From Rhodohalobacter sp. 614A (lineage in GTDB: Bacteria > Bacteroidota > Rhodothermia > Balneolales > Balneolaceae), in NCBI RefSeq assembly GCF_021462415.1, contig NZ_JAKEDS010000001.1, forward strand, positions 1,708,273 to 1,772,272: DNA of 64,000 bases. The letters run 5' to 3'. Under the pieces are notes generated by a model. It saw only the letters and a program-made list of their open reading frames with translations, searched no databases and had not been told where the DNA came from. Both the position numbers and the translations under genes were made by a program. Below, in pieces: positions 1 through 64,000 of this stretch. How positions within the stretch are numbered: the first letter of the stretch is position 1; every line of letters begins with the position of its first letter.

Positions 1-50
1 GACTCTTCATAAGTCGAATTCAGTGAGAGCCGAAAAATCTGTTTCGACAT
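1..50 (-). CDS. possible start of a gene running off the left edge
   Basis: An ATG on the minus strand at 48-50 opens a frame (MSKQIFRLSLNSTYEE) that stays open to the window edge. It starts 24 bases after the stop of the glutamate dehydrogenase gene on the same strand, so it could be the next gene of that transcript. Only 16 residues are visible and there is no clear Shine-Dalgarno sequence. The family cannot be named and the frame may be chance. Confidence 0.3.
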   Translation of the reverse strand, partial: MSKQIFRLSLNSTYEE

Positions 51-74
51 ATCGCCGTATTTCAAAGTGTTATG

Positions 75-1382
75 TTAAGCGTATATACCACGCATTTTCA
101 ATGTTGTTGCAACTCTGTCTATTGCATAAACATAAGCAGCTTGGCGTAAAGTTATTCTAAAATCTTCACTTACGCCATAAACATTATCAAAAGCATTTCG
201 CATCATACGATTTAAACGTCTGTTTACACGTTCTTCGGTCCAAAAATAACCCTGTCGGTCCTGAACCCATTCAAAATAGGAAACCGTAACACCACCGGCG
301 TTTGCAAGAATATCAGGAATTACCATAATCCCCTTTTCTTCAAGCACGGCATCTGCGTTAGCAGTAACAGGGCCATTCGCTCCTTCAGATATTATTTTCG
401 CTTTAATGTTCCCCGCATTATGTCGATTGATCTGGTCTTCCTTAGCGGCTGGAATTAGTACGTCACATTCAATTTCAAGGAGTTCTTCATTGGAAATCGG
501 TTCAGCTCCCGGGAAGCCCTCAAGCGTATTATTATTCTTTTTAGAGAATCGAATGGCTTCCGGGATGTCAATTCCACTCTTGTTGTAATAACCACCTGAA
601 ATGTCGCTAATAGCAATAATGCTTGCGCCCTGTTCGTACATAAGTTGTGCGGAAACGGATCCCACATTTCCGAACCCCTGAACGGCTACCGTAACTTTAT
701 TGGGCATCATTCCAAGCTTATTCAGCCCTGCAAGAGTAACGGTCACTACACCTCGTCCTGTGGCTTCTTTGCGTCCCTGTGAGCCTCCAAGGATAATTGG
801 CTTACCGGTTACAACTGCTGTCTCTGTGCGTTTGGCGTTCATGCTGTAGGTATCCATAATCCACGCCATAATTTGCTCATTGGTATTCATATCAGGCGCG
901 GGAATATCTTTATTCGGGCCAAAGATATCGAGCATATTGGAGGTATATCGCCGGGTAAGACGTTCAAGCTCGGTCCGCGACAGTTCTTTGGGATTACACC
1001 GGACGCCGCCTTTGGCTCCTCCAAAAGGAACATTTACAACGGCACATTTCCATGTCATCCAAGAGGCAAGGGCTTTAACCTCATCCAGATTTACATCGGG
1101 CGCATAACGTATTCCGCCTTTCGATGGACCTAATACATTGTCATGGATGACACGATATCCTTCAAAAACTTCAATCCTGCCATCATCCATAATGATAGGA
1201 ATGGAGACAATAACCTGTTTTACAGGACTTGCCAGGTACTGAAACATACCCTCGTCAAGTTCAAGAACTTCCGCTGCAAAACGGAAACGTTCCATCATGG
1301 ATTCAAAGGGGGATTCTGTGTTTAATTTGGGTCCGGGTTCTTTATAGTAAGAAGAGCTGTAGTTACCTTTGCTGGTTGTCAT
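75..1382 (-). CDS. gdhA: glutamate dehydrogenase (Glu/Leu/Phe/Val family)
   Basis: Cytoplasmic NAD(P)-dependent enzyme that interconverts glutamate with 2-oxoglutarate and ammonium. Its 435 residues fit the short hexameric class. The N-terminal substrate domain holds the signature VPFGGAKGGV (about 118-127) with the catalytic Lys at 124. The preceding GPSKGGIRY segment (about 85-93) is also conserved. The C-terminal Rossmann domain shows GFGNVGS (about 236-242). The family identification is firm, but cofactor preference and direction cannot be read. The closest relatives by motif are glutamate rather than leucine or phenylalanine dehydrogenases. It is read away from the HNH gene, with a 352-base spacer between the two starts. 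Another minus-strand frame may follow it at the window edge. Confidence 0.95.
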   Translation of the reverse strand: MTTSKGNYSSSYYKEPGPKLNTESPFESMMERFRFAAEVLELDEGMFQYLASPVKQVIVSIPIIMDDGRIEVFEGYRVIHDNVLGPSKGGIRYAPDVNLDEVKALASWMTWKCAVVNVPFGGAKGGVRCNPKELSRTELERLTRRYTSNMLDIFGPNKDIPAPDMNTNEQIMAWIMDTYSMNAKRTETAVVTGKPIILGGSQGRKEATGRGVVTVTLAGLNKLGMMPNKVTVAVQGFGNVGSVSAQLMYEQGASIIAISDISGGYYNKSGIDIPEAIRFSKKNNNTLEGFPGAEPISNEELLEIECDVLIPAAKEDQINRHNAGNIKAKIISEGANGPVTANADAVLEEKGIMVIPDILANAGGVTVSYFEWVQDRQGYFWTEERVNRRLNRMMRNAFDNVYGVSEDFRITLRQAAYVYAIDRVATTLKMRGIYA

Positions 1383-1734
1383 AAATAGTTATGGAAGCGC
1401 TTGTTTGATTTTAAATAGACGAAAATAGTCATTTTCATCAGGTAAAATACTGGCTTTTTATCCAAGGAGAAACTCTTTTTTGAGTTAATTTTTCCCTCAT
1501 TTTTTCCAAAAAAAGATCGGAAAGAATTGTTTTATATGGCTGTTAAGAAAGGTGATTGTCTGTTAAGATTTTATGACCAACCATTTAAATCCAAAGTGTG
1601 TGCGTTTCGCGTATAGGTAAGAATGATTAAAAAGAATTTTCAGTTGAAATTTTGAACAAAATAAGCCATACTATTTAGGCTTTAGATTCATTTTATGCAA
1701 TATATCTTCTACATGTATCGCTAATACTTAACCC
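1383..1734. other. 352-base divergent intergenic region
   Basis: AT-rich spacer between the divergent glutamate dehydrogenase and HNH genes, which must hold both promoters. A short hairpin AACTC-TTTTTT-GAGTT lies at 1471-1486. I found no exact TAnnTTTG box at a sensible distance and no convincing small gene. Nothing else is recognisable. Confidence 0.5.
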
Positions 1735-2232
1735 ATGGATTCCGACGTACTTGTTCTAAATCAGGATTACCAACCCATCAGCATCTGTTCCGTACAACGC
1801 TCTGTGAAATTGGTATTCCTTGAAAAGGCAGAACTCCTTCATGACGATCCGGAAAAAGTTATCCGAACGGTAGATGACGAGTATTCTTACCCTTCAGTCA
1901 TCCGTCTTAGAAGATATATTCGGCTTCCATATGCAAAAATTGTACTGTCTCGCAGAAATGTGATGAAGAGAGACAGGCATACCTGCCAGTACTGTGGTAC
2001 AAAATCTGACCTTACGCTCGATCATGTTATGCCACGCAGCAGAGGAGGTGAAGATAGTTGGGAAAACCTGGTGACGGCATGCAATCACTGTAATGTAAAG
2101 AAAGGAAATCGCACTCCGGATGAGGCGAACATGCCGTTAAAAGTAGAGCCTTACCGCCCCGTACATATTACGTTTTTCCAGAACCTTTTGGGAGGAGTAC
2201 AGGAACACTGGAAGCCTTACCTGTATATGTAA
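1735..2232 (+). CDS. HNH endonuclease family protein
   Basis: A 165-residue protein of the free-standing HNH group common in Bacteroidota. The C-terminal half carries the zinc/HNH core: CQYC (Cys84, Cys87), then LDHVMPRSRGG with the His-containing metal motif near His97, then ACNHCN (Cys116, Cys119). The N-terminal ~75 residues (VLVLNQDYQPISICS) are the usual leader domain of this family. These proteins are presumed DNA nucleases and their cellular job is generally unknown. The start is the only ATG that keeps the full leader domain. It converges with the kinase gene 23 bases downstream. No methylase, integrase or toxin partner is adjacent, so restriction or homing is not supported. Confidence 0.88.
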   Translation: MDSDVLVLNQDYQPISICSVQRSVKLVFLEKAELLHDDPEKVIRTVDDEYSYPSVIRLRRYIRLPYAKIVLSRRNVMKRDRHTCQYCGTKSDLTLDHVMPRSRGGEDSWENLVTACNHCNVKKGNRTPDEANMPLKVEPYRPVHITFFQNLLGGVQEHWKPYLYM

Positions 2233-2255
2233 ACACCTTCAGCTTTTTTTAAATT

Positions 2256-4901
2256 TTAAGTACCATTTTGTTCAATCCGGTTGAGAAGAGTTGAGATGTA
2301 TTTTTGCCGTTCACTTTCCCGATTCTCAATTAACTTAAGTGTCTCAGAAGCCGTGGAGAGTATTTCATATGCGTCTTTATTTTTTCCGGTTTCCATCAAA
2401 AATGGAGCATATTGCATGCTGGCAAGCACATACTCTAAAGAAACTTTGTTATAGGTTTCATTCATCTTTGAGAATCCTTCGTCGAAGTAAAACCGGGCCG
2501 TTTCAAGATCTTCGTAAACCATATAGACCGATCCGATTCCAAGCATAGACTGCGCTGTGAACGAATGGTTTTCTGACAAGTTCTTTCTGAATATTTGATA
2601 AGCATCTTCATACAGCTGGAGTGCAAAATCCGGCTGATTGGTTTTCAGCATTAGCTTTGCCATCGTGAATTTTGAGATGGCTGTATTGGTATGATTCTCT
2701 CCAAGTTGTGTTTTTCTGATTCGATATGCTTCTTCTACATAATCGGATGCTTCCGTTAACCTATTTTGCTCAATGTGAGAAAGAGCCAGGTTATTTAGTG
2801 TAAGTGCTACAGATGGATGGTTGTCTCCATATAGTTTTTTTCGAATAAAAAGAGCTTCCTTCAGCAGGCTGTCCGCTTCCTCGTAGTTGCCAAGATTCAT
2901 CAGCAGTGCTCCCAAACTGTTCTGGCTGATGGCTATATCAGGGTGGAGAGGTGTCAACAGGTTTTGGCGGCGTTCCAGGATTTCACGAAAGAGCTCCTCT
3001 GTTTCCCGGTATTTAGCTTTATAATGCAATACAACGCCGAGACTGTTCATATTTTCGAGTGTCAGCGGATGATCAGGACCGAGATGTTCCTCCCGAATTT
3101 CGAGACTTCTTCGGTAAAGTGGTTCAGCCGTTTCATTATCACCTATTCTTCGGGTGGCAAAAGCCAAATTACTCAAAGTTTGGGCCAGGGCGGGCCCTGT
3201 GGAATGGATGTAATTTTCCCGAATATCCAGGGCAAGTGTTAAGATGGAATCGGCAGTGAAGAAATCTCCTTTGTTGATAAGAAGTAAACCCAGTTTATCG
3301 AAAGCACTTACTGTCTCAGCGTGATAGTTTCCATATAAATCCTGTCTGATTTGAAGCGATTGTCTCAATAATGATTCAGATTTATTATAGTCCCCAAGCC
3401 GGCGGTATACTTCGCCGATTACCTCATACATTTGGGCTTTCAACTCCGGATACCCTTCCAGTTTTCCGGCTTCGTTTTCACCCCGCACAAGCATATCCTG
3501 AACATTAAAGTTATTTCCGCCGGTTTGCGAGGGACTGTTGGCTTCAAACATATCCATTAGGAAAAGTGTCACCTGTTCCGCTTTTTGAGCTTGGAGTTCT
3601 GCTACCTGTTTTTCCTGCGAAATTCTGTATGTATAAAAAAGGGTAAAACCGGAAACCAGGATAAAAATCAGACTTGTAAATAATAGTGGGATGGAGTGGC
3701 GGCGTATAAATTTTTTTGACTTGTAGGAAACAGTATCGCGGCGAGCTTTAACCGGCATTGAATTCTCATACCGTTCAATATCTTCAATAAGATTTTGGGC
3801 AGACTCGTAGCGTTCAGACGGCTCTTTTCTTAGCGCTTTAGAAATGATGGCATCCAGATCTCCTTTTAATTTAAGCTGCAAGTCGCCAGGTACCGAACTG
3901 GCATGATCTGGCACATGGTTTCGGATAATGTATTCCGTTTCCTGAAGGCTTTTTCCTTTCAGGTCAAATGGATGTGAGCCGGTTAGCAATTCATATAGCA
4001 GAATCCCGAGTGAATAGACATCGGTTGCAGTAGTGATTGGCTCAAGCGTAATCTGTTCCGGAGCGGCATATTTTAAACTGAGCATCCTGAGGCCAACACT
4101 GGTTTGCAGCAAAGCCTGCTCGTCAAGGCTGTCGTCAACCATTTTGGCGATGCCGAAGTCCAGTATTTTTACGATACCCTCTTTGTTAACGAGCAGATTG
4201 TCGGGCTTCAGATCGCGATGGACAATGAAATTGGAGTGTGCATATTGTACGGCTCTGCAAACCTGTTTAAACAGGCTTAGCCGTTGATGAAGACTGCAAC
4301 CATGTTTCTTGCAGTACTTGTCAATCGGAACTCCATCCACATATTCCATGACGTAATACGATCGCCCATCCGAAGAAATACCGCCATCTAAAAGTCGTGC
4401 AATGTTTGGGTGGTTTAAAGAAGAGAGGATGGTTCGTTCCTGTTCAAATCGGTTAGCCTGTTCGTAAGACGTAATACCATGCCGTATTAATTTTAAAGCT
4501 ACATTCTGATGAAACTTTTCATCAATACGGCTGGCCAGGTAAACTTCACCCATTCCTCCAATTCCAATTCTTTTTTGGATGTGGTAAAAACCGATTTGTC
4601 CGGGAATTTTCGATTCGATATCCGGCAGCGGGTGAGTTGAAAGGCTGCCATGTCCGTTTCTTTGGTCACCATAATTCTGAGTCAGATCGCCAATAAAAAT
4701 CCGGTTTGATTCAAAAAGCGAATTCCAATAATCCGATGAATTCTCAATGGATTCAAGAAGATTGAGGACCTCATTTTTTAATTCAGAATCACCCTCGCAC
4801 CATTTTTTTAAAGCTTCATCCTGATCGATAATCCCATCCATTTGAAGGATATCATCTACAATATCAACAATCTTATTCCAACGTTTTTTATCCATAGCCA
4901 A
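2256..4901 (-). CDS. membrane Ser/Thr protein kinase with C-terminal TPR domain
   Basis: An 881-residue PknB-type (Hanks) kinase. The kinase domain (about 105-380) has all key elements: glycine loop GIGGMGEVY (about 113-121), catalytic Lys in VALKLI (Lys137), HRDLKPDN (228-235), DFG (248-250) and APE (280-282). It is therefore predicted active. A single membrane helix at about 404-424 separates it from a 440-residue region of about eight kinesin-light-chain-type TPR repeats, which probably lies in the periplasm and senses a partner. The first ~95 residues resemble no named domain. It lies 109 bases downstream of an ECF sigma gene on the same strand, and this kinase/sigma pairing recurs across bacteria. 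Inference: the kinase phosphorylates and switches on that sigma factor. Confidence 0.9.
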   Translation of the reverse strand: MAMDKKRWNKIVDIVDDILQMDGIIDQDEALKKWCEGDSELKNEVLNLLESIENSSDYWNSLFESNRIFIGDLTQNYGDQRNGHGSLSTHPLPDIESKIPGQIGFYHIQKRIGIGGMGEVYLASRIDEKFHQNVALKLIRHGITSYEQANRFEQERTILSSLNHPNIARLLDGGISSDGRSYYVMEYVDGVPIDKYCKKHGCSLHQRLSLFKQVCRAVQYAHSNFIVHRDLKPDNLLVNKEGIVKILDFGIAKMVDDSLDEQALLQTSVGLRMLSLKYAAPEQITLEPITTATDVYSLGILLYELLTGSHPFDLKGKSLQETEYIIRNHVPDHASSVPGDLQLKLKGDLDAIISKALRKEPSERYESAQNLIEDIERYENSMPVKARRDTVSYKSKKFIRRHSIPLLFTSLIFILVSGFTLFYTYRISQEKQVAELQAQKAEQVTLFLMDMFEANSPSQTGGNNFNVQDMLVRGENEAGKLEGYPELKAQMYEVIGEVYRRLGDYNKSESLLRQSLQIRQDLYGNYHAETVSAFDKLGLLLINKGDFFTADSILTLALDIRENYIHSTGPALAQTLSNLAFATRRIGDNETAEPLYRRSLEIREEHLGPDHPLTLENMNSLGVVLHYKAKYRETEELFREILERRQNLLTPLHPDIAISQNSLGALLMNLGNYEEADSLLKEALFIRKKLYGDNHPSVALTLNNLALSHIEQNRLTEASDYVEEAYRIRKTQLGENHTNTAISKFTMAKLMLKTNQPDFALQLYEDAYQIFRKNLSENHSFTAQSMLGIGSVYMVYEDLETARFYFDEGFSKMNETYNKVSLEYVLASMQYAPFLMETGKNKDAYEILSTASETLKLIENRESERQKYISTLLNRIEQNGT

Positions 4902-5010
4902 TTATTCCGTTGTACGTCCACTCATATATAATTATGAATGCGTGAAAGATTCGAAATTATATCAAATTCGACAGGCGAAAATTTACGCTGTCAATGAATG
5001 TGAAAAGCCA

Positions 5011-5580
5011 TTACCCGTGTTTTGATTTCAATCGCTGATAAAGCCAGCCTCTTGCTTTTGCCCAATCCCGATTTACTGTGCTGGCAGACAGACCCATCAT
5101 TTGTGCTGTTTCATCAATATTCAGGCCTGCAAAGAAACGCAATTCAACAATTTGGCCCAGCCGCTCATCCAGCTCGGAGAGTTGATCTAGGTGTTCATCG
5201 AGCTCAATGATATTTTCAGCATGTTTTTTGAGATGAAAAAGATGCTCATCTAACGGAAGTGGTTCATTGCCCCCGCCGCGTTTATCCGCTTTTTTCTTCC
5301 TGGCGTAATCTACCAAAAGCTGCCGCATGGAACGAGCGGCGATTGCATAAAAATGTGTTCGATCATTGTAGTCAATTTTCGACTGATCGATCATTTTTAA
5401 ATAGGCTTCGTGCACGAGCTCGGTTTTGCTGAAGGTGTGATCAGAATATTCGTAGTTCAATTGGCGATTGGCAATCCTTCTCAATTCGTCATAAACCAAT
5501 TCAAACAATTTCTTATAAGCATCCTGGTCTCCCTTATTAATGGTTAGCAGAAGCTGGGTTATGTTACTTTTATCGCTCAT
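5011..5580 (-). CDS. ECF sigma factor, kinase-associated (TIGR02999/ECF43-like) type
   Basis: A 189-residue two-domain sigma factor. Region 2 runs from about 15 to 90, and region 4 (about 130-185) contains the helix-turn-helix LNIDETAQMMGLSASTVNRD. The 2.2 segment reads TFSKTELVHEAYLKM (about 49-63). Canonical ECF factors carry acidic residues there, of the DxxED type, to hold core RNA polymerase. Here Thr49, Ser51 and Thr53 sit in that stretch. In the kinase-linked ECF43 group a phosphorylated Thr in this region replaces the missing charge. No anti-sigma factor is present and the Ser/Thr kinase follows directly, which fits such a switch. The start has a 261-base divergent spacer to the exported-protein cluster, an obvious candidate target. 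Confidence 0.9.
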   Translation of the reverse strand: MSDKSNITQLLLTINKGDQDAYKKLFELVYDELRRIANRQLNYEYSDHTFSKTELVHEAYLKMIDQSKIDYNDRTHFYAIAARSMRQLLVDYARKKKADKRGGGNEPLPLDEHLFHLKKHAENIIELDEHLDQLSELDERLGQIVELRFFAGLNIDETAQMMGLSASTVNRDWAKARGWLYQRLKSKHG

Positions 5581-5850
5581 TTAGGGGGTTTCTGAAAATA
5601 AATGGACCATTTCCATTTTTGATTACGCATTACTCAGTAAAGAACAATGGCCGTATTTGCAGCGGCTTAATGATCAGTCTGGCATGAACTCCAAGGCATC
5701 CCGGATCATAAAACCGGAAGTTTCCTGCCTGTCGTTCAGGCTACAATCAAGTAAAGATGATCACATCCGGTATTAATCACAAATAGCAAACGGATTTATA
5801 GGTGTTTTTTTAGGAGGAAATACTATTCATCCCACAGAAATTTGCAAAAA

Positions 5851-7587
5851 ATGCATTTTACGAAAATGCGGAATATAACCGTTTTCTTTTTAGGGCTATG
5901 TTTAGCAACCGTTTTCGTACCAAATGTTTATTCGCAAGAGACTATAGGAGACACTGATATTGAGCCTTTTACATATAGCGGAACGGTTGGATTTCAAAGT
6001 CATGCCTACACAACCACGCAAGACATAAACCGCAGGCAGCCTCTTGGCGGGCTCTTCACTGCCAATGTCGATTTTTCAGTTCTCGGCCTTCAGTCAGGGG
6101 TGGATATTCGCTATAGTACGGATGATAACAAGCTTCGTCAGTCGCTAAACAAATTTGGCTTTTATGGCAGTTGGCGCTGGATAACACTTTCAGCAGGAGA
6201 CGTAAATCCGGACTACGCTAATTATGGAATTCGGGGAACGACAATTAGAGGAGCGGAACTCCAATTAACGCCCGGCATTGTATTTATTGAATTAGGATTT
6301 GGCCGTTTGAACCGGTCAGTTTACGATTTTGGAGAAGAATACCTGAGACGACCGTCCTACGAACGATGGATTTACGCAGCAAAAGTTGGTGTGGGTGACC
6401 AGGAGAAAAGCCATTTTAGCCTTTCTGGATTTTACGGGGAAGATAAAATGAATTCCATTCCGGATACGGCAAGTGTGGCTTACGGACCGGATTTCCTTGC
6501 ACCACCGGCCGAGAATATAGGTATGACTCCGAAATTCCAGGTTTCTCTTTTTGAAGAAGCATTTAAAATTGGTGCGGAGACAACCGTTTCTGCTTATACA
6601 AGAGATCAAACCAGCCCGGTTCTTTCGGCAGATGAAGCAAATGTACCATCTTTTCTAACAAAGTTGTACACACCAAGGAACAGTACAAGACTGTCGTACG
6701 CAGGCGTCGCTCATACTGAGTTTAGTTTTGATGTTTTTGATATGAGAGCTCAATACGAACGAATTTTACCAGGTTATGAAAGTATGGGTATACGCCAGCT
6801 TCGGGATGATCAGCATACATTTACCGTTTCTCCGGCATTTCGTTTTTTTGATGATCGATGGTCGCTGGACGGCACTTTTTCTTTGAGTGAAGATAATTTG
6901 TTGGGGAATCGCCTCTCCACCCAAAGTCAACAGAACCTCAATCTGAAAACGATGGTTCGTGTTTCAAATCAAATCAATATTGGCGGGGGATACATACGTT
7001 TTGAATCATTTACTAAATCTGCAGGAGCTGGTTCCGGGGGGCAGCACAGCCAGGTTTCCCAGGTTTTTCAACTGTTTCCCAGTTTTACAATCATGGATGG
7101 AAGTACAACGCATAATTTCTCTATTACGGGTATTTACCAGGACATGACTGTGGAGTATCCTGTTTTGGATGGTGAGCAACAAATCAATCAATCCAATACC
7201 AAGACGGGGGCTGCCAGCTATTCACTTGCTATGCCCACTGGATTAATGCTTAACGGCTCGGCAAATGCTGTGTTCGGTGATGCCCCTGGCAATACATTTA
7301 CCACTATCGGCGGATCTGCCGGAGCCGGATACGCTTTATTTGAACGAAAATTGAATCTGAATGTAACGGTAAATGTATCACAGAATCAGTTTGAGCGATC
7401 CTTTGGCGATCAAGAAATCACCAATAAAAATCTCCAGGTGAATGGGAGTTTTATTGCAACGTATTCCATCACTTCATACAACAGCCTGCAACTGAATCTC
7501 CGAAGTCAAAATAATACAATCATGCAGGGTGACGGGCAAGGCTTTTCAGAAATGGAAGCCAGAATTAGATTTCAACAGCGATTTTAA
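5851..7587 (+). CDS. exported predicted outer-membrane beta-barrel protein
   Basis: About 578 residues with an N-terminal signal peptide (MRNITVFFLGLCLATVF, ending near VYSQ). The rest is rich in alternating aromatic/polar strands, and the last residues (EMEARIRFQQRF) end in Phe, the usual terminal strand signal of outer-membrane barrels. No named family is recognised. The ATG at 5851 is preferred over TTG 5842, and ATG 5866 is also possible. A strong AGGAGG at 5812-5817 is too far (33 bases) to serve either start. It is first of four same-strand genes for exported proteins, and its stop lies 10 bases before the next start. Inference: it anchors or exports the giant protein that follows. Confidence 0.75.
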   Translation: MHFTKMRNITVFFLGLCLATVFVPNVYSQETIGDTDIEPFTYSGTVGFQSHAYTTTQDINRRQPLGGLFTANVDFSVLGLQSGVDIRYSTDDNKLRQSLNKFGFYGSWRWITLSAGDVNPDYANYGIRGTTIRGAELQLTPGIVFIELGFGRLNRSVYDFGEEYLRRPSYERWIYAAKVGVGDQEKSHFSLSGFYGEDKMNSIPDTASVAYGPDFLAPPAENIGMTPKFQVSLFEEAFKIGAETTVSAYTRDQTSPVLSADEANVPSFLTKLYTPRNSTRLSYAGVAHTEFSFDVFDMRAQYERILPGYESMGIRQLRDDQHTFTVSPAFRFFDDRWSLDGTFSLSEDNLLGNRLSTQSQQNLNLKTMVRVSNQINIGGGYIRFESFTKSAGAGSGGQHSQVSQVFQLFPSFTIMDGSTTHNFSITGIYQDMTVEYPVLDGEQQINQSNTKTGAASYSLAMPTGLMLNGSANAVFGDAPGNTFTTIGGSAGAGYALFERKLNLNVTVNVSQNQFERSFGDQEITNKNLQVNGSFIATYSITSYNSLQLNLRSQNNTIMQGDGQGFSEMEARIRFQQRF

Positions 7588-7597
7588 AAAAAGAACG

Positions 7598-10500
7598 ATG
7601 CATAAAGAGATAAGCCATAGAATGACACACTTTATAAAATGGTTCCTGTTTTTACTTCTGACAATCTATGTAAATCAAGGTGTTCTGCACGCACAGAGCC
7701 AGGTTCAGGCTACCGTTACAGGCATTTCTCAAATTCTTCCAAGTCCATATATCAGTGATTTTGAGCAGAATATTCGATCTGGCAATTACCAGGTTCATCT
7801 AAACGTGACAGGGACGAGTTCAGTCCAGGTGCGATTTCATGTGCGTTTAACGTTGGACAGCGAAGTTCTTGTCGATGAAATCTCTTTGCCGGGCACTTTT
7901 GATTCGGGATTTCACGTACTCAGCCCATTTCCCAATTTTGTTGAGTTTGAATCAACCACTCGCGAAATACTGGAAGACCTTCCCGGTAACCGATTCCGCC
8001 AGGCTTTTCAAACAGGATCTTTCCCGGAAGGAAATTACACCGTAACGGTAGAGCCTCAAATTGTTGGTTCCCAAATGCCGGGAATTCCGGGGATGGCAAA
8101 TTTTATGGTACGCTATCCTCAGCCACCAACTCTGATTAACCCCACCAATGGTGCATCGGTTTCTGAAGCGATAATCACCCCGGTGTTTAACTGGTCGCCA
8201 GTGATGGGGCCGCCGGGATTGACTCTTGAATACGAATTTTTATTGGTTGAACTGTTTGACGATCAAAATCCGGCCGATGCCATTCTGAGTAATCGTGAAC
8301 ATGCATCTGCCTTAAGTGTGGGCAACACAACCTTACCTTATGCCGGAGGATATTTGCCACTCGAGGAAGGGAAAACCTATGCATGGCAGGTAACCGCCCG
8401 CGATGTAAATGGGGAAATACCCATTAAGAATGAAGGGAGAAGTGAAATTCATGTATTTACCTTTGGCTCTGAGCAAGATGAAGAAGAGCAGGGTTTGATT
8501 GCTAACGTTCCGGAAATGACATTTACTCCCGTAGAGAGTTTGATAACAGTTACGACAATTTCCGGAAGGGTAAATTGGAGATTCCGACCAACAGAAGGTT
8601 TTGAACAAATGCAGCCCTCTGATTTTAGAGATATGATTAATCTCACTGCTACAAATGATTCAAACGTACAGGTGGCTATTGATGATCCCAATTACAGTTT
8701 AGAAAATGCGAATTATAATGGGCAGATCTACACCGGGTTTGCCAATCAAATTGGCGGGGAGCAGTCAGATGAGAGTGATCAACAACGATTAACAGATCTT
8801 GCGGTTCCAGTATATGGTGGCGGGATAACAGGAAATATTCAGGTTCAAAATTTTGGGCAATCCATAGACGAGTATCAAAATCAGTTCGCTGATATTACGG
8901 AGCAGTTACAGACTCATCCAATGTCGGGAGCCGAAGTGAAAGCTGTGGTTAATATAGATGGGACCCCTCATGTGATTGCCTCTACCAAAGCCGATGAAAA
9001 CGGAAATTATACACTTTCCTTTGCTCCCTCTGAACTCGACCGGCTGATCAATCAGCCAGAGGAATCAGAATCGTCAGGAAGCCCGCTTTCAAATTTTACC
9101 CAGCAGACTCAAATTCAAACGGTTAATATTCAAAATATAGATTCGCCGGTTTATCAAGCGAGTGATTTGAAACCGGCCATCCATTCTATTCAGATTGTTG
9201 TAGACTCACCCTACTTTACATTCTCCGAAGAGAAATTTTTAACCGTTAGTACGCTCAGTGCCAAGACCTATAATGCCGGTATAATGACCGCAACCGCATT
9301 GACCTATCGGATGTATCCCACAGTGGTAGACCATGAGGATGAAGAACGGGTTGCAAATGCAACGATCGAAATTTTCAGGCCGCTGGCCTGGTATGATGTT
9401 GCCCCTGCACTTAAGCCGGAAGGCTGGCCTCTTGATGCCGGAGATGAAGGATCACGGCAGATCATTAACGGAAGCACGGTATTGAAAGTTGCCGAAACAA
9501 ATGCTTCCGGAATTATCACGCAACTTTTTCCCAGAAAAAAGGGGACGGCAGATCGATATGTCGTCCGGGTGAGTGCAGAGGGATTTAACCCGCTGGTAAC
9601 CACACTTTCTGCATCACCACAACTGTCTGTGACCGAATCGGTAACGGTTGAAAAAACATACAAGCTCACAAAAGCTCCGCCCACAATCACAGGCCGCGTA
9701 GTTCGGCGTGATAATCAGGCGCCAATCAGAAATGCTGTTGTGGCCTTAGAACCACCCTCAGGTAATGATTCACGAATAGCAATGACGAATAGGGAGGGGC
9801 GATTTACAATTGCTGCAGCATCCGTCCTTGAAGAGCCCTATAAGCTTACCGTTACGAGTTCAAGAACTGCAAAATATGAAGAGGAACTTTTATTGAATGA
9901 GAGTGGGGTGACGATAGAAAGAGATCCATTGATAGTTGATCCCACTCTTATTTCGGTGGTGGGTAAGGTTGTGAATGATGAAGGGATTTCGGTCAGTAAT
10001 GCTACCGTAAAATGGGAGGACGGAGGCAATCCGGTTCAGACAGATCAATATGGAAGGTTTGTAACGGCCAACACTGCCGGCACACATGTATTACAGATTC
10101 GAAAAATGGGTCATGCTGATGTTGATACCTCCATCACAATAGAAGTTTCTGATGAAGATTCCTGGGGTGATTTAATAAGAGAATCGATAGATACGGATTG
10201 GAATCAGGAAACGGCCGTGAACTTTGCGCAGAACACCGGGCAATGGGCAAATTCATTAGTAAATACGGAATCTTTTCAAATTGATATTGATAACGAAGAT
10301 CAAGAAGAAGAACAGTTGCTTCCTTTCGAAGCGATGGGATACAATGGCAATATGTATCAGTCATATAATGTCAACAATACACAGACACTGGAGATCGTCA
10401 ATCAGAACAACTTAAACATATCCCCTCAGCAGTTTGAGAATGCCTCCTCCTACTTTATGGATCTGATGGGTGAGAGTGGTTCTCCCGGCGATGTGCAGGA

Positions 10501-13500
10501 TGTTGGCACAATTATCATCAGCCGGTCCGTCGGTAAACTGGATGTAACTGTTGAAGCTATATCCGATTCCAGCCCGATTGAAGGAGCCAACGTGGAAGTG
10601 GGCTCCGGTGGTTTGAATGCCAATACCGATGCCGAGGGAAATATCTATTTTGATGAGGCACCCAGCGGCACAGTTCCTGTGAAAGTGGTGGCTCCCGGAA
10701 GCACAAACTTTGTAACGGTTTCTACTGAAGTAACCATTACAGATAATGGCGACGTGACCACCGTAACTATCCCGATGGAGATTGGAGGACGCGCAACAGG
10801 AACCGTTACAGCGAACGGAAATCCAGTTGAAAACGCCACCATTCGGTTAGAGGGACGGGAAGATATTTCAACCACATCAGCGGATGATGGTACCTATACA
10901 CTCCCCGGAATTCCGACCGGAGAATGGACGCTGAAAGTATCCAAATCAGGATTTGTAGGCGCTTCAGAAACCGCAACGTTTGCCGAAGATGATGAACAAA
11001 CAATTGATTTCAGTTTACAGGACTCAGAATTTAATATTGCTTCACTGCTCGGTTTCGAAATAGAAGTGGATGAACTCTCCACCGAATCCGATACAACCAT
11101 CAGCGGGGCATTTGTTTCTATTCAATCCAATGATCTCTTATCGGTTGATTCAAGGCTGAGAATTCCTTTTTCCGATGTTCAGGTATATGAAGATAATGGG
11201 ATTCTGAAACCTATTGGCGGTGAAGTTCAAACCGATGCCAGCGAAATTACAGCGAAAATCTTTGATTACCTGCACGTAACCATCTCAAACCAACAAGGTC
11301 TGGTTGTACGATCACGGCAAATTCCGTCCGATATTGGCTATCTGGCCGGAAAGGTGGAAGTGGATTATGAATCCACATTTACATCGGCAACAGGATGGGA
11401 GTGGCCCAATGCGGCTGATCAGTTCCTGGAATTACCAAATACCGATGATCTGCCGGAAGGTATTGGGGAAGATGAACTTGTAACACTGACAAGCGATGGC
11501 TCTTTCCCTTTTCCTGATATTGGGGTGCCGGACTTTGAACTTCGTTTTGGTTCAGCCAGCGAGACAATTGAGTTGTATGGTTTTGATGTGACTCTGAATC
11601 TCAATGAGAGCGTGCTGAAAAATGACGGATTTCATATGAACGGTGATATTACTCTGGCTGGCATTCCATTGCTGGACACTGCAACCCTTTCTTTACAGAA
11701 GTTTTGGATTGGAACGGATGGTACCGTTCGGGAAGCAACTCTCGATCTGGATCCCAAACCAGAACTTGAACTTGCAAACTGGGCGATGGAATTGGCTTCC
11801 GGCGGGTTGTCAGAAACCGGGTTTTCTTTTGGAGGCTCTGTAGAATTGAGCGTTCCGGGATCCGATCCCACCGAAATCACCTTTTCTGATCTGTCTATTT
11901 CACCGGATCAGATATTCGGCGGTCAATTTTCGTTGCCATCAACCGGTATCGATGTATACGGCATTGTTCAGCTTCAATCTAAACCGGGCACGGATATTTC
12001 ATTCGGAAAAGTACAAAATGAGGATGTGTATTACATTACCGGTGCAGCTAAAATTGATCTTCCAAAATATATCGATGAGAGCCTTGTGTTTCGGGAATTT
12101 CTTGTTCGAACGGACGGGCAATTCAGCGCAAACATTGCAGCCGATTTTGAAGCAGACTTCTTCGGTTTGGCCGATTTAACGGTCAACGGAGTTACATTTG
12201 AAAACATTGGAAGACCCAGTATTTATGTTGACGGTCAATTTGGTTTGAGAGCTATTCCGTTTATCACGGCTCAGGCAGGAGGCATCACTTATGAACCGGG
12301 TGGAGATGTCTCTCTCGATAAGATTGATCTCGATTTTGATGTCGGCGGAGTGGCAAGTGTTGGAGCCGGTATAGGGTTTGTAGATACGGCCCAGCGAACC
12401 GGATTCAGTGGAAGTGGAAATTTCGGAATTAGCGGTACTCCGCTCGACCTGGAAATAGACTTTTTTTACGAACAGGTAAACAGCGGCGGGATTTCATTTG
12501 GTGTTGATGTTAACACAGGCCTTCCACCCATCCAGCTCGGCACGGTAGCTCTGTCTGGCATAGGTGGAGGATTTAAGTACACAACCTCAAATACCGAAAT
12601 GGAAATAACGTTGAGGGGAGTCATTTCAGTGGCGCCGGGAGCTGAACATGCTATTGCTTTAGATCCTCTTCAGGTAACGGTTGAAGCCGGAAACGGAGCT
12701 CCCGTTATCACAGGGCTTGCCCAGGTTGCAATTATGTCTCAACAGATTGCAGACGCTAAACTTACCATCGATTTTGGAAAACCATTTTTCGATTTAGAGG
12801 TAAATATTGGGTTCGAAAAACTGCAGGATGTGAATATCACCGTTGATGGCTCTTCACGGCTTGTACTCAGCGGGGAACAGGGAGATCAGTATTGGTTTGT
12901 AGGAGCCCGGTACGATGCTTCCTTGTTCGACTTATTTAATGCCAATGCAGACATCCTCGCAGCGTGGAATCTGGATGTCAGTTCTCACCCGGAATACCAG
13001 GAATACACCAGTTTCGTCTCATCAGATTATGTAACCGGCGGCGAGATAAATGGCATTCATTTAGATGTAGCTACAGAGTTTGGAATTCCCAAGAAAGACA
13101 AAAAATGCGCCGGTTTTCTGGTTGGTGAAGCGTGTGGCTGGTTTCATAACAGCACCCGTTGCCAGTTAAATGCAGATTTCGGAGGTGGAAATTATGGGTT
13201 CTTTTTGGGTAGCGATTGGAGCGGCGGGGGGAATGTAGACTTTTTAGGATTTGATGTTATCGGTGCTGATGTCTCTGCCAGTGGCTCGGTTTCGGGGAGT
13301 TATATCAATAATGTATGGCGGGCAAACGGCCGGGCAAGTGCTAAAGTTTCCGGGTATATCGGGGACTGTAAGGTGGGTTGCCAAACCAAATTTTGCTGGC
13401 CAAGTTGTGGGCTTTTTGATTGCCCTATACCCAAGGGTGCCAGCCTGTGTGTGAGCGGCAGTATTGAGGTAGACTATCGTTCAAACCGTGGTTTACAGGT

Positions 13501-13516
13501 TTCACTTGATCTCTAA
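7598..13516 (+). CDS. giant exported multidomain protein with TANFOR-like N-terminus and regulatory-like Ig folds
   Basis: About 1972 residues from ATG 7598 (ATG 7622 is an alternative); a longer frame from 7529 would overlap the upstream gene and is rejected. A signal peptide (IKWFLFLLLTIYVNQG, cut near HAQ) is followed by ~280 residues resembling the Bacteroidota TANFOR/FN3-type N-terminus (SPYISDFEQNIRSGNYQVHL, later PPTLINPTNGASV). Several carboxypeptidase-regulatory-like beta-sandwich units follow, with patterns such as ITGRVVRRDNQAPIRNAVV and GTVTANGNPVENATI. Next comes a long beta-rich solenoid-like region of repeated Gly/Asp strands. The last ~150 residues are cysteine-rich (for example CKVGCQTKFCWPSCGLFDC). 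No catalytic motif or type IX sorting domain is seen. It is probably a surface structural or adhesin protein; its function is unknown. Confidence 0.82.
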   Translation: MHKEISHRMTHFIKWFLFLLLTIYVNQGVLHAQSQVQATVTGISQILPSPYISDFEQNIRSGNYQVHLNVTGTSSVQVRFHVRLTLDSEVLVDEISLPGTFDSGFHVLSPFPNFVEFESTTREILEDLPGNRFRQAFQTGSFPEGNYTVTVEPQIVGSQMPGIPGMANFMVRYPQPPTLINPTNGASVSEAIITPVFNWSPVMGPPGLTLEYEFLLVELFDDQNPADAILSNREHASALSVGNTTLPYAGGYLPLEEGKTYAWQVTARDVNGEIPIKNEGRSEIHVFTFGSEQDEEEQGLIANVPEMTFTPVESLITVTTISGRVNWRFRPTEGFEQMQPSDFRDMINLTATNDSNVQVAIDDPNYSLENANYNGQIYTGFANQIGGEQSDESDQQRLTDLAVPVYGGGITGNIQVQNFGQSIDEYQNQFADITEQLQTHPMSGAEVKAVVNIDGTPHVIASTKADENGNYTLSFAPSELDRLINQPEESESSGSPLSNFTQQTQIQTVNIQNIDSPVYQASDLKPAIHSIQIVVDSPYFTFSEEKFLTVSTLSAKTYNAGIMTATALTYRMYPTVVDHEDEERVANATIEIFRPLAWYDVAPALKPEGWPLDAGDEGSRQIINGSTVLKVAETNASGIITQLFPRKKGTADRYVVRVSAEGFNPLVTTLSASPQLSVTESVTVEKTYKLTKAPPTITGRVVRRDNQAPIRNAVVALEPPSGNDSRIAMTNREGRFTIAAASVLEEPYKLTVTSSRTAKYEEELLLNESGVTIERDPLIVDPTLISVVGKVVNDEGISVSNATVKWEDGGNPVQTDQYGRFVTANTAGTHVLQIRKMGHADVDTSITIEVSDEDSWGDLIRESIDTDWNQETAVNFAQNTGQWANSLVNTESFQIDIDNEDQEEEQLLPFEAMGYNGNMYQSYNVNNTQTLEIVNQNNLNISPQQFENASSYFMDLMGESGSPGDVQDVGTIIISRSVGKLDVTVEAISDSSPIEGANVEVGSGGLNANTDAEGNIYFDEAPSGTVPVKVVAPGSTNFVTVSTEVTITDNGDVTTVTIPMEIGGRATGTVTANGNPVENATIRLEGREDISTTSADDGTYTLPGIPTGEWTLKVSKSGFVGASETATFAEDDEQTIDFSLQDSEFNIASLLGFEIEVDELSTESDTTISGAFVSIQSNDLLSVDSRLRIPFSDVQVYEDNGILKPIGGEVQTDASEITAKIFDYLHVTISNQQGLVVRSRQIPSDIGYLAGKVEVDYESTFTSATGWEWPNAADQFLELPNTDDLPEGIGEDELVTLTSDGSFPFPDIGVPDFELRFGSASETIELYGFDVTLNLNESVLKNDGFHMNGDITLAGIPLLDTATLSLQKFWIGTDGTVREATLDLDPKPELELANWAMELASGGLSETGFSFGGSVELSVPGSDPTEITFSDLSISPDQIFGGQFSLPSTGIDVYGIVQLQSKPGTDISFGKVQNEDVYYITGAAKIDLPKYIDESLVFREFLVRTDGQFSANIAADFEADFFGLADLTVNGVTFENIGRPSIYVDGQFGLRAIPFITAQAGGITYEPGGDVSLDKIDLDFDVGGVASVGAGIGFVDTAQRTGFSGSGNFGISGTPLDLEIDFFYEQVNSGGISFGVDVNTGLPPIQLGTVALSGIGGGFKYTTSNTEMEITLRGVISVAPGAEHAIALDPLQVTVEAGNGAPVITGLAQVAIMSQQIADAKLTIDFGKPFFDLEVNIGFEKLQDVNITVDGSSRLVLSGEQGDQYWFVGARYDASLFDLFNANADILAAWNLDVSSHPEYQEYTSFVSSDYVTGGEINGIHLDVATEFGIPKKDKKCAGFLVGEACGWFHNSTRCQLNADFGGGNYGFFLGSDWSGGGNVDFLGFDVIGADVSASGSVSGSYINNVWRANGRASAKVSGYIGDCKVGCQTKFCWPSCGLFDCPIPKGASLCVSGSIEVDYRSNRGLQVSLDL

Positions 13517-13538
13517 AAATCTTAAAAAATTGACTTCA

Positions 13539-15626
13539 ATGAATCAAAAGAATCGTTTTAGACTGTTACTCATTTTTTTTCTGGCGGGTATTATCATTTC
13601 GCCAGCTTTGCTTCGAGCCCAGCAAACCAACGTTCAATATGTAGAGGATATGGTAAACTGGACGGAGAACGGGATGGTTGTTTTTGTATCAGATGCTGCT
13701 CTTTCTCCGGACATGCCGCAAACCGGGCGGGTTCAGGGAATTATTTACCGGAGTGTCGGCGATTCTACATCGTACGAAGAGATAGGGAGACTGGGACGGG
13801 CAGAATCACTGGAGGAATTTAAAGAACGAGCTTCCGATGATTTAATGGCTGCACTTCTTGAAAGTACTGATGCAGAGACGGAGGAAGAGGTATGGGAGTT
13901 TGTTAAAGAACATCCAAAATCAGATGATTATGGATTTTTAGCATTTGATTCTGATTTCTGGAAAGCGTTTGGTACGGCATATTTTGATACGGAAAGTATT
14001 GAATTTCCCGAGGGAGAAACGGTGTATTATCAAATAAGATACCTGATGGACGATGGTAGTGTGTCAGATTACAGGATGGTAAGCTCTGACGTGGTAGGCC
14101 ATCAACCCCGATTGCTTCGCCCGCAGGTGATCGACAGAATGGAGAGAGATAGTTTGGTGAGCGGCACATGGTCATCTCCTATTGAGGGGTCTGAAGATGC
14201 TTTTTTCGGCTATATCTATAAACAAATGGGGGATGACGGTGAATTTGAACGGTTACCGGAGCGCTTAATGGCCAGGAGAAATGAAGACAGTCTGCTGGTT
14301 TATCAATGGGAGGAAGCTGTTGAACCCGAACGGGCGTACCGCTATTTCATTGAACCTGTTGATCTTGTTGGGAATACCGGCCCTCGTTCTGATACGCTGA
14401 CAGTTATTTCCGTTGATTTTGAGAAGCTGCCTCTTTTAGGGAATGTAACAGCAATAGACACCACAGCCGGAATTCATCTCAGTTGGGAGAAAATTCCCCA
14501 GAAGCCCTATCTCACAGGAATCGAGATTCGGCGTTCGCGCGATGCCCGGAAAGAATTTATCACGTTAGATACATTATCAACCCAGGCAACGGAATATTTG
14601 GATACGCAACTCATTCCGAATAAATCTTACTATTACGAATTCAGAATTGTAACGATGCGCCCCAAAAACGAGCTGCCATCTGCCGTTGCGAGTGCTTCGT
14701 TTAAAAACGAAATGATGGCTCCGGCGCCACCTTCGGGACTTACAGCGGTTCGGGAGGGAGAAGGAATTCGTTTAGACTGGGATTCTGTTGAAGAGCCTGA
14801 TCTGTTTGCTTACTACGTCTATCGTGGTACAAGCCGGTACGATTCTCTGGTTGTCGCCTCTCCGGCCATCAAAGATACAACCACATTTTTCGATGATAAC
14901 GAAATTTTGAGCGGACGAACGAATTATGTCTACGCCGTTAAAGCTGTGAATTTAAGTGAAATGGAGAGTGATTTGTCGGAGATGGTGGTGATTCGTCCCG
15001 ATCGTGTGGTTCGTCCACCGGCCCCAACCGGAATTGAAGGATATGCCGAGCAGCAGCGAATCCGGCTTGTTTGGCGCGATCAAACTTCACGAGATAACGC
15101 CGTTGAAGGCTATAACATTTACAGGAGCAGATCGCCTCTGGAAATGACACCAGACAGTGCTGCTGCCGCCGACCAGGCAGAACAAGCCGGGTTTGAGAAA
15201 ATAAACGAAGAATTAATAACAACTACGGCTTTTGATGATACTTCCATCGAATCCGGACAAACATATTATTACGCACTCTCATCTATGGATGCATTTGGAG
15301 TTGAAAGTTTAATGTCGAATCCGGCGGGATTTACAGGTTCAACACTATCTCTTCGGCCGCCATCTCAGGTAAGTGTAAGACCCGTTTCGGAAGGGATTGA
15401 ACTGAGGTGGAACCAAACTCTCCAGGATGGCGCAACAGGTTACCGGATTTTTCGGCGAAGCCGTGGCCAATCAGAGTCCACTGCAATCGGTCTCAACGAT
15501 CTTGAAGAGACAAGATTCCTGGATCAGGATATTTCATCGGGAGAATTGTATTGGTATTCAGTAGCGGTGGTTGGGGAAGAACGAGAGAGTTTTACAAGCC
15601 GTGAAGAATCTGTCCGGGCCGATTAA
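13539..15626 (+). CDS. exported fibronectin type III repeat protein
   Basis: About 695 residues from ATG 13539, chosen because it begins directly with a signal peptide (NRFRLLLIFFLAGIIISPAL, cleaved near RAQ). An upstream in-frame ATG would overlap the giant gene. After a ~250-residue N-terminal region come about four fibronectin type III units, recognisable by repeated patterns such as PSGLTAVREGEGIRLDWDSV and YYYALSSMDAFGVES. No enzyme motif is present. FN3 arrays usually act as spacers or binding modules on secreted proteins. It lies 22 bases after the giant protein gene, so co-transcription is likely. The cargo or partner is unknown. Confidence 0.8.
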   Translation: MNQKNRFRLLLIFFLAGIIISPALLRAQQTNVQYVEDMVNWTENGMVVFVSDAALSPDMPQTGRVQGIIYRSVGDSTSYEEIGRLGRAESLEEFKERASDDLMAALLESTDAETEEEVWEFVKEHPKSDDYGFLAFDSDFWKAFGTAYFDTESIEFPEGETVYYQIRYLMDDGSVSDYRMVSSDVVGHQPRLLRPQVIDRMERDSLVSGTWSSPIEGSEDAFFGYIYKQMGDDGEFERLPERLMARRNEDSLLVYQWEEAVEPERAYRYFIEPVDLVGNTGPRSDTLTVISVDFEKLPLLGNVTAIDTTAGIHLSWEKIPQKPYLTGIEIRRSRDARKEFITLDTLSTQATEYLDTQLIPNKSYYYEFRIVTMRPKNELPSAVASASFKNEMMAPAPPSGLTAVREGEGIRLDWDSVEEPDLFAYYVYRGTSRYDSLVVASPAIKDTTTFFDDNEILSGRTNYVYAVKAVNLSEMESDLSEMVVIRPDRVVRPPAPTGIEGYAEQQRIRLVWRDQTSRDNAVEGYNIYRSRSPLEMTPDSAAAADQAEQAGFEKINEELITTTAFDDTSIESGQTYYYALSSMDAFGVESLMSNPAGFTGSTLSLRPPSQVSVRPVSEGIELRWNQTLQDGATGYRIFRRSRGQSESTAIGLNDLEETRFLDQDISSGELYWYSVAVVGEERESFTSREESVRAD

Positions 15627-15728
15627 AGCCATTTTTAGGAATCATTTTTGATAGATTTTTTCTGTGGATTTCGCATAAGACCACAAGAAATCATTAAAAA
15701 AACGAACCCCACATTTTAAAAACCGATT

Positions 15729-17102
15729 ATGAAATTTATCTACTTATTCCGGTCTCTTCCTGCAGTTGTAATAACTTCGATGCTTCTTCTTTCCTGTTCA
15801 TCATCAACCGGTCCTTCTGATGATGATGAAGGAGAAACCAATCAAAAAATAACGGAGCAAGGTGTAGATGCAGAACTTGGAGATGAAACGGAATATATAG
15901 ATGATGAGACCGTAGAATCGGCCATGACCGAAGCTGACAATGAAAATCAAACCTATTCATTTAATCAGCAGGCACTGGCAGATGCCGGAATTGAGCTGGA
16001 AGTAGGAGAAGTTTTATTGATTTCAAAAGTGGCACTGGGACGAATTACATCCGTGAGCGAAAATAATGGACAGGTCCAGGTAAAAACAGAATTTGTTGCA
16101 CTCAATGAAGCTTTTGAGAATGCCGATATCGAGTGGAATCAAACGTTTGAATTTACAGATGAAGTACTGGAAAAATCAGTAATGGTTTATAAAGGTAAAG
16201 AATACCATCCTAAAGAAGATGATACCGCTTGTGCAGGGCTTCAGGCCGGGTGCATCGGGTGGAGTTTTGATGTTGGCGAATATAACCTGAAAGGACGGAT
16301 TGTTGGCCAGGGAGCCGAAGCAGAAGTGATTGTAATCATGTCGAAGCAGGTAGGCGGAGAGAATGTGGCATTTCGCGCAGAGAGTACGATTCAATCCATC
16401 GACAATTACACGAATATTCAGATTCGGGATCATGAAACTCAAAAGTTTGATTTTTCAAATCCCAATATGCGGGGTGTGGCTAAATTAAGCCTGGCAGCAG
16501 CGGCAGGAGGGTTTACGCAGGATTTAGGTTTTGGGCCTTATACCATGATTCGTTTCCCTTATGCAGTTGGCCCGATTCCGGTAGTACTTGCCATAAAAGT
16601 GCGTACAGTTGCTAAATTGGATGTGCAAAGTAGTGCTTCTGCCACTGCTTCCGTTACTTTTTCTTATGGAGGGAGTGCAGGGCTTACCTACGATGGCAAA
16701 GATATTACTATCAATGAAAATAAAGGGCTTGAAAACCCACAAATTAGTGAAGGTGCCGGAGATTTGGCTGCTGCTATTGGGCTGAATGTGAATGCTCAAT
16801 GGGGCTTTACGGCGCCTGAGCTCGAATTGCAGTTGTTTGGAAACGTGTTGGTGCCATATTTGCGGCCCGAATTTTTTCTGGGAGCCAATCTTTGGTGGGG
16901 GCCCGTTTGCCAGAATGTAAACGTTCGTTACAATGTAAGTTCGGGTATTGATTTACACTTTCTTGGAAAGAGTTTATCTACCCTTGTAGAAACGCCGGTG
17001 GTAGAAGAACAACGCTGGGACTACTCATCACCTGAAAATTGTCATCAACAACATCAACAAAAACAACTTGCCGATCAGGGATATTTAATATTCAGGAATT
17101 AA
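15729..17102 (+). CDS. acidic lipoprotein, last gene of the surface cluster
   Basis: A 457-residue predicted lipoprotein. The signal peptide ends in LLLSC, giving a lipidated Cys near position 23, followed by a Ser/Asp/Glu-rich tether (SSSTGPSDDDEGETNQ). The body is beta-rich and has Cys pairs (ACAGLQAGC, later PVCQN and ENC) plus a Gly/Ala-rich middle (ASATASVTFSYGGSAG). No family is recognised. Its C-terminal half has the same Gly/aromatic strand texture as the distal part of the giant protein, for example LWWGPVCQNVNVRYNVSSG. It follows the FN3 gene by 102 bases. Membrane anchor for the assembly is one inference. Confidence 0.75.
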   Translation: MKFIYLFRSLPAVVITSMLLLSCSSSTGPSDDDEGETNQKITEQGVDAELGDETEYIDDETVESAMTEADNENQTYSFNQQALADAGIELEVGEVLLISKVALGRITSVSENNGQVQVKTEFVALNEAFENADIEWNQTFEFTDEVLEKSVMVYKGKEYHPKEDDTACAGLQAGCIGWSFDVGEYNLKGRIVGQGAEAEVIVIMSKQVGGENVAFRAESTIQSIDNYTNIQIRDHETQKFDFSNPNMRGVAKLSLAAAAGGFTQDLGFGPYTMIRFPYAVGPIPVVLAIKVRTVAKLDVQSSASATASVTFSYGGSAGLTYDGKDITINENKGLENPQISEGAGDLAAAIGLNVNAQWGFTAPELELQLFGNVLVPYLRPEFFLGANLWWGPVCQNVNVRYNVSSGIDLHFLGKSLSTLVETPVVEEQRWDYSSPENCHQQHQQKQLADQGYLIFRN

Positions 17103-17260
17103 ATTACCCGCAATAGAGGTTTATAATTCAAAGCAGAGAATATTTTCTCTATTAAACTCTGATTTGATATATGAAAGGAAAACTCTGCCCGTTGTTCACT
17201 ACGTGAATTCTACACAGAAAAGTGTTATTTTTTGTGGCTAATCCAAATAGATAAACAGGT

Positions 17261-18397
17261 ATGAGTAAAAAAGGGCGCGTTCTGGTTGCGATGAGTGGGG
17301 GAGTGGACTCCTCTGTTGCAGCCGTAATGCTTCACAAACAAGGATACGAGGTGATTGGCATCACCATGAAAACGTGGGATTACCATCGAAGCGGTGGTAA
17401 CGACGGGAAAGAAACGGGTTGTTGTACCGTGGAATCCATGAATGATGCTCGCCAAATAGCGGTTCGCCACGGTTTTAAACATTTTATCGTAGACATTCGT
17501 GATGAGTTTGGGAATTGGGTGATTGACCGGTTCATTGAAGATTATACAAGCGGGCGAACACCTAATCCCTGTGTGCTTTGCAATACGCATATCAAATGGG
17601 CCGCCTTGTTGAGACGAGCTGACAACCTGGGGTGTGATTATATTGCTACAGGTCATTATGCAAATGTGCGTGAAGAGAACGGGCGATATATCATTTCAAA
17701 AGGGAAAGATCACAATAAAGATCAGTCGTATGCGCTCTGGGGAGTTTCGCAAGAACATCTTGCAAGAACCATTTTTCCGCTTGGTAAATACCGGAAGACT
17801 GAAATCCGCGAAATTGCAGAAGAATTTGGTCTGTTGAATGTTGCCACCAAGCCGGATTCGTATGAAATCTGTTTCATTCCTGATAATAACTATCATCGAT
17901 TTCTCAAGGATAAAGTGGATGATCTTGAAGAACGGGTTAGCGGAGGTGTGTTTGTTGACCAACAAGGCAATGTAGTTGGAGAGCACAAAGGATTTCCGTT
18001 TTATACCATTGGCCAACGTCGTGGATTGGATCTGGCGATGGGCAAACCTGTTTATGTGACTCATATCGATGCCGAGAATAACGTGATAACCATCGGCGAA
18101 AAGGAAGATCTGATCAGTACAACATGCAAAGCCAAAGAGATCAATCTGGTGAAGTACGACCGGATTCCCGGCGGTGAAATGGAGATTACAGGAAAAATCC
18201 GGTATAATGACAATGGCGCTATCGGAACGATCAAGCAATTATCTGATGATGATATACAGATTACATTTCCCGCAGGAAGAGAAGCAATCACTCCCGGACA
18301 AGCCGTAGTTTGTTATGAGGGTGATGATGTAGTGGCCGGTGGATGGATCCACAAAGTGAATGTGAAAATGGAACATCAGGTTGAGTTTGAAGTCTGA
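17261..18397 (+). CDS. mnmA: tRNA-specific 2-thiouridylase MnmA
   Basis: Cytoplasmic enzyme that adenylates and then thiolates U34 of tRNA Lys, Glu and Gln. At 378 residues it has normal length. The PP-loop SGGVDSS lies at 12-18. The two catalytic cysteines are present: Cys104 in GRTPNPCVLCN and Cys204 in SYEICFIP. The conserved ATGHYA (about 129-134) and KDQSYALWG are also there. The usual Gln of the second-cysteine motif (SQEICF) is Tyr here, a minor change. Sulfur donors are not encoded nearby. It probably leads a transcript with the three exported-protein genes behind it, 15 bases to the next, although their roles look unrelated. Confidence 0.95.
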   Translation: MSKKGRVLVAMSGGVDSSVAAVMLHKQGYEVIGITMKTWDYHRSGGNDGKETGCCTVESMNDARQIAVRHGFKHFIVDIRDEFGNWVIDRFIEDYTSGRTPNPCVLCNTHIKWAALLRRADNLGCDYIATGHYANVREENGRYIISKGKDHNKDQSYALWGVSQEHLARTIFPLGKYRKTEIREIAEEFGLLNVATKPDSYEICFIPDNNYHRFLKDKVDDLEERVSGGVFVDQQGNVVGEHKGFPFYTIGQRRGLDLAMGKPVYVTHIDAENNVITIGEKEDLISTTCKAKEINLVKYDRIPGGEMEITGKIRYNDNGAIGTIKQLSDDDIQITFPAGREAITPGQAVVCYEGDDVVAGGWIHKVNVKMEHQVEFEV

Positions 18398-18412
18398 TGT
18401 TTAGGTTGTTAA

Positions 18413-19192
18413 ATGAATCTTTTTTGCTTTTTTAATATGTATCCACGCCTGATTTTTTTACTAATTATTACTCTTTCATTGGGTGTAAACGCAGCTTTTG
18501 CCCAGTTTGAAGGTGAAATTCGTTTCCGCGTCTTTAACCCGGATCAAAAATCGGAAGAGACTGTGAATATGGAAATGACTTTTACGAAAAATCGGATTTT
18601 TATCGATTCAAATACCTCCACAAATGTAATGGCGGGATTGCAGGCCAAAGGCGTATTGGTTCGTCATGATCTTCAGGATTTTGTTGTGATTACGGATCAA
18701 CAGGAAGCTCTAAAAGTTGCAAAAAGCGATTTGGAGAGTTTGATTAACCTTCTCAACAGAATGAAGGGACGTGAAGAATCAACAGCCAGCCAGCCCTTTC
18801 CGTGGGAAGAGAGATTGGTGCAGACAGGCGAGCAAAAAGAAATTTTGGGATATAATGCCCATCAGTTTATTCTCAAAGGAAATGCCGAGGGAGAGTATGC
18901 TTCTGTCTGGTTGACCGAGGATATTGTTGTTGACTGGGGATTACTCTCAGATGCCTGGTATGCCATCGGTTCAAAGCAGATTGATCAGGAAGTGCCTATC
19001 GAAATTGTGATGAACAACCAGAGTTTTCCTTTATTGATTGAAGCCTTTGAGAAGGATGAGCTGGTTTTTAAAGCAGAGTCCGTTTCTGTTGATGAAAATA
19101 CTTTTGACCGGTCAAAAACCCGGCTTTCTTCAGATTTAAAAGTGATTGGGCTTACTGATTTGATGATGAACATGTTCATGCAGCAGAACTAA
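18413..19192 (+). CDS. exported DUF4412-like protein
   Basis: Up to 259 residues. ATG 18437 (MYPRLIFLLIITLSLG) may be the true start because it begins at the signal peptide, which ends near AFAQ. The mature part (FEGEIRFRVFNPDQKSE, then ILGYNAHQFILKG) matches the pattern of DUF4412/outer-membrane-lipoprotein-sorting-like periplasmic proteins: an initial antiparallel sheet followed by a segment on modification of a captured group. Function is unknown. It sits between mnmA (15 bases) and the 5'-nucleotidase C-domain gene (6 bases). Confidence 0.7.
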   Translation: MNLFCFFNMYPRLIFLLIITLSLGVNAAFAQFEGEIRFRVFNPDQKSEETVNMEMTFTKNRIFIDSNTSTNVMAGLQAKGVLVRHDLQDFVVITDQQEALKVAKSDLESLINLLNRMKGREESTASQPFPWEERLVQTGEQKEILGYNAHQFILKGNAEGEYASVWLTEDIVVDWGLLSDAWYAIGSKQIDQEVPIEIVMNNQSFPLLIEAFEKDELVFKAESVSVDENTFDRSKTRLSSDLKVIGLTDLMMNMFMQQN

Positions 19193-19198
19193 TTTCCA

Positions 19199-19918
19199 AT
19201 GACATTCAAAAGCTTCCGGTTACTCGGATTTTGCCTACTTCTTACCGGTTGCGCCTACTTTTCCAAAAGTACAGAGATAGAAGAAGTGCCCGCTTCAGTA
19301 TATCCGTTGCCAGATCCTGAAATTGCTGAAAAACTGGATTCCTATCGTGATTTTTTAAATGAATTGATGGGACAAAAAGTGGCAACCGTAGAAGATACAC
19401 TCAAATTTGGCAAGCCTGAAGGATCTTTGAGCAATATTGTGGCTGATGCCCTTCGTTTCCAGGCTGCTGCTGAATTACGAAGTTTTGTACATGTTGGCGT
19501 TATCGGGGAAGGTTCTTTTCAGCTTTTTCTGCTTCCCGGGGACCTTACAGTAGGCGATGTGTATGAATTTATGCCCTATGATAATCACCTTGTGATATTA
19601 ACCATGAAAGGATCTCGTTTAATGGAACTCATTGAACAAGTAGCTGAAGTGGGAGGCGCGCCCATAAGTGGTGTACGTTTCAGGATTGACGAAGATGGGA
19701 ATCCAAATGGGGTTTTGGTAAATGCAGAAGTATTAGACCCGGACCGGAAATATCTTGTTGCTACCAGTAGTTGGTCGGCAAACGGTGGAGATCAATTCCC
19801 AGCATTGTGGAATATCTCCGACCGAATGGATTTGGAAGTATCCATTCAGGATTTGTATATAGAATATTTCCGAAACCAGGTAGTGTTAACTACCTCAACC
19901 GATGGGCGAATCCGGTAA
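19199..19918 (+). CDS. lipoprotein: stand-alone 5'-nucleotidase C-terminal domain
   Basis: A 239-residue lipoprotein (lipobox LLTGC, Cys near 18) made only of the C-terminal, substrate-binding domain of UshA/YfkN-type 5'-nucleotidases. Visible family motifs are PEGSLSNIVADALR, GDLTVGDVYEFMPYDNHLV and the terminal SSWSANGGDQFPAL, which normally shapes the nucleoside pocket. The metal-binding phosphatase domain is missing from this polypeptide and is encoded by the next gene, whose ATG overlaps this stop (TAATG). Together the two have the content of one ~540-residue enzyme, but in reversed order. Inference: they form a periplasmic or outer-membrane heterodimer. Confidence 0.82.
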   Translation: MTFKSFRLLGFCLLLTGCAYFSKSTEIEEVPASVYPLPDPEIAEKLDSYRDFLNELMGQKVATVEDTLKFGKPEGSLSNIVADALRFQAAAELRSFVHVGVIGEGSFQLFLLPGDLTVGDVYEFMPYDNHLVILTMKGSRLMELIEQVAEVGGAPISGVRFRIDEDGNPNGVLVNAEVLDPDRKYLVATSSWSANGGDQFPALWNISDRMDLEVSIQDLYIEYFRNQVVLTTSTDGRIR

Positions 19919-20847
19919 TGATTTCAAGAAAAGAGTTTATAAAACAGTCGGCATATTTGGCCGCCGGTTCCACCTGGCTTGCAGGGTGGGGAAGTCTGGC
20001 TGTAAATGATTTTGAAGGCGCATCAATTACAATTCTGTATACAAATGATACACATTCCCGCCTGGACCCTTTTCCATCCAATGCCAGGGAATTTTCGGGG
20101 CTTGGCGGAATCGCAAAACGGTCATCTCTGGTTAATAAAATTCGTGCAGAAGAGGATCATGTTCTTTTGCTGGATGCCGGGGATGTATTTCAGGGAACGC
20201 CTTGGTTTGATGTGTATGGTGGAAAAGTAGATTTCGAGCTCATGAGTGAAATGGGGTACGATGCGATGGCTATTGGGAATCATGAGTTCGATCTCGGGCT
20301 TGAAGGATTTGCTGAAGCAGCTCAACTGGCCAATTTTCCTTTTTTGGCCGCCAATTATTCCACACTCAATACTCCCATCCATCCATTCGTGAAACGTCAG
20401 ATCATCAAAGAATTTGATGGGTTTAAAATTGGAATATTTGGACTGGGAATTCAATTCGATGGAGTGATTGACCGCTCTCTCCATGAGGGGGTGAGATATC
20501 GTGATCCATCTATCATTTCAAAGAGAGTTGTAGAAAGTCTTAAAAATTTTCATCAATGTGATTATGTAATTTGCCTGAGTCATCTTGGATATCAGTATGA
20601 AGGAAACAGAATTGATGATGTTAAGCTTGCCGGTTCAGTATCCGGCATAGACCTGATCATCGGTGGGCATACCCACACTTTTTTAGAGGAACCTGTACCG
20701 GTAGAAAATCCTGATGGATCAAACACGCTCATCACCCAAATGGGACATGGTGGAGTACACTTGGGAAGAATAGATCTGAAGGTTTCTGATGAATCGGAAA
20801 AGCCGACCATCACCAGTCAATATTATACAATTGGAGAAGAAATATAG
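19918..20847 (+). CDS. exported metallophosphoesterase: stand-alone 5'-nucleotidase N-terminal domain
   Basis: A 309-residue protein starting at ATG 19918, which shares a base with the preceding stop; a longer in-frame start at 19771 lies inside the previous gene and is rejected. All calcineurin-type metal motifs are present: LYTNDTHSR, LLDAGDVFQGTPW, IGNHEFDLG, LSHLG and GGHTHTF. The N-terminus MISRKEFIKQSAYLAAGST looks like a twin-arginine-type signal (Arg-Lys variant), so it may be exported folded with its metals. It lacks the C-terminal nucleotide-binding domain, which the upstream gene supplies. Substrates could be nucleotides or nucleotide sugars. Confidence 0.85.
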   Translation: MISRKEFIKQSAYLAAGSTWLAGWGSLAVNDFEGASITILYTNDTHSRLDPFPSNAREFSGLGGIAKRSSLVNKIRAEEDHVLLLDAGDVFQGTPWFDVYGGKVDFELMSEMGYDAMAIGNHEFDLGLEGFAEAAQLANFPFLAANYSTLNTPIHPFVKRQIIKEFDGFKIGIFGLGIQFDGVIDRSLHEGVRYRDPSIISKRVVESLKNFHQCDYVICLSHLGYQYEGNRIDDVKLAGSVSGIDLIIGGHTHTFLEEPVPVENPDGSNTLITQMGHGGVHLGRIDLKVSDESEKPTITSQYYTIGEEI

Positions 20848-20862
20848 GCTTGGTTTTCCGGG

Positions 20863-21276
20863 CTAAATCTTTCTGGTTACTATTTCAACAACTCCATTAC
20901 CGCCACGAACCCCGTATATGGCAGCTTCATTCCCTTTCAGAACACGTACATAATCAATATCCCGAGGATTAAGCATTCGGTTTGCTTCTGAATAGGAGTG
21001 ACCAATAGCATGACCATCAATTACAAAGAGCGGAGTGGTTCCGGAGGTGAAGGAATTTACACCCCGAATGTTAACAGAAGCATTATTTCCAGAACCATTA
21101 ACATTTACCCCGGGCACTTGCCGTAAGTAATCAGCAAGGCTTTGGTAATAATTCATATCGTCGGAAATACTGCCTTCAGGTCTTCCGCTTTCTTCAGATA
21201 CGGAAGTTCCCACTGATGAACAACCGGCAAACATGAGAGAAAGAGTGATAATCGATAGAAATAAAATTTGTTTCAT
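20863..21276 (-). CDS. plug-only TonB-receptor-like lipoprotein, copy 1
   Basis: A 137-residue lipoprotein from ATG 21276 (a start at 21309 adds 11 residues before the signal peptide and is less likely). The lipobox is MFAGC, Cys19. The mature protein equals the plug of SusC/RagA-type receptors: YLRQVPGVNVNGSG, VNIRGVNSF, PLFVIDGHAIG, IDYVRVLKGNEAAIYGVRGG, NGVVEIVTRKI. There is no TonB box and no barrel, and the frame closes with a stop immediately after the plug, so it is not a truncated pseudogene of a long receptor. Two close paralogues lie upstream on the same strand. Function is unknown. Confidence 0.85.
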   Translation of the reverse strand: MKQILFLSIITLSLMFAGCSSVGTSVSEESGRPEGSISDDMNYYQSLADYLRQVPGVNVNGSGNNASVNIRGVNSFTSGTTPLFVIDGHAIGHSYSEANRMLNPRDIDYVRVLKGNEAAIYGVRGGNGVVEIVTRKI

Positions 21277-21377
21277 TTTATTTGACAATTTTGGTTGATT
21301 GATTTCCATGATGTAAATACCATAGACTTATACGCCAATTTCCTTCAACTAAAATAATAGACAGATACCTCAACTGG

Positions 21378-21791
21378 CTATGATTTTTTAGTAGCGATCT
21401 CAATGACTCCGTTGGCTCCACGTACCCCGTAAATGGCGGCATCGGGTCCCTTTAAAACGCGAACGTAATCAATATACTTCGGGTCTAATAATCTATTTGC
21501 CTGGGAATATGAATTTCCCACAGCCTGACCATCAACCACAAAAAGAGGAGAGTTGCCTGAACTAAAAGAACTAATTCCACGAATAGTTACGTAGGCATTA
21601 TCTCCTGAACCCCTTACACTTACTCCGGGAACCTGGCGCAGATAATCGGCAAGGCTTCTGTAATAATCTTTATCATCGGTGATACTGCCTTCCGGTCTTC
21701 CATTCTCATCAGCTACCGTATTGCTTACTGAGCCACACCCCGCAAATAGAAGTGATAAAGAAAAGAAAGATAGCAGTAGTATTTGTCTCAT
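21378..21791 (-). CDS. plug-only TonB-receptor-like lipoprotein, copy 2
   Basis: A 137-residue paralogue with the same plan: signal peptide, lipobox LFAGC (Cys19), then a plug domain with YLRQVPGVSVRGSG, VTIRGISSF, PLFVVDGQAVG and YVRVLKGPDAAIYGVRG. It ends in EIATKKS, where the other two end in EIVTRKI. A GGAGG sequence (21796-21800 on the minus strand) four bases before the ATG supports the start. It is separated by 101 bases from copy 1 and 59 bases from copy 3. Most differences are conservative, which indicates selection on the protein. Confidence 0.85.
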   Translation of the reverse strand: MRQILLLSFFSLSLLFAGCGSVSNTVADENGRPEGSITDDKDYYRSLADYLRQVPGVSVRGSGDNAYVTIRGISSFSSGNSPLFVVDGQAVGNSYSQANRLLDPKYIDYVRVLKGPDAAIYGVRGANGVIEIATKKS

Positions 21792-21795
21792 GTTT

Positions 21796-21800
21796 CCTCC
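21796..21800 (-). promoter_or_regulatory. ribosome binding site of plug lipoprotein copy 2
   Basis: GGAGG followed by AAAC and the ATG. It is one of few strong Shine-Dalgarno sequences in the window and fixes the short start of copy 2. Confidence 0.6.
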
Positions 21801-21850
21801 GCTCTGGGAATGACTTTATCATCGAACTGCTCAGAATAGTATTTTTCAGT

Positions 21851-22264
21851 TTAGATTTTCCTGGTAACAATTTCAACAACTCCGTTGCCTCCTCTTACTC
21901 CGTAAATGGCTGCATCGGGCCCTTTTAAAACGCGTACATAATCAATATACCTCGGGTCAACCATTTTGTTAGCCTCATTATACGAGTAGCCAATGGCATT
22001 TCCATCGATAACAAAAAGTGGTGTAATTGGCGAATACCGGGAATCAAATGAGTTGTATCCCCTGATTGTTACTACACCTGAATTAATATTTACACCCGGC
22101 ACTTTCTGCAGATAATCAGCCAGGCTGGTAAAATAGTCATTATCATCTGAAACACTTCCCTCGGGTCTGTCATTATTTTGTCCTGCAACGGAAGACCCAA
22201 CAGATGAACAACCAGCAACCAACAGTGAGAGTGAGATGAGTGAAAGAAGGATAAAAGTTTTCAT
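21851..22264 (-). CDS. plug-only TonB-receptor-like lipoprotein, copy 3
   Basis: A 137-residue paralogue and the first of the three in transcription order. Lipobox LVAGC (Cys19). The plug core is YLQKVPGVNINSG, VVTIRGYNSF, PLFVIDGNAIG, YVRVLKGPDAAIYGVRGGNG and VEIVTRKI. It differs from the others by a shorter loop after VNINSG and a longer one (DSRYSPIT) before PLFVIDG. The stops of all three genes are clean and no receptor gene is adjacent, so these are independent small lipoproteins and not receptor fragments. Confidence 0.85.
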   Translation of the reverse strand: MKTFILLSLISLSLLVAGCSSVGSSVAGQNNDRPEGSVSDDNDYFTSLADYLQKVPGVNINSGVVTIRGYNSFDSRYSPITPLFVIDGNAIGYSYNEANKMVDPRYIDYVRVLKGPDAAIYGVRGGNGVVEIVTRKI

Positions 22265-22397
22265 TGTAGTCTGCCTTAATTTAAAAGGGTTATACAGGAT
22301 AAACGTTTAAAAACAACGCATTGTATTTGCAAACCTGAGGGGAGATAAGCTTTACACATTCACATGAAAAGCTATTTTAAGCAAACAATAGTTTAAA

Positions 22398-22417
22398 TAT
22401 GAGTGTGGCTACTCATA
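22398..22417 (-). terminator. possible terminator of ilvE
   Basis: Perfect 7-bp stem TATGAGT/ACTCATA with a 6-base loop, 63 bases past the ilvE stop on the minus strand, followed in that direction by a weak TTTAAAC run. The short T-tract makes it a tentative call. Confidence 0.3.
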
Positions 22418-22479
22418 CTCCTGAACCCGTAAAGCTATACTAATCAAGAAATATCAATCGTGCAATTCAAATACAGTTT

Positions 22480-23565
22480 TTAATACAGAACTGCCGTGCT
22501 GATTTGAACAGGATGAATCCAGCCGTGAGTATCTTCAATATTTCCGTACTGAATACCTGTAATAGCATCAAACATTTTTTTGGCAAACGGACCTATTTTC
22601 TCGCGGTCCAATGTTACTGTTTCTCCTTTATGATGGATCAAACCAACCGGTGAAATAACAGCCGCAGTTCCGGCTCCAAAGATTTCTTTGAGTGAACCAT
22701 TTTTGTGAGCCTCAAAAACTTCATCGATAGAGATTCTTCGCTCTTCAACATTTAAGTTCCAGTCTTTTGCAAGAGAAATAACAGATCGGCGTGTGACACC
22801 GGGCAAAACAGTTCCAGCCAATTGGGGAGTTATCAATGTATCGCCAATCAGGAAGAAGATATTCATTGTACCAACTTCTTCAACGTATTTGTGTTCTTTA
22901 GCATCCAGCCAGAGCACCTGTGTAAATCCCTCTTGTTGTGCTTTCCTGGCAGGGAGAAAACTTCCTCCGTAATTACCGGCAGATTTGGCTTCGCCTGTTC
23001 CACCTTTAGCAGCACGAACATACTCATCAGATGTTGTTAAAGAAACCGGGTTGAAGCCTTCTTTGTAGTAAGCAGCAACAGGACTTGTGATAATATAAAA
23101 TCGGTACTCTTTTGAAACAGTTGCCGCAATATATTCTTCGGATGCAAACATAAACGGGCGGATATAGAGTGAGTGCCCGTGCGTTTCAGGAACCCACTTG
23201 TAATCAAGCTGCAGGAGTTTTTCCAGAGCTTCCATAAATACTGATTCTTCAATTTCCGGCATGCACAACCTTTTGGCAGAATTGTTCAGGCGTTTGTGAT
23301 GATCGGTCGGCCGGAAAAGGTGGATGGTATCCTCATCAGCATAATATGCCTTCATGCCTTCAAAAATCGCCTGGCCATAATGAAGTGCCATCAGAGACGG
23401 ATCAAATGTAATAGGTCCGTACGGCTTAATTTCAGCTTCCACCCACTCGCCATCGCGGTAGACCATTTCAAACATATGGTCTGAGAATACACGACCGAAC
23501 TCAAGGTTATTGAAGTCTAATTCTGAAATTCTGCTTTGATCTGTCTGGGTTATCTTTATATTCAT
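22480..23565 (-). CDS. ilvE: branched-chain amino acid aminotransferase
   Basis: Cytoplasmic PLP enzyme for the last step of Val, Leu and Ile synthesis and the first step of their breakdown. The 361 residues and motifs fit the BCAT2/fold-type IV group: YGQAIFEGMKAYY (about 63-75), RPFMFASEE, the PLP Lys at about 194 in GEAKSAGNYGGS, and VEEVGTMNIFF (about 228-238). The late GAGTAAVISPVG motif that shapes the phosphate pocket is intact. No ilv/leu biosynthetic genes are adjacent. It is divergent from the M24 peptidase gene. Confidence 0.95.
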   Translation of the reverse strand: MNIKITQTDQSRISELDFNNLEFGRVFSDHMFEMVYRDGEWVEAEIKPYGPITFDPSLMALHYGQAIFEGMKAYYADEDTIHLFRPTDHHKRLNNSAKRLCMPEIEESVFMEALEKLLQLDYKWVPETHGHSLYIRPFMFASEEYIAATVSKEYRFYIITSPVAAYYKEGFNPVSLTTSDEYVRAAKGGTGEAKSAGNYGGSFLPARKAQQEGFTQVLWLDAKEHKYVEEVGTMNIFFLIGDTLITPQLAGTVLPGVTRRSVISLAKDWNLNVEERRISIDEVFEAHKNGSLKEIFGAGTAAVISPVGLIHHKGETVTLDREKIGPFAKKMFDAITGIQYGNIEDTHGWIHPVQISTAVLY

Positions 23566-23651
23566 GGCTGCCGGGTTAAATTCAACAATACTACGGATTT
23601 TGAGTTACCGAATATTTTATCTTCGCTTCGTTCATTGAGATATTATGTAAT

Positions 23652-23672
23652 CCCCCTTTGGACAAAGAGGAG
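23652..23672. repeat. imperfect palindrome in the ilvE/peptidase spacer
   Basis: CCCCCTTTG at 23652-23660 faces CAAAGAGGAG at 23663-23672, an inverted repeat with two mismatches. It resembles the core of short dispersed palindromes seen in many genomes, but no second copy is visible in this window. Confidence 0.25.
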
Positions 23673-23787
23673 TAAGAATGAATGAAGGCGAAAACAAATT
23701 CACACTTATAAATCCTCTCTAAAGATAATGTGTTTTTTTAAAACTGTTTAGCAAAGAATTCTATTGTCAAAAAAAATCAGTAAAAAA

Positions 23788-25134
23788 ATGAAAAAAGCTT
23801 TTTTCCTGTTGTTCGCGATCTCTTTTTTGATGCAAAATCCGTCTTTAAGCCAAATCAGGAACGATATTCAACCCGATATTCTCTCAATGCGAGACCGGGC
23901 AGCAGTGATGGATCAGTGGACGGAATACCGCCTCGACAATCTGATTCCAGAGTTAATGAGGCGTGAAGGTATTGATATGTGGGTACTTGTTGCGCGTGAA
24001 TACAACGAAGATCCGGTTCTTTTGACGATGCTTCCGGCCACGTGGCAATCATCCCGGCGCACGACTATTTTGGTTTTTTTTGATGATGGAGAATCGGTAG
24101 AGAGACTTGCAGTTGCGAGATATAATATTGGTTTTTTTGAAACACAATGGGACCCGGAAGAAGAACCGGATCAATGGAAACGTTTTGGTGAGGTAGTGGC
24201 AGAGCGAAATCCTGAAAAGATTGGGGTAAACATATCAGAGAATTTTGCTTTAGCAGACGGAATCAGCCATACGGATTTTCTGGATGTGAAAAACAGTTTG
24301 AGTCCGGAGTTGCAGGATCGCATTGTTTCTGCCGAAAATTTATCAATCGGCTGGCTGGAGACCCGAACCGGGAAGGAGATGGTGGTCTATCCGCAAATCA
24401 ACAGAATTGCACATTACATTGTGGCGGAGGGATTGTCAGAAAAAGTGATTACACCAGGCGTTACAACTACGCAGGATGTACAATGGTGGTATCGCGAGAA
24501 GATTCGGGATTTGAATTTAACGACCTGGTTTCATCCGTCTGTTTCTGTACAGCGAAGTGAGAACGAAAGGCATACGGGTAATTTTGCTGATTACTTTGTG
24601 GATGATACGGATGTCATTATGCCGGGAGATTTGATCCACATCGATTTCGGAATTGAGTATTTGGGGCTTTCTACCGATACACAACGAAATGCTTATGTTC
24701 TTCGCCCGGGAGAAACCGATGCTCCTGAAGGTCTTAAAGAAGCTTTAGCAATAGGTAACCGGCTGCAGGATATTTTAACGGCTGAATTTAAATCCGGAAG
24801 AAAAGGAAATGAGATTTTAGCTTCATCCCTTGAAAAAGCGGAGGCGGAAGACATTAACGCTACGATTTATACGCATCCCATTGGCCATCATGGTCACGCT
24901 GCCGGACCTACAATTGGTTTGTGGGATCAGCAGGACGGCGTATCCGGTAATGGTGATTATCCGCTCTACCCGAATACGGCCCACTCAATTGAATTAAACG
25001 CTGAAGTTCATATTCCTGAGTGGGATCGAACTGTTCGAATCATGCTTGAAGAAGATGCTTTTTTCAACGGAGACGGTGTTCGTTACATTGACGGACGGAT
25101 GCAAGAGCTGTATTTAATTCCCAGACAGAAATAA
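23788..25134 (+). CDS. exported M24-family metallopeptidase (Xaa-Pro aminopeptidase-like)
   Basis: A 448-residue protein from ATG 23788, preferred over a TTG 24 bases earlier because it starts the signal peptide (MKKAFFLLFAISFLMQ). After an N-terminal creatinase-like domain comes the pita-bread catalytic domain. Five dimetal ligands can be assigned by motif: Asp in HIDFGIEYLG, Asp in STDTQR, His in HPIGHHGHAAG, Glu in SIELNAEV and Glu in IMLEED. It is therefore predicted active, removing N-terminal residues or cleaving X-Pro bonds in the periplasm. The GLSTDTQR form differs slightly from the canonical GYxSDxTR, which is usual in this secreted subgroup. Confidence 0.87.
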   Translation: MKKAFFLLFAISFLMQNPSLSQIRNDIQPDILSMRDRAAVMDQWTEYRLDNLIPELMRREGIDMWVLVAREYNEDPVLLTMLPATWQSSRRTTILVFFDDGESVERLAVARYNIGFFETQWDPEEEPDQWKRFGEVVAERNPEKIGVNISENFALADGISHTDFLDVKNSLSPELQDRIVSAENLSIGWLETRTGKEMVVYPQINRIAHYIVAEGLSEKVITPGVTTTQDVQWWYREKIRDLNLTTWFHPSVSVQRSENERHTGNFADYFVDDTDVIMPGDLIHIDFGIEYLGLSTDTQRNAYVLRPGETDAPEGLKEALAIGNRLQDILTAEFKSGRKGNEILASSLEKAEAEDINATIYTHPIGHHGHAAGPTIGLWDQQDGVSGNGDYPLYPNTAHSIELNAEVHIPEWDRTVRIMLEEDAFFNGDGVRYIDGRMQELYLIPRQK

Positions 25135-25208
25135 AATTTTCAATTAATTTTACGAATCTAAACCCAAAAATTCGGCAGCAGTCTGGATCCGGCGGTTGAT
25201 ATTTTTAT

Positions 25209-26270
25209 TCAGTTGTTTCGTCTGTTATTACCTCTGCTACTGCTGCGACTTTTACTTTTTTTGTCAGCCCTCTCCCTTTTGACGGTGCTCCGACTTTTTT
25301 CGCGATTATTTTCTTTTCTTACGGTTTGTTTGGAATTTCCTCTATCCCGACTGTTTGGGCGAATAGATTCTGACCGACGGCTTTCGGTTCTTTTAACGTT
25401 CGAGTTTCTGTTATTTCTCACTCCTTGATCTTTATCCATCGTGGATCTGGATCGTGATCGAATGTTAACCTGTCTCGTTGGCGTTTCTCTAACGTTCGAA
25501 TTTTCAATAGTTCGACTTCGGCGTGAATTTTGTACTGTTCGGGATGGAGTATAATTTACCTGTGGTTGCTGCTTCACCCTTTGTTTTGCCTGTTTTCTGT
25601 CAATCCTTGAAACCTTTTCTATTCTGCCAGTGCGATATCCGTTTCGGCCTCTTTGTTTTTGATAGTTGTTTCGTTCTTTATAAGCTTCTTGTCTAAAGCG
25701 ATTCAATCGTATTTCATAATCTCTTTCGATTCGAACAAAATAGCGGTAGTCCCGATCATTGTATTGATGGCGGTGTTTGTGCCAATGTCTGTATTTTATA
25801 AAGAGTGGATGAGAGTGTCGTTCCCAGTGGCGTGGTAATCGTTGTTCCGGTACCTGTAAAAAAGCAAGGCTTAGTCCACCAAGCCAAATTTGTACGGAGT
25901 AGTAGGGAGAGTGGTAATCATCATATGCAAATCGATGCCGGTAATACCAATCATATCCTCTTAAACGGATCATTAAATCGCGATCTCTGTAACCATCTCT
26001 GTATCCGGCCTCATAAAGATCGATATCCCACACCATGTCATAAAACCGGTAATCGTTATAGTAGGCATCATTAACGCCATCCATATAACCTTTAAGATAG
26101 GCCGTATCATATGGATCCTGGTAGAAACCAGATGAATTGCTCAGTTCAAGTTGAAAGTGGATAAATGGCCGGAAGGATTGATAGCTAAATTCTATATAGG
26201 CAGATTGTGCGGTAATCGGTGCACTCAAAACTCCAATCAACAGTATCGTAGCACATAGTCTTTTAATCAT
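25209..26270 (-). CDS. exported, very basic low-complexity protein
   Basis: A 353-residue protein with a clear signal peptide (MIKRLCATILLIGVLSAPIT, cut after AQS). Residues ~30-210 are rich in Tyr, Asp, Arg and His, with YRDGYRDRD and HWHKHRHQYNDRDYRYF. The last ~150 residues are almost wholly Arg, Lys, Ser, Asn, Gln and Thr (for example SRSSSRGNNRRNN at the end), predicted disordered and strongly positive. No family is recognised. Such tails can bind polyanions such as extracellular DNA, nucleic acid or acidic polysaccharide, but that is inference. It stands alone between the peptidase and lectin-like genes. Confidence 0.65.
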   Translation of the reverse strand: MIKRLCATILLIGVLSAPITAQSAYIEFSYQSFRPFIHFQLELSNSSGFYQDPYDTAYLKGYMDGVNDAYYNDYRFYDMVWDIDLYEAGYRDGYRDRDLMIRLRGYDWYYRHRFAYDDYHSPYYSVQIWLGGLSLAFLQVPEQRLPRHWERHSHPLFIKYRHWHKHRHQYNDRDYRYFVRIERDYEIRLNRFRQEAYKERNNYQKQRGRNGYRTGRIEKVSRIDRKQAKQRVKQQPQVNYTPSRTVQNSRRSRTIENSNVRETPTRQVNIRSRSRSTMDKDQGVRNNRNSNVKRTESRRSESIRPNSRDRGNSKQTVRKENNREKSRSTVKRERADKKSKSRSSSRGNNRRNN

Positions 26271-26438
26271 AACATCCTCTGCTTAGGTGCGGTTTATATA
26301 TTGCTACTAATAGATATCAACTATCCGTTAGCGCACCAATAGCATGATAATGCTAAGCTGTTCTAATAAAATAATCAGAGCTATAGAGAATACTTTTTAC
26401 AGAAAAGAGTAGAAAAATCATCTACTCATTCTATTCTG

Positions 26439-27089
26439 TTAATCAATCGCAAAACAGTAAAACAGTCCATTGCCACCCGTTCCCTGAAGGTTTGACTGGC
26501 TACAACCCCGCGATCCATGAGCGGAATTCCAGGATGTTGGATTCTCTCCGCCACCTGTTCGGTCATGATGACCAACCTGGGCACTGCCATCTTCAGTGCT
26601 GCTTGTCCAGTCACTGCACGTTGTGTCTTCATTACCATCAAAAGCCATTCCATCCAGTGTTGAACCGGTCAGGATATCGTGCATGTTTGGATCGTCTCCA
26701 CGACCATTGACCATTTCACCATTCTCGTCAATGGAGTTTTCTTTATTGAGATTGTTCTCATCACCATGCAGGTGATCCACATTTTCAGCAACCAATATAC
26801 CGTTAGCGTTGTACCAAGGCCCGTTACCGATACGATCGCGTGCGTTTACAATGGGGTCGGTAGTACTCAGGTAAGCTTTCCAGGTTTTATCGCCTGCACC
26901 GGCTTCTTCAGCCAACATCTGGCAGTGTTGGTCAGCTCCTTCAAGACCTCCCAAATCAGCACCATTTCCGGGCCCAACACTTGTAATGAAAAAGCTCATC
27001 GGGGAATCCGATTGTGCATGTATTAATGGAACATTCAGGGATAGAAAAATAAGTACGGTTAAAAGAAGAGGAAGATGTTTGGTTCTCAT
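26439..27089 (-). CDS. exported lectin-like protein
   Basis: A 216-residue secreted protein with a signal peptide (LPLLLTVLIFLSLNVPLI, cut near HAQ). The mature part has the pattern of a conserved bacterial extracellular family often annotated as lectin-like: MSFFITSVGPGNGADLGGLE, ADQHCQMLAEEAG, TWKAYLSTT, NARDRIGNGPWYNANG, then ENPTSWNSAHGSRGC and a terminal GNGLFYCFAID. Its cysteines (AEQ-type HCQ, TTCSDW, RGCSQ, YCFA) probably form disulfides. The ligand is unknown. It is monocistronic by spacing. Confidence 0.72.
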   Translation of the reverse strand: MRTKHLPLLLTVLIFLSLNVPLIHAQSDSPMSFFITSVGPGNGADLGGLEGADQHCQMLAEEAGAGDKTWKAYLSTTDPIVNARDRIGNGPWYNANGILVAENVDHLHGDENNLNKENSIDENGEMVNGRGDDPNMHDILTGSTLDGMAFDGNEDTTCSDWTSSTEDGSAQVGHHDRTGGGENPTSWNSAHGSRGCSQSNLQGTGGNGLFYCFAID

Positions 27090-27207
27090 GGCGATAGGAT
27101 TTGAGGGTTGAAGAAAAAAGCTTGATTTTACTTTACTTAAAATAGTTGAAGTGAACTATCGATACAAATATAGGTAAACTTTATTATTGCTGAATTACCG
27201 ATCACTT

Positions 27208-27624
27208 TTAGCCATATTTCTCATCCACATACTTCACAGATTCTTCCACCATCTCTCTCAAGATATCCATATCAATATCATCCAGTTTTTTTACATAGAG
27301 GCACGCTTTGCCGGTTCGGTGTTTGCCAAGTTTTTGGAGAAGTTCTTCCTGGCGTTTAAACCCGGACATAATGTAAATAGAAAACTCGCGTTTTCGTGGA
27401 GAGAATCCTGCTTTTAGCATATTGCCTTCGCGGCCGCTCTCGTATTTATAGTAATATTGATCGAATCCGATGATGCTCGGTCCCCACATTTTGGGGTCGC
27501 AGCCGGTTACTTCTTTCATCAGCTTTACAAGGGAATAGGAATCGGCTATTTTTTGTTGATCATCTAAAGCCTCAATAAAAGATTTTACAGATTGGTCGGT
27601 TGGTTGAGTTTTATTTTCAGCCAT
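27208..27624 (-). CDS. DUF1801 (YdhG-like) domain protein
   Basis: A 138-residue cytoplasmic protein of the DUF1801/YdhG fold. The family pattern is visible: SVKSFIEALDDQQKIADS, KMWGPSIIGFDQYYYKYESG, MLKAGFSPRKREFSIYIMSGF, KTGKACLYVKKLDDIDMDIL-type end. These small proteins have no settled function; some are fused to DNA-related or iron-related domains. It is divergent from recQ with 105 bases between starts. Confidence 0.8.
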   Translation of the reverse strand: MAENKTQPTDQSVKSFIEALDDQQKIADSYSLVKLMKEVTGCDPKMWGPSIIGFDQYYYKYESGREGNMLKAGFSPRKREFSIYIMSGFKRQEELLQKLGKHRTGKACLYVKKLDDIDMDILREMVEESVKYVDEKYG

Positions 27625-27729
27625 AACTCAGGTTCTTTAGTTTTAGGACGAATTTTGTAAGGATTTGCAAAAATTGATCTCATATAGATACGAGAAAACT
27701 CAAAATTATTCACAATTACAATTCAATAA

Positions 27730-29907
27730 ATGATAGATAAAGCACGAGAAATCCTGCGGCAAACTTTTGGTTACGAAGAGTTCAGACCGTTGCAGGCAGA
27801 CATTATTCAGAACGTATTACAAAAGAGAGATTCATTGGTCATAATGCCAACGGGGGGTGGAAAATCAATTTGTTACCAGATTCCTTCTATGATTTTTGAC
27901 GGGTTAACGGTCGTTATTTCTCCGTTGATTTCCCTAATGAAAGACCAGGTAGAACAGCTTGAAGAGTTTGGAGTTCCGGCGCTCTATTTGAACAGTTCTC
28001 TAACGCCTGAGCAGTATCAGCAAAACATAGCGAAACTCCGGAGAGGCGAGGCCAAACTCTTGTATCTCGCACCGGAAACTCTGATGATGGACTCTACCCG
28101 GCGATTGTTAACAGAATTTACAGTCGACTGTTTTACGATTGATGAAGCCCATTGTATTTCTGAATGGGGACACGATTTTCGCCCCGATTACCGCCAGCTT
28201 GCTGAGGTTCGTAAAGATTTCCCAAATGCTGTTTGTTTAGCGCTGACGGCTACGGCTACGCCACGGGTTCGTGATGATATTCAGCAGATTCTTGAGATGA
28301 AAGATTCGGCTCGATTCGTGGCCAGTTTTGATCGAAAAAATCTGCTCTTGAAAGTGGTGGATAAAGATAATCCGCTCGATCAAATTCTGGATTTTCTTTA
28401 TACAAGACCCGATCAATCCGGGATTATTTACTGTTTTTCCAGAAGACAGGTAGATGAACTCTATGCCGATTTGAAAGCAAATGATCGTTCCGTTCGGCCT
28501 TACCACGCAGGGCTTTCAGAAATGGCCCGATCCCGAAATCAGGAAGCGTTTATTCGCGATGATGTGGATATTATTGTAGCAACCATTGCATTTGGAATGG
28601 GAATCAACAAGCCGGATGTGCGTTTTGTAATTCATCACGACATGCCGCAGAATATTGAATCGTATTACCAGCAAATCGGGCGGGCGGGCCGCGATGGGAT
28701 CCAGGCAGATTGTCTGCTTCTGTACAGTTATTCAGACAAACAGAAGATTCAGTATTTCATCAACCAAAAAGAAGGACAGGAGAAGGAGGTTGCCAAAAAG
28801 CATCTCTATTCAATCATCGATTTTATGGAATATGACGGTTGCCGCCGGATTCCGTTGATGGAATATTTTGGTGAGGAGTACGAAAAAGAGAACTGCGGAA
28901 TGTGTGACTACTGCCTGAAACAGATGGGAGACAAGCAGGATTTTACCGAGCAGGCTCAAAAGTTTTTGAGTTGTATTGCACGGACTGATCAGCGATACGG
29001 AGCGTACCATATTGCCGATGTACTGCGCGGGTCGAAGGCAAAGAAAGTACTGGAAAGTGGTCATGACCAACTTTCTACATATGGGATTGGAATGGAATGG
29101 AGTAAGAATCAATGGATTCAACTGTCGCGCATGCTGGTTCGAAAGGGGCATCTGAAGAAAGATCCTGAACACGGAAGTTTGCTTTTGACGGATGAAGCGA
29201 AGGCTGTCTTAAAAGGTAATGAGCAGGTAAGGGGTATTCTTGACCGGACTCAAACTACTTCCCCTGAAGAAGCGATGCCGCGAACAGACAACGAGGTTGA
29301 GAACAAGTATGATGAACACCTGTTTGAGGAACTTCGCAAGCTTCGGAAAGAGATGGCTGACGAGCAGGAGATTCCGCCATACGTCATTTTCCCGGATACA
29401 ACGTTGATGGAAATGTCGTATTACTATCCGCAGGATGAGGACAGCCTGATGGGGATTTATGGTGTCGGTTCCATGAAACTGAAGAAATACGGGGATGATT
29501 TTCTCGACATCATCAAAAAGTATTGCGAGGAAAATAATGTAGAAGAGCGATCAAAAGTACTTCGCAAAAAAGTGAAGAAAACCCAGTCGAAGCAAAAATA
29601 TGAGCTGGTGGGAGAGGAGTACAACGAAGGAAAGTCCATCGAACACCTGGCCGAACAGTTTGGCGTGAAGGAAGTGACGATTCTTAGCAACCTTAAAAAG
29701 TTCATAGATGACGGGCACAAGATCGATCCCTCCGGATTGCTGGCGGCTTCATCCCTTTCTGAACGGAAAATTGACGAGGTGAACGAGGCAATGGAAAAAG
29801 TTGGCCCCGAAATTCTCAAACCGGTCTATGAAGAATTGAATAAATCTGTGGATTACAATGAATTGCGAATTTTACAATTGGCACACATTGCAAGGAATAG
29901 GGATTAA
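27730..29907 (+). CDS. recQ: ATP-dependent DNA helicase RecQ
   Basis: A 725-residue 3'-5' DNA helicase for recombination and fork repair. Walker A TGGGKS is at 41-46, the DEAH box IDEAHCISEWGHDFRPDY starts at Asp138, and motif VI is QQIGRAGRDG. A zinc cluster is formed by Cys371, Cys389, Cys392 and Cys395. RQC winged-helix and HRDC regions follow (about 400-600). The extra C-terminal part has a helix-turn-helix-like stretch (SIEHLAEQFGVKEVTILSNL). Full length and intact. Its stop overlaps the stop of the convergent lipoprotein gene in a shared TTAA. Confidence 0.95.
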   Translation: MIDKAREILRQTFGYEEFRPLQADIIQNVLQKRDSLVIMPTGGGKSICYQIPSMIFDGLTVVISPLISLMKDQVEQLEEFGVPALYLNSSLTPEQYQQNIAKLRRGEAKLLYLAPETLMMDSTRRLLTEFTVDCFTIDEAHCISEWGHDFRPDYRQLAEVRKDFPNAVCLALTATATPRVRDDIQQILEMKDSARFVASFDRKNLLLKVVDKDNPLDQILDFLYTRPDQSGIIYCFSRRQVDELYADLKANDRSVRPYHAGLSEMARSRNQEAFIRDDVDIIVATIAFGMGINKPDVRFVIHHDMPQNIESYYQQIGRAGRDGIQADCLLLYSYSDKQKIQYFINQKEGQEKEVAKKHLYSIIDFMEYDGCRRIPLMEYFGEEYEKENCGMCDYCLKQMGDKQDFTEQAQKFLSCIARTDQRYGAYHIADVLRGSKAKKVLESGHDQLSTYGIGMEWSKNQWIQLSRMLVRKGHLKKDPEHGSLLLTDEAKAVLKGNEQVRGILDRTQTTSPEEAMPRTDNEVENKYDEHLFEELRKLRKEMADEQEIPPYVIFPDTTLMEMSYYYPQDEDSLMGIYGVGSMKLKKYGDDFLDIIKKYCEENNVEERSKVLRKKVKKTQSKQKYELVGEEYNEGKSIEHLAEQFGVKEVTILSNLKKFIDDGHKIDPSGLLAASSLSERKIDEVNEAMEKVGPEILKPVYEELNKSVDYNELRILQLAHIARNRD

Positions 29908-31490
29908 TCTAATGGTATCCACTTTGCACAGCATCCTTCAGCTCCCATATTATTTTTCTGAGTTCCATCTACTTTCATTATAAACAGATGATTTTCAGGT
30001 TCATATTTATCGAAATAATCAAAACGATTAAAAATTATATATTTTCCATCGGGTGACCATTTCGGCCGCTGATTAAGAATGCCGGGTTTTGTATTTGTTA
30101 AAACAGTTACATCAGAGCCATCAACATTCATTGTATATATTCTCATACTTTCTTCCTTGGTTTTTGAAATGTATTTAACATATACAATTTTAGATCCATC
30201 GGGTGCCCAGTCTGGATAATTATTACTACCATCCTGCTCTTTAGTAATATTAATGATTTGAGAAGTTGTTGTGTCGAAAACAAATAAATTACCTGACCTA
30301 CTACTAAAGATAATTTTAGATCCATCTGGCGACCACAAAGGACTTGAATAATAATCATTTTCTGAATTTGTAAGATTGATAATATCTGAACCATCAGAAT
30401 CAATGACATAAATGTCAGCTAAACTGGTATCGTTTTTTTTATAACCACTAAATACAATATTCATTCCATCCGGAGACCAATCTGTTCCACCTGAATGGAT
30501 TGTTTTATTATCAGTAAGTTGATTTAAACCAGATCCATCAATATTGATGACATATAAGTCTCCCGAATTAGAGAAGGAGATTTTATTACTATCTGGTGAC
30601 CAAGAGAAACTAATAATCTCTGGATCTTCTGGAGAATGAGTGATTTGTGTTAAATTCGTACCATCCTTATCTATTATGTATAGATTAATTATATCTTCAT
30701 TTTTTTTTGATGCAGTGAACGCAATTGTGGAATAGTCAGGTGAAGGTGTAATCTGATGAATATATTCATATTCAGGAGATACTATTTCTGTTGTTCCATC
30801 AGCAAGTAAAAACCGGAGAGATTTGAAATGATAAGATTTTGCATTCTGGTATACAAATTTATAATTAAAAATGGTTTGGCAGAAAACATCAAATGATAAG
30901 TCCACAGTGAATTCGGTTGTTACTGGAATTTCCTGTGGGTTATTTCCTCTGACAGTACAATTTGAAGGAAGATCGCCCAATTCGATTTGATAGGTATCGG
31001 GGGCAATATTTTCAAAGAGTAACGTGTCGTTGGCGCCGATTTCATACTGTTCACTATTAATAAAAACAGAGTAGATTTCCTGGGAATTGATGAGTGATGT
31101 GCTGCTTATGATTTCAAGAGTTCCAGTCTTATTTAAAGCATCTCCACAATTTATTTCAAAAGTTACACTTTCTTTAGGAGCGTCTTCAATTTTTACCGTT
31201 ACCGGGTTTAAACCTACTACCGAACATTCTTCCGGTAATTCAAGCAGTTCGACTTTGTAAGTTCCATTATTCAGACTTCCTGATTGAAGGGTGTCGTTGG
31301 CGTCCACATGCATTTGTTCTTCTCCTTCGATCCTGACTTCATACCCGGCGGCATTTTCTCCATGAGTGATTGTGATGATTTCGATACTTCCGTTACCCAA
31401 ATCAGGGCCGGAGTTGTCATTACACCCAATCCATCCGATTAGCAAAAATAAAAGAATAGTTATGAACTGAAATAAATGAGGAGTTTTCAT
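29904..31490 (-). CDS. lipoprotein with PEGA-like domains and a TolB-like beta-propeller
   Basis: About 528 residues from ATG 31490, which opens directly on a lipoprotein signal (LFQFITILLFLLIGWIGC). Upstream in-frame ATGs at 31523 and 31595 add a non-signal stretch. Two ~85-residue PEGA-like beta domains come first (VRIEGEEQMHVDANDTL and VFINSEQYEIGANDTLLF). Then about six WD40-like/PD40 repeats with the recurring SPDGSKIIFSS and YVIDSDGSDI pattern form a propeller. It ends in EGCCAKWIPLD. The repeats imply a protein- or glycan-binding surface protein; the partner is unknown. The coding sequence looks visibly more AT-rich than its neighbours, a hint of separate origin. Confidence 0.8.
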   Translation of the reverse strand: MKTPHLFQFITILLFLLIGWIGCNDNSGPDLGNGSIEIITITHGENAAGYEVRIEGEEQMHVDANDTLQSGSLNNGTYKVELLELPEECSVVGLNPVTVKIEDAPKESVTFEINCGDALNKTGTLEIISSTSLINSQEIYSVFINSEQYEIGANDTLLFENIAPDTYQIELGDLPSNCTVRGNNPQEIPVTTEFTVDLSFDVFCQTIFNYKFVYQNAKSYHFKSLRFLLADGTTEIVSPEYEYIHQITPSPDYSTIAFTASKKNEDIINLYIIDKDGTNLTQITHSPEDPEIISFSWSPDSNKISFSNSGDLYVINIDGSGLNQLTDNKTIHSGGTDWSPDGMNIVFSGYKKNDTSLADIYVIDSDGSDIINLTNSENDYYSSPLWSPDGSKIIFSSRSGNLFVFDTTTSQIINITKEQDGSNNYPDWAPDGSKIVYVKYISKTKEESMRIYTMNVDGSDVTVLTNTKPGILNQRPKWSPDGKYIIFNRFDYFDKYEPENHLFIMKVDGTQKNNMGAEGCCAKWIPLD

Positions 31491-31593
31491 AGACTCCGGG
31501 TTGAGTTCCTGATTAATAGTCATTTTCTTTATCTCACTTATTTTAAGTAAGAGATTTTCTGTTTTTAAAGCAACAAATACGAAAGTTTTTAAC

Positions 31594-32262
31594 ATGATTG
31601 ATGAATTTATAAGCTCTTTGAAATATAACCCGGAAGGTCTGTTTAACCCGTGGTACCACAGGGATGAAGAGCATGATGAAATTACCGAAGCTCCCGAAAT
31701 TCGCCGAAATCAGCTTAAAACATACCTTAGTGAGCGAATCGGAAAGGCGAAGTATCTGTTTATTGCCGAAGCTTTAGGATACCAGGGCGGACATTTCACC
31801 GGAATTGCTATGACTTCCGAACGGATTTTGCTGGGGCACCAGGAACCGAAGTATGGAGTGCGGCCCGAACACGTCTTCAGAAATGTTGCTCCGCGCCGGA
31901 CCAGTTGCCCAACCGTAATAGAAAATGGAATGAGCGAACCCACGGCTACCATCATGTGGGGAGCGTTGATTGAACTTGGCATTAATCCCTATGAAATTGT
32001 TTTGTGGAACGCCGTGCCGTGGCATCCCTACAAACCGGAAAAAGGTTTGCTAAGCAATCGAACGCCTACAACAGACGAACTTGAATCGGGATTAAAGCAC
32101 CTGGAATCTTTTATGAATCTGTTCAGTGATGTGAAAATGGTAGCGGTAGGGCGGAAATGCGAATTGAGTTTATCACAACTTGGGGTAGATCATATTCCGG
32201 TACGGCATCCGGCCAATGGCGGAGCCCCAAAATTCAGGCAGCAGGTTAAAAATCTATTTTGA
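31594..32262 (+). CDS. uracil-DNA glycosylase-like protein
   Basis: A 222-residue cytoplasmic protein with the uracil-DNA glycosylase superfamily layout. YLFIAEALGYQGGHFTGIAM occupies the place of the catalytic water-activating loop. NAVPWHPYKP lies in the middle and the DNA-intercalation-like motif VRHPANGGAPKFRQQV is near the C-terminus. Motifs differ from families 1 to 5 as I know them, so substrate range is uncertain and repair of uracil or another damaged base is inferred. Its 3' end overlaps the convergent TonB-receptor gene by 17 bases. Confidence 0.72.
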   Translation: MIDEFISSLKYNPEGLFNPWYHRDEEHDEITEAPEIRRNQLKTYLSERIGKAKYLFIAEALGYQGGHFTGIAMTSERILLGHQEPKYGVRPEHVFRNVAPRRTSCPTVIENGMSEPTATIMWGALIELGINPYEIVLWNAVPWHPYKPEKGLLSNRTPTTDELESGLKHLESFMNLFSDVKMVAVGRKCELSLSQLGVDHIPVRHPANGGAPKFRQQVKNLF

Positions 32263-34891
32263 TTTCAAACGAAGGCTGAATTCCAAGATCGTAAACCGTT
32301 ACAATTTCTGAACGGATTGCAGGAACGGTATTTCTTGTCACAATTACCGGCTGATATTCCCTGTACCACGGATTTTGTTCATCCAAAACATTGAAGACCG
32401 AAACTTTGGCTGAGAGATTATTCTCCCCGAAATTCCTTGTAAAAAGTGCGGATACATCCAGCCGGTGATAGGGGGCAAGACGGTTAACCTCACCCGTTGC
32501 AAAATCAAACGTTCCGGTTACAGAACCACTTGCCACAATGTACGAAGCAAATAACTGCACACCTGACAGCAGTTCAATCCCCAGGTTGGTGGTGCTTGTA
32601 TGGCGGCGATCCCACGGAGCGTAAAACGGTTCTCCCTCGTTGAGGAATTCGTTCTGTAGCTCGATGGACGAAAGAGTATAGGTTTGGGTAAGTGTGAAAA
32701 ATCGGTTTCGCGTTCTGGCAAGAAATTCTATTCCTTTCCCGTCCCCGCTATTTTGGAAAAACCATGGTGAATCGTTGAACGTATTTGTAAGGGACTGCGC
32801 ATTCAGCTCGTGTGATCTCAGGTTTCCATAACTTTTCAGATATCCTTCAACCTGCAAATAAAGTCCTCGAAATGGCTTCAGATATAATCCGGCAGTAAAC
32901 TGGTCAACAGATGATGGAGGTTGTTCTTCGCCCGACAAAATCCAGACATCGGCCGTAACGGCATTGCTGAATCCAATTCTGTTGATAAACTGATAATTTT
33001 TACTATATCCAAGAGAGAATGAAATACGTTCACTTGCAAAAAAATCAGCCATCAAACGGGGAGATATTTTAAAGTAGTTTCCGGCTGAATAGTAATGGCT
33101 GCGAACACCGGTTTGAAGATCTAAAAATTCTATAGGAGAAAAATCCGTTTGAAGAAAAAGATCTCCCTGAAATGATGATACGTGCGTATAGAATCGAGAG
33201 CGTTCGAACGAGTTTTCCTGGTATTCTCCCCTGTGATAAATTCCTGTAAAACCTGCTTTCAAGTTGAAGTTATTGGTGAAAATGTCAAAAGTTTGATCAA
33301 ACTGACCACGGTTCATTGTGCTCCTGTTCGTCAAAGGATAGGTAAAGACCGTTGTCTGAGTTGACTCTCCGATTTGAGTTGTATTCGTATAAAGAAAGTC
33401 ATCTTTACTGAAATAGGTTTCGTAAGCACTCACTGCCAGAGTTGTGTTACTGTAAACGGAAGTTGACAATGAACGTTGATGCTGGCCTGAAAAAGCAAAA
33501 TTATTCCAGCGATTTTCAGTTTCTACCTCAACATTCCGGAAGCGTTCTTCAAGTGAATTGTTTCTTGTCAGCCGGTTGGCTAAATGGCTGGTTCGGTCTC
33601 CGCCAAAGTAAACGCTTGCCATATTACGGCTTCCATCTGTTTGTTCATGGTAAAATTTACCGTGCAGATCAAAATAGTTTACATCGGAATCCAGGGGGGT
33701 AACAAGCTCGGTATTGATATTTGGATTGGTACTCATGCTGGTTTTAGGCCGGTTGATATCGAGTCCCCAGTGGATCAGCTTATTGTTATTAAACCAATCC
33801 ACCTGGTTCATGTAAGATGTACGTCCGGAAATCAGCCAGCTGCTTTTACCTTTTTTGAAAGGGCCGTCGACAGTAGCGCGGACACTCGAATTGCTAACGC
33901 TTCCCATTGCATTGATTTCATTGAGCGAGCCGGTGCGGGTGGTCAGAGAAAGTTTTCCGCCAATGGGTGCATTGATGTGTGCGGGTGCTACATTATAGAA
34001 AAAGCCGCTGTTTATAACGGCATCTTCATTAAAACTGTCTAACAGGCCAAAAAGGTGGCTTTGGTTAAAAATGGTAATGCCGTCCAATTCCAGGTGAAAG
34101 CCGTCAGGAGTACTGCCCCGAATATGTAGTCCTTCATTCATGGCAGTTGTGGGAGCTACGGATGGAAGAACCTGGAGTGCCCGTACCGCATTTCCATCTC
34201 CCAGCGGACTAAACCGGTCGGTTTTTATCAAACCTGTGAGGGATGAATCCTGGGGAGAATAGTAATTATTTCCGATTACAATAATTTCGGTTCCCGTAAC
34301 GGACTGTGGCTGGAGCCGGATCGTAAGATCTGTAATTTGATTGGTTGTGTTGAGGTCAAGAGTAACACTCGATTTTTCGTATCCGACAAAGGATGCGTAA
34401 AGAGTGATGAAAGGTTGATTGGCCCCGATTTTAAATTGAAACTGTCCGGCCTGGGATGCAACGGTTCCTTTGAATATTCCCTCTTCTCTCCATGAAAGTG
34501 TGCTAAATGGAAGGCGTTCACCGGTTTTAGCATCAACTACCTGGCCGGAAATGAGGATGTCAGCCGTCTTGGTTTGTGGGGTTTGGGTAGGCAGCACTAA
34601 TAGCTGTTGACCGACAGAATCCACCCTGACTATCAAATCCACAGAAAGCAGATTTTCAGTTAAATCGGCAATTAATGTTTCTTTGTTGGTAGAAAAAGTC
34701 AGGTTCAACCCGGAAATTAACGACTCTCTGTAGAGAAAACTGTATTCTGTTTCTTCCTGTATCTGGTTAAAGATTTCAACAAGGGGTTCATTTTCGAAGT
34801 TAAAATCCTGGGAAAAAGTAGTCGCAGAAAAAGCAAACAGAATCAGAACAAAGCAAATTAGACTTCGTGCTAGCCTGGGCAGAATTGTCAT
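32246..34891 (-). CDS. TonB-dependent receptor with STN signalling domain
   Basis: An 881-residue outer-membrane receptor. Order: signal peptide (SLICFVLILFAFSATTFS), STN domain (about 30-105, FNFENEPLVEIFNQIQEETE), carboxypeptidase-regulatory-like domain (about 115-195, ISGQVVDAKTGERLPFSTLS), plug (about 215-320, with LQVLPSVAPTTAMNEGLHIRG and LELDGITIFNQSHLFG), then the barrel ending in Phe (PSFEIKIDF). The STN domain is the part that talks to FecR in iron and glycan cascades. The anti-sigma gene is 8 bases upstream. No SusD partner is present, so small-ligand, siderophore or metal uptake is as likely as glycan. Confidence 0.9.
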   Translation of the reverse strand: MTILPRLARSLICFVLILFAFSATTFSQDFNFENEPLVEIFNQIQEETEYSFLYRESLISGLNLTFSTNKETLIADLTENLLSVDLIVRVDSVGQQLLVLPTQTPQTKTADILISGQVVDAKTGERLPFSTLSWREEGIFKGTVASQAGQFQFKIGANQPFITLYASFVGYEKSSVTLDLNTTNQITDLTIRLQPQSVTGTEIIVIGNNYYSPQDSSLTGLIKTDRFSPLGDGNAVRALQVLPSVAPTTAMNEGLHIRGSTPDGFHLELDGITIFNQSHLFGLLDSFNEDAVINSGFFYNVAPAHINAPIGGKLSLTTRTGSLNEINAMGSVSNSSVRATVDGPFKKGKSSWLISGRTSYMNQVDWFNNNKLIHWGLDINRPKTSMSTNPNINTELVTPLDSDVNYFDLHGKFYHEQTDGSRNMASVYFGGDRTSHLANRLTRNNSLEERFRNVEVETENRWNNFAFSGQHQRSLSTSVYSNTTLAVSAYETYFSKDDFLYTNTTQIGESTQTTVFTYPLTNRSTMNRGQFDQTFDIFTNNFNLKAGFTGIYHRGEYQENSFERSRFYTHVSSFQGDLFLQTDFSPIEFLDLQTGVRSHYYSAGNYFKISPRLMADFFASERISFSLGYSKNYQFINRIGFSNAVTADVWILSGEEQPPSSVDQFTAGLYLKPFRGLYLQVEGYLKSYGNLRSHELNAQSLTNTFNDSPWFFQNSGDGKGIEFLARTRNRFFTLTQTYTLSSIELQNEFLNEGEPFYAPWDRRHTSTTNLGIELLSGVQLFASYIVASGSVTGTFDFATGEVNRLAPYHRLDVSALFTRNFGENNLSAKVSVFNVLDEQNPWYREYQPVIVTRNTVPAIRSEIVTVYDLGIQPSFEIKIDF

Positions 34892-34899
34892 ACTTGGTA

Positions 34900-35877
34900 T
34901 TATTCAACAAATTGATACGTGTTGTCCCCAATTGAAGAAAAATTTCCGCCTAAAACAATTCCTAAATTTTCGAGGCTTACAGAACGGTTTTCGAGGGATA
35001 ATGATCCGCCTAAGACCTCGTTTTTGATATGCCCGGGGATGTTGATCTCAATAGAATAATGGTATTCAAGTTCTTTGATAATAGACGCGGCTGTTCTGTT
35101 GTCAAAAATAATTTGATTTTGCTGCCACGAAAGAAATTGTTCAGGTTCAGCTTTTACAGGTTCAGTAATGGATTGATCATTCGCAGCAGCCATTTCTCCG
35201 GATTCGAGGGTAACCTGTTTTGATCCGTTTGAGAATTGTACGGATCCTTCTTGCAGGTACACGATGGTTTCATCTCCCCATTCTCTAACATTGAATGATG
35301 TGCCCGTTACTTCAACGACTGCGGTTCCAGCCTCAACTAAAAATCGCCGATCCTGATTTGGGGTTACTTGGAAAAAGGCTTCGCCTTCAAGCTTATATTG
35401 GCTTTCTGTGTCCGTTTCGTTCATCAAATAAAGTGTAGAACTCGGGCGAAGTTGAATGCTGCTGCCGTCGTTAAGAGTATATGTAACCTGTTCTGAATGA
35501 GACTGTGTTAAAATTTCCGGCTGATTATCTCCGGATTGAAGCAAGAATATCGTCAAGAAAGCAGAAACCAGAAGTACGGCGGCTACTTTTAAAAGTGTTG
35601 ATTTGTCAGTAAAGAGCGAAGATATACTTTGCTCACTTTTCACGTGAGCCTTATGCTTTCCCTCTGTTTGAATAAATGAAGATATTTCTCTCCAGCTTTT
35701 TTCCTTGCTCTCAGAGAGTTCATTCTGATAGGTTGAATAGAGAGTTCTTTTATGATCGACAATTTGATCAATCAGGTAGTTGTCGGCAGATAATACGGAC
35801 CTGTTTTCCTCAAGGAGAGAGCCGATCTTTTGAGCTAATTTACGATCATTTTCCGGTATTTGATTTTCTTGAGACAT
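34900..35877 (-). CDS. FecR-family anti-sigma regulator
   Basis: A 325-residue single-span inner-membrane protein. The cytoplasmic part is about 90 residues. A membrane helix runs at ~95-113 (LLKVAAVLLVSAFLTIFLL) and is followed by the periplasmic FecR domain: YTLNDGSSIQLRPSSTLYL, EGEAFFQVTPNQDRRFLVE, VEVTGTSFNVREW. A C-terminal STN-like ~80-residue domain (TAASIIKELEYHYSIEINIP) is typical of Bacteroidota FecR proteins. It holds the FecI-type sigma factor inactive until the receptor signals. The sigma gene is not adjacent: a 3.3-kb repeat lipoprotein gene lies between. Confidence 0.9.
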   Translation of the reverse strand: MSQENQIPENDRKLAQKIGSLLEENRSVLSADNYLIDQIVDHKRTLYSTYQNELSESKEKSWREISSFIQTEGKHKAHVKSEQSISSLFTDKSTLLKVAAVLLVSAFLTIFLLQSGDNQPEILTQSHSEQVTYTLNDGSSIQLRPSSTLYLMNETDTESQYKLEGEAFFQVTPNQDRRFLVEAGTAVVEVTGTSFNVREWGDETIVYLQEGSVQFSNGSKQVTLESGEMAAANDQSITEPVKAEPEQFLSWQQNQIIFDNRTAASIIKELEYHYSIEINIPGHIKNEVLGGSLSLENRSVSLENLGIVLGGNFSSIGDNTYQFVE

Positions 35878-35944
35878 TGGATGTAGTAAACAAGAACAAG
35901 CTGGAATACAGTCAGTTCCCGTTAGTTATTAGGTTTAAGGTCAA

Positions 35945-38900
35945 TTAATCGTCATTCCCTTCAGATTCAAACTCAACTTCTATGACTATATTTTCGTCAC
36001 TATCGTTAACATAATATTCGCCTTTGGCATCAACTTCATCGCCGTTATTCAGGGCGTCCGCAAGTTCCTGTATGGTGTCGAAATCTCCGTCTATTTTGGA
36101 GTTTTCGGTAACGGTAAAGCTTTCTCCCTCGATAACAAAAGAGGAAGAACCGGCTGAAGATACAATCCCTTCAAAATCGAACTCTTCTTCGCTGTCATCG
36201 CCACCATTGCCATTATTATTCTTTTTGTCGATGTCGAACTTTACGCCTTTCACAACATTGTTGCCGTTTTCGATATAATATTCGCCTTTGGCTTCAATGT
36301 CATCACCGTTGTTAAGTGCATCAGTGAGTTCCTGCATAGATCGGATATCATTTCCCCGGAATTTTGTGTCATCATTCACAAGGAACGTTTCACCATCTAT
36401 GACAAATGATGAAGACGTTGCAGAGTTAACAATCCCTTCAAATTTAAACTCTTCTTTGTTTTCATCGTCATCACCGTCATCGTTGTCCTCATCATTTTCT
36501 TCGACTTTAAATTCAACTTTAATGACAATATTATCTCCATTCTCGATATAATAGTTACCTTCGGCTTCTACATGATTGTCATCATTCAGGGCATCGATGA
36601 GTTCCTGCATAGTGGATACATCTTTCCCTTTAAAATTTGTGTTACCATTTACGAAGAAGGTCTCTCCATTCAGGATAAATGACGATGAAGTAGCAGAGGA
36701 AACAACGCCCTCAAAATCAAACTTTTCAGGGTCTTCATCACCATTATCATCGTCTCCATCATCACCGTCGTCATCTTCTTCCACTTCGAATTTCACCGAA
36801 ACCACAATGTAGGTATCACCATCTTCAGAATAATATTCTCCTTCAGCTTTTACATTATCACCGGTATCAAGAGCATCTTCAACTTCCTGGAAAGTGAGGA
36901 GATCACCATCATTCTCAATAATCGAATTTCCATCGAGAAAATAAACGCGTCCGTTTGTCAGTTCGAATGAGTTTTCAGCAAGATCTGAAGAACGTATTTT
37001 GCCTTCAAATTCACCTGTTTCGCTGTTTTCATCGTCTCCGTCATCATCACCCTCATTATCATCGTCAGTTTCAAATTCTACTTTGATTACAATATTGTTA
37101 TCCGATTCGTCGATGAAATATTTGCCTTTCGCCTGCACACTATTTCCATTGGTTAGGGCATTGGCTACTTCTTCAAGCGAGTTCAGGTTATCGTCATCAA
37201 ATTTGGTGTCATCATTAACCTGGAGAGTGAGGCCACCAGAGAGTACAAATGTTTTTGAAGAAAGATTAACCGAGGTAACATCAGCTTTAAAGTCGAATTC
37301 TTCCGGCTCTTCTTCGTCATCATCCTCATCATCACCTTTTCGGTCGACCTTAAACTCAAGTTTAACTGCAATATTTTTTTCGCCGTCATTAAAAAATTCA
37401 CCATTCACATATACATTGTCACCACGCTGAAGGGCTCCTGCCAGGTTGCCGAGTGATTGTATATGATCATCAAATTCTGTGCTCTTCAGGATATGATAGG
37501 TGACTCCTGAAACCACAATCGTTTTGGCCGAGGCATCTGCTGAGTTTACTTCTCCTTCAAACTCCAAAGTTTCGGGGACATTGCCATTGTCATCATCTTC
37601 AAAATCGTCTGATTTGAAATTCACTTTTGATACAAGCCATGTGCCGTCTGGTTGAGGAGTATATTCCCCTTCGGCTTCTACTTCACCCCCTTCAGAAAGA
37701 ACTGTAGTCACCTGATGAAGGCTGTCTAGATCTGATTTTTCGTGAATGATCGTGTTCTCGTTGATGACATACGTCTGGCCGTCAGCAAGGGTAAATGTTT
37801 TTTCATCGGGGTTTGCGGACTGTACATCTCCCGCGAACTCAAATCCATTTCCTTCGAATTCAAATTTCACATCCGTGACGATTAATGAATCTTCTTCACC
37901 CGGAACAAGTTCTCCTTCAGCTTTTACTTTGAATTTATTATCAAGAGCCCACAAAACCCCGGCAAGAGTTGTTAGGTCTCCATCGCTATCGTAAATCGTT
38001 TCGTCATTCACATAGAGGAATGTCTCATTTGCAAGTGTGATAGAGTTGGATGTCACATCAACCGTTTCCACAAAATCCTCGAATTCCAGGTCTTCGTCCT
38101 CGTACTCAAATTTCACAGTTTGTACGATATGGGCACCATCTGTATTGTCTGTAAAACTACCTTCTGCTTTGATCCGGATACTGGTTCCGAGTGCTGCGAG
38201 AACTTCGTCAAGCGATGTCAGGTCTCCATCGGGATCAACCTGCGTATCTGCATTAAAGAGATAAATTTCATCATCAAACAGAGTAAAACGTCCATTTCCA
38301 TCTGTATTTACCGATCGTACAAATCCTGCAAATTCATTGTCAGCAAGAAGATCGCCTTCTTCCAGTTTTACTTTAAAATTATCCAGTGCATTCTGGAACC
38401 GGAGTAGTGCTGTGCCATCGCCATTAAATTCAATGGTTCCGTTGATGGTTTTCATGCTTTCGTTGCCATTCACATTTTTGCTGATAAACATTTCATAGGC
38501 AAGCGCTCCTTCAACTCCTTTTTGAAGAGAACCGTCTGTAGAGACAAGCTGATTATTGATTTTCACATCAAGAAATTCAACGGTAAGCGTATAGCTTCTT
38601 TCAATTGTATCTCCATTGTCTCTTGTAACCTTGTATTCGCCGTTTCCTTCGTGAGTCCCTGAAATACTGATGATTCCGTCCGAAGCCGTTAGCCCTTCAA
38701 TCGAAAACTGATCATGGCGCTCGTATGTAGAAATTTTATTGGTGGTAACGATGGAGCCACTTCGTGTGCCGATGTATTCGATCATTTCAATTCTATCACT
38801 CTCAAGCCTTGGAGAATAGATAAACGATCCGTCATTGGCATAATAGATGTATTGCAGTTCAGCGTTGGATTCTTTTGATAAATTTTCATTATCAATCGTC

Positions 38901-39271
38901 CGGCTGATGTTAATCAGGTGCACGCCAGACTCAGGGTTATAACTATAGTTATAATTGCTTTCTGAATTGGAACTGTTCTCTTTATTGGCAGCCACAAAAA
39001 TTGGCGAGGCGTATTTTTCTGCGATTGCCTCATCCGAAAGATTATTGTTTGAGGGGAGAGTGAATGCATCATTCAGGCTGGCAAAAATCCCATCTTTCTC
39101 ATCCGACAGAGATTCTGCAATAATCTGGCCGGCAACTTCAAGTTCTTCATCAGTCAAATCTTCTGAAACGGACGACCTATTTGAATCGCTTATATCGCAC
39201 CCGTTTAGGAGGAGGGCCGCCAGGGAAAAAATTAAAATCCAAGAGCTCTTATTTCGCAGATGTTGATACAT
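35945..39271 (-). CDS. lipoprotein with nine tandem DUF5666-like repeats and acidic linkers
   Basis: About 1108 residues from ATG 39271, chosen because it opens the lipoprotein signal (ILIFSLAALLLNGC, lipidated Cys near 25). An N-terminal ~300-residue domain with SYTLTVEFLDVKI and ISRTIDNENLS-type strands is followed by nine units of ~75-95 residues. Each unit has an F-x-G-x-V opening, a V-N-x-x-T core, an ELxDALNxGD helix and a final VEAKGEYY-IVIKVEF strand pair. This is the pattern of DUF5666 (small beta-barrel, OB-like). Repeats 4-9 are joined by linkers of almost pure Asp/Glu (DDDEGDDDGDDEN type). It lies between the FecI-type sigma and FecR genes, so it probably belongs to that regulon. 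Function is unknown; acidic linkers suggest Ca or other cation binding. Confidence 0.82.
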   Translation of the reverse strand: MYQHLRNKSSWILIFSLAALLLNGCDISDSNRSSVSEDLTDEELEVAGQIIAESLSDEKDGIFASLNDAFTLPSNNNLSDEAIAEKYASPIFVAANKENSSNSESNYNYSYNPESGVHLINISRTIDNENLSKESNAELQYIYYANDGSFIYSPRLESDRIEMIEYIGTRSGSIVTTNKISTYERHDQFSIEGLTASDGIISISGTHEGNGEYKVTRDNGDTIERSYTLTVEFLDVKINNQLVSTDGSLQKGVEGALAYEMFISKNVNGNESMKTINGTIEFNGDGTALLRFQNALDNFKVKLEEGDLLADNEFAGFVRSVNTDGNGRFTLFDDEIYLFNADTQVDPDGDLTSLDEVLAALGTSIRIKAEGSFTDNTDGAHIVQTVKFEYEDEDLEFEDFVETVDVTSNSITLANETFLYVNDETIYDSDGDLTTLAGVLWALDNKFKVKAEGELVPGEEDSLIVTDVKFEFEGNGFEFAGDVQSANPDEKTFTLADGQTYVINENTIIHEKSDLDSLHQVTTVLSEGGEVEAEGEYTPQPDGTWLVSKVNFKSDDFEDDDNGNVPETLEFEGEVNSADASAKTIVVSGVTYHILKSTEFDDHIQSLGNLAGALQRGDNVYVNGEFFNDGEKNIAVKLEFKVDRKGDDEDDDEEEPEEFDFKADVTSVNLSSKTFVLSGGLTLQVNDDTKFDDDNLNSLEEVANALTNGNSVQAKGKYFIDESDNNIVIKVEFETDDDNEGDDDGDDENSETGEFEGKIRSSDLAENSFELTNGRVYFLDGNSIIENDGDLLTFQEVEDALDTGDNVKAEGEYYSEDGDTYIVVSVKFEVEEDDDGDDGDDDNGDEDPEKFDFEGVVSSATSSSFILNGETFFVNGNTNFKGKDVSTMQELIDALNDDNHVEAEGNYYIENGDNIVIKVEFKVEENDEDNDDGDDDENKEEFKFEGIVNSATSSSFVIDGETFLVNDDTKFRGNDIRSMQELTDALNNGDDIEAKGEYYIENGNNVVKGVKFDIDKKNNNGNGGDDSEEEFDFEGIVSSAGSSSFVIEGESFTVTENSKIDGDFDTIQELADALNNGDEVDAKGEYYVNDSDENIVIEVEFESEGNDD
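35948..38335 (-). repeat. nine tandem ~265-base coding repeats
   Basis: In-frame repeats encoding the DUF5666-like units. Units 7, 8 and 9 (the 3' end of the gene, about 35950-36730) are the most alike at protein level, with shared SATSSSFV, GETF and ELTDALNNGD, which suggests recent duplication there. The outer units are more divergent. Confidence 0.75.
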
Positions 39272-39344
39272 ATTTCCTGATTGATTTTTATGCTGTGTTC
39301 CTTCCTTATACAGAAGCAAACAGTGACAACCCCTAAAGACGTAT

Positions 39345-39938
39345 TTAATTTTCTTTAAAAACCTCTAATGTTTTTCGCAGGTCTTTAAAAGCCAGGGCCA
39401 TGTGGTTTTCAACCGTTTTAATACTGACCGATAAATTTTCTGCCGTTTCCCGATATGTTAAATCTTGCAAGAAACAACTTTCAAAAACAATTCTTCTTTT
39501 CTCCGGCATTCTGGAAACCGCTCTCCGGAATGCTTTGTTTAATTCTTTAAACTCTACCAAATCCTGCGGGGTTCTCGAATTCCCGTTTGTATATTTTTCC
39601 AGCTCCAGGAAATGGTGCTCCTGCTCAATATGGTTTAGCATTCTTGTGTAAGCAATGCGAAAAAGGTAGGCTTTTAAAGAGAGTTCCGGTTTAATCTTAT
39701 GCCTGTTCTTCCAAATATAGATGAATGCTTTTTGAATAAGATCTTCAGCAACGTCACGTCTAACATTCCGGCTCCGGAGAAATACAAAAATAGAATCGTA
39801 ATGCTCCTCAAAAAAAACTTTAAAAGCTTTTTCGTCTCCGTCTTTAATAGCCTTATATAAATCTTTTTTTGAGTCCCATTTGTCCAGTGAAAGCAGAATA
39901 AAAAGGATTAAGGCCTCAATCGTGGGAACAGTAAACAT
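39345..39938 (-). CDS. FecI-type ECF RNA polymerase sigma factor
   Basis: A 197-residue sigma factor of the Bacteroidota FecI-like group. Region 2.2 is canonical (RRDVAEDLIQKAFIYIWKN, about 61-79), with acidic residues in place. Region 4 holds the helix-turn-helix DLTYRETAENLSVSIKTVENHMA. The first ~20 residues (MFTVPTIEALILFILLSL) are hydrophobic and unlike normal sigma N-termini. The true start may be a CTG near 39887 (LDKWDSKKD), but no in-frame ATG/GTG/TTG exists there, so the longer form is given. It heads the sigma/repeat-lipoprotein/FecR/receptor block. Confidence 0.88.
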   Translation of the reverse strand: MFTVPTIEALILFILLSLDKWDSKKDLYKAIKDGDEKAFKVFFEEHYDSIFVFLRSRNVRRDVAEDLIQKAFIYIWKNRHKIKPELSLKAYLFRIAYTRMLNHIEQEHHFLELEKYTNGNSRTPQDLVEFKELNKAFRRAVSRMPEKRRIVFESCFLQDLTYRETAENLSVSIKTVENHMALAFKDLRKTLEVFKEN

Positions 39939-39995
39939 GCTGTATTATTAAATTCCTTTAATATAAAAAAATAGTCAATGATTCGCTTTAGTCAG

Positions 39996-40003
39996 TATAT
40001 TTG
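39996..40003 (+). promoter_or_regulatory. candidate -7 promoter element of the LEA lipoprotein gene
   Basis: TATATTTG matches the Bacteroidota TAnnTTTG consensus exactly, 77 bases before the ATG at 40081. The matching TTG at -33 is not clear, so this is tentative. Confidence 0.4.
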
Positions 40004-40080
40004 GACGTAAATTGTTCTGCTATTGTTTTTGTTGATGTGTTGAACTCCCCGAATATTGATTGAACATAACTAATTATTAT

Positions 40081-40929
40081 ATGAAGAAGCTCATTTTCAC
40101 AGTTTTAATTTTAAGTTTTCTGTCTGGCTGCAATACCATAAAAGATCTGGCAAATGTTCAAAAACCCTCTGTAAGGTACAGCAGTATGTCTATCGAGGAT
40201 ATTTCCTTCAGCGATGTAACATTGATATTCGATTTCGATGTAACGAACCCCAACAGTTTCGGAGTGTCTGCGGATCAATATCAGTATGAATTTTTTATTA
40301 ACGGGAATGAGTTTGTAACCGGTATTCAGAACGAAAAGTTCAGGATTGCTAATAATTCTACAACTACGATTCAGGTTCCCGTATCCCTAACCTTTTCGGA
40401 AGTATTTGAAACAGTCAGCTCTGTCGCACGGCAGGATTCCATGGCGTACAGGCTGTCCACAGAAGTGCGATTCGATATAGCAGGTTTGGGAAAACAGCGA
40501 GTACCGGTAAGTACACAAGGAGAATTGCCTATTCCAAAAATGCCAAGAATTGAACTCAATAGTTTTGAGGTGGAGGATTTGTCGCTAATGGGAGCAGATT
40601 TAGTGGCGGCCTTCCGTATTGAAAATCCCAACCCGTTTGGAATTTCATTTGCAAACACTTTTTACAATATAGAAGTAAACGGAAAAGATTGGCTCAATAC
40701 TACTCTCGAAAGAAATATCAACCTCAACGGTTCAGAAAGTGATCTCATTACAATTCCAATTCGTCTTAATTCCTCTCAAATGGGTTCGGTGTTGATGGAT
40801 ATGCTAAGGGGTGAAACAGAGTTTGAATATCATCTTACAGGTTCAGCCGAGGTTTCCGCTGATATCAAAGGATTTACCGGCATGGATACAATATCGTTTG
40901 ACCGCACAGGGACCTACAGAATGGATTGA
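40081..40929 (+). CDS. LEA type 2 lipoprotein with two WHy domains
   Basis: A 282-residue lipoprotein from ATG 40081 (signal IFTVLILSFLSGC, Cys16). Two tandem ~110-residue water-stress/hypersensitive-response (WHy/LEA-2) beta sandwiches are recognisable by their NPN motifs: FDVTNPNSFGVS and FRIENPNPFGIS. Both are followed by a VPVSLTF- or IPIRLN-type strand. Related bacterial proteins are linked to desiccation or osmotic stress, a role not demonstrated here. It is alone on its strand, before the sensor kinase gene. Confidence 0.85.
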   Translation: MKKLIFTVLILSFLSGCNTIKDLANVQKPSVRYSSMSIEDISFSDVTLIFDFDVTNPNSFGVSADQYQYEFFINGNEFVTGIQNEKFRIANNSTTTIQVPVSLTFSEVFETVSSVARQDSMAYRLSTEVRFDIAGLGKQRVPVSTQGELPIPKMPRIELNSFEVEDLSLMGADLVAAFRIENPNPFGISFANTFYNIEVNGKDWLNTTLERNINLNGSESDLITIPIRLNSSQMGSVLMDMLRGETEFEYHLTGSAEVSADIKGFTGMDTISFDRTGTYRMD

Positions 40930-40979
40930 TTTTTTGGGATATTCAGTAAAAGAAGACGGGGCTAAGTTTGCCATTAATA

Positions 40980-40989
40980 CCTTATAAGG
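40980..40989. promoter_or_regulatory. 10-bp palindrome upstream of the sensor kinase gene
   Basis: CCTTATAAGG, perfectly self-complementary, 102 bases before the kinase start at 41092. It could be an operator, but it is AT-rich and could occur by chance. Confidence 0.25.
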
Positions 40990-41091
40990 AATATAAACGG
41001 CTGATTATTAAATAATTATAATTAAAAAAATTTATAGAATTGAGGGATTTTTTTGTAATCTGTTTTTGAAAATCCATTTCAGTACCATTCC

Positions 41092-44000
41092 ATGGCGACG
41101 AAATTTTTTTTTCGAGAGTACTACTTGCTTTTTGGTTTTATTATTCTCCTTTTTTCCCCGATCGATATTTATGGACAAGTTTCTGGGTCTGCAAAGATCA
41201 TTGATCACCAATATATAGTTGGGCGGGGATTTACTACGGAAAATGGCCTGCCGGCAAATGGGGTTAATAGTGTTTTTCAGGATCGCAACGGATATATCTG
41301 GGCAGCTACTTATAATGGTTTGGTACAATATAACGGCTCGGATTTTAAGCTTTATAATACCTCCACTCTTAAAAATCTTCGTTCAAACCGTTTTACCGCT
41401 GTAACACAGGATCTGGAGGGAAGAATCTGGGCCGGATTGGAATACAGTAACTTCCTGATGATTGATGAGGAAAACGACTCCACAATCACTTACCTCATAA
41501 ATCAGGAAAAATTTGGTCCAAGTGCCAAAACAAATACCATCACTTTCGACTCTGACAACCGGCCGTGGATTGGTACAACCGGAGGCTTAATCACGATCTG
41601 GAATGATGAGGTAAAATATCTGAATGATTTGCCAAACCAGATTGTAAAAAAAGTGATTCATACGGAGGATTTTATCTATGTGCTCTTTTCTGAAACGCTT
41701 ATGCGGTTAAATAATGACGGCTCTGTAGATAAGATAATAGCGAGACTTTCAGATGATACGATATACTTCGAAAATTCATCCGTGGATGATTTCCAAAATG
41801 TAGTTAGTCTGGTCGATTTTGAAATACTGGATGAGAGCATATATCTGCTGAGTGAAGCCAGTCTTATAAAATATGATGATGAACCTGTTGTGATACTGAA
41901 CCGAGATCAGGTTGGCCAGAGTTCATTTCAGGGTTTTAATGTATATAACGGAACATTTTACATTTATGGAAGAGACGGACTGTTGGAAACGAATTTGTCT
42001 GATTCTGATTTTATCTACAGCTCTCATTATAGTGTAGTAGATTTGATATTAGATCACGAAGAGTCCATTTGGATCGCCACGACTTCGAACGGCATCAGGC
42101 AATACACATCTACTCCCATTTATCAAGGGCCTGATTACGAAATATTGGATGAACAGGGGATAACAGCCGTGCTGAACGGAACCAATGGCTCTGTGTATGT
42201 TGGCACAAACTGTGATGGTGTTTATGAATTTAACGGCACGGATGTCAATCATTATTCCGTTGAAAACGGTATTGAAAATGTTTGTGTGTGGTCTTTGATG
42301 GAAGAGGAGGATGGCACACTCTGGGCCGGCACCTGGGGCGGTGGCGTGTATTATAAGTCACCCGGCCAAACAATGTTTGAAGAGTTTACACCACCAATGT
42401 TTGAGAATGTCAGTGTATTTTTGGCGCTATATAAAGATCGAAAGGGAAATATCTGGTTTGGTACATATCATAGTGGATTGTTTCGTTATGACGGGACAAA
42501 TATTGAAGCCATTTTTGATGAGGATGGAGAGCTTCTCTCAGCCGTTCGTAATATCTATGAGACCGAAAAGGGAGGGATAGTTGTAGCCACTGATGAGGGA
42601 ATAGGTCTTCTTACCGATCATAGAATTATAGAGATTGAGGAAGTAAATCTTTTGGAAACATCCAATTTCAGAACCATTGCGCAAGACAGCAACGGACGTT
42701 TTTATTTCGGCAGTTATGGTGGAGGGTTGATTATTTACTCGCCCGGAGAAAATCCAATAACCCTTTCAACCAGGAATGGTCTTTATGATGATACGGTTTC
42801 TCAGCTCAATTTTGATAAGAACGGAAATCTCTGGTTAGGTGGAAATTTAGGCATCTTTTTTATTGAGAAAAATCAGGTTGAGCAATATATAAATGGAGAA
42901 ATCGAGAATGTAAGGGTGTCGCGGATGGGAGTTGAAGAAGGAATGACAATTCGCGAGACAAATGGTGGCTTTATGCCATCGAGCCAGATGACTGTGGATG
43001 GCAAACTGATCATTCCCACGGTTCAGGGTGTGAATGTGGTCGATACAAATCAAATGGAGTTAAATAGTCAGGCTCCGGGTGTTTTTGTTGAAGAAGTAGA
43101 AATAGATGGTGAAATATTCTTCCCGGGCCAGATCAAATCAATTCCATACAGTGCCCAACGAATTATTTTTCGCTTTTCTGCTCTAAGCTATCAAAATCCG
43201 GAATACAATCGATACGAATATCGGCTCGAAGGCTTTGATAAAAATTGGCATCAGGCAGGGAATGAACACGAGGCAATTTATTCATCTCTTCCGGCAGGAA
43301 ACTATTCCCTAAAAGTTCGGGCCTCGAATAATGACGGCTTTTGGAGTGCGGAACCTGCTTCTATATCTTTCCAAATTTTCCCGCCTTTTTGGCAAACAGC
43401 TTGGTTTTATCTTTCAATGGTGCTTTTATTTGGTGCTTTTTTGGTAGTTGCCTACAGGTACAGGGTAAGAAGTATTCAGAAAAATAATCGTGTACTCCAA
43501 AACATGGTAGACGAGCGCACCGAAGAGTTGAGTGTTTCAAACCGCGAGTTGAAAAAACATATCGAAGACAGAAACAAACTCCATTCCATTCTGGCACACG
43601 ATCTTCGCAATCCCTTTGCGGCAATTTTAGGATACATTGAACTCATTAGAAATGAGTTTGAAGCCAAAGACGATCGCGAGTATGTTGAAATGATGAATAT
43701 GCTGCTGGATTCGGGAAGAAATACCTTGAGTTTGCTCGAAAACCTGCTTCAATGGTCAAGTGCCAAAGAGGGAGGACTTGAAGCTAATTTTGAAGCCGTG
43801 GATGTAACAAAACTGGTGGATGAAGCGATTTCAATGACTGATGCACAATCGGCTTTTAAAAATATATTTGTCAGGAATTTGATAGACGAGTCTCATTACG
43901 TTTGGGCTGACCGCAATATGATTTTATCCGTTATCAGAAACCTTCTGTCGAATGCGATTAAGTTTTCCGGACGCGATTCTATAGTGGAGATTTCTCTCCG

Positions 44001-44286
44001 GGAAGAAGGTGAAAAAGTCATTGTATCCGTAGAGGATTCCGGCGTTGGAATTCCCGAAGAAGAAATACACACCATATTTTCGTCTGATAGCAGAATTCAG
44101 CAGAAAGTTGGAACTCAGGGAGAAAAAGGAATTGGAATGGGCCTGGTGCTTTGCAAGGAATTTATTGCTAAACACAGTGAAAAGATTTGGGTTGAAAGCA
44201 CGCCCCGAAAAGGCAGTACTTTTTCATTTTCTTTGAAGAAAGTTCCTGAATATCAACAGAGAGAAATTAATAGACCTACAAATTGA
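41092..44286 (+). CDS. sensor histidine kinase with reg_prop/Y_Y_Y periplasmic sensor
   Basis: A 1064-residue membrane kinase. After a signal or first membrane segment (LLFGFIILLFSPIDIYG) come about a dozen two-component-propeller repeats (NGYIWAATYNGLVQYNG, GTLWAGTWGGGVYYK, GNLWLGGNLGIF). A Y_Y_Y domain follows (YRLEGFDKNWHQAG, SLPAGNYSLKVRASNNDG), then a second membrane helix (AWFYLSMVLLFGAFLVVAY). The cytoplasmic part has HisKA with the phospho-acceptor His836 in LAHDLRNPF and a complete HATPase (NLLSNAIKFSG, VEDSGVGI, GEKGIGMGL). It is not a hybrid: the receiver and AraC domains common in this family are missing, and no response regulator gene is in the window. Confidence 0.92.
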   Translation: MATKFFFREYYLLFGFIILLFSPIDIYGQVSGSAKIIDHQYIVGRGFTTENGLPANGVNSVFQDRNGYIWAATYNGLVQYNGSDFKLYNTSTLKNLRSNRFTAVTQDLEGRIWAGLEYSNFLMIDEENDSTITYLINQEKFGPSAKTNTITFDSDNRPWIGTTGGLITIWNDEVKYLNDLPNQIVKKVIHTEDFIYVLFSETLMRLNNDGSVDKIIARLSDDTIYFENSSVDDFQNVVSLVDFEILDESIYLLSEASLIKYDDEPVVILNRDQVGQSSFQGFNVYNGTFYIYGRDGLLETNLSDSDFIYSSHYSVVDLILDHEESIWIATTSNGIRQYTSTPIYQGPDYEILDEQGITAVLNGTNGSVYVGTNCDGVYEFNGTDVNHYSVENGIENVCVWSLMEEEDGTLWAGTWGGGVYYKSPGQTMFEEFTPPMFENVSVFLALYKDRKGNIWFGTYHSGLFRYDGTNIEAIFDEDGELLSAVRNIYETEKGGIVVATDEGIGLLTDHRIIEIEEVNLLETSNFRTIAQDSNGRFYFGSYGGGLIIYSPGENPITLSTRNGLYDDTVSQLNFDKNGNLWLGGNLGIFFIEKNQVEQYINGEIENVRVSRMGVEEGMTIRETNGGFMPSSQMTVDGKLIIPTVQGVNVVDTNQMELNSQAPGVFVEEVEIDGEIFFPGQIKSIPYSAQRIIFRFSALSYQNPEYNRYEYRLEGFDKNWHQAGNEHEAIYSSLPAGNYSLKVRASNNDGFWSAEPASISFQIFPPFWQTAWFYLSMVLLFGAFLVVAYRYRVRSIQKNNRVLQNMVDERTEELSVSNRELKKHIEDRNKLHSILAHDLRNPFAAILGYIELIRNEFEAKDDREYVEMMNMLLDSGRNTLSLLENLLQWSSAKEGGLEANFEAVDVTKLVDEAISMTDAQSAFKNIFVRNLIDESHYVWADRNMILSVIRNLLSNAIKFSGRDSIVEISLREEGEKVIVSVEDSGVGIPEEEIHTIFSSDSRIQQKVGTQGEKGIGMGLVLCKEFIAKHSEKIWVESTPRKGSTFSFSLKKVPEYQQREINRPTN

Positions 44287-44615
44287 GGTACTTTTTAAAC
44301 CTCAGGAGCTGTTGACCTCAAATAATTATCCCAAATGAGTCGAGGAGTTTTTGTATCCTCACACTTCCGTTCTGCACTTACATTATTTCTTTAACATCTC
44401 TTAGACATCAGTTAGATGATCTCTGATACATAAAAGTGAGATTAGAAGTATTTAAAAGATAAAAAGTGTAAAAAAATTCCAATCAAATACGTAAGTAGCT
44501 GATTTTAGGAGAACTATTAAGGAATAATTTTATATTTGAATCAGTTTGGTGAGGAAACAATTGTTGGTTCACCATTAAAAACGGAACCCAGAGTGCTATT
44601 AAATTGATACGGATT
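44287..44615 (+). other. 329-base intergenic region with hairpin and promoter-like box
   Basis: Contains a 7-bp stem TTGAGGT (44283-44289, overlapping the kinase stop) with ACCTCAA (44315-44321), possibly a weak terminator. It also holds a candidate -7 box (listed separately). No credible small gene was found. Confidence 0.4.
44531..44538 (+). promoter_or_regulatory. candidate -7 promoter element of the sugar dehydrogenase gene
   Basis: TATATTTG, an exact TAnnTTTG match, 77 bases before the ATG at 44616, the same distance as the box before the LEA gene. The -33 element is weak. Confidence 0.42.
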
Positions 44616-45839
44616 ATGCAAAAATTTCACACTTATGTAAAGTTTTCATCCCTGACAGTTATGCTTTTGATATACGCATTTGCCTGTACGGGACAAGATC
44701 ATGAGGCTGTCCCGGTAGGCGAACAGGATGTTAATGTGACCTATCAGTCAGATCATTACTTTTCACTTCCTGATACAATTGAAGAAATCTATGAATCGGA
44801 AGAGCTTAACTTTCATGTTCAAACAGTTGTTGAGGATGTAGGGGTTGTTTGGGGAATGGCTTTCTTGCCAGACGGGAGTATGATTATTACAAAAAGAGAT
44901 GGAGACATGCACCTGATTCAAAATGGAGAATTAGTTGAAGAACCCATATCCGGAGTACCGAAAGTTTGGGCACAGGGACAGGGTGGCCTGTTGGATATTG
45001 AACCTCATCCCAATTATGAAGCGAATGGTTGGCTTTATTTCAGTTATTCAAAACCAGGACCCGGTGGAGCAAATACAGCGATAATGAGAGCCCAATATGA
45101 TCCAGACTCTCATTCTTTAACGAATATTGAAGAATTATATTCAGCTACTCCTTTTACGGACAGAGGACAGCATTTTGGCAGCCGTATAAAATTTGATGCG
45201 GACGGATATCTCTTTTTTAGTATTGGTGACAGAGGCAATCGTGATGAAAACCCCCAGGATGTGACTCGTGACGGAGGTAAGATTTATCGCCTGAATGATG
45301 ACGGCACTATTCCGGAAGACAATCCTTTTGTAGGAAGTGAGGGGCTGGATGCAGTCTATACATACGGAGTTCGGAATCCACAGGGAATGGATGTTCACCC
45401 GGAAACCGGAATTATATGGACAAACGAGCACGGTCCGCGCGGAGGTGATGAAATCAACGTTCACAAAGAAGGTGGTCTTAATTTTGGATGGCCGGTAATT
45501 ACTTACGGAATCAACTACAGCGGGACTACCATTACGGAAGACACCGTTAAGGCGGGAATGGAACAACCGGTTTGGTATTGGGATCCATCCATTGCACCTT
45601 CGGGAATGGCTTTCGTTACATCAGATCATTATCCCGGTTGGGAAGGTAGTATTCTGAATGGAGCACTGTCGTTTCAGTTGATTTCGCGCATTGTTGTAGA
45701 TGGAGAAGAGTTTGTACGTGAAGAACGAATTCTGGATGGAATCGGTCGTATCCGTGATATTGAAGAAGCGCCTGACGGTTATATCTATTTCACCAACGAA
45801 TCGAATGGGACGATTAACCGGATTCTACCGGTCGACTAA
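44616..45839 (+). CDS. PQQ-dependent sugar dehydrogenase (GSDH family) lipoprotein
   Basis: A 407-residue protein from ATG 44616 (a TTG 12 bases earlier is less likely). The signal ends in YAFAC, so it is a predicted lipoprotein. The body is the six-bladed propeller of aldose or soluble-glucose dehydrogenases: WGMAFLPDGSMIITKRDG, RDENPQD, TYGVRNPQGMDVHPETG, NEHGPRGGDEINVHKEGG, LNFGWPVITYG. It would oxidise aldoses at the outer membrane or periplasm with bound PQQ and Ca. No PQQ synthesis genes are in the window, so the cofactor may be scavenged. Confidence 0.88.
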   Translation: MQKFHTYVKFSSLTVMLLIYAFACTGQDHEAVPVGEQDVNVTYQSDHYFSLPDTIEEIYESEELNFHVQTVVEDVGVVWGMAFLPDGSMIITKRDGDMHLIQNGELVEEPISGVPKVWAQGQGGLLDIEPHPNYEANGWLYFSYSKPGPGGANTAIMRAQYDPDSHSLTNIEELYSATPFTDRGQHFGSRIKFDADGYLFFSIGDRGNRDENPQDVTRDGGKIYRLNDDGTIPEDNPFVGSEGLDAVYTYGVRNPQGMDVHPETGIIWTNEHGPRGGDEINVHKEGGLNFGWPVITYGINYSGTTITEDTVKAGMEQPVWYWDPSIAPSGMAFVTSDHYPGWEGSILNGALSFQLISRIVVDGEEFVREERILDGIGRIRDIEEAPDGYIYFTNESNGTINRILPVD

Positions 45840-45949
45840 CGAGCTGATTTGTCTTCCCTCCCAGTGGCTGCAGGAATTAGCTGTTGCCACGAGGAGGAAA
45901 GGACTCCAATCTGCGTACAAAAATAATTCTGAGTTGGCGGAATACTATA

Positions 45950-47368
45950 TCAATCCAACTCTTTTATTGCTGTAGCCAATTCTTGCAGCGATTTCTTTGC
46001 ATCTCCGAAGAACATCTGGTTCTTGTCACTGTAAAACAGTTCATTGTCAATTCCCGCGTATCCCGGACTCATACTTCTCTTGAAGACGATGGTTCGTTTG
46101 GCTTCATCTACATTTAAAATTGGCATGCCGTAAATAGGGCTTCCGGGCGATGTTTTCGCAGCTGGATTTACCACATCATTTGCTCCGATAATCAAAACCA
46201 CATCGGTGGATGGAAAGTCAGGGTTGATCTCATCCATATCATAAAGTTGATCGTAAGGAACATCCGCTTCTGCTAACAGAACGTTCATGTGTCCGGGCAT
46301 TCGGCCTGCTACGGGGTGAATCGCATATTTTACAGTTACTCCCCGTTCCTCAAGAAGATTCGCGACCTCTTTAAGTACGTGCTGGGCCTGGGCAACTGCA
46401 AGTCCGTAGCCTGGGGCAACCACCACTTTTTTGGCATATGCACACTGAATAGCCACATCATCGGCAAATGTCTGCTGAACGGATTTGTCCGAATCTCCGC
46501 TGGTAGCAGGACCGCCTTCATCTCCGCCGAATGCTCCGAACAACACATTTGTGAGCGTCCGGTTCATGGCTTTGCACATAATATTTGTGAGGATCAAACC
46601 TGCGGCTCCAACCAGTGCACCACTAATAATGAGAAGGTTGTTTCCGAGAACAAATCCAGCCATAGATGCTGCGATACCGGAGTATGAGTTCAGAAGTGAT
46701 ATTACAACCGGCATATCTGCGCCTCCAATGGGGAGCACTGTCAACACACCGATCAGGAGTGCAAGTCCGAACAATACCCAGAAAATGACCTGGCTTGTAG
46801 GGTCGGCAGTGAATAAACCCACCAGTACCAAGGCTCCAACAGTTAATACCAAATTGATGATATTTTGCCCCGGCAATGCAATTCGTCCGCCACCGATAAA
46901 ACCCTTCAGTTTTCCAAAGGCGATAAAACTACCGGTAAAGGTGATAGAACCAATCAGAATACTCAGGCCGGTGGTAACTAATGCCTGAATGTCGAAAAGA
47001 GCGGGATCTAACCGGGCCATTTCACCCCAGGCAACAAGTGCTGAAGCGCCCCCGCCAAAGCCGTTGAAAATGGCTACCATTTCCGGCATGGCGGTCATTT
47101 GTACTTTTTTAGCGGCTACTGCTCCAATCAGCGAGCCGATGACAACTCCCGCCACGATGAATTCAAAACTGATGATTTCATGGTCGAAAAGTGTAACTGC
47201 CACTCCAATAAGCATACCAATCGCGGCAAGCTGATTCCCCGAGCGGGCTGTTGCAGGAGATCCCAATCGCTTGATTCCGACAATAAAAAAGCCGGTGGCG
47301 ATCAGATAAATTATTTGAATAATATCAGGTAGAAAGGTTTGAATAGATTCTGGAAAAAACTGGCTCAT
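45950..47368 (-). CDS. pntB: NAD(P) transhydrogenase beta subunit
   Basis: A 472-residue inner-membrane subunit. About nine membrane helices (residues 1-265) carry part of the proton channel. The C-terminal domain III (about 290-472) binds NADP(H), with VAPGYGLAVAQAQ (about 318-329), VLIIGANDVVNPAA and RSMSPGYAGIDNELF. With PntAA and PntAB it couples proton entry to NADPH formation. Its ATG shares one base with the stop of pntAB (TAATG on the minus strand), so translation is coupled. Confidence 0.95.
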   Translation of the reverse strand: MSQFFPESIQTFLPDIIQIIYLIATGFFIVGIKRLGSPATARSGNQLAAIGMLIGVAVTLFDHEIISFEFIVAGVVIGSLIGAVAAKKVQMTAMPEMVAIFNGFGGGASALVAWGEMARLDPALFDIQALVTTGLSILIGSITFTGSFIAFGKLKGFIGGGRIALPGQNIINLVLTVGALVLVGLFTADPTSQVIFWVLFGLALLIGVLTVLPIGGADMPVVISLLNSYSGIAASMAGFVLGNNLLIISGALVGAAGLILTNIMCKAMNRTLTNVLFGAFGGDEGGPATSGDSDKSVQQTFADDVAIQCAYAKKVVVAPGYGLAVAQAQHVLKEVANLLEERGVTVKYAIHPVAGRMPGHMNVLLAEADVPYDQLYDMDEINPDFPSTDVVLIIGANDVVNPAAKTSPGSPIYGMPILNVDEAKRTIVFKRSMSPGYAGIDNELFYSDKNQMFFGDAKKSLQELATAIKELD

Positions 47369-47655
47369 TATTCATCCTCCTTTTTTTTGAACATCTCCAA
47401 CATGCGGTCGGTCACCATAAATCCGCCAACCACGTTAATAGTGGCAAAAATAATGGCTGCAAAACCAATCCATTGTGAAAAAACACTGCCGGTGGCTCCT
47501 GATATAATCAGCGCACCGATGAGCGTAATTCCCGAAATAGCATTAGCTCCGGACATTAGCGGTGTATGAAGTGTTGGCGGTACTTTGGAGATGAGTTCAA
47601 ATCCAACAAAGGAAGCAAGCACAAATATAAACAGGTTGAAAATCAGGTCTTCCAT
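47368..47655 (-). CDS. pntAB: NAD(P) transhydrogenase alpha subunit 2 (membrane part)
   Basis: A 95-residue membrane protein with three hydrophobic helices (LFIFVLASFVGFELIS, GITLIGALIISGATG, FAAIIFATINVVGGFMV), equal to the C-terminal part of single-chain PntA. The family motif VPPTLHTPLMSGANAISG is present. It lies between pntAA and pntB, as in three-subunit enzymes of Rhodospirillum type. Confidence 0.93.
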   Translation of the reverse strand: MEDLIFNLFIFVLASFVGFELISKVPPTLHTPLMSGANAISGITLIGALIISGATGSVFSQWIGFAAIIFATINVVGGFMVTDRMLEMFKKKEDE

Positions 47656-47688
47656 AGGTTTGTTAGCGTCTTAAATTTTAATTGTTGC

Positions 47689-48816
47689 CTAACTGTTTTC
47701 TTTCACAAAGGGAGAGATAATTTCACCTTCGTGAGTAATAGTAGCATTCAAGATGATTTGGTCTTCGAAATTGAAGTCCGGTTTGCCGTCTTTAATCAGC
47801 AGCTCTAAAAGAGATAACAGGTTTTTTGAATAGAGCTTGCTGGCGTGGAATGCAAGGGAGCTCGGAATATTCAGAGGTGCGGCTATCACAACTCCGTTAT
47901 GTCGAGTAATTTTCCCGGGGTCGGTTACTTCGCAATTTCCTCCTTGTTCAGCGGCAATATCCACCACTACAGAACCCGGATTCATATCTTCGACCATGGC
48001 TTTTGTAACAAGCAATGGAGCAGGTCTTCCCGGAATCAATGCCGTAGTAATAACAATGTCCGATTTCTTGACATGCTCGTGAATTACTTCGCGCTGTTTC
48101 TCTTGGTTTCTTTGTGAGAGCTCCTTGGCATATCCGCCTTTGGATTCAGTTTGTTCCTCTTCGAGCGGAACTTCAACAAAGGAAGCCCCCAGGCTTTCCA
48201 CCTGCTCTTTTACCACAGGGCGGACGTCGAAGGCTTCAACAACGGCTCCCAAACGTTTGGCAGTAGCAATGGCTTGTAACCCTGCAACACCAGCGCCAAG
48301 AACAAGAACTTTTGCAGGCCGGATGGTACCGGCGGCGGTCATCATCATCGGCATGTATTTATCCAGTTGATCGGCTCCGATCAATGCGGCTTTGTATCCG
48401 GCTATGTTACTCATAGAGGAAAGAGCATCCATCGATTGAGCCCGGCTGATTCGCGGAATGGTATCCATTGCCATGGCTTTAATTCCTTGCTGTTTCAGCA
48501 GATTAACATAATCTCCATTCTGAAGCGGCCAGATAAAAGACACCAGAACGGTATCCTTTTTTAATTTCTTTACAGTTTCTTCGTCCGGCGCCTGTACGGC
48601 TAAAAAGAGTTCACTTTTCTCCAGAACAGTCTCTCTTTTTGATTCGATGGAAGCGCCGGCTTCTGTATATTCTTTATCCGTATAGCTTGATTCAACACCG
48701 GCACCTTTTTCGATGATTACATCCAGGCCAAGCGAGATCAATTTTTTTGCACCCTCAGGCGTTAAAGCCACACGTTTCTCATTTTCCTTAGTCTCCTTAC
48801 AAACTCCAACTGTCAA
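47689..48816 (-). CDS. pntAA: NAD(P) transhydrogenase alpha subunit 1 (NAD-binding)
   Basis: A 375-residue soluble domain I that binds NAD(H). It is related to alanine dehydrogenase: KETKENEKRVALTPEGAKKL at the start, the signature RAQSMDALSSMSNIAGYKA (about 125-143), GAGVAG (174-179) and an Asp at about 197 that holds the NAD ribose. It is first in the three-gene operon, 33 bases ahead of pntAB. The split subunit form agrees with a non-enterobacterial lineage. Confidence 0.95.
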   Translation of the reverse strand: MTVGVCKETKENEKRVALTPEGAKKLISLGLDVIIEKGAGVESSYTDKEYTEAGASIESKRETVLEKSELFLAVQAPDEETVKKLKKDTVLVSFIWPLQNGDYVNLLKQQGIKAMAMDTIPRISRAQSMDALSSMSNIAGYKAALIGADQLDKYMPMMMTAAGTIRPAKVLVLGAGVAGLQAIATAKRLGAVVEAFDVRPVVKEQVESLGASFVEVPLEEEQTESKGGYAKELSQRNQEKQREVIHEHVKKSDIVITTALIPGRPAPLLVTKAMVEDMNPGSVVVDIAAEQGGNCEVTDPGKITRHNGVVIAAPLNIPSSLAFHASKLYSKNLLSLLELLIKDGKPDFNFEDQIILNATITHEGEIISPFVKENS

Positions 48817-49014
48817 TTTTAGTCCTCCGTTGTCATGGTTTCAGGTAACTTAGCGATTTTTATTTTATTTGCAAGACGAGGTTAGTCTTTAAAACTTTTC
48901 TTCCTGAAATTTATAAAAACTTATCCAAAAGTTATCATGTTGATAGAGATAATCGACTATAACATCGCATGAATTTTCTTACCTTAACATTGAAAAATAA
49001 TAAAGATTAGCAAA

Positions 49015-49995
49015 ATGGAAGATATTCAAGATAAAGTATTAGATGTTGTTATCATCGGAAGCGGTCCTGCCGGTTTAACTGCGGCGCTTTATGCTGCACG
49101 TGCAGATCTGAAACCGGTTGTTTTTGAGGGTCCCGAGCCGGGCGGCCAGCTCATGCAAACCACTGACGTTGAGAATTTTCCGGGATATCCCAACGGAGTG
49201 ATGGGCCCCAAAATGATGGACGATTTTCGTGAACAAGCCAAAAAGTTCGGGGCAGATTGCCGCTATGGATATGTAACGGATATTGATTTTGAAAAACGCC
49301 CCTACAAGGTAACCGTTGATGAAGAGACAACCGTTTTTGCCAAATCCATTATCATTTCTACGGGGGCATCAGCAAAATGGCTGAACCTGCCGAGCGAACA
49401 GCGTTTGCGCGGTAAAGGAGTCAGTGCATGCGCTACATGTGACGGTGCCTTTTTCCGGGAACAACATGTAATTATTGTTGGCGGGGGTGATACAGCTATG
49501 GAAGAGGCTACATTCCTCACAAAGTTTGCATCAAAAGTTACAGTGATTCACCGCAGGGAAGAACTGCGTGCATCAAAAGCCATGCAAAACCGCGCCTTTA
49601 AAAATGAGAAAATTGAGTTTATGTGGAATTCCGAACTCCACGAAGTATTAGGAGATCCGGTGGTAGAGGGCGTTAAAATCCTCAATACAAACACCAATGA
49701 AATTACAATTCTTGATGATGTAACGGGCGTATTTGTAGCGATTGGTCATAAGCCAAACACCGATCTTTTTAAAGGTGTGCTTACAATGGATGAGGTTGGT
49801 TATATCCAGACAAAAGGTCAGTCAAGCGAAACCGATCTTCCCGGAATTTTTGCCTGTGGTGATGCAATGGACCCGATTTATCGCCAGGCGGTAACTGCCG
49901 CGGGAACAGGTTGCCGGGCAGCATTAGATGCGGAACGGTTTTTAGCCGATAATGAAATTGATGAGGAAGCAATTGCCCAGGAGCATTGGAAGTAG
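49015..49995 (+). CDS. trxB: thioredoxin-disulfide reductase
   Basis: A 326-residue cytoplasmic flavoenzyme that passes electrons from NADPH to thioredoxin. FAD motif GSGPAGLTAALYAARAD is at about 15-31, the redox pair CATC at Cys139/Cys142, the NADPH motif GGGDTAMEEA and HRRxxLRAS segment, and the second FAD motif FACGDAMDPIYRQAVTAAG near the end. The HRREELRAS arginines that choose NADPH are present. Monocistronic, followed by a strong hairpin that ends the convergent gene. Confidence 0.95.
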   Translation: MEDIQDKVLDVVIIGSGPAGLTAALYAARADLKPVVFEGPEPGGQLMQTTDVENFPGYPNGVMGPKMMDDFREQAKKFGADCRYGYVTDIDFEKRPYKVTVDEETTVFAKSIIISTGASAKWLNLPSEQRLRGKGVSACATCDGAFFREQHVIIVGGGDTAMEEATFLTKFASKVTVIHRREELRASKAMQNRAFKNEKIEFMWNSELHEVLGDPVVEGVKILNTNTNEITILDDVTGVFVAIGHKPNTDLFKGVLTMDEVGYIQTKGQSSETDLPGIFACGDAMDPIYRQAVTAAGTGCRAALDAERFLADNEIDEEAIAQEHWK

Positions 49996-50035
49996 CCAAA
50001 ATGGCTTCCTTTATTCTTGAGGGTATTAAAAAAAG

Positions 50036-50090
50036 AATCATCGGATGAGAGACTGAATTGGATTTTCTGATCCGTACTCATCCGATGATT
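50036..50090 (-). terminator. intrinsic terminator of the DUF4342 gene
   Basis: Perfect 14-bp stem AATCATCGGATGAG (50036-50049) with CTCATCCGATGATT (50077-50090). Inside the loop is a second small stem GGAT/ATCC. On the minus strand it is followed by CTTTTTTTAATA, a good T-run, so it terminates the minus gene. It may also slow plus-strand readthrough from trxB, where the T-run is weak. Confidence 0.75.
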
Positions 50091-50108
50091 TCACTTTTGG
50101 AAGGAAAA

Positions 50109-50504
50109 CTATTTCTCTTCGGATTCTGAATCATCATCCTTCGATTTGGACTCAGATTTGGTTTCTTTCGTCTCTTCTTCGTCTTCATCTTGAATTTCAA
50201 TCACTTCCGCTTCCACTTCGTATTCATCATCATCTTCGTCAACTTCTCGCTCAATAAAGACTTTGGCATCATTAACAAACAAGAGAATGGTAGAAATGGC
50301 TGTAATCAAGGGAGCATAAACAGCCAAAAGAGCTAATCCAGCAGCACCAATTGTTAACTGACTCTGGAAGAGGGTTTTTCCTGTTTTACTCTTGATGAGG
50401 ATTCGCCGAACATTTCCTTCTCTGATTATTTTTTTTACCTGAGCAATGATTTCATCAACGGTTCCACGAATTTCTTCAAAGATGGTTTTCTGCGTTTTTT
50501 CCAT
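50109..50504 (-). CDS. DUF4342 membrane protein with acidic tail
   Basis: About 131 residues from ATG 50504 (an ATG at 50552 would add a Lys/Ser-rich 16-residue leader). Residues ~1-75 match the DUF4342 pattern: IFEEIRGTVDEIIAQVKKII, VRRILIKSKTGKTLFQ, then one hydrophobic segment (GAAGLALLAVYAPLITAIST). The rest is a Glu/Asp/Lys/Ser-rich tail of ~60 residues. Function unknown; these proteins are often small envelope-stress or PspC-like neighbours. Confidence 0.8.
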   Translation of the reverse strand: MEKTQKTIFEEIRGTVDEIIAQVKKIIREGNVRRILIKSKTGKTLFQSQLTIGAAGLALLAVYAPLITAISTILLFVNDAKVFIEREVDEDDDEYEVEAEVIEIQDEDEEETKETKSESKSKDDDSESEEK

Positions 50505-50596
50505 GACTTCACCGTTTCTTTTAGATTTTTTTGTAAGGGATTGGCTTTTCATAGTTCATACTACGAGAAGACCTATAAAAAGATACAATCCCGATT

Positions 50597-52138
50597 ATGC
50601 TTTCAAGAGTCTATTGCGCATCGACCATCGGGGTGGATGCCCGTTTGATTGAAGTAGAGGTAAATATGAGCGGCGGTGTTCCCAAATATTTTTTAGTGGG
50701 GTTGCCCGATCGTGCCGTCAGCGAATCCAAAGACCGGATTGATGCGGCCCTGAAAAATGCCGGGGCCACTTTTCCACGTGGGAAAATTACCGTAAACCTG
50801 GCACCGGCTGATCTTCCCAAAGAAGGAAGTGCTTTTGATCTGCCGATTGCCGTTAGTCTGCTTGCCGTTTCAGGACAAATTGAAACGGACAAACTGGAGC
50901 GATCACTCATCGCCGGTGAACTGGCACTGGACGGACAACTTCGTCCCATCAAAGGAATTTTGCCGATGGTGGTTGAAGCCCGAAACCGTGGCCTGAAGTA
51001 TGCCCTTGTTCCAAAAGATAACGGGGCGGAAGCCGGTGTGGTAGAGGGAATTCATGTGATGGCGTTTGATAGTATACACCAGGTTATGGAATGGCTTGAA
51101 AATGAACATGCTTTCTCTCCGGTTGAGATCGACTTAAAAAAACTGTTCTACACGAATGGGAAACATGAAATTCTTGATTTTGAAGATGTTCGCGGCCAGG
51201 AAAATGTAAAAAGAGCATTGGAAGTTGCGGCAGCTGGTTCGCATAATTTAGTTATGGTCGGCCCGCCAGGTTCAGGAAAAACAATGATGGCAAGACGGTT
51301 ACCCACCATTCTGCCGCCACTTTCTTTGGATGAAGCACTTGAGACAACAAAAATTCATTCAGTAGCCGGTTTGGTTGAACCCGGAAAATCGTTGGTTACA
51401 CAGCGTCCGTTTCGCAGTCCGCATCACACTGTTTCGGATGTGGCACTGGTGGGCGGCGGAAGCATCCCCATGCCGGGCGAAATTTCGATGGCACACAATG
51501 GTGTTCTGTTTTTAGACGAGCTTCCGGAGTTTAAACGAAGCGCGCTGGAAGTGATGCGCCAGCCGCTGGAAGACGGAATCGTGAATATTTCCAGGGCCAG
51601 AATGAGTGTGAGCTATCCAAGCCGGATTATGCTGGTGGCTTCCATGAATCCCTCGCCAACCGGAGATTGGTACGATCCCACTGATGTAAATGGTGCAACT
51701 AACATACAGATGCAACGGTATTTGAGCAAAATCAGTGGACCACTTTTGGATCGAATTGACCTGCATATCGACGTAGAAAAAGTGAGTTTTGACGAGCTGT
51801 CGGCCAAAGCCAAGGGAGAGAGTTCCAAACAGATCCGCGAACGGGTTATGGATGCCCGCGAAATCCAAAGCCGGCGGTTTATGGGAATTGAGCACGTACA
51901 TTGCAACGCGCAGATGAATACAAAACTGGCCCGAAAAATCTGCAAAATTGATCAGGCCGGGGAATCAATGTTGAAAAAAGCGATGAATACGTTGGGGCTT
52001 TCGGCACGGGCCTTCGACCGAATTCTCAAAGTGTCCCGAACCATCGCTGACCTCGAACACTCGGAAGGGATTCGAAGCCATCATATTGCGGAGGCGATTC
52101 AGTACAGGAGTTTGGATCGTGAGGGGTGGTTAGGATAG
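50597..52138 (+). CDS. comM: YifB/ComM-family Mg-chelatase-like AAA ATPase
   Basis: A 513-residue cytoplasmic protein. The N-terminal LonC-like/ChlI domain (YCASTIGVDARLIEVEV, then SAFDLPIAVSLLAVSG) is followed by the AAA core with Walker A GPPGSGKTMMARRLP (about 222-236), Walker B VLFLDELPEF and the arginine/sensor region LLDRIDLHIDVEKV. The C-terminal domain is that of YifB proteins (LGLSARAFDRILKVSRTIAD). ComM is a branch-migration helicase in natural transformation of some bacteria; no competence genes are nearby. Confidence 0.93.
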   Translation: MLSRVYCASTIGVDARLIEVEVNMSGGVPKYFLVGLPDRAVSESKDRIDAALKNAGATFPRGKITVNLAPADLPKEGSAFDLPIAVSLLAVSGQIETDKLERSLIAGELALDGQLRPIKGILPMVVEARNRGLKYALVPKDNGAEAGVVEGIHVMAFDSIHQVMEWLENEHAFSPVEIDLKKLFYTNGKHEILDFEDVRGQENVKRALEVAAAGSHNLVMVGPPGSGKTMMARRLPTILPPLSLDEALETTKIHSVAGLVEPGKSLVTQRPFRSPHHTVSDVALVGGGSIPMPGEISMAHNGVLFLDELPEFKRSALEVMRQPLEDGIVNISRARMSVSYPSRIMLVASMNPSPTGDWYDPTDVNGATNIQMQRYLSKISGPLLDRIDLHIDVEKVSFDELSAKAKGESSKQIRERVMDAREIQSRRFMGIEHVHCNAQMNTKLARKICKIDQAGESMLKKAMNTLGLSARAFDRILKVSRTIADLEHSEGIRSHHIAEAIQYRSLDREGWLG

Positions 52139-52229
52139 CTCAGTATATCTAAACCCATTGTTTGGGAACAAAACAAAAAACCATTCGTACCAAAAAACAA
52201 GATGATCACAAGAACAAAAGACGAAAGCA

Positions 52230-52319
52230 ATGGATCGCAATTACGGAACATATTGGAGGGGAAATTGGGTTTTTACTTTGCCATTTATCCTTTTGTTGCT
52301 TTACCTGTTTATGTTTTAA
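52230..52319 (+). CDS. possible small membrane protein
   Basis: A 29-residue frame in the spacer after comM, with a polar start (MDRNYGTYWRGNW) and one hydrophobic helix (VFTLPFILLLLYLFMF) before TAA. A GAAAG lies a few bases before the ATG. An overlapping 42-residue frame from 52202 is also open. No family is known and chance is possible, but the shape is that of a single-span microprotein. Confidence 0.25.
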   Translation: MDRNYGTYWRGNWVFTLPFILLLLYLFMF

Positions 52320-52326
52320 ATGAGAG

Positions 52327-53046
52327 TTAAAGCCTGTCAATAATCCAGTTTGGTGTGAGCTTGATGAGCCATGCTACAAAACGCCAGCGCCTGGTTATAT
52401 AAGAATAGGATTTCTTTTTCTCGATATCGGTTAGCATTTGTTTGACGGCCTTATCCGTCTCCGCCACCCAAAAAAGTCCTTTCTTCCCATCAATCATTTC
52501 ACTTTTTACAAATCCGGGTTTAACATCGGTAATCGTTATGTCGAAACCTGCCTGATTGCATCGCTGACGATATGCCTGCATATAGGTTGAAATAAATGCT
52601 TTGGATGCACTGTAGGGGGCTGCTCTCGATGAACCAAATAAGCCGGCAATCGAAGAAATGCCCACAATTTGTCCGTGTTTTTTCTGGCGAAAGTATTGAA
52701 AGGCTTCCCCGAAAAGCTGAACAAATCCGCCCACATTCACATCTATAATTTCCTGTTCCATAGAAATAACAGAGGAAGCAGGATGACTCGAAATTCCGGC
52801 GTTCAGCACAATGATATCCATCCCGTCCAATTCTTCAATCAGAGACAATAATTGAGAGCTGGCATTCATCTTTTGTGCTACATCCATTTCCCGAAAATGG
52901 AAATTTTCACCTAATTCTTCTCTTAACTGTTCAAGCCTCTCGAGTCTTCTGCCGGTACCGCCAACTATATATCCTTTGTGAACTGCAAGTCGGGCCAGGG
53001 ATTCTCCAATCCCGGATGTGGCCCCGATGATAATCATTTTTTTCAT
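52327..53046 (-). CDS. short-chain dehydrogenase/reductase
   Basis: A 239-residue classical SDR from ATG 53046 (an upstream ATG at 53100 adds a non-conserved leader). The cofactor motif is GATSGIGES (about 8-16), NAGIS near 85, and the catalytic Ser-Tyr-Lys in ISSIAGLFGSS and PYSASKAF. The C-terminal WRFVAWLIKLTPNWII segment is hydrophobic, as in membrane-associated SDRs. The substrate is unknown. Divergent from the TRAP transporter genes and probably not part of the uronate pathway. Confidence 0.85.
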   Translation of the reverse strand: MKKMIIIGATSGIGESLARLAVHKGYIVGGTGRRLERLEQLREELGENFHFREMDVAQKMNASSQLLSLIEELDGMDIIVLNAGISSHPASSVISMEQEIIDVNVGGFVQLFGEAFQYFRQKKHGQIVGISSIAGLFGSSRAAPYSASKAFISTYMQAYRQRCNQAGFDITITDVKPGFVKSEMIDGKKGLFWVAETDKAVKQMLTDIEKKKSYSYITRRWRFVAWLIKLTPNWIIDRL

Positions 53047-53131
53047 AACAGAATTAATCTTTGATAATGCGTCTTCTTTAAAGATTATTTCGATTCGCAA
53101 CGTAAACTATCACTTATTGCCATAAGATGTG

Positions 53132-53166
53132 TTTGGAAATTTTTCCGATAACCGTTAGAATAAAGA
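53132..53166 (+). promoter_or_regulatory. candidate promoter of the uronate operon
   Basis: TTTG at 53132-53135, 20 bases, then TAGAATAAAG from 53156, a partial match to the TTTG/TAnnTTTG Bacteroidota promoter. It overlaps an operator-like TAACCGTTA at 53149-53157. Confidence 0.3.
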
Positions 53167-53182
53167 TTACTTAACCGGTTAA
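53149..53182 (+). promoter_or_regulatory. two LacI-family-type operator half-palindromes
   Basis: TAACCGTTA (53149-53157) and the perfect 12-bp palindrome TTAACCGGTTAA (53171-53182), about 23 bases centre to centre and 22 bases before the TRAP binding-protein ATG. AACCGGTT is the typical core of LacI-family operators, which commonly control uronate genes. Regulator not in the window. Confidence 0.5.
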
Positions 53183-53204
53183 TTTACGGGAGTGTTTAAT
53201 TCAA

Positions 53205-54188
53205 ATGAGACGATCTGCCATATTCATTCTGTCGGTTTTATCCCTCTTTCTGTTTTCTTGTGGGAGTGAGAGTGATGTTCGTGTACTAAAATTAGGCCAC
53301 GGCCTCGATAACACCCATTCCGTTCACAAAGCTATGGAATTTATGGCCAAACGGGTTCATGAAGAATCCAATGGGAAGATGAGAATTGATATCTATCCAA
53401 GCCAGCAGTTGGGTTCCGAACGGGAGCTTCTGGAGTTGCTGCAAATTGGCAGTCTGGATATCACCAAAGTTTCTTCCAGTGTGATTGAAGGGTTTGAGCC
53501 GCTTTATAAAATTTTTAGTGTACCATTTCTTTTTGAGGATAAGGAGCATCGATTTGCCGTTTACGATGGTGAAATCGGCCGCGAATTACTGGAAGCGGGA
53601 CAAAATATTCGGCTTGTTGGACTTACTTATTACGATGCCGGAACACGAAGTTTTTATACCAAAGATCGGCCGATTCGGCATCCTGATGATTTAGAAGGCA
53701 TGAAAATTCGTGTTCAGGAAAGCCCGGCTTCTCTGCGGATGGTAAATATGCTGGGTGGTTCAGCGACTCCAATTTCATTTGGTGAACTGTATACGGCTCT
53801 TCAACAGGGAATAGTTGATGGGGCTGAAAACAATCCTCCGAGCCTTCATCTGACAAGGCATTACGAAGTTGTGGATTATTACAGCCTGGACGAACATACA
53901 GCTGTTCCCGACATGCTTTTTGCCAGCCGGTTTACATGGGAGCGATTAACCGATGAGGAGAAAGAAATCCTTCAGAATGCGGCTCAGGAATCGGCCATTT
54001 ATCAACGAAAGTTGTGGGAAGAATCCACAAATGAAGCTATGGAAGCTGTTCAGGAAGCAGGGATGGAAATCGTCTATCCGGATAAAGAACCATTCCGGGA
54101 AAAACTCCAGCCAATCTACGATGAATATGAACAGGATGAGGAGCTGAACTCTTACATTCAACGAATCCAGGAACTTGCCAATGAATAA
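53205..54188 (+). CDS. dctP: TRAP transporter solute-binding protein (DctP family)
   Basis: A 327-residue lipoprotein-type binding protein (signal IFILSVLSLFLFSC, Cys19). The DctP fold is clear: LKLGHGLDNTHSVHKAMEFM, then the ligand-arginine region GMKIRVQESPASLRMVNMLG and GGSATPISFGELYTALQQGIVDGAEN. The conserved Arg in KIRVQ usually clamps the substrate carboxylate, as expected for an uronate ligand. First gene of the island; the small permease ATG overlaps its last 8 bases. Confidence 0.92.
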   Translation: MRRSAIFILSVLSLFLFSCGSESDVRVLKLGHGLDNTHSVHKAMEFMAKRVHEESNGKMRIDIYPSQQLGSERELLELLQIGSLDITKVSSSVIEGFEPLYKIFSVPFLFEDKEHRFAVYDGEIGRELLEAGQNIRLVGLTYYDAGTRSFYTKDRPIRHPDDLEGMKIRVQESPASLRMVNMLGGSATPISFGELYTALQQGIVDGAENNPPSLHLTRHYEVVDYYSLDEHTAVPDMLFASRFTWERLTDEEKEILQNAAQESAIYQRKLWEESTNEAMEAVQEAGMEIVYPDKEPFREKLQPIYDEYEQDEELNSYIQRIQELANE

Positions 54189-54690
54189 ACTGATTTCGAT
54201 TATCGACAAATTTCTGGAATGGTTTATGGTTACGCTGATGGCCGTGCTGGTTGTGGATGTGACCTGGCAGGTTATCTCACGTTATTTGTTGGGAGAGGCG
54301 AGTTCATTTTCGGAAGAAGTGGCAAGATATCTCTTAATCTGGATTGGACTTTTGGGATCGGCTTACGCTTATCGAAGAAAAATGCATTTGGCATTTGATC
54401 TGTTTACGGATAAGGCCACAGGCAAAGTCAAATACTGGATGGAACTTGTCATTCACTCTTTTGTCATTTTCTTTTCGGTGATTGTTCTGATTTTTGGAGG
54501 CTGGTATCTCGTGCAGTTAACCTGGGAGTTGAACCAACTTTCGGCATCGCTTCAAATCTCGCTGGCCTACGTCTATTTTGCCCTGCCTTTAAGCGGCGTA
54601 TTGATTGTGATCTATGCCCTTGATTTTATTCGCCAGATCGTAAACGAAGGCCCGCAGGAAATAAAGCAACAAATGGATGAGGTTGTCTGA
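54181..54690 (+). CDS. dctQ: TRAP transporter small permease (DctQ)
   Basis: A 169-residue inner-membrane protein with four helices. Start 54181 overlaps the end of dctP; a start two codons earlier exists but is less natural. The family motifs VDVTWQVISRYLLGEASSFSEEVARYLLIW and AYAYRRKMHLAFDL are seen as split segments of helices 1-2. Works with DctM in Na-dependent uptake of the bound acid sugar. Its stop TGA overlaps the DctM ATG. Confidence 0.9.
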   Translation: MNKLISIIDKFLEWFMVTLMAVLVVDVTWQVISRYLLGEASSFSEEVARYLLIWIGLLGSAYAYRRKMHLAFDLFTDKATGKVKYWMELVIHSFVIFFSVIVLIFGGWYLVQLTWELNQLSASLQISLAYVYFALPLSGVLIVIYALDFIRQIVNEGPQEIKQQMDEVV

Positions 54691-55985
54691 TGGAAATAAC
54701 CGGAATTTTAGTGCTCATAATCAGTTTCGTTTTTCTGCTTTTGATTGGAGTACCCATTGCATTTTGTATTGGCATAGCCACTCTTTTTACGATGTTGGTT
54801 AGCATTCCATTTGATCCGGCCATTACCACCGTTGCCCAGCGAATGGCTACCGGTCTCGACAGTTTTGCGCTTCTTGCTATCCCGTTCTTTATTCTCGCCG
54901 GGCAGATTATGAACCAGGGCGGGATTGCCCGGCGCCTGATTGATTTCGCAAAATCGGTTGTGGGAATGCTGCCCGGCGGACTCGCTTACGTTCAAATTGT
55001 AGCCGCGATGTTGTTTGCATCCATCTCCGGATCTGCGGTAGCCACGGCTTCTGCAATCGGTGGATTTATGGGGCCTCAAATGAAAAAAGAAGGGTACGAT
55101 ATTGAGTTTACAACAGCTCTCAACATCACGTCTTCCACTACAGGTTTGATTATTCCGCCAAGCAACATTCTTATTATTTACTCTTTAGCCAGTGGTGGCG
55201 CGTCCATTGCAGCACTCTTTTTGGCGGGATACCTTCCCGGAATTTTAGTTGGATTATCCCTGATGTTTGTCTCAGGTTATTTCGCCGTAAAAAGAAATTA
55301 TCCTATAAGCGGGAAAGTTTCTTTTAAAGTTGCATTCAGAAAGTTTGTTGACGCACTGCCAAGTCTTTTTTTGGTGATTTTGGTAATTGGAGGAATCGTA
55401 ATTGGAATCTTTACGGCAACCGAAGCTTCAGCCATTGCCGTTGTTTACGCACTGATATTATCCTTCTTCTACAAAGGCGTGGATTTGAAAGAGTTGAAGG
55501 AGGTTTTTCTTTCGAGCTGTAACGTAACAGCGATTGTTGCCATTTTGATTGCAACATCTATGGCAATGTCATGGATTATGTCTTATGAAAATATTCCACT
55601 CATCATCAGCGAAAGCCTGATTGCTTTGAGCGATAACCCCATCGTTATTTTGCTTATCATCAACATCATTCTGTTGGCGGTTGGAATATTTATGGACATG
55701 ACGCCTGCCGTTCTTATTTTCACGCCGATTTTTTTACCACTCGTCGTAGAGATGGGAGTCGACCCCGTTCACTTTGGAATCATCATGATCCTGAACCTCT
55801 GTATTGGTGCCTGTACACCACCGGTTGGAAGCGTACTTTTTGTGGGATGCGGAATTTCAGAAATATCCATCACAAGGGTGATAAAACCTCTGCTGCCGTT
55901 GTTTGCCGCTATGATCATTTCACTGCTGATCGTAACCTATGTATCTGAAATCACGATGTTCCTGCCTGATCTGTTTGGCTATTAA
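54690..55985 (+). CDS. dctM: TRAP transporter large permease (DctM)
   Basis: A 431-residue inner-membrane channel subunit with about 11-12 hydrophobic helices. DctM motifs are present: AIPFFILAGQIMNQGGIARRL, ISGSAVATASAIGGFMGPQM, TSSTTGLIIPPSNILIIYSL and the late LCIGACTPPVGSVLFVGCG. Translationally coupled to dctQ by TGATG. Together with dctP and dctQ it imports hexuronate, an inference from the genes that follow. Confidence 0.93.
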   Translation: MEITGILVLIISFVFLLLIGVPIAFCIGIATLFTMLVSIPFDPAITTVAQRMATGLDSFALLAIPFFILAGQIMNQGGIARRLIDFAKSVVGMLPGGLAYVQIVAAMLFASISGSAVATASAIGGFMGPQMKKEGYDIEFTTALNITSSTTGLIIPPSNILIIYSLASGGASIAALFLAGYLPGILVGLSLMFVSGYFAVKRNYPISGKVSFKVAFRKFVDALPSLFLVILVIGGIVIGIFTATEASAIAVVYALILSFFYKGVDLKELKEVFLSSCNVTAIVAILIATSMAMSWIMSYENIPLIISESLIALSDNPIVILLIINIILLAVGIFMDMTPAVLIFTPIFLPLVVEMGVDPVHFGIIMILNLCIGACTPPVGSVLFVGCGISEISITRVIKPLLPLFAAMIISLLIVTYVSEITMFLPDLFGY

Positions 55986-55996
55986 TTCATCAAAAA

Positions 55997-57520
55997 ATGA
56001 ATAATCAAAAGAAAAAAAATACAAATAAAGAGTGCCGGGAGGTATTAGACTACTTTGATAGTGTTTTGGTCTATGATAATTCTCTTCATTACCAGAACGG
56101 TTACTGCTTTTTCCTGATTAAGGATGGTCTCGAAAAATTCCTCATATTGATGAGTGATGAAGCAGATCTCAATGAATCGGGATTTACCGGAGAGATTCAA
56201 ACGATACACTCCCAGACTTTTTTGAAATGTAAACTAACCCATGAGAATGCAGTAGTTTTACGTTCCAAATTCCATTTTACAAATCCGGTTCTGATTGGAA
56301 AAGTTGATTCATACGGGTTGGGAGATCGTCTTGGAAACGCCGGGCCAGCCCATCTTCGTGCAATTATGAATTCAGAGTTTCAACCTGTTCTGGCTCAGCA
56401 ATCTATTCGGGAACTTGAGCGGACCAAACGAACCGCCGACGAAGTTCTGGACGCGGCAAGCTGGGCGGTTTTTCAGGAAGGATTTACGGAAGGATTCGGA
56501 GCCGATGCCGACCACCTCAAAACCACGGATGATATCGACCGGATGGTAAAAGCCGGTTATACGATGTTCACCATCGATCCGAGCGATTTTGTGGTAAATG
56601 ATGCTGTTGGAATGGATTTGGAGGAACTTCAAGATCAGTTTAAAAAACTTCCATGGGATGCTTTAGGCGTTCAGCCGGATGTACATCTTTTAAGTTATTT
56701 TAGAACCTCATTACCTCTTCGGAACGGTGAAATTCTGAATCCATCCGAGAAAGAAGTACTAACCGGAATGGTGAAGTACGGAAACGTGATTGTCCACACC
56801 AAAAAGCTGGTGGATTATTTGAAAGAAACGTATCCCGAACATCCGGCTGAATTTGAACTTTCTGTTGATGAAACGGATCAGCCAACCACACCTTTTGAAC
56901 ATTATCTGATTGCCGCAGAAATGAGTCGCTTGGGAATTGACCTGGTTAGCCTTGCTCCACGGTTTTGCGGTGATTTTGAAAAAGGAATTGACTTCAAAGG
57001 TGATCTAAAACAATTCCGCGAAGAGTACGAACTGCATCTTGCCATTGCAGAGAAGTTTGGCGGATACAAGCTCAGTATTCATTCCGGAAGCGATAAATTT
57101 TCAGTGTATGAAGCCATTGGATCTATAGATTCAGGAACCGTTCACGTAAAAACGGCCGGAACCAGTTATCTCGAAGCATTGCGTACTATTGCCGAAGTAA
57201 ATCCTGATCTTTTCAAAGAAATTCTCGAATTTTCTTTAAGCAGATTTGATGAGGATAAAAAAACCTATCACATTTCAGCAGATGTGAGTCAAATTCCGAA
57301 TCCTGATCATCTGAAAAATGAAGAGCTTGTAGCGTTGTTGGATGACAATCATGCCAGACAGGTTCTGCATGTAACATTCGGGTCGGTTTTGTCGGGATCA
57401 GATCCGACAGCGGAAACATTTAAAGAGCGGCTTATGAAGTCACTTACAGAGAATGAGAATCTGTATGAAGCGAATCTCGAGAAACATTTTATCAAACATT
57501 TAAAACCATTTAAACAATAA
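55997..57520 (+). CDS. uxaE: tagaturonate epimerase family protein
   Basis: A 507-residue cytoplasmic enzyme of the UxaE family, first described in Thermotoga, which interconverts D-tagaturonate and D-fructuronate. The sequence has GDRLGNAGPAHLRAI, TEGFGADADHLKTTDDID, VSLAPRFCGDFEKGIDFKGD and KLSIHSGSDKFSVYE, the last two with His/Asp/Glu for metal binding as in that family. It lets galacturonate enter the fructuronate/mannonate branch, replacing the altronate enzymes, which are absent here. It begins 11 bases after dctM. Confidence 0.87.
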   Translation: MNNQKKKNTNKECREVLDYFDSVLVYDNSLHYQNGYCFFLIKDGLEKFLILMSDEADLNESGFTGEIQTIHSQTFLKCKLTHENAVVLRSKFHFTNPVLIGKVDSYGLGDRLGNAGPAHLRAIMNSEFQPVLAQQSIRELERTKRTADEVLDAASWAVFQEGFTEGFGADADHLKTTDDIDRMVKAGYTMFTIDPSDFVVNDAVGMDLEELQDQFKKLPWDALGVQPDVHLLSYFRTSLPLRNGEILNPSEKEVLTGMVKYGNVIVHTKKLVDYLKETYPEHPAEFELSVDETDQPTTPFEHYLIAAEMSRLGIDLVSLAPRFCGDFEKGIDFKGDLKQFREEYELHLAIAEKFGGYKLSIHSGSDKFSVYEAIGSIDSGTVHVKTAGTSYLEALRTIAEVNPDLFKEILEFSLSRFDEDKKTYHISADVSQIPNPDHLKNEELVALLDDNHARQVLHVTFGSVLSGSDPTAETFKERLMKSLTENENLYEANLEKHFIKHLKPFKQ

Positions 57521-57523
57521 ATT

Positions 57524-58306
57524 ATGAGTTATTTGACCGATTTATTTGGTCTTGAAGGAAAAGTTGCGGCCGTGATCGGAGGCAGCGGAGTTTTGGGCGG
57601 AAAGATGGCCCAGGCACTTGCTGAAGCCGGTGCTAAAACGGCCGTTCTCTACAGCGGAAGCAAAGAAGGCGCAGAAGAACAGGCCGGAGAAATACGAAAA
57701 GCCGGTGGAACGGCGATGGTTGCCAAAGCAGATGTCCGGGATGAATCGTCACTCCGCGATGCGTTTAAAAAAATAAATGAAGAATGGGGCAGCATTGACA
57801 TTTTAGTAAATGCACCGGGAGTGAATTCCACAACAGATATTATGGAAATCACCGAAGAGGAATGGTATAAGATTCTGGATATCAACATGAAAGGAGTTTT
57901 TCTAGCCAGCCGGATTGCCGCAGAATATATGATGGATCAGGGTGAAGGTGGCAGCATTATAAATATTACATCGGCTTCATCAGAAATTCCCCTGACCCGT
58001 GTTTTTACATACAGTGTTTCGAAAGCTGGAATTGATACAATGACCCGATACATGGCTCGCGAATGGGCACCACAGAATATTCGGGTGAATGCCATCAAAC
58101 CAGGATTTTTTCCTGCGGAACAGAATAAAAAAATTCTTGATGAAGAGCGTGTGGAGTCAATTATGAGACACACACCGGTCAAACGATTTGGGAGACCCGA
58201 AGAACTTGCAGGAGCAGTCATTTGGCTTGCCTCCGAAAAAGCAGCCTCATTTGTAACGGGAGCCATTATTACAGTGGATGGTGGGTTTACAGCGATGTCA
58301 ATTTAA
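57524..58306 (+). CDS. uxuB: SDR-type D-mannonate oxidoreductase (fructuronate reductase)
   Basis: A 260-residue classical SDR: cofactor motif VIGGSGVLGGKMA (about 17-29), NAPGVNS (about 90-96), catalytic SASSEIP region and YSVSKAG (about 163-169), C-terminal SFVTGAIITVDGGF. In uronate islands this SDR reduces fructuronate to mannonate; it is not related to the long-chain UxuB of E. coli. Role is assigned from context: flanked by tagaturonate epimerase and KDPG aldolase, with mannonate dehydratase at the end of the island. Confidence 0.82.
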   Translation: MSYLTDLFGLEGKVAAVIGGSGVLGGKMAQALAEAGAKTAVLYSGSKEGAEEQAGEIRKAGGTAMVAKADVRDESSLRDAFKKINEEWGSIDILVNAPGVNSTTDIMEITEEEWYKILDINMKGVFLASRIAAEYMMDQGEGGSIINITSASSEIPLTRVFTYSVSKAGIDTMTRYMAREWAPQNIRVNAIKPGFFPAEQNKKILDEERVESIMRHTPVKRFGRPEELAGAVIWLASEKAASFVTGAIITVDGGFTAMSI

Positions 58307-58314
58307 ATCAAAAA

Positions 58315-58320
58315 AGGAAG
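58315..58320 (+). promoter_or_regulatory. ribosome binding site that fixes the GTG start of eda
   Basis: AGGAAG, 6 bases before the GTG at 58327. An ATG-started longer frame from 58222 lies inside the SDR gene and has no such site, so GTG 58327 is the real start. Confidence 0.65.
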
Positions 58321-58326
58321 TTAAAC

Positions 58327-58965
58327 GTGAACAAGGAAGAAGTTTTATCAGCGATTGAAAAGTTTAAAGCAGTAGCCGTTATTCGTCTGCCGGAACCGGA
58401 TATGGTAGATCCTGTTTTGGATGCACTATATGAGGGTGGTGTTCGGGTGGCAGAAATTACGATGACGGTACCGAACGCCATCTCATTAATCAGAAAAGCA
58501 GTGGCGAAAAGTGCGGATGATTTTGTGATGGGAGTCGGCTCCGTTACCGACGCAAAAATGACCGAACAGGCTGTGGAAGCCGGAGCAAAGTATGTGGTCA
58601 GCCCGATCATGAAAAAAGAAATTATTGAGAAGGCAAATGAATTGGGTGTTCCGGTCATGCCGGGAGCATTTACACCCACGGAAATTCAGCAGGCGTGGGA
58701 ATGGGGCGCGGATATCATTAAAGTATTTCCGGCAGATATTGTGGGAATGGATTTTATCAAAGCGGTGAAAGCGCCATTGCCACATTTAAAATTAATGCCG
58801 ACGGGCGGTGTGACCCTGACAAATGGCGGCGAATGGATTAAAGCCGGTGCTTGTGCTGTGGGAATCGGAAGTGCACTTGTGAACAAGGAAGCGATTAAAC
58901 GAGGCGATTACAACACCATCCGGAATAACGCAGAAATTTTGATGTCAAACTTAGGAGTTGAATAA
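58327..58965 (+). CDS. eda: 2-keto-3-deoxy-6-phosphogluconate aldolase
   Basis: A 212-residue class I aldolase that splits KDPG to pyruvate and glyceraldehyde-3-phosphate. Starts at GTG. The catalytic Glu43 is in VAEITMTVP, the Schiff-base Lys132 in DIIKVFPAD, and the phosphate-binding LMPTGGVTLTN and GIGSALVNK loops are intact. The (beta/alpha)8 length is normal. Some members also split 2-keto-4-hydroxyglutarate. 20 bases after the SDR gene, 6 bases before the KDG kinase. Confidence 0.93.
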   Translation: MNKEEVLSAIEKFKAVAVIRLPEPDMVDPVLDALYEGGVRVAEITMTVPNAISLIRKAVAKSADDFVMGVGSVTDAKMTEQAVEAGAKYVVSPIMKKEIIEKANELGVPVMPGAFTPTEIQQAWEWGADIIKVFPADIVGMDFIKAVKAPLPHLKLMPTGGVTLTNGGEWIKAGACAVGIGSALVNKEAIKRGDYNTIRNNAEILMSNLGVE

Positions 58966-58971
58966 CATATT

Positions 58972-60003
58972 ATGGGACAAATTGTAACATTTGGTGAGAT
59001 TATGCTTCGGCTTTCCACACCGGGACATTCACGATTTATTTCTACAGATATTTATGAAGCCCGGTATGCCGGCGGGGAGGCCAACGTTGCTGTTTCACTG
59101 GCGGTATTTGGCCACAAAGCCTGGTTTGTATCACGATTGCCGAACAATGAAATCGGAGATTCAGCTCTTTATGCCGTTCAGAGATATGGTGTAAATACAG
59201 ATTACATTGTTCGCGGTGGAGATCGTCTGGGAATTTACTTTCTGGAAAGTGGCGCAAGTCAGCGTCCCTCAAAAGTGATATACGACCGGGCGGATTCTGC
59301 CGTCAGCCAAATGGATTCAAGTATGGTTGATTGGGATGCAATCTTCGAAGAAAAAGATTGGTTTCACTGGACGGGAATCACCCCCGCTTTGGGAGAAAAA
59401 CCTCGAAAAGCTGTGGTTGAAGCATGTAAAGCCGCCAAAAAAGCGGGAGTAACGGTGAGCTGTGATCTCAATTTTCGATCGAAACTTTGGACCGAAAAAG
59501 AAGCTCAGGCCACAATGAATCCGTTGATGGAATATGTGGATGTCTGCATCGCAAATGAAGAAGATGCACAAAAAAGTCTTGGTTTTGAAGCCGGTGAAAC
59601 CGACGTGGAAGGCGCCGAACTGGATAACGAAGGATATTCAACACTGGCGCGATCTCTGAAAAAAGAATACGGATTTGATACGGTTGCGATCACTTTACGG
59701 GAAAGTTTTTCGGCAAGTATGAACGGCTGGAGTGCGATGTTACACGACGATAAAGATTGCAAAAGCCCTGTGCGGTCCACAAGATATGAGATTGATATTG
59801 TAGATCGTGTTGGCGGTGGAGATTCGTTTGCAGCCGGGCTGATTCATGGATTGATAACGAAATCCAATTCACAGGATGCACTTGAATTTGCAGTGGCCTC
59901 ATCCTGCCTGAAACACACAATTCCGGGTGATTTCAACTTAACGAGTGAAGCTGAGGTTGAGAAACTGGTAAAAAGTGGCGGTTCCGGCCGGGTAGAGAGA
60001 TGA
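58972..60003 (+). CDS. kdgK: 2-keto-3-deoxygluconate kinase (PfkB family)
   Basis: A 343-residue ribokinase-fold kinase that makes KDPG for the preceding aldolase. PfkB signs: GEIMLRLSTPGHSRF near the start, YAGGEANVAVSLAVFGHKAW, and the active-site anion hole and base in DRVGGGDSFAAGL (about 277-289), Asp283 being the catalytic base. The motif reads GGGDS where many have GAGDT, which is common in KdgK. Stop overlaps the ATG of uxaC (ATGA). Confidence 0.92.
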   Translation: MGQIVTFGEIMLRLSTPGHSRFISTDIYEARYAGGEANVAVSLAVFGHKAWFVSRLPNNEIGDSALYAVQRYGVNTDYIVRGGDRLGIYFLESGASQRPSKVIYDRADSAVSQMDSSMVDWDAIFEEKDWFHWTGITPALGEKPRKAVVEACKAAKKAGVTVSCDLNFRSKLWTEKEAQATMNPLMEYVDVCIANEEDAQKSLGFEAGETDVEGAELDNEGYSTLARSLKKEYGFDTVAITLRESFSASMNGWSAMLHDDKDCKSPVRSTRYEIDIVDRVGGGDSFAAGLIHGLITKSNSQDALEFAVASSCLKHTIPGDFNLTSEAEVEKLVKSGGSGRVER

Positions 60004-61406
60004 GAAAAGAATTTATCCATAGTGATTTTCTTCTTCAGAACAAAGCAGCCCGGGAGTTATATCATCATTACGCAGTGCATTTGCCAATTATCGATTATCA
60101 TTGTCATTTGCCGGCGGAAGAGATTGCAGAAGACATCAACTTCAGAAACCTGACGCACATTTGGTTGGATGGTGATCACTATAAATGGCGTGCTCTTCGA
60201 ACCTGTGGTGTGGATGAATCGTATATCACAGGCGATAAATCCGACAAAAAAAAGTTTTTGAAATGGGCGGAGACGGTTCCAAAAACGATCAGAAATCCGT
60301 TATATCACTGGACACATATGGAGCTGAAGAATCCCTTTGGGATAACCCGCTTGCTCAATGCAGAGTCTGCCGAATCGATTTGGGAAGAGTGCAACGAGAT
60401 GCTTCAACAGCCGGAATGCTCCACCAGGGGACTCATTAATCGAAATAAAGTGGAAGTGGTGGCAACCACAGATGACCCGACTGACAACCTCGAACATCAT
60501 AAAAAGTTTAAACGTGAAGAGGGAACAGGTTTTAAAATGGTTCCTACGTTTCGTCCGGATCGGGGAATGCAGATTGAGAATGGAGAAGAGTTCCAAAAGT
60601 GGGTCAAAAAACTTGAAAAAACTTCCGATTACTCCATAACAACCTTCAGTGATTTTTTGGATGCTTTGAAACTTCGGCATGATGAGTTTGATGAACTCGG
60701 TTGTCGGGCATCTGATCATGGAGTGGATGAGCCCTATTCGGATCCGTTCACCGATCATGAGCTTGAAAGCATTTTTTCGAAAGTAATGCAGGGAATCATG
60801 GTTGGCGAAGATGATGTTCGTGCATTTAAATCTGCATTTCTCTATTACTGCGGGTTGATGGATGCTGAAAAAGAGTGGGTTTTTCAACTTCATGTCGGCG
60901 CTCTGCGAAATAACAGCTCTCGAAAGATGGAGACTCTTGGCCCCGATACGGGATTTGATTCTATCGGGGATTTTGAAATGGCGCGGCCGCTCTCGCAACT
61001 TCTGGATCGGCTGGATGCGGAGGATCATCTTCCGAGAGTAGCTCTTTACAATAACAACCCAAGAGATAACGAACTTTTTGCAACGATGATCGGAAACTTC
61101 CAGGATGGAACGGTTCCGGGAAAATTGCAGCATGGACCGCCATGGTGGTTTATGGATCAGAAAGATGGTATTGAACGGCAAATTGAGTCACTTTCAAACA
61201 TGGGGATTTTGAGCGAGTTTATTGGTATGACCACCGACTCAAGAAGCTTTTTATCGTATTCACGACACGATTATTTCCGACGCGTTCTCTGTAATATACT
61301 GGGAGATGATATTGAACAAGGATTGATCCCCAACGATATAGAACTAATTGGGGAAATTGTTCAGAAGGTTTGTTATCAGAACGCCAGAGATTTTTTTAGA
61401 TATTAA
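60000..61406 (+). CDS. uxaC: uronate isomerase
   Basis: A 468-residue amidohydrolase-fold enzyme that converts D-glucuronate to D-fructuronate and D-galacturonate to D-tagaturonate. The metal motif is IDYHCHLPAEEI (about 32-43), and RNLTHIWLDGDHYKWRALR-type substrate loop follows as a split segment. The later ATTDDPTDNLEHH and QLHVGALRNN strand-end residues and the DSRSFLSY motif near the C-terminus are conserved. Intact and of normal length. Entry point of the island for both hexuronates. Confidence 0.95.
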   Translation: MRKEFIHSDFLLQNKAARELYHHYAVHLPIIDYHCHLPAEEIAEDINFRNLTHIWLDGDHYKWRALRTCGVDESYITGDKSDKKKFLKWAETVPKTIRNPLYHWTHMELKNPFGITRLLNAESAESIWEECNEMLQQPECSTRGLINRNKVEVVATTDDPTDNLEHHKKFKREEGTGFKMVPTFRPDRGMQIENGEEFQKWVKKLEKTSDYSITTFSDFLDALKLRHDEFDELGCRASDHGVDEPYSDPFTDHELESIFSKVMQGIMVGEDDVRAFKSAFLYYCGLMDAEKEWVFQLHVGALRNNSSRKMETLGPDTGFDSIGDFEMARPLSQLLDRLDAEDHLPRVALYNNNPRDNELFATMIGNFQDGTVPGKLQHGPPWWFMDQKDGIERQIESLSNMGILSEFIGMTTDSRSFLSYSRHDYFRRVLCNILGDDIEQGLIPNDIELIGEIVQKVCYQNARDFFRY

Positions 61407-61519
61407 AAGCTAAAAGCATAGAATTTACATGGGATAACTTTTTTAAAATAACTGCTTTAGCATTTGTTTTATCGGTATAAACGGAGTTTTATTAATCAGC
61501 TACCTAAATAATAACTGCC

Positions 61520-62947
61520 ATGAAAAAAGATCACTATACCAGGAAGCAATTCTTAAAATCAACCGGAGCCGCAGTAGGGGGAGCATTGATTGCGGGGCCG
61601 GCATTTTCACAAATCAGCAAACCGCTCAGCTATTTCAACAAAAGAAGGGTTGCTTTGGTGGGTACCGGTATTCGGGGGATTACCTTTTGGGGACAAAGAC
61701 TTCAGGAACAATATGGCGATGTGATTGAGTTTGTCGGTTTGTGCGATATCAACCCCGGACGATTGGAATTTGGCAAACAGTTTATTGGTACAAACTGCCC
61801 GACTTTTACCGATTTTGATGAGATGATGGATACCACAAATCCGGATCTTTTGATTGTAACGACGGTGGATGCCACTCATCACCAATTTATCATCAATGGC
61901 TTGAAACGAAATATTGATGTGATTACCGAAAAGCCATTGACTACCGATGAGTTCAAATGCCAGGCCATTCTGGATGCCGAGAAAGAATCGGAAGGAGAAC
62001 TGATTGTAGGATTTAATTATCGGTACAGCCCGCATCATACAAGATTAAAAGAGTTGCTGATGAACCAGCGGGTTGGGAAAATTACATCGGTGGATTTTCA
62101 CTGGTATCTGAATGTTTATCACGGTGCTTCTTACTTCCGGCGCTGGCACGGCATTGAAGCAAGCAGTGGATCGCTTCTGGTTCACAAGGCCACTCATCAC
62201 TTTGATCTGTTGAACTGGTGGCTGAATTCCGACCCGGTAGAAGTTTATGCTGAAGGAGCATTGGAGCATTATGGAAGTAATAACTCTTTCCGGGGGAATA
62301 AATGCCGGGGCTGTCCTCACCAGGAAAACTGCGATTATTACTGGGACATTACTCAGGATAATTTTCTGATGGACTTGTATGTAGATCATGAACACCATGA
62401 CGGATATCTGCGGGACGATTGTCTTTGGCGACACGAAATAGATATTTATGATAAGATGTCCGTTCAGATTAAGTATGCGAACGACGTTCAGGTTACGTAT
62501 TCCCTTACAACCTATTCGCCCTACGAGGGAATGAAAATTGGCTTCAATGGTTTTGACGGGCGGATTGACGCCTGGCATGGAATTCCGTGGAGAGAGCAGG
62601 AAAAAGTCGATCAAAGTGCTCTGCATTCCCAGGAGATGTCACAGGAAGAGATTGATGAAGCGACTGATTTCGAAGAGATTATGGTGATGGATAATTTTGC
62701 ATCAGATTACGAGCACATTAAAGTACGCCAAAGCGGAGAAGGGCATGGCGGTGGAGATACCCGTCTTCAAAACCAGATTTTCAGAGATACAGAAGAGGAA
62801 GATCCACTCAACCTGGCTGCCGGTAGTCGTGACGGCGCCATGTCAATTCTGATCGGAATTGCTGCACGAAACAGTATCAAATCCGGAAAACCGGTGCGTA
62901 TAGAGGATTTGACTACATTAAAACCACATCCCACAAGAATGAAGTAG
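61520..62947 (+). CDS. Tat-type exported Gfo/Idh/MocA oxidoreductase
   Basis: A 475-residue NAD(P)-binding oxidoreductase. The N-terminus YTRKQFLKSTGAAVGGALIA looks like a twin-arginine-type signal in Arg-Lys form. The Rossmann domain shows VALVGTGIRGITFWG (about 43-57) and the EKPL motif VITEKPLTTDE. In the middle a cysteine cluster KCRGCPHQENCDYYWD is unusual for the fold and could hold a metal. Exported Gfo/Idh enzymes act on glycans or glycosidic bonds in known cases. Located after uxaC (113 bases, likely own promoter), so a role in releasing uronate from polysaccharide is plausible but unproven. Confidence 0.85.
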   Translation: MKKDHYTRKQFLKSTGAAVGGALIAGPAFSQISKPLSYFNKRRVALVGTGIRGITFWGQRLQEQYGDVIEFVGLCDINPGRLEFGKQFIGTNCPTFTDFDEMMDTTNPDLLIVTTVDATHHQFIINGLKRNIDVITEKPLTTDEFKCQAILDAEKESEGELIVGFNYRYSPHHTRLKELLMNQRVGKITSVDFHWYLNVYHGASYFRRWHGIEASSGSLLVHKATHHFDLLNWWLNSDPVEVYAEGALEHYGSNNSFRGNKCRGCPHQENCDYYWDITQDNFLMDLYVDHEHHDGYLRDDCLWRHEIDIYDKMSVQIKYANDVQVTYSLTTYSPYEGMKIGFNGFDGRIDAWHGIPWREQEKVDQSALHSQEMSQEEIDEATDFEEIMVMDNFASDYEHIKVRQSGEGHGGGDTRLQNQIFRDTEEEDPLNLAAGSRDGAMSILIGIAARNSIKSGKPVRIEDLTTLKPHPTRMK

Positions 62948-62986
62948 GATGTGAAAGTAGAGTTGTGCTGAAAAAGTAAAACGAAT

Positions 62987-63033
62987 GAAGAATCTCATGG
63001 TTCATAGAATGCGCTTTAACCTCGGGATTCTTC
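62987..63033. terminator. possible bidirectional terminator hairpin
   Basis: GAAGAATC (62987-62994) pairs with GATTCTTC (63026-63033), with an inner GGTT/AACC stem, between two convergent stops. No clear T-run follows on either strand, so the role is tentative. Confidence 0.4.
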
Positions 63034-63079
63034 TTCATTAACTGGAAAGTTTCATAATCTGCAGTTGAGTGACCGTCGT

Positions 63080-64000
63080 TTATTCCAGTTCTAACGCAGT
63101 TCGAATCCCAATTTCCAATCCGCGCAATTCTGCCAGTCCCCGCATTCGGCCAATACAAGAGTATCCCGGGAATGTTTCTTTTTCAAGATCGTCCAGCATT
63201 TGATGTCCGTGATCGGGACGAAAAGGAATATTCAAATCTGTGTGCCCTTCATTCTTTCTGCGGTGTTGTTCCAGGATTAAGGCTTTCATGACTTGTGCTA
63301 AATTTCCATCGCCTTCCAAATGATTGGCTTCATGGAATGATCTTCCGGACTCACGCTTCACACTTCTCAGGTGAACAAAATTGATACGGTGTCCTAATGA
63401 TTCAACCATTTTTGGCAAGTCATTATCAGCTCTGGCACCATACGATCCGGTACAAAATGTCAGCCCGTTATTTGGAGAATCTACCGCCTCAATCAAAGTT
63501 CTGGCATGTTCTTCTGTACTTACAACCCGCGGCAAACCAAACAGTGGAAAGGGCGGGTCATCCGGATGAATGGCCATTCGAATTCCCGCTTCTTCAGCCA
63601 CCGGAATAATTTCCCTGAGAAAATAGATCAGGTTTGATTGAAGGTCCGTGGCTGTGATTCCGTCATAAGTCTTCAGCATTTCCCGAAACTCCTCATATGA
63701 ATAACCTTCTTCAGAACCCGGCAATCCGGCGAGAATAGTTTTAGTCAGCTTCTCTCTTTCACTTTCATCCAGTTTCTCTGCGAAATCTTGAGCGGGTTTG
63801 ATGACGTCCGGGTAATATTCGCTCTCGGCCCCTTCTCTTTTCAAAATGAACAGATCAAAAGCAGCAAGGGCAATTTCATCAAATCGTAAAGCCGTTGAAC
63901 CGTCTGGCAAGAGGTGTTGCAGATCCGTCCGGGTCCAGTCCAAAACAGGCATAAAATTATAGCAAACCGTATCAATTCCGCACGTTCCTAAATTTCTAAG
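63080..64000 (-). CDS. uxuA: mannonate dehydratase, 5' end beyond the window
   Basis: The reading frame is open through the right edge, so the ATG at 63952 is internal: upstream codons give NLGTCGIDTVCYNF, joining the conserved FMPVLDWTRTDLQ. About 306 residues are seen of a usual ~390. The enzyme removes water from D-mannonate to give 2-keto-3-deoxygluconate. The metal and substrate motifs IRMAIHPDDPPFP, SYGARADND, NFVHLRSVKRE and RPDHGHQM are present. It is convergent with the oxidoreductase gene and so belongs to a second transcript of the uronate island. Confidence 0.93.
   Translation of the reverse strand, partial: LRNLGTCGIDTVCYNFMPVLDWTRTDLQHLLPDGSTALRFDEIALAAFDLFILKREGAESEYYPDVIKPAQDFAEKLDESEREKLTKTILAGLPGSEEGYSYEEFREMLKTYDGITATDLQSNLIYFLREIIPVAEEAGIRMAIHPDDPPFPLFGLPRVVSTEEHARTLIEAVDSPNNGLTFCTGSYGARADNDLPKMVESLGHRINFVHLRSVKRESGRSFHEANHLEGDGNLAQVMKALILEQHRRKNEGHTDLNIPFRPDHGHQMLDDLEKETFPGYSCIGRMRGLAELRGLEIGIRTALELE

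Follow-up and report, generated by a model that had tools for sequence, protein, structure and literature searches.

A conserved family of stand-alone SusC-type plug proteins with a predicted lipid anchor in Rhodohalobacter and related bacteria

What does the plug of a TonB-dependent receptor do when it is made without a barrel? The question arises at positions 20863-22264 of a 64,000-nucleotide stretch of DNA from Rhodohalobacter sp. 614A (contig NZ_JAKEDS010000001.1, positions 1,708,273 to 1,772,272; hereafter the window), where three tandem genes on the minus strand each encode a 137-aa lipoprotein whose C-terminal part is a SusC-type plug lacking a barrel. The open reading frames of copy 1 (20863..21276; 148 aa if an upstream in-frame ATG serves as alternative start), copy 2 (21378..21791) and copy 3 (21851..22264), their signal peptides, in which Cys19 lies in a lipobox in all three copies, and their Pfam Plug matches agree, and thereby bear out an earlier note on this DNA that had described three tandem plug lipoproteins of 137 residues without a barrel. 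Copies 2 and 3 share 69% and 71% identity with copy 1, and all three are predicted to be lipid-anchored. Plug family PF07715 was matched, again on the minus strand, by residues 44-129 of copy 1 (20890..21147; E 8e-17; 62.1 bits), residues 44-129 of copy 2 (21405..21662; E 7e-18; 65.5 bits) and residues 45-129 of copy 3 (21878..22132; E 1.7e-12; 48.2 bits), in each case above the curated cut-off of 23.9, and only 8 residues are left between the end of the match and the C-terminus. The top NCBIfam match of copy 1 was SusC/RagA TIGR04056 (E 2.9e-21); the scores of the three copies (75.6, 75.2 and 50.7 bits) are far under the whole-protein cut-off of 368.25, and the C-terminal barrel of TIGR04056 is missing, as the chains stop directly after the plug. 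The earlier description of a complete SusC-like plug holds as to the type of plug and is slightly too strong as to completeness, since the copies cover positions 22-107 of the 107 profile positions, short of full length, and the N-terminal piece of an ordinary plug is absent. The genome has 63 Plug matches in total, and these three alone lie in frames of <340 aa.

An AlphaFold2 model of copy 1 (mean pLDDT 79.6, pTM 0.66) was compared with known structures. Foldseek returned 16 matches with E ≤0.001, all of them TonB-dependent receptors with two SusC-type ones on top, and VIA-align gave as best match 6z9a, a SusC (Z 9.2, rmsd 2.7, 98 aligned), in addition to 6zlt (Z 8.2, rmsd 2.7, 102 aligned). 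The model thus predicts a receptor-plug fold for copy 1.

In order to see how far such proteins extend, the search for stand-alone lipidated plugs that the earlier note had proposed was carried out, and it found them in 19 of 22 same-genus genomes and, in a class-wide sample of 195 genomes, in at least 59, counted by matches to frames of <300 aa. A profile built from the three window copies, with matches taken at E 1e-20 in 58 genomes including the window's own, gave 48 matches in 23 of the 58 genomes, all in open frames of 135-194 aa; an alignment of 33 members has 16 invariant columns, Cys19 among them. The same-genus set (22 genomes, ≥85% complete) contains 47 stand-alone plugs, a count that includes one partial copy (G007, 85-aa frame) and leaves out two matches in longer frames. 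In three of the 22 genomes, whose Plug matches number 26, 26 and 32, no stand-alone plug was found, and the function is therefore dispensable. In a second, wider sample at least 52 of 392 genomes were matched, many of the matches being receptors, and outside the class this sample contained at least three verified lipidated plugs (L227, L236, L237) from other families of the phylum. A scan of named contigs yielded 80 loci, mostly receptors, with lipidated stand-alone plugs in four (L081, L083, L085 and L086), all uncultured Bacteroidales records, and two non-lipid barrel-less proteins in one (L120). Among 50 distinct profile-matching ORFs of <420 aa (loci L216-L265), a lipobox is present in 47; two of the other three consist of an extra N-terminal domain and a plug, and one is a 401-aa receptor piece. 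Two types can be distinguished, a short one as in the window and a long one with a nearly full plug (Pfam positions 3-107 in L242, 7-107 in a second long-type relative); a model of the long type from L242 has a pLDDT of 75.4 and a pTM of 0.60. The same architecture in so many genomes is not due to chance, and in these bacteria the free plugs make up a protein family that has been conserved. No description of stand-alone or barrel-less lipidated plugs was found in the open literature, most subscription journals lying outside the search. The domain itself is known, and what appears to be new is its free, lipid-anchored form, as a family that is under selection and separate from receptor plugs in the tree.

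The genes occupy a stable place. In the window they are flanked on the 5' side by a class IV aminotransferase gene (22480..23565, minus strand; Pfam Aminotran_4) and on the 3' side by the metallophosphoesterase half of a split 5'-nucleotidase (19771..20847, plus strand; Pfam Metallophos), both of which are used here as locus markers and are no part of a proposed mechanism. Twenty regions were compared, 11 of them from the same genus. Among these 11, the aminotransferase gene is the neighbour of the plug gene(s) in 10, and 7 have the 5'-nucleotidase gene on the opposite side, in some cases with at least one intervening gene. The slot holds one copy in five regions, two in three, and three in two as well as in the window. 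The three-copy model was without a match in nine same-genus genomes, and in the five of these inspected at the slot no plug ORF down to 30 aa and no remnant was found; aminotransferase and nucleotidase lie side by side in four, and one unrelated 462-aa gene separates them in G021. Two genomes without a plug gene at the slot (G003 and G021) encode a more distantly related stand-alone plug at another site. Copy numbers of 1-3 together with empty slots characterize an accessory gene at a stable slot that was tandemly amplified in some lineages. As minor observations in this part of the window, the 5'-nucleotidase is encoded by two genes (19199-20847), the C-terminal domain with a lipobox-like start coming first and the phosphoesterase second, and positions 25209-26270 encode a 353-aa protein with a signal-like start and a C-terminal half very rich in Arg, Ser and Asn.

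Selection was estimated by the Nei-Gojobori method for 32 plug genes, and none of the 496 pairs had a pN as large as its pS. For the only four pairs in which pS is <0.5, dN/dS came to 0.144, 0.099, 0.092 and 0.140, and the remaining pairs, including the window triplet (pS 0.76-0.79), are at or near synonymous saturation. Comparable pairs of the neighbouring genes gave 0.037-0.056 for the aminotransferase (four pairs) and 0.085 for the nucleotidase (one pair), two further comparisons being saturated. The plugs are thus under purifying selection (0.09-0.14 in the four unsaturated pairs), and the possibility raised in the earlier note that dN/dS would give no sign of it did not survive.

In a tree of 112 plug domains (95 columns), we combined 52 lipidated stand-alone plugs (84 distinct ones thinned at 75% identity), four two-domain barrel-less plugs, the best 30 of the 60 other Plug matches of this genome (receptors) and long ORFs of named contigs, for which one locus in three between L082 and L160 was taken (27 loci, 26 usable). 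Three of the 26 long ORFs were placed among the stand-alone plugs. Their plug lies near the C-terminus, followed by 89-103 residues, and they have MG2 matches (one above the Pfam cut-off, two below), so that they must be barrel-less too; the other 23 continue for 464-864 residues past the plug. With these three relabelled as barrel-less by architecture after the tree had been seen, on which the counts depend, a single branch separates 59 barrel-less from 53 receptor plugs, with an ultrafast bootstrap of 99 that is not fully settled and an SH-aLRT of 83.8, in a tree that has few columns for its number of rows and no known root. Profiles derived from these lipoproteins had been used to collect the barrel-less rows, so other barrel-less plugs may sit elsewhere, and a relaxed constraint common to barrel-less plugs could draw them together.

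The lipobox with its Cys leads us to infer that the stand-alone plugs (lipoplugs in the following) are lipidated, and the residues behind this Cys bear on the side to which the anchor faces. Asp or Glu at positions +2/+3 was found in none of 48 plugs (0/32 and 0/16 in two sets; for L053 the earlier Cys was scored, and the later one is equally without acidic +2/+3) but in 27 of 29 SusD proteins of this genome (30 loci, one not parsed), and an acidic residue at +2 to +6 in 21 of 48 plugs (18/32 and 3/16) versus 29 of 29 SusD. In other Bacteroidota, an acidic export signal (LES) is reported to send lipoproteins to the cell surface (PMC5080379). As the plugs, unlike SusD, have no acidic +2/+3, the sequence suggests that their anchor faces the periplasm, provided that this signal, so far established only outside this class, applies here too. 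The linker between Cys and plug has a median length of 29.5 residues, 28% Ser+Thr and a net charge of -2. Taken together, the lipoplugs are almost certainly outer-membrane lipoproteins composed of a lipobox signal peptide, a flexible Ser/Thr-rich linker some 30 residues long and a SusC-type plug that stands free, and belong to a lineage of barrel-less plugs.

Whether a lipoplug could still sit in a barrel was judged from the residues by which a plug is anchored there. E. coli FhuA was aligned with the plugs of 30 receptors from this genome and with 84 distinct lipoplugs, which placed FhuA R93 at lipoplug R71 and FhuA R133 at lipoplug K114. The R71 position is basic in all 84 lipoplugs (82 Arg, 2 Lys), and its equivalent in the receptors is Arg in 23 of 30, with three gapped. 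At K114, Lys or Arg occurs in 65 of 84 lipoplugs versus 30 of 30 receptors (p 0.003). Both basic residues are present in all three window copies and invariant in 20 chosen long-type members. An R71 that is always basic and a K114 that is relaxed in some are compatible with barrel docking and do not prove it. Entropy profiles of lipoplugs and receptor plugs correlate with 0.77 over 94 positions. Two residues in copy 1 numbering, Leu47 and residue 53 (the latter Arg in 63 of 84), are conserved more strongly in lipoplugs than in receptor plugs and may form a family-specific contact.

A search for receptor partners was made at three levels. Across the 22 genomes, plug copy number is not correlated with receptor number (Spearman 0.13, p 0.57) and rises weakly with genome size (Spearman 0.45, p 0.036). 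In the window's genome, 40 of the 42 PF00593 barrel matches share a frame with a Plug match. The other two lie in tandem frames of 1110 and 1068 aa outside the window (L185:4088-10972) without a Pfam Plug match; both are Oar-like proteins, and by eye their N-terminal part may hold a divergent plug. A 783-aa barrel frame, also outside the window (L181:2037-5319; G000:C1, about 21.0-24.3 kb) and beside a SusD-like gene, was considered as a plug-less partner and rejected, as it overlaps an adjoining plug frame of 333 aa (341 aa in the genome-wide Plug scan, where it is the shortest frame after the three copies) and the two are one SusC-type receptor gene split by a frameshift or sequencing error. 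A convincing plug-less barrel partner was therefore not found in this genome by the PF00593 search, which misses some barrels. Finally, 16 regions around distant members were compared, of which 13 count (L242, where the plug gene was not located, and the non-lipid two-domain type L240/L241 being left out), and in these no constant neighbour gene was found, whether receptor, TonB, ExbBD or other. Receptor genes occur within about 9 kb of the lipoplug in four of the 13 (L165, L174, L179, L244), and downstream on the same strand only in L174, where SusC and SusD follow as a pair at a distance of two genes, and in L179. In L179 (9238-14292) the lipidated plug directly precedes three genes whose products, judged by eye, are a response regulator, a histidine kinase and a receptor-like protein of 800 aa, and a similar trio without a plug is found in the window's genome (L182).

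Our best guess, held tentatively, is that the lipoplug is a tethered plug whose targets are receptor barrels, on which it acts in trans. From an anchor in the outer membrane's inner leaflet, it would dock from the periplasmic side on SusC-type TonB-dependent receptor barrels, either at an emptied or opening barrel mouth or against the resident plug, and once docked would modulate or seal the barrel, with an effect on transport. The probable periplasm-facing anchor and the conserved equivalent of R93 fit the gating or blocking suggested in the earlier note, whereas the relaxed second anchoring residue and the missing correlation with receptor number argue against gating or blocking in a simple form, and the fusion of related barrel-less plugs to MG2-type proteins makes docking on barrels less obvious there. 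Docking has further support in the SusC and SusD pair near the lipoplug of L174 and a precedent in phage T5 Llp, a small lipoprotein that controls a receptor from the periplasm (see below); against it count the failure to find a convincing plug-less barrel in this genome, the inconstant neighbourhood of distant members and the dispensability in three same-genus genomes. According to a review, the isolated FepA plug behaved as unfolded, so that a free plug under selection plausibly has a partner. To the SusC/RagA receptor plug (PF07715; TIGR04056) the lipoplugs are alike in sequence, predicted fold, motifs and most of the constraint pattern, but they lack a barrel, have a predicted lipid anchor of their own and fall on the other side of the tree branch, and the window type in addition misses the N-terminal plug part. 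A plug supplied apart from its barrel has a parallel in E. coli FhuA, whose cork and barrel are reported to have been provided as two proteins (PMC2615193), there as an engineered split of a single receptor.

Almost as likely is a binding role away from receptor barrels, in which the plug fold was freed long ago and reused for periplasmic protein or ligand binding. The barrel-less side of the 99/83.8 branch includes MG2-type and carboxypeptidase-regulatory-domain proteins, which resemble the lipoplugs in lacking a barrel but are large or have two domains, the two-domain ones found being without lipobox; the relaxed K114, the inconstant receptor neighbourhood and the absent receptor-number correlation point in the same direction. 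A constraint that tracks receptor plugs this closely (0.77 over 94 positions) and a basic R93-equivalent in 84 of 84 speak against this reading.

A more specific form of docking in trans, which we regard as unlikely, would have the lipoplugs serve as spare plugs encoded by the host at the periplasmic face, where, by capping SusC-type barrels or going into them, they would close channels that phages, bacteriocins or failed transport had opened or hijacked. Phage T5 Llp is described as a small periplasmic-side outer-membrane lipoprotein that binds the plug of the TonB-dependent receptor FhuA and jams it (PMC9586334). It serves as an analogue only, being encoded by the phage and not described there as a plug, and no homology is claimed. 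If spare plugging were true, the lipoplugs would be a cell-made counterpart of Llp made from the receptor's own plug, and tandem copies would broaden the range of barrels served.

Less probable still is an assembly or quality-control factor, a free plug that fills or tests new SusC-type barrels or helps at the BAM machinery. The probable periplasmic orientation and the 60 other Plug matches of the genome, nearly all in receptor-length frames that have to be assembled, would suit it; on the other side, a term search for 'plug' in the main text of a Bacteroidota BAM structure paper gave no occurrence (PMC12578637). The three of 22 same-genus genomes in which none was found nevertheless have their 26, 26 and 32 Plug matches. 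A role as TonB decoy or TonB recruiter, in which the lipoplug would bind TonB or compete for it, we consider very unlikely: some long-type members keep a VGYG-like start of the kind that presumably marks the vicinity of the TonB box in SusC, but the window proteins, matched by Pfam only from position 22, are without this part. Decaying or chance-translated remnants of receptor genes, of which one, split into two overlapping frames, does occur in this genome, can hardly explain the family, as the same slot is occupied in relatives, empty sites are free of remnants, the genes are under purifying selection, the lipidation Cys is invariant and the plug tree separates them from receptor plugs, which also disposes of the receptor fragments that the earlier note had considered.

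It is an old question whether the plug of a TonB-dependent receptor moves within the barrel or leaves it during transport, and a natural family of selected, free and tethered plugs offers an experimental system for a plug without its own barrel. If the lipoplugs act on receptors, they would add an extra layer of control over glycan and iron uptake. Some of the proteins annotated only by their plug domain have no barrel and form a group of their own, so a receptor should not be called from nothing more than a plug match.

Other barrel-less plug proteins were encountered in addition to the lipoplugs. MG2-type (macroglobulin-like) proteins of 806-1232 aa have their plug on the C-terminal side (L082:2914-6612, L136:1049-3469 and L088:2944-6525). 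Two-domain plug proteins of about 220-245 aa with neither barrel nor lipobox are encoded at L120 (4768-6267), L240 and L241, and at L120 two genes in tandem each combine a carboxypeptidase-regulatory-like domain with a plug.
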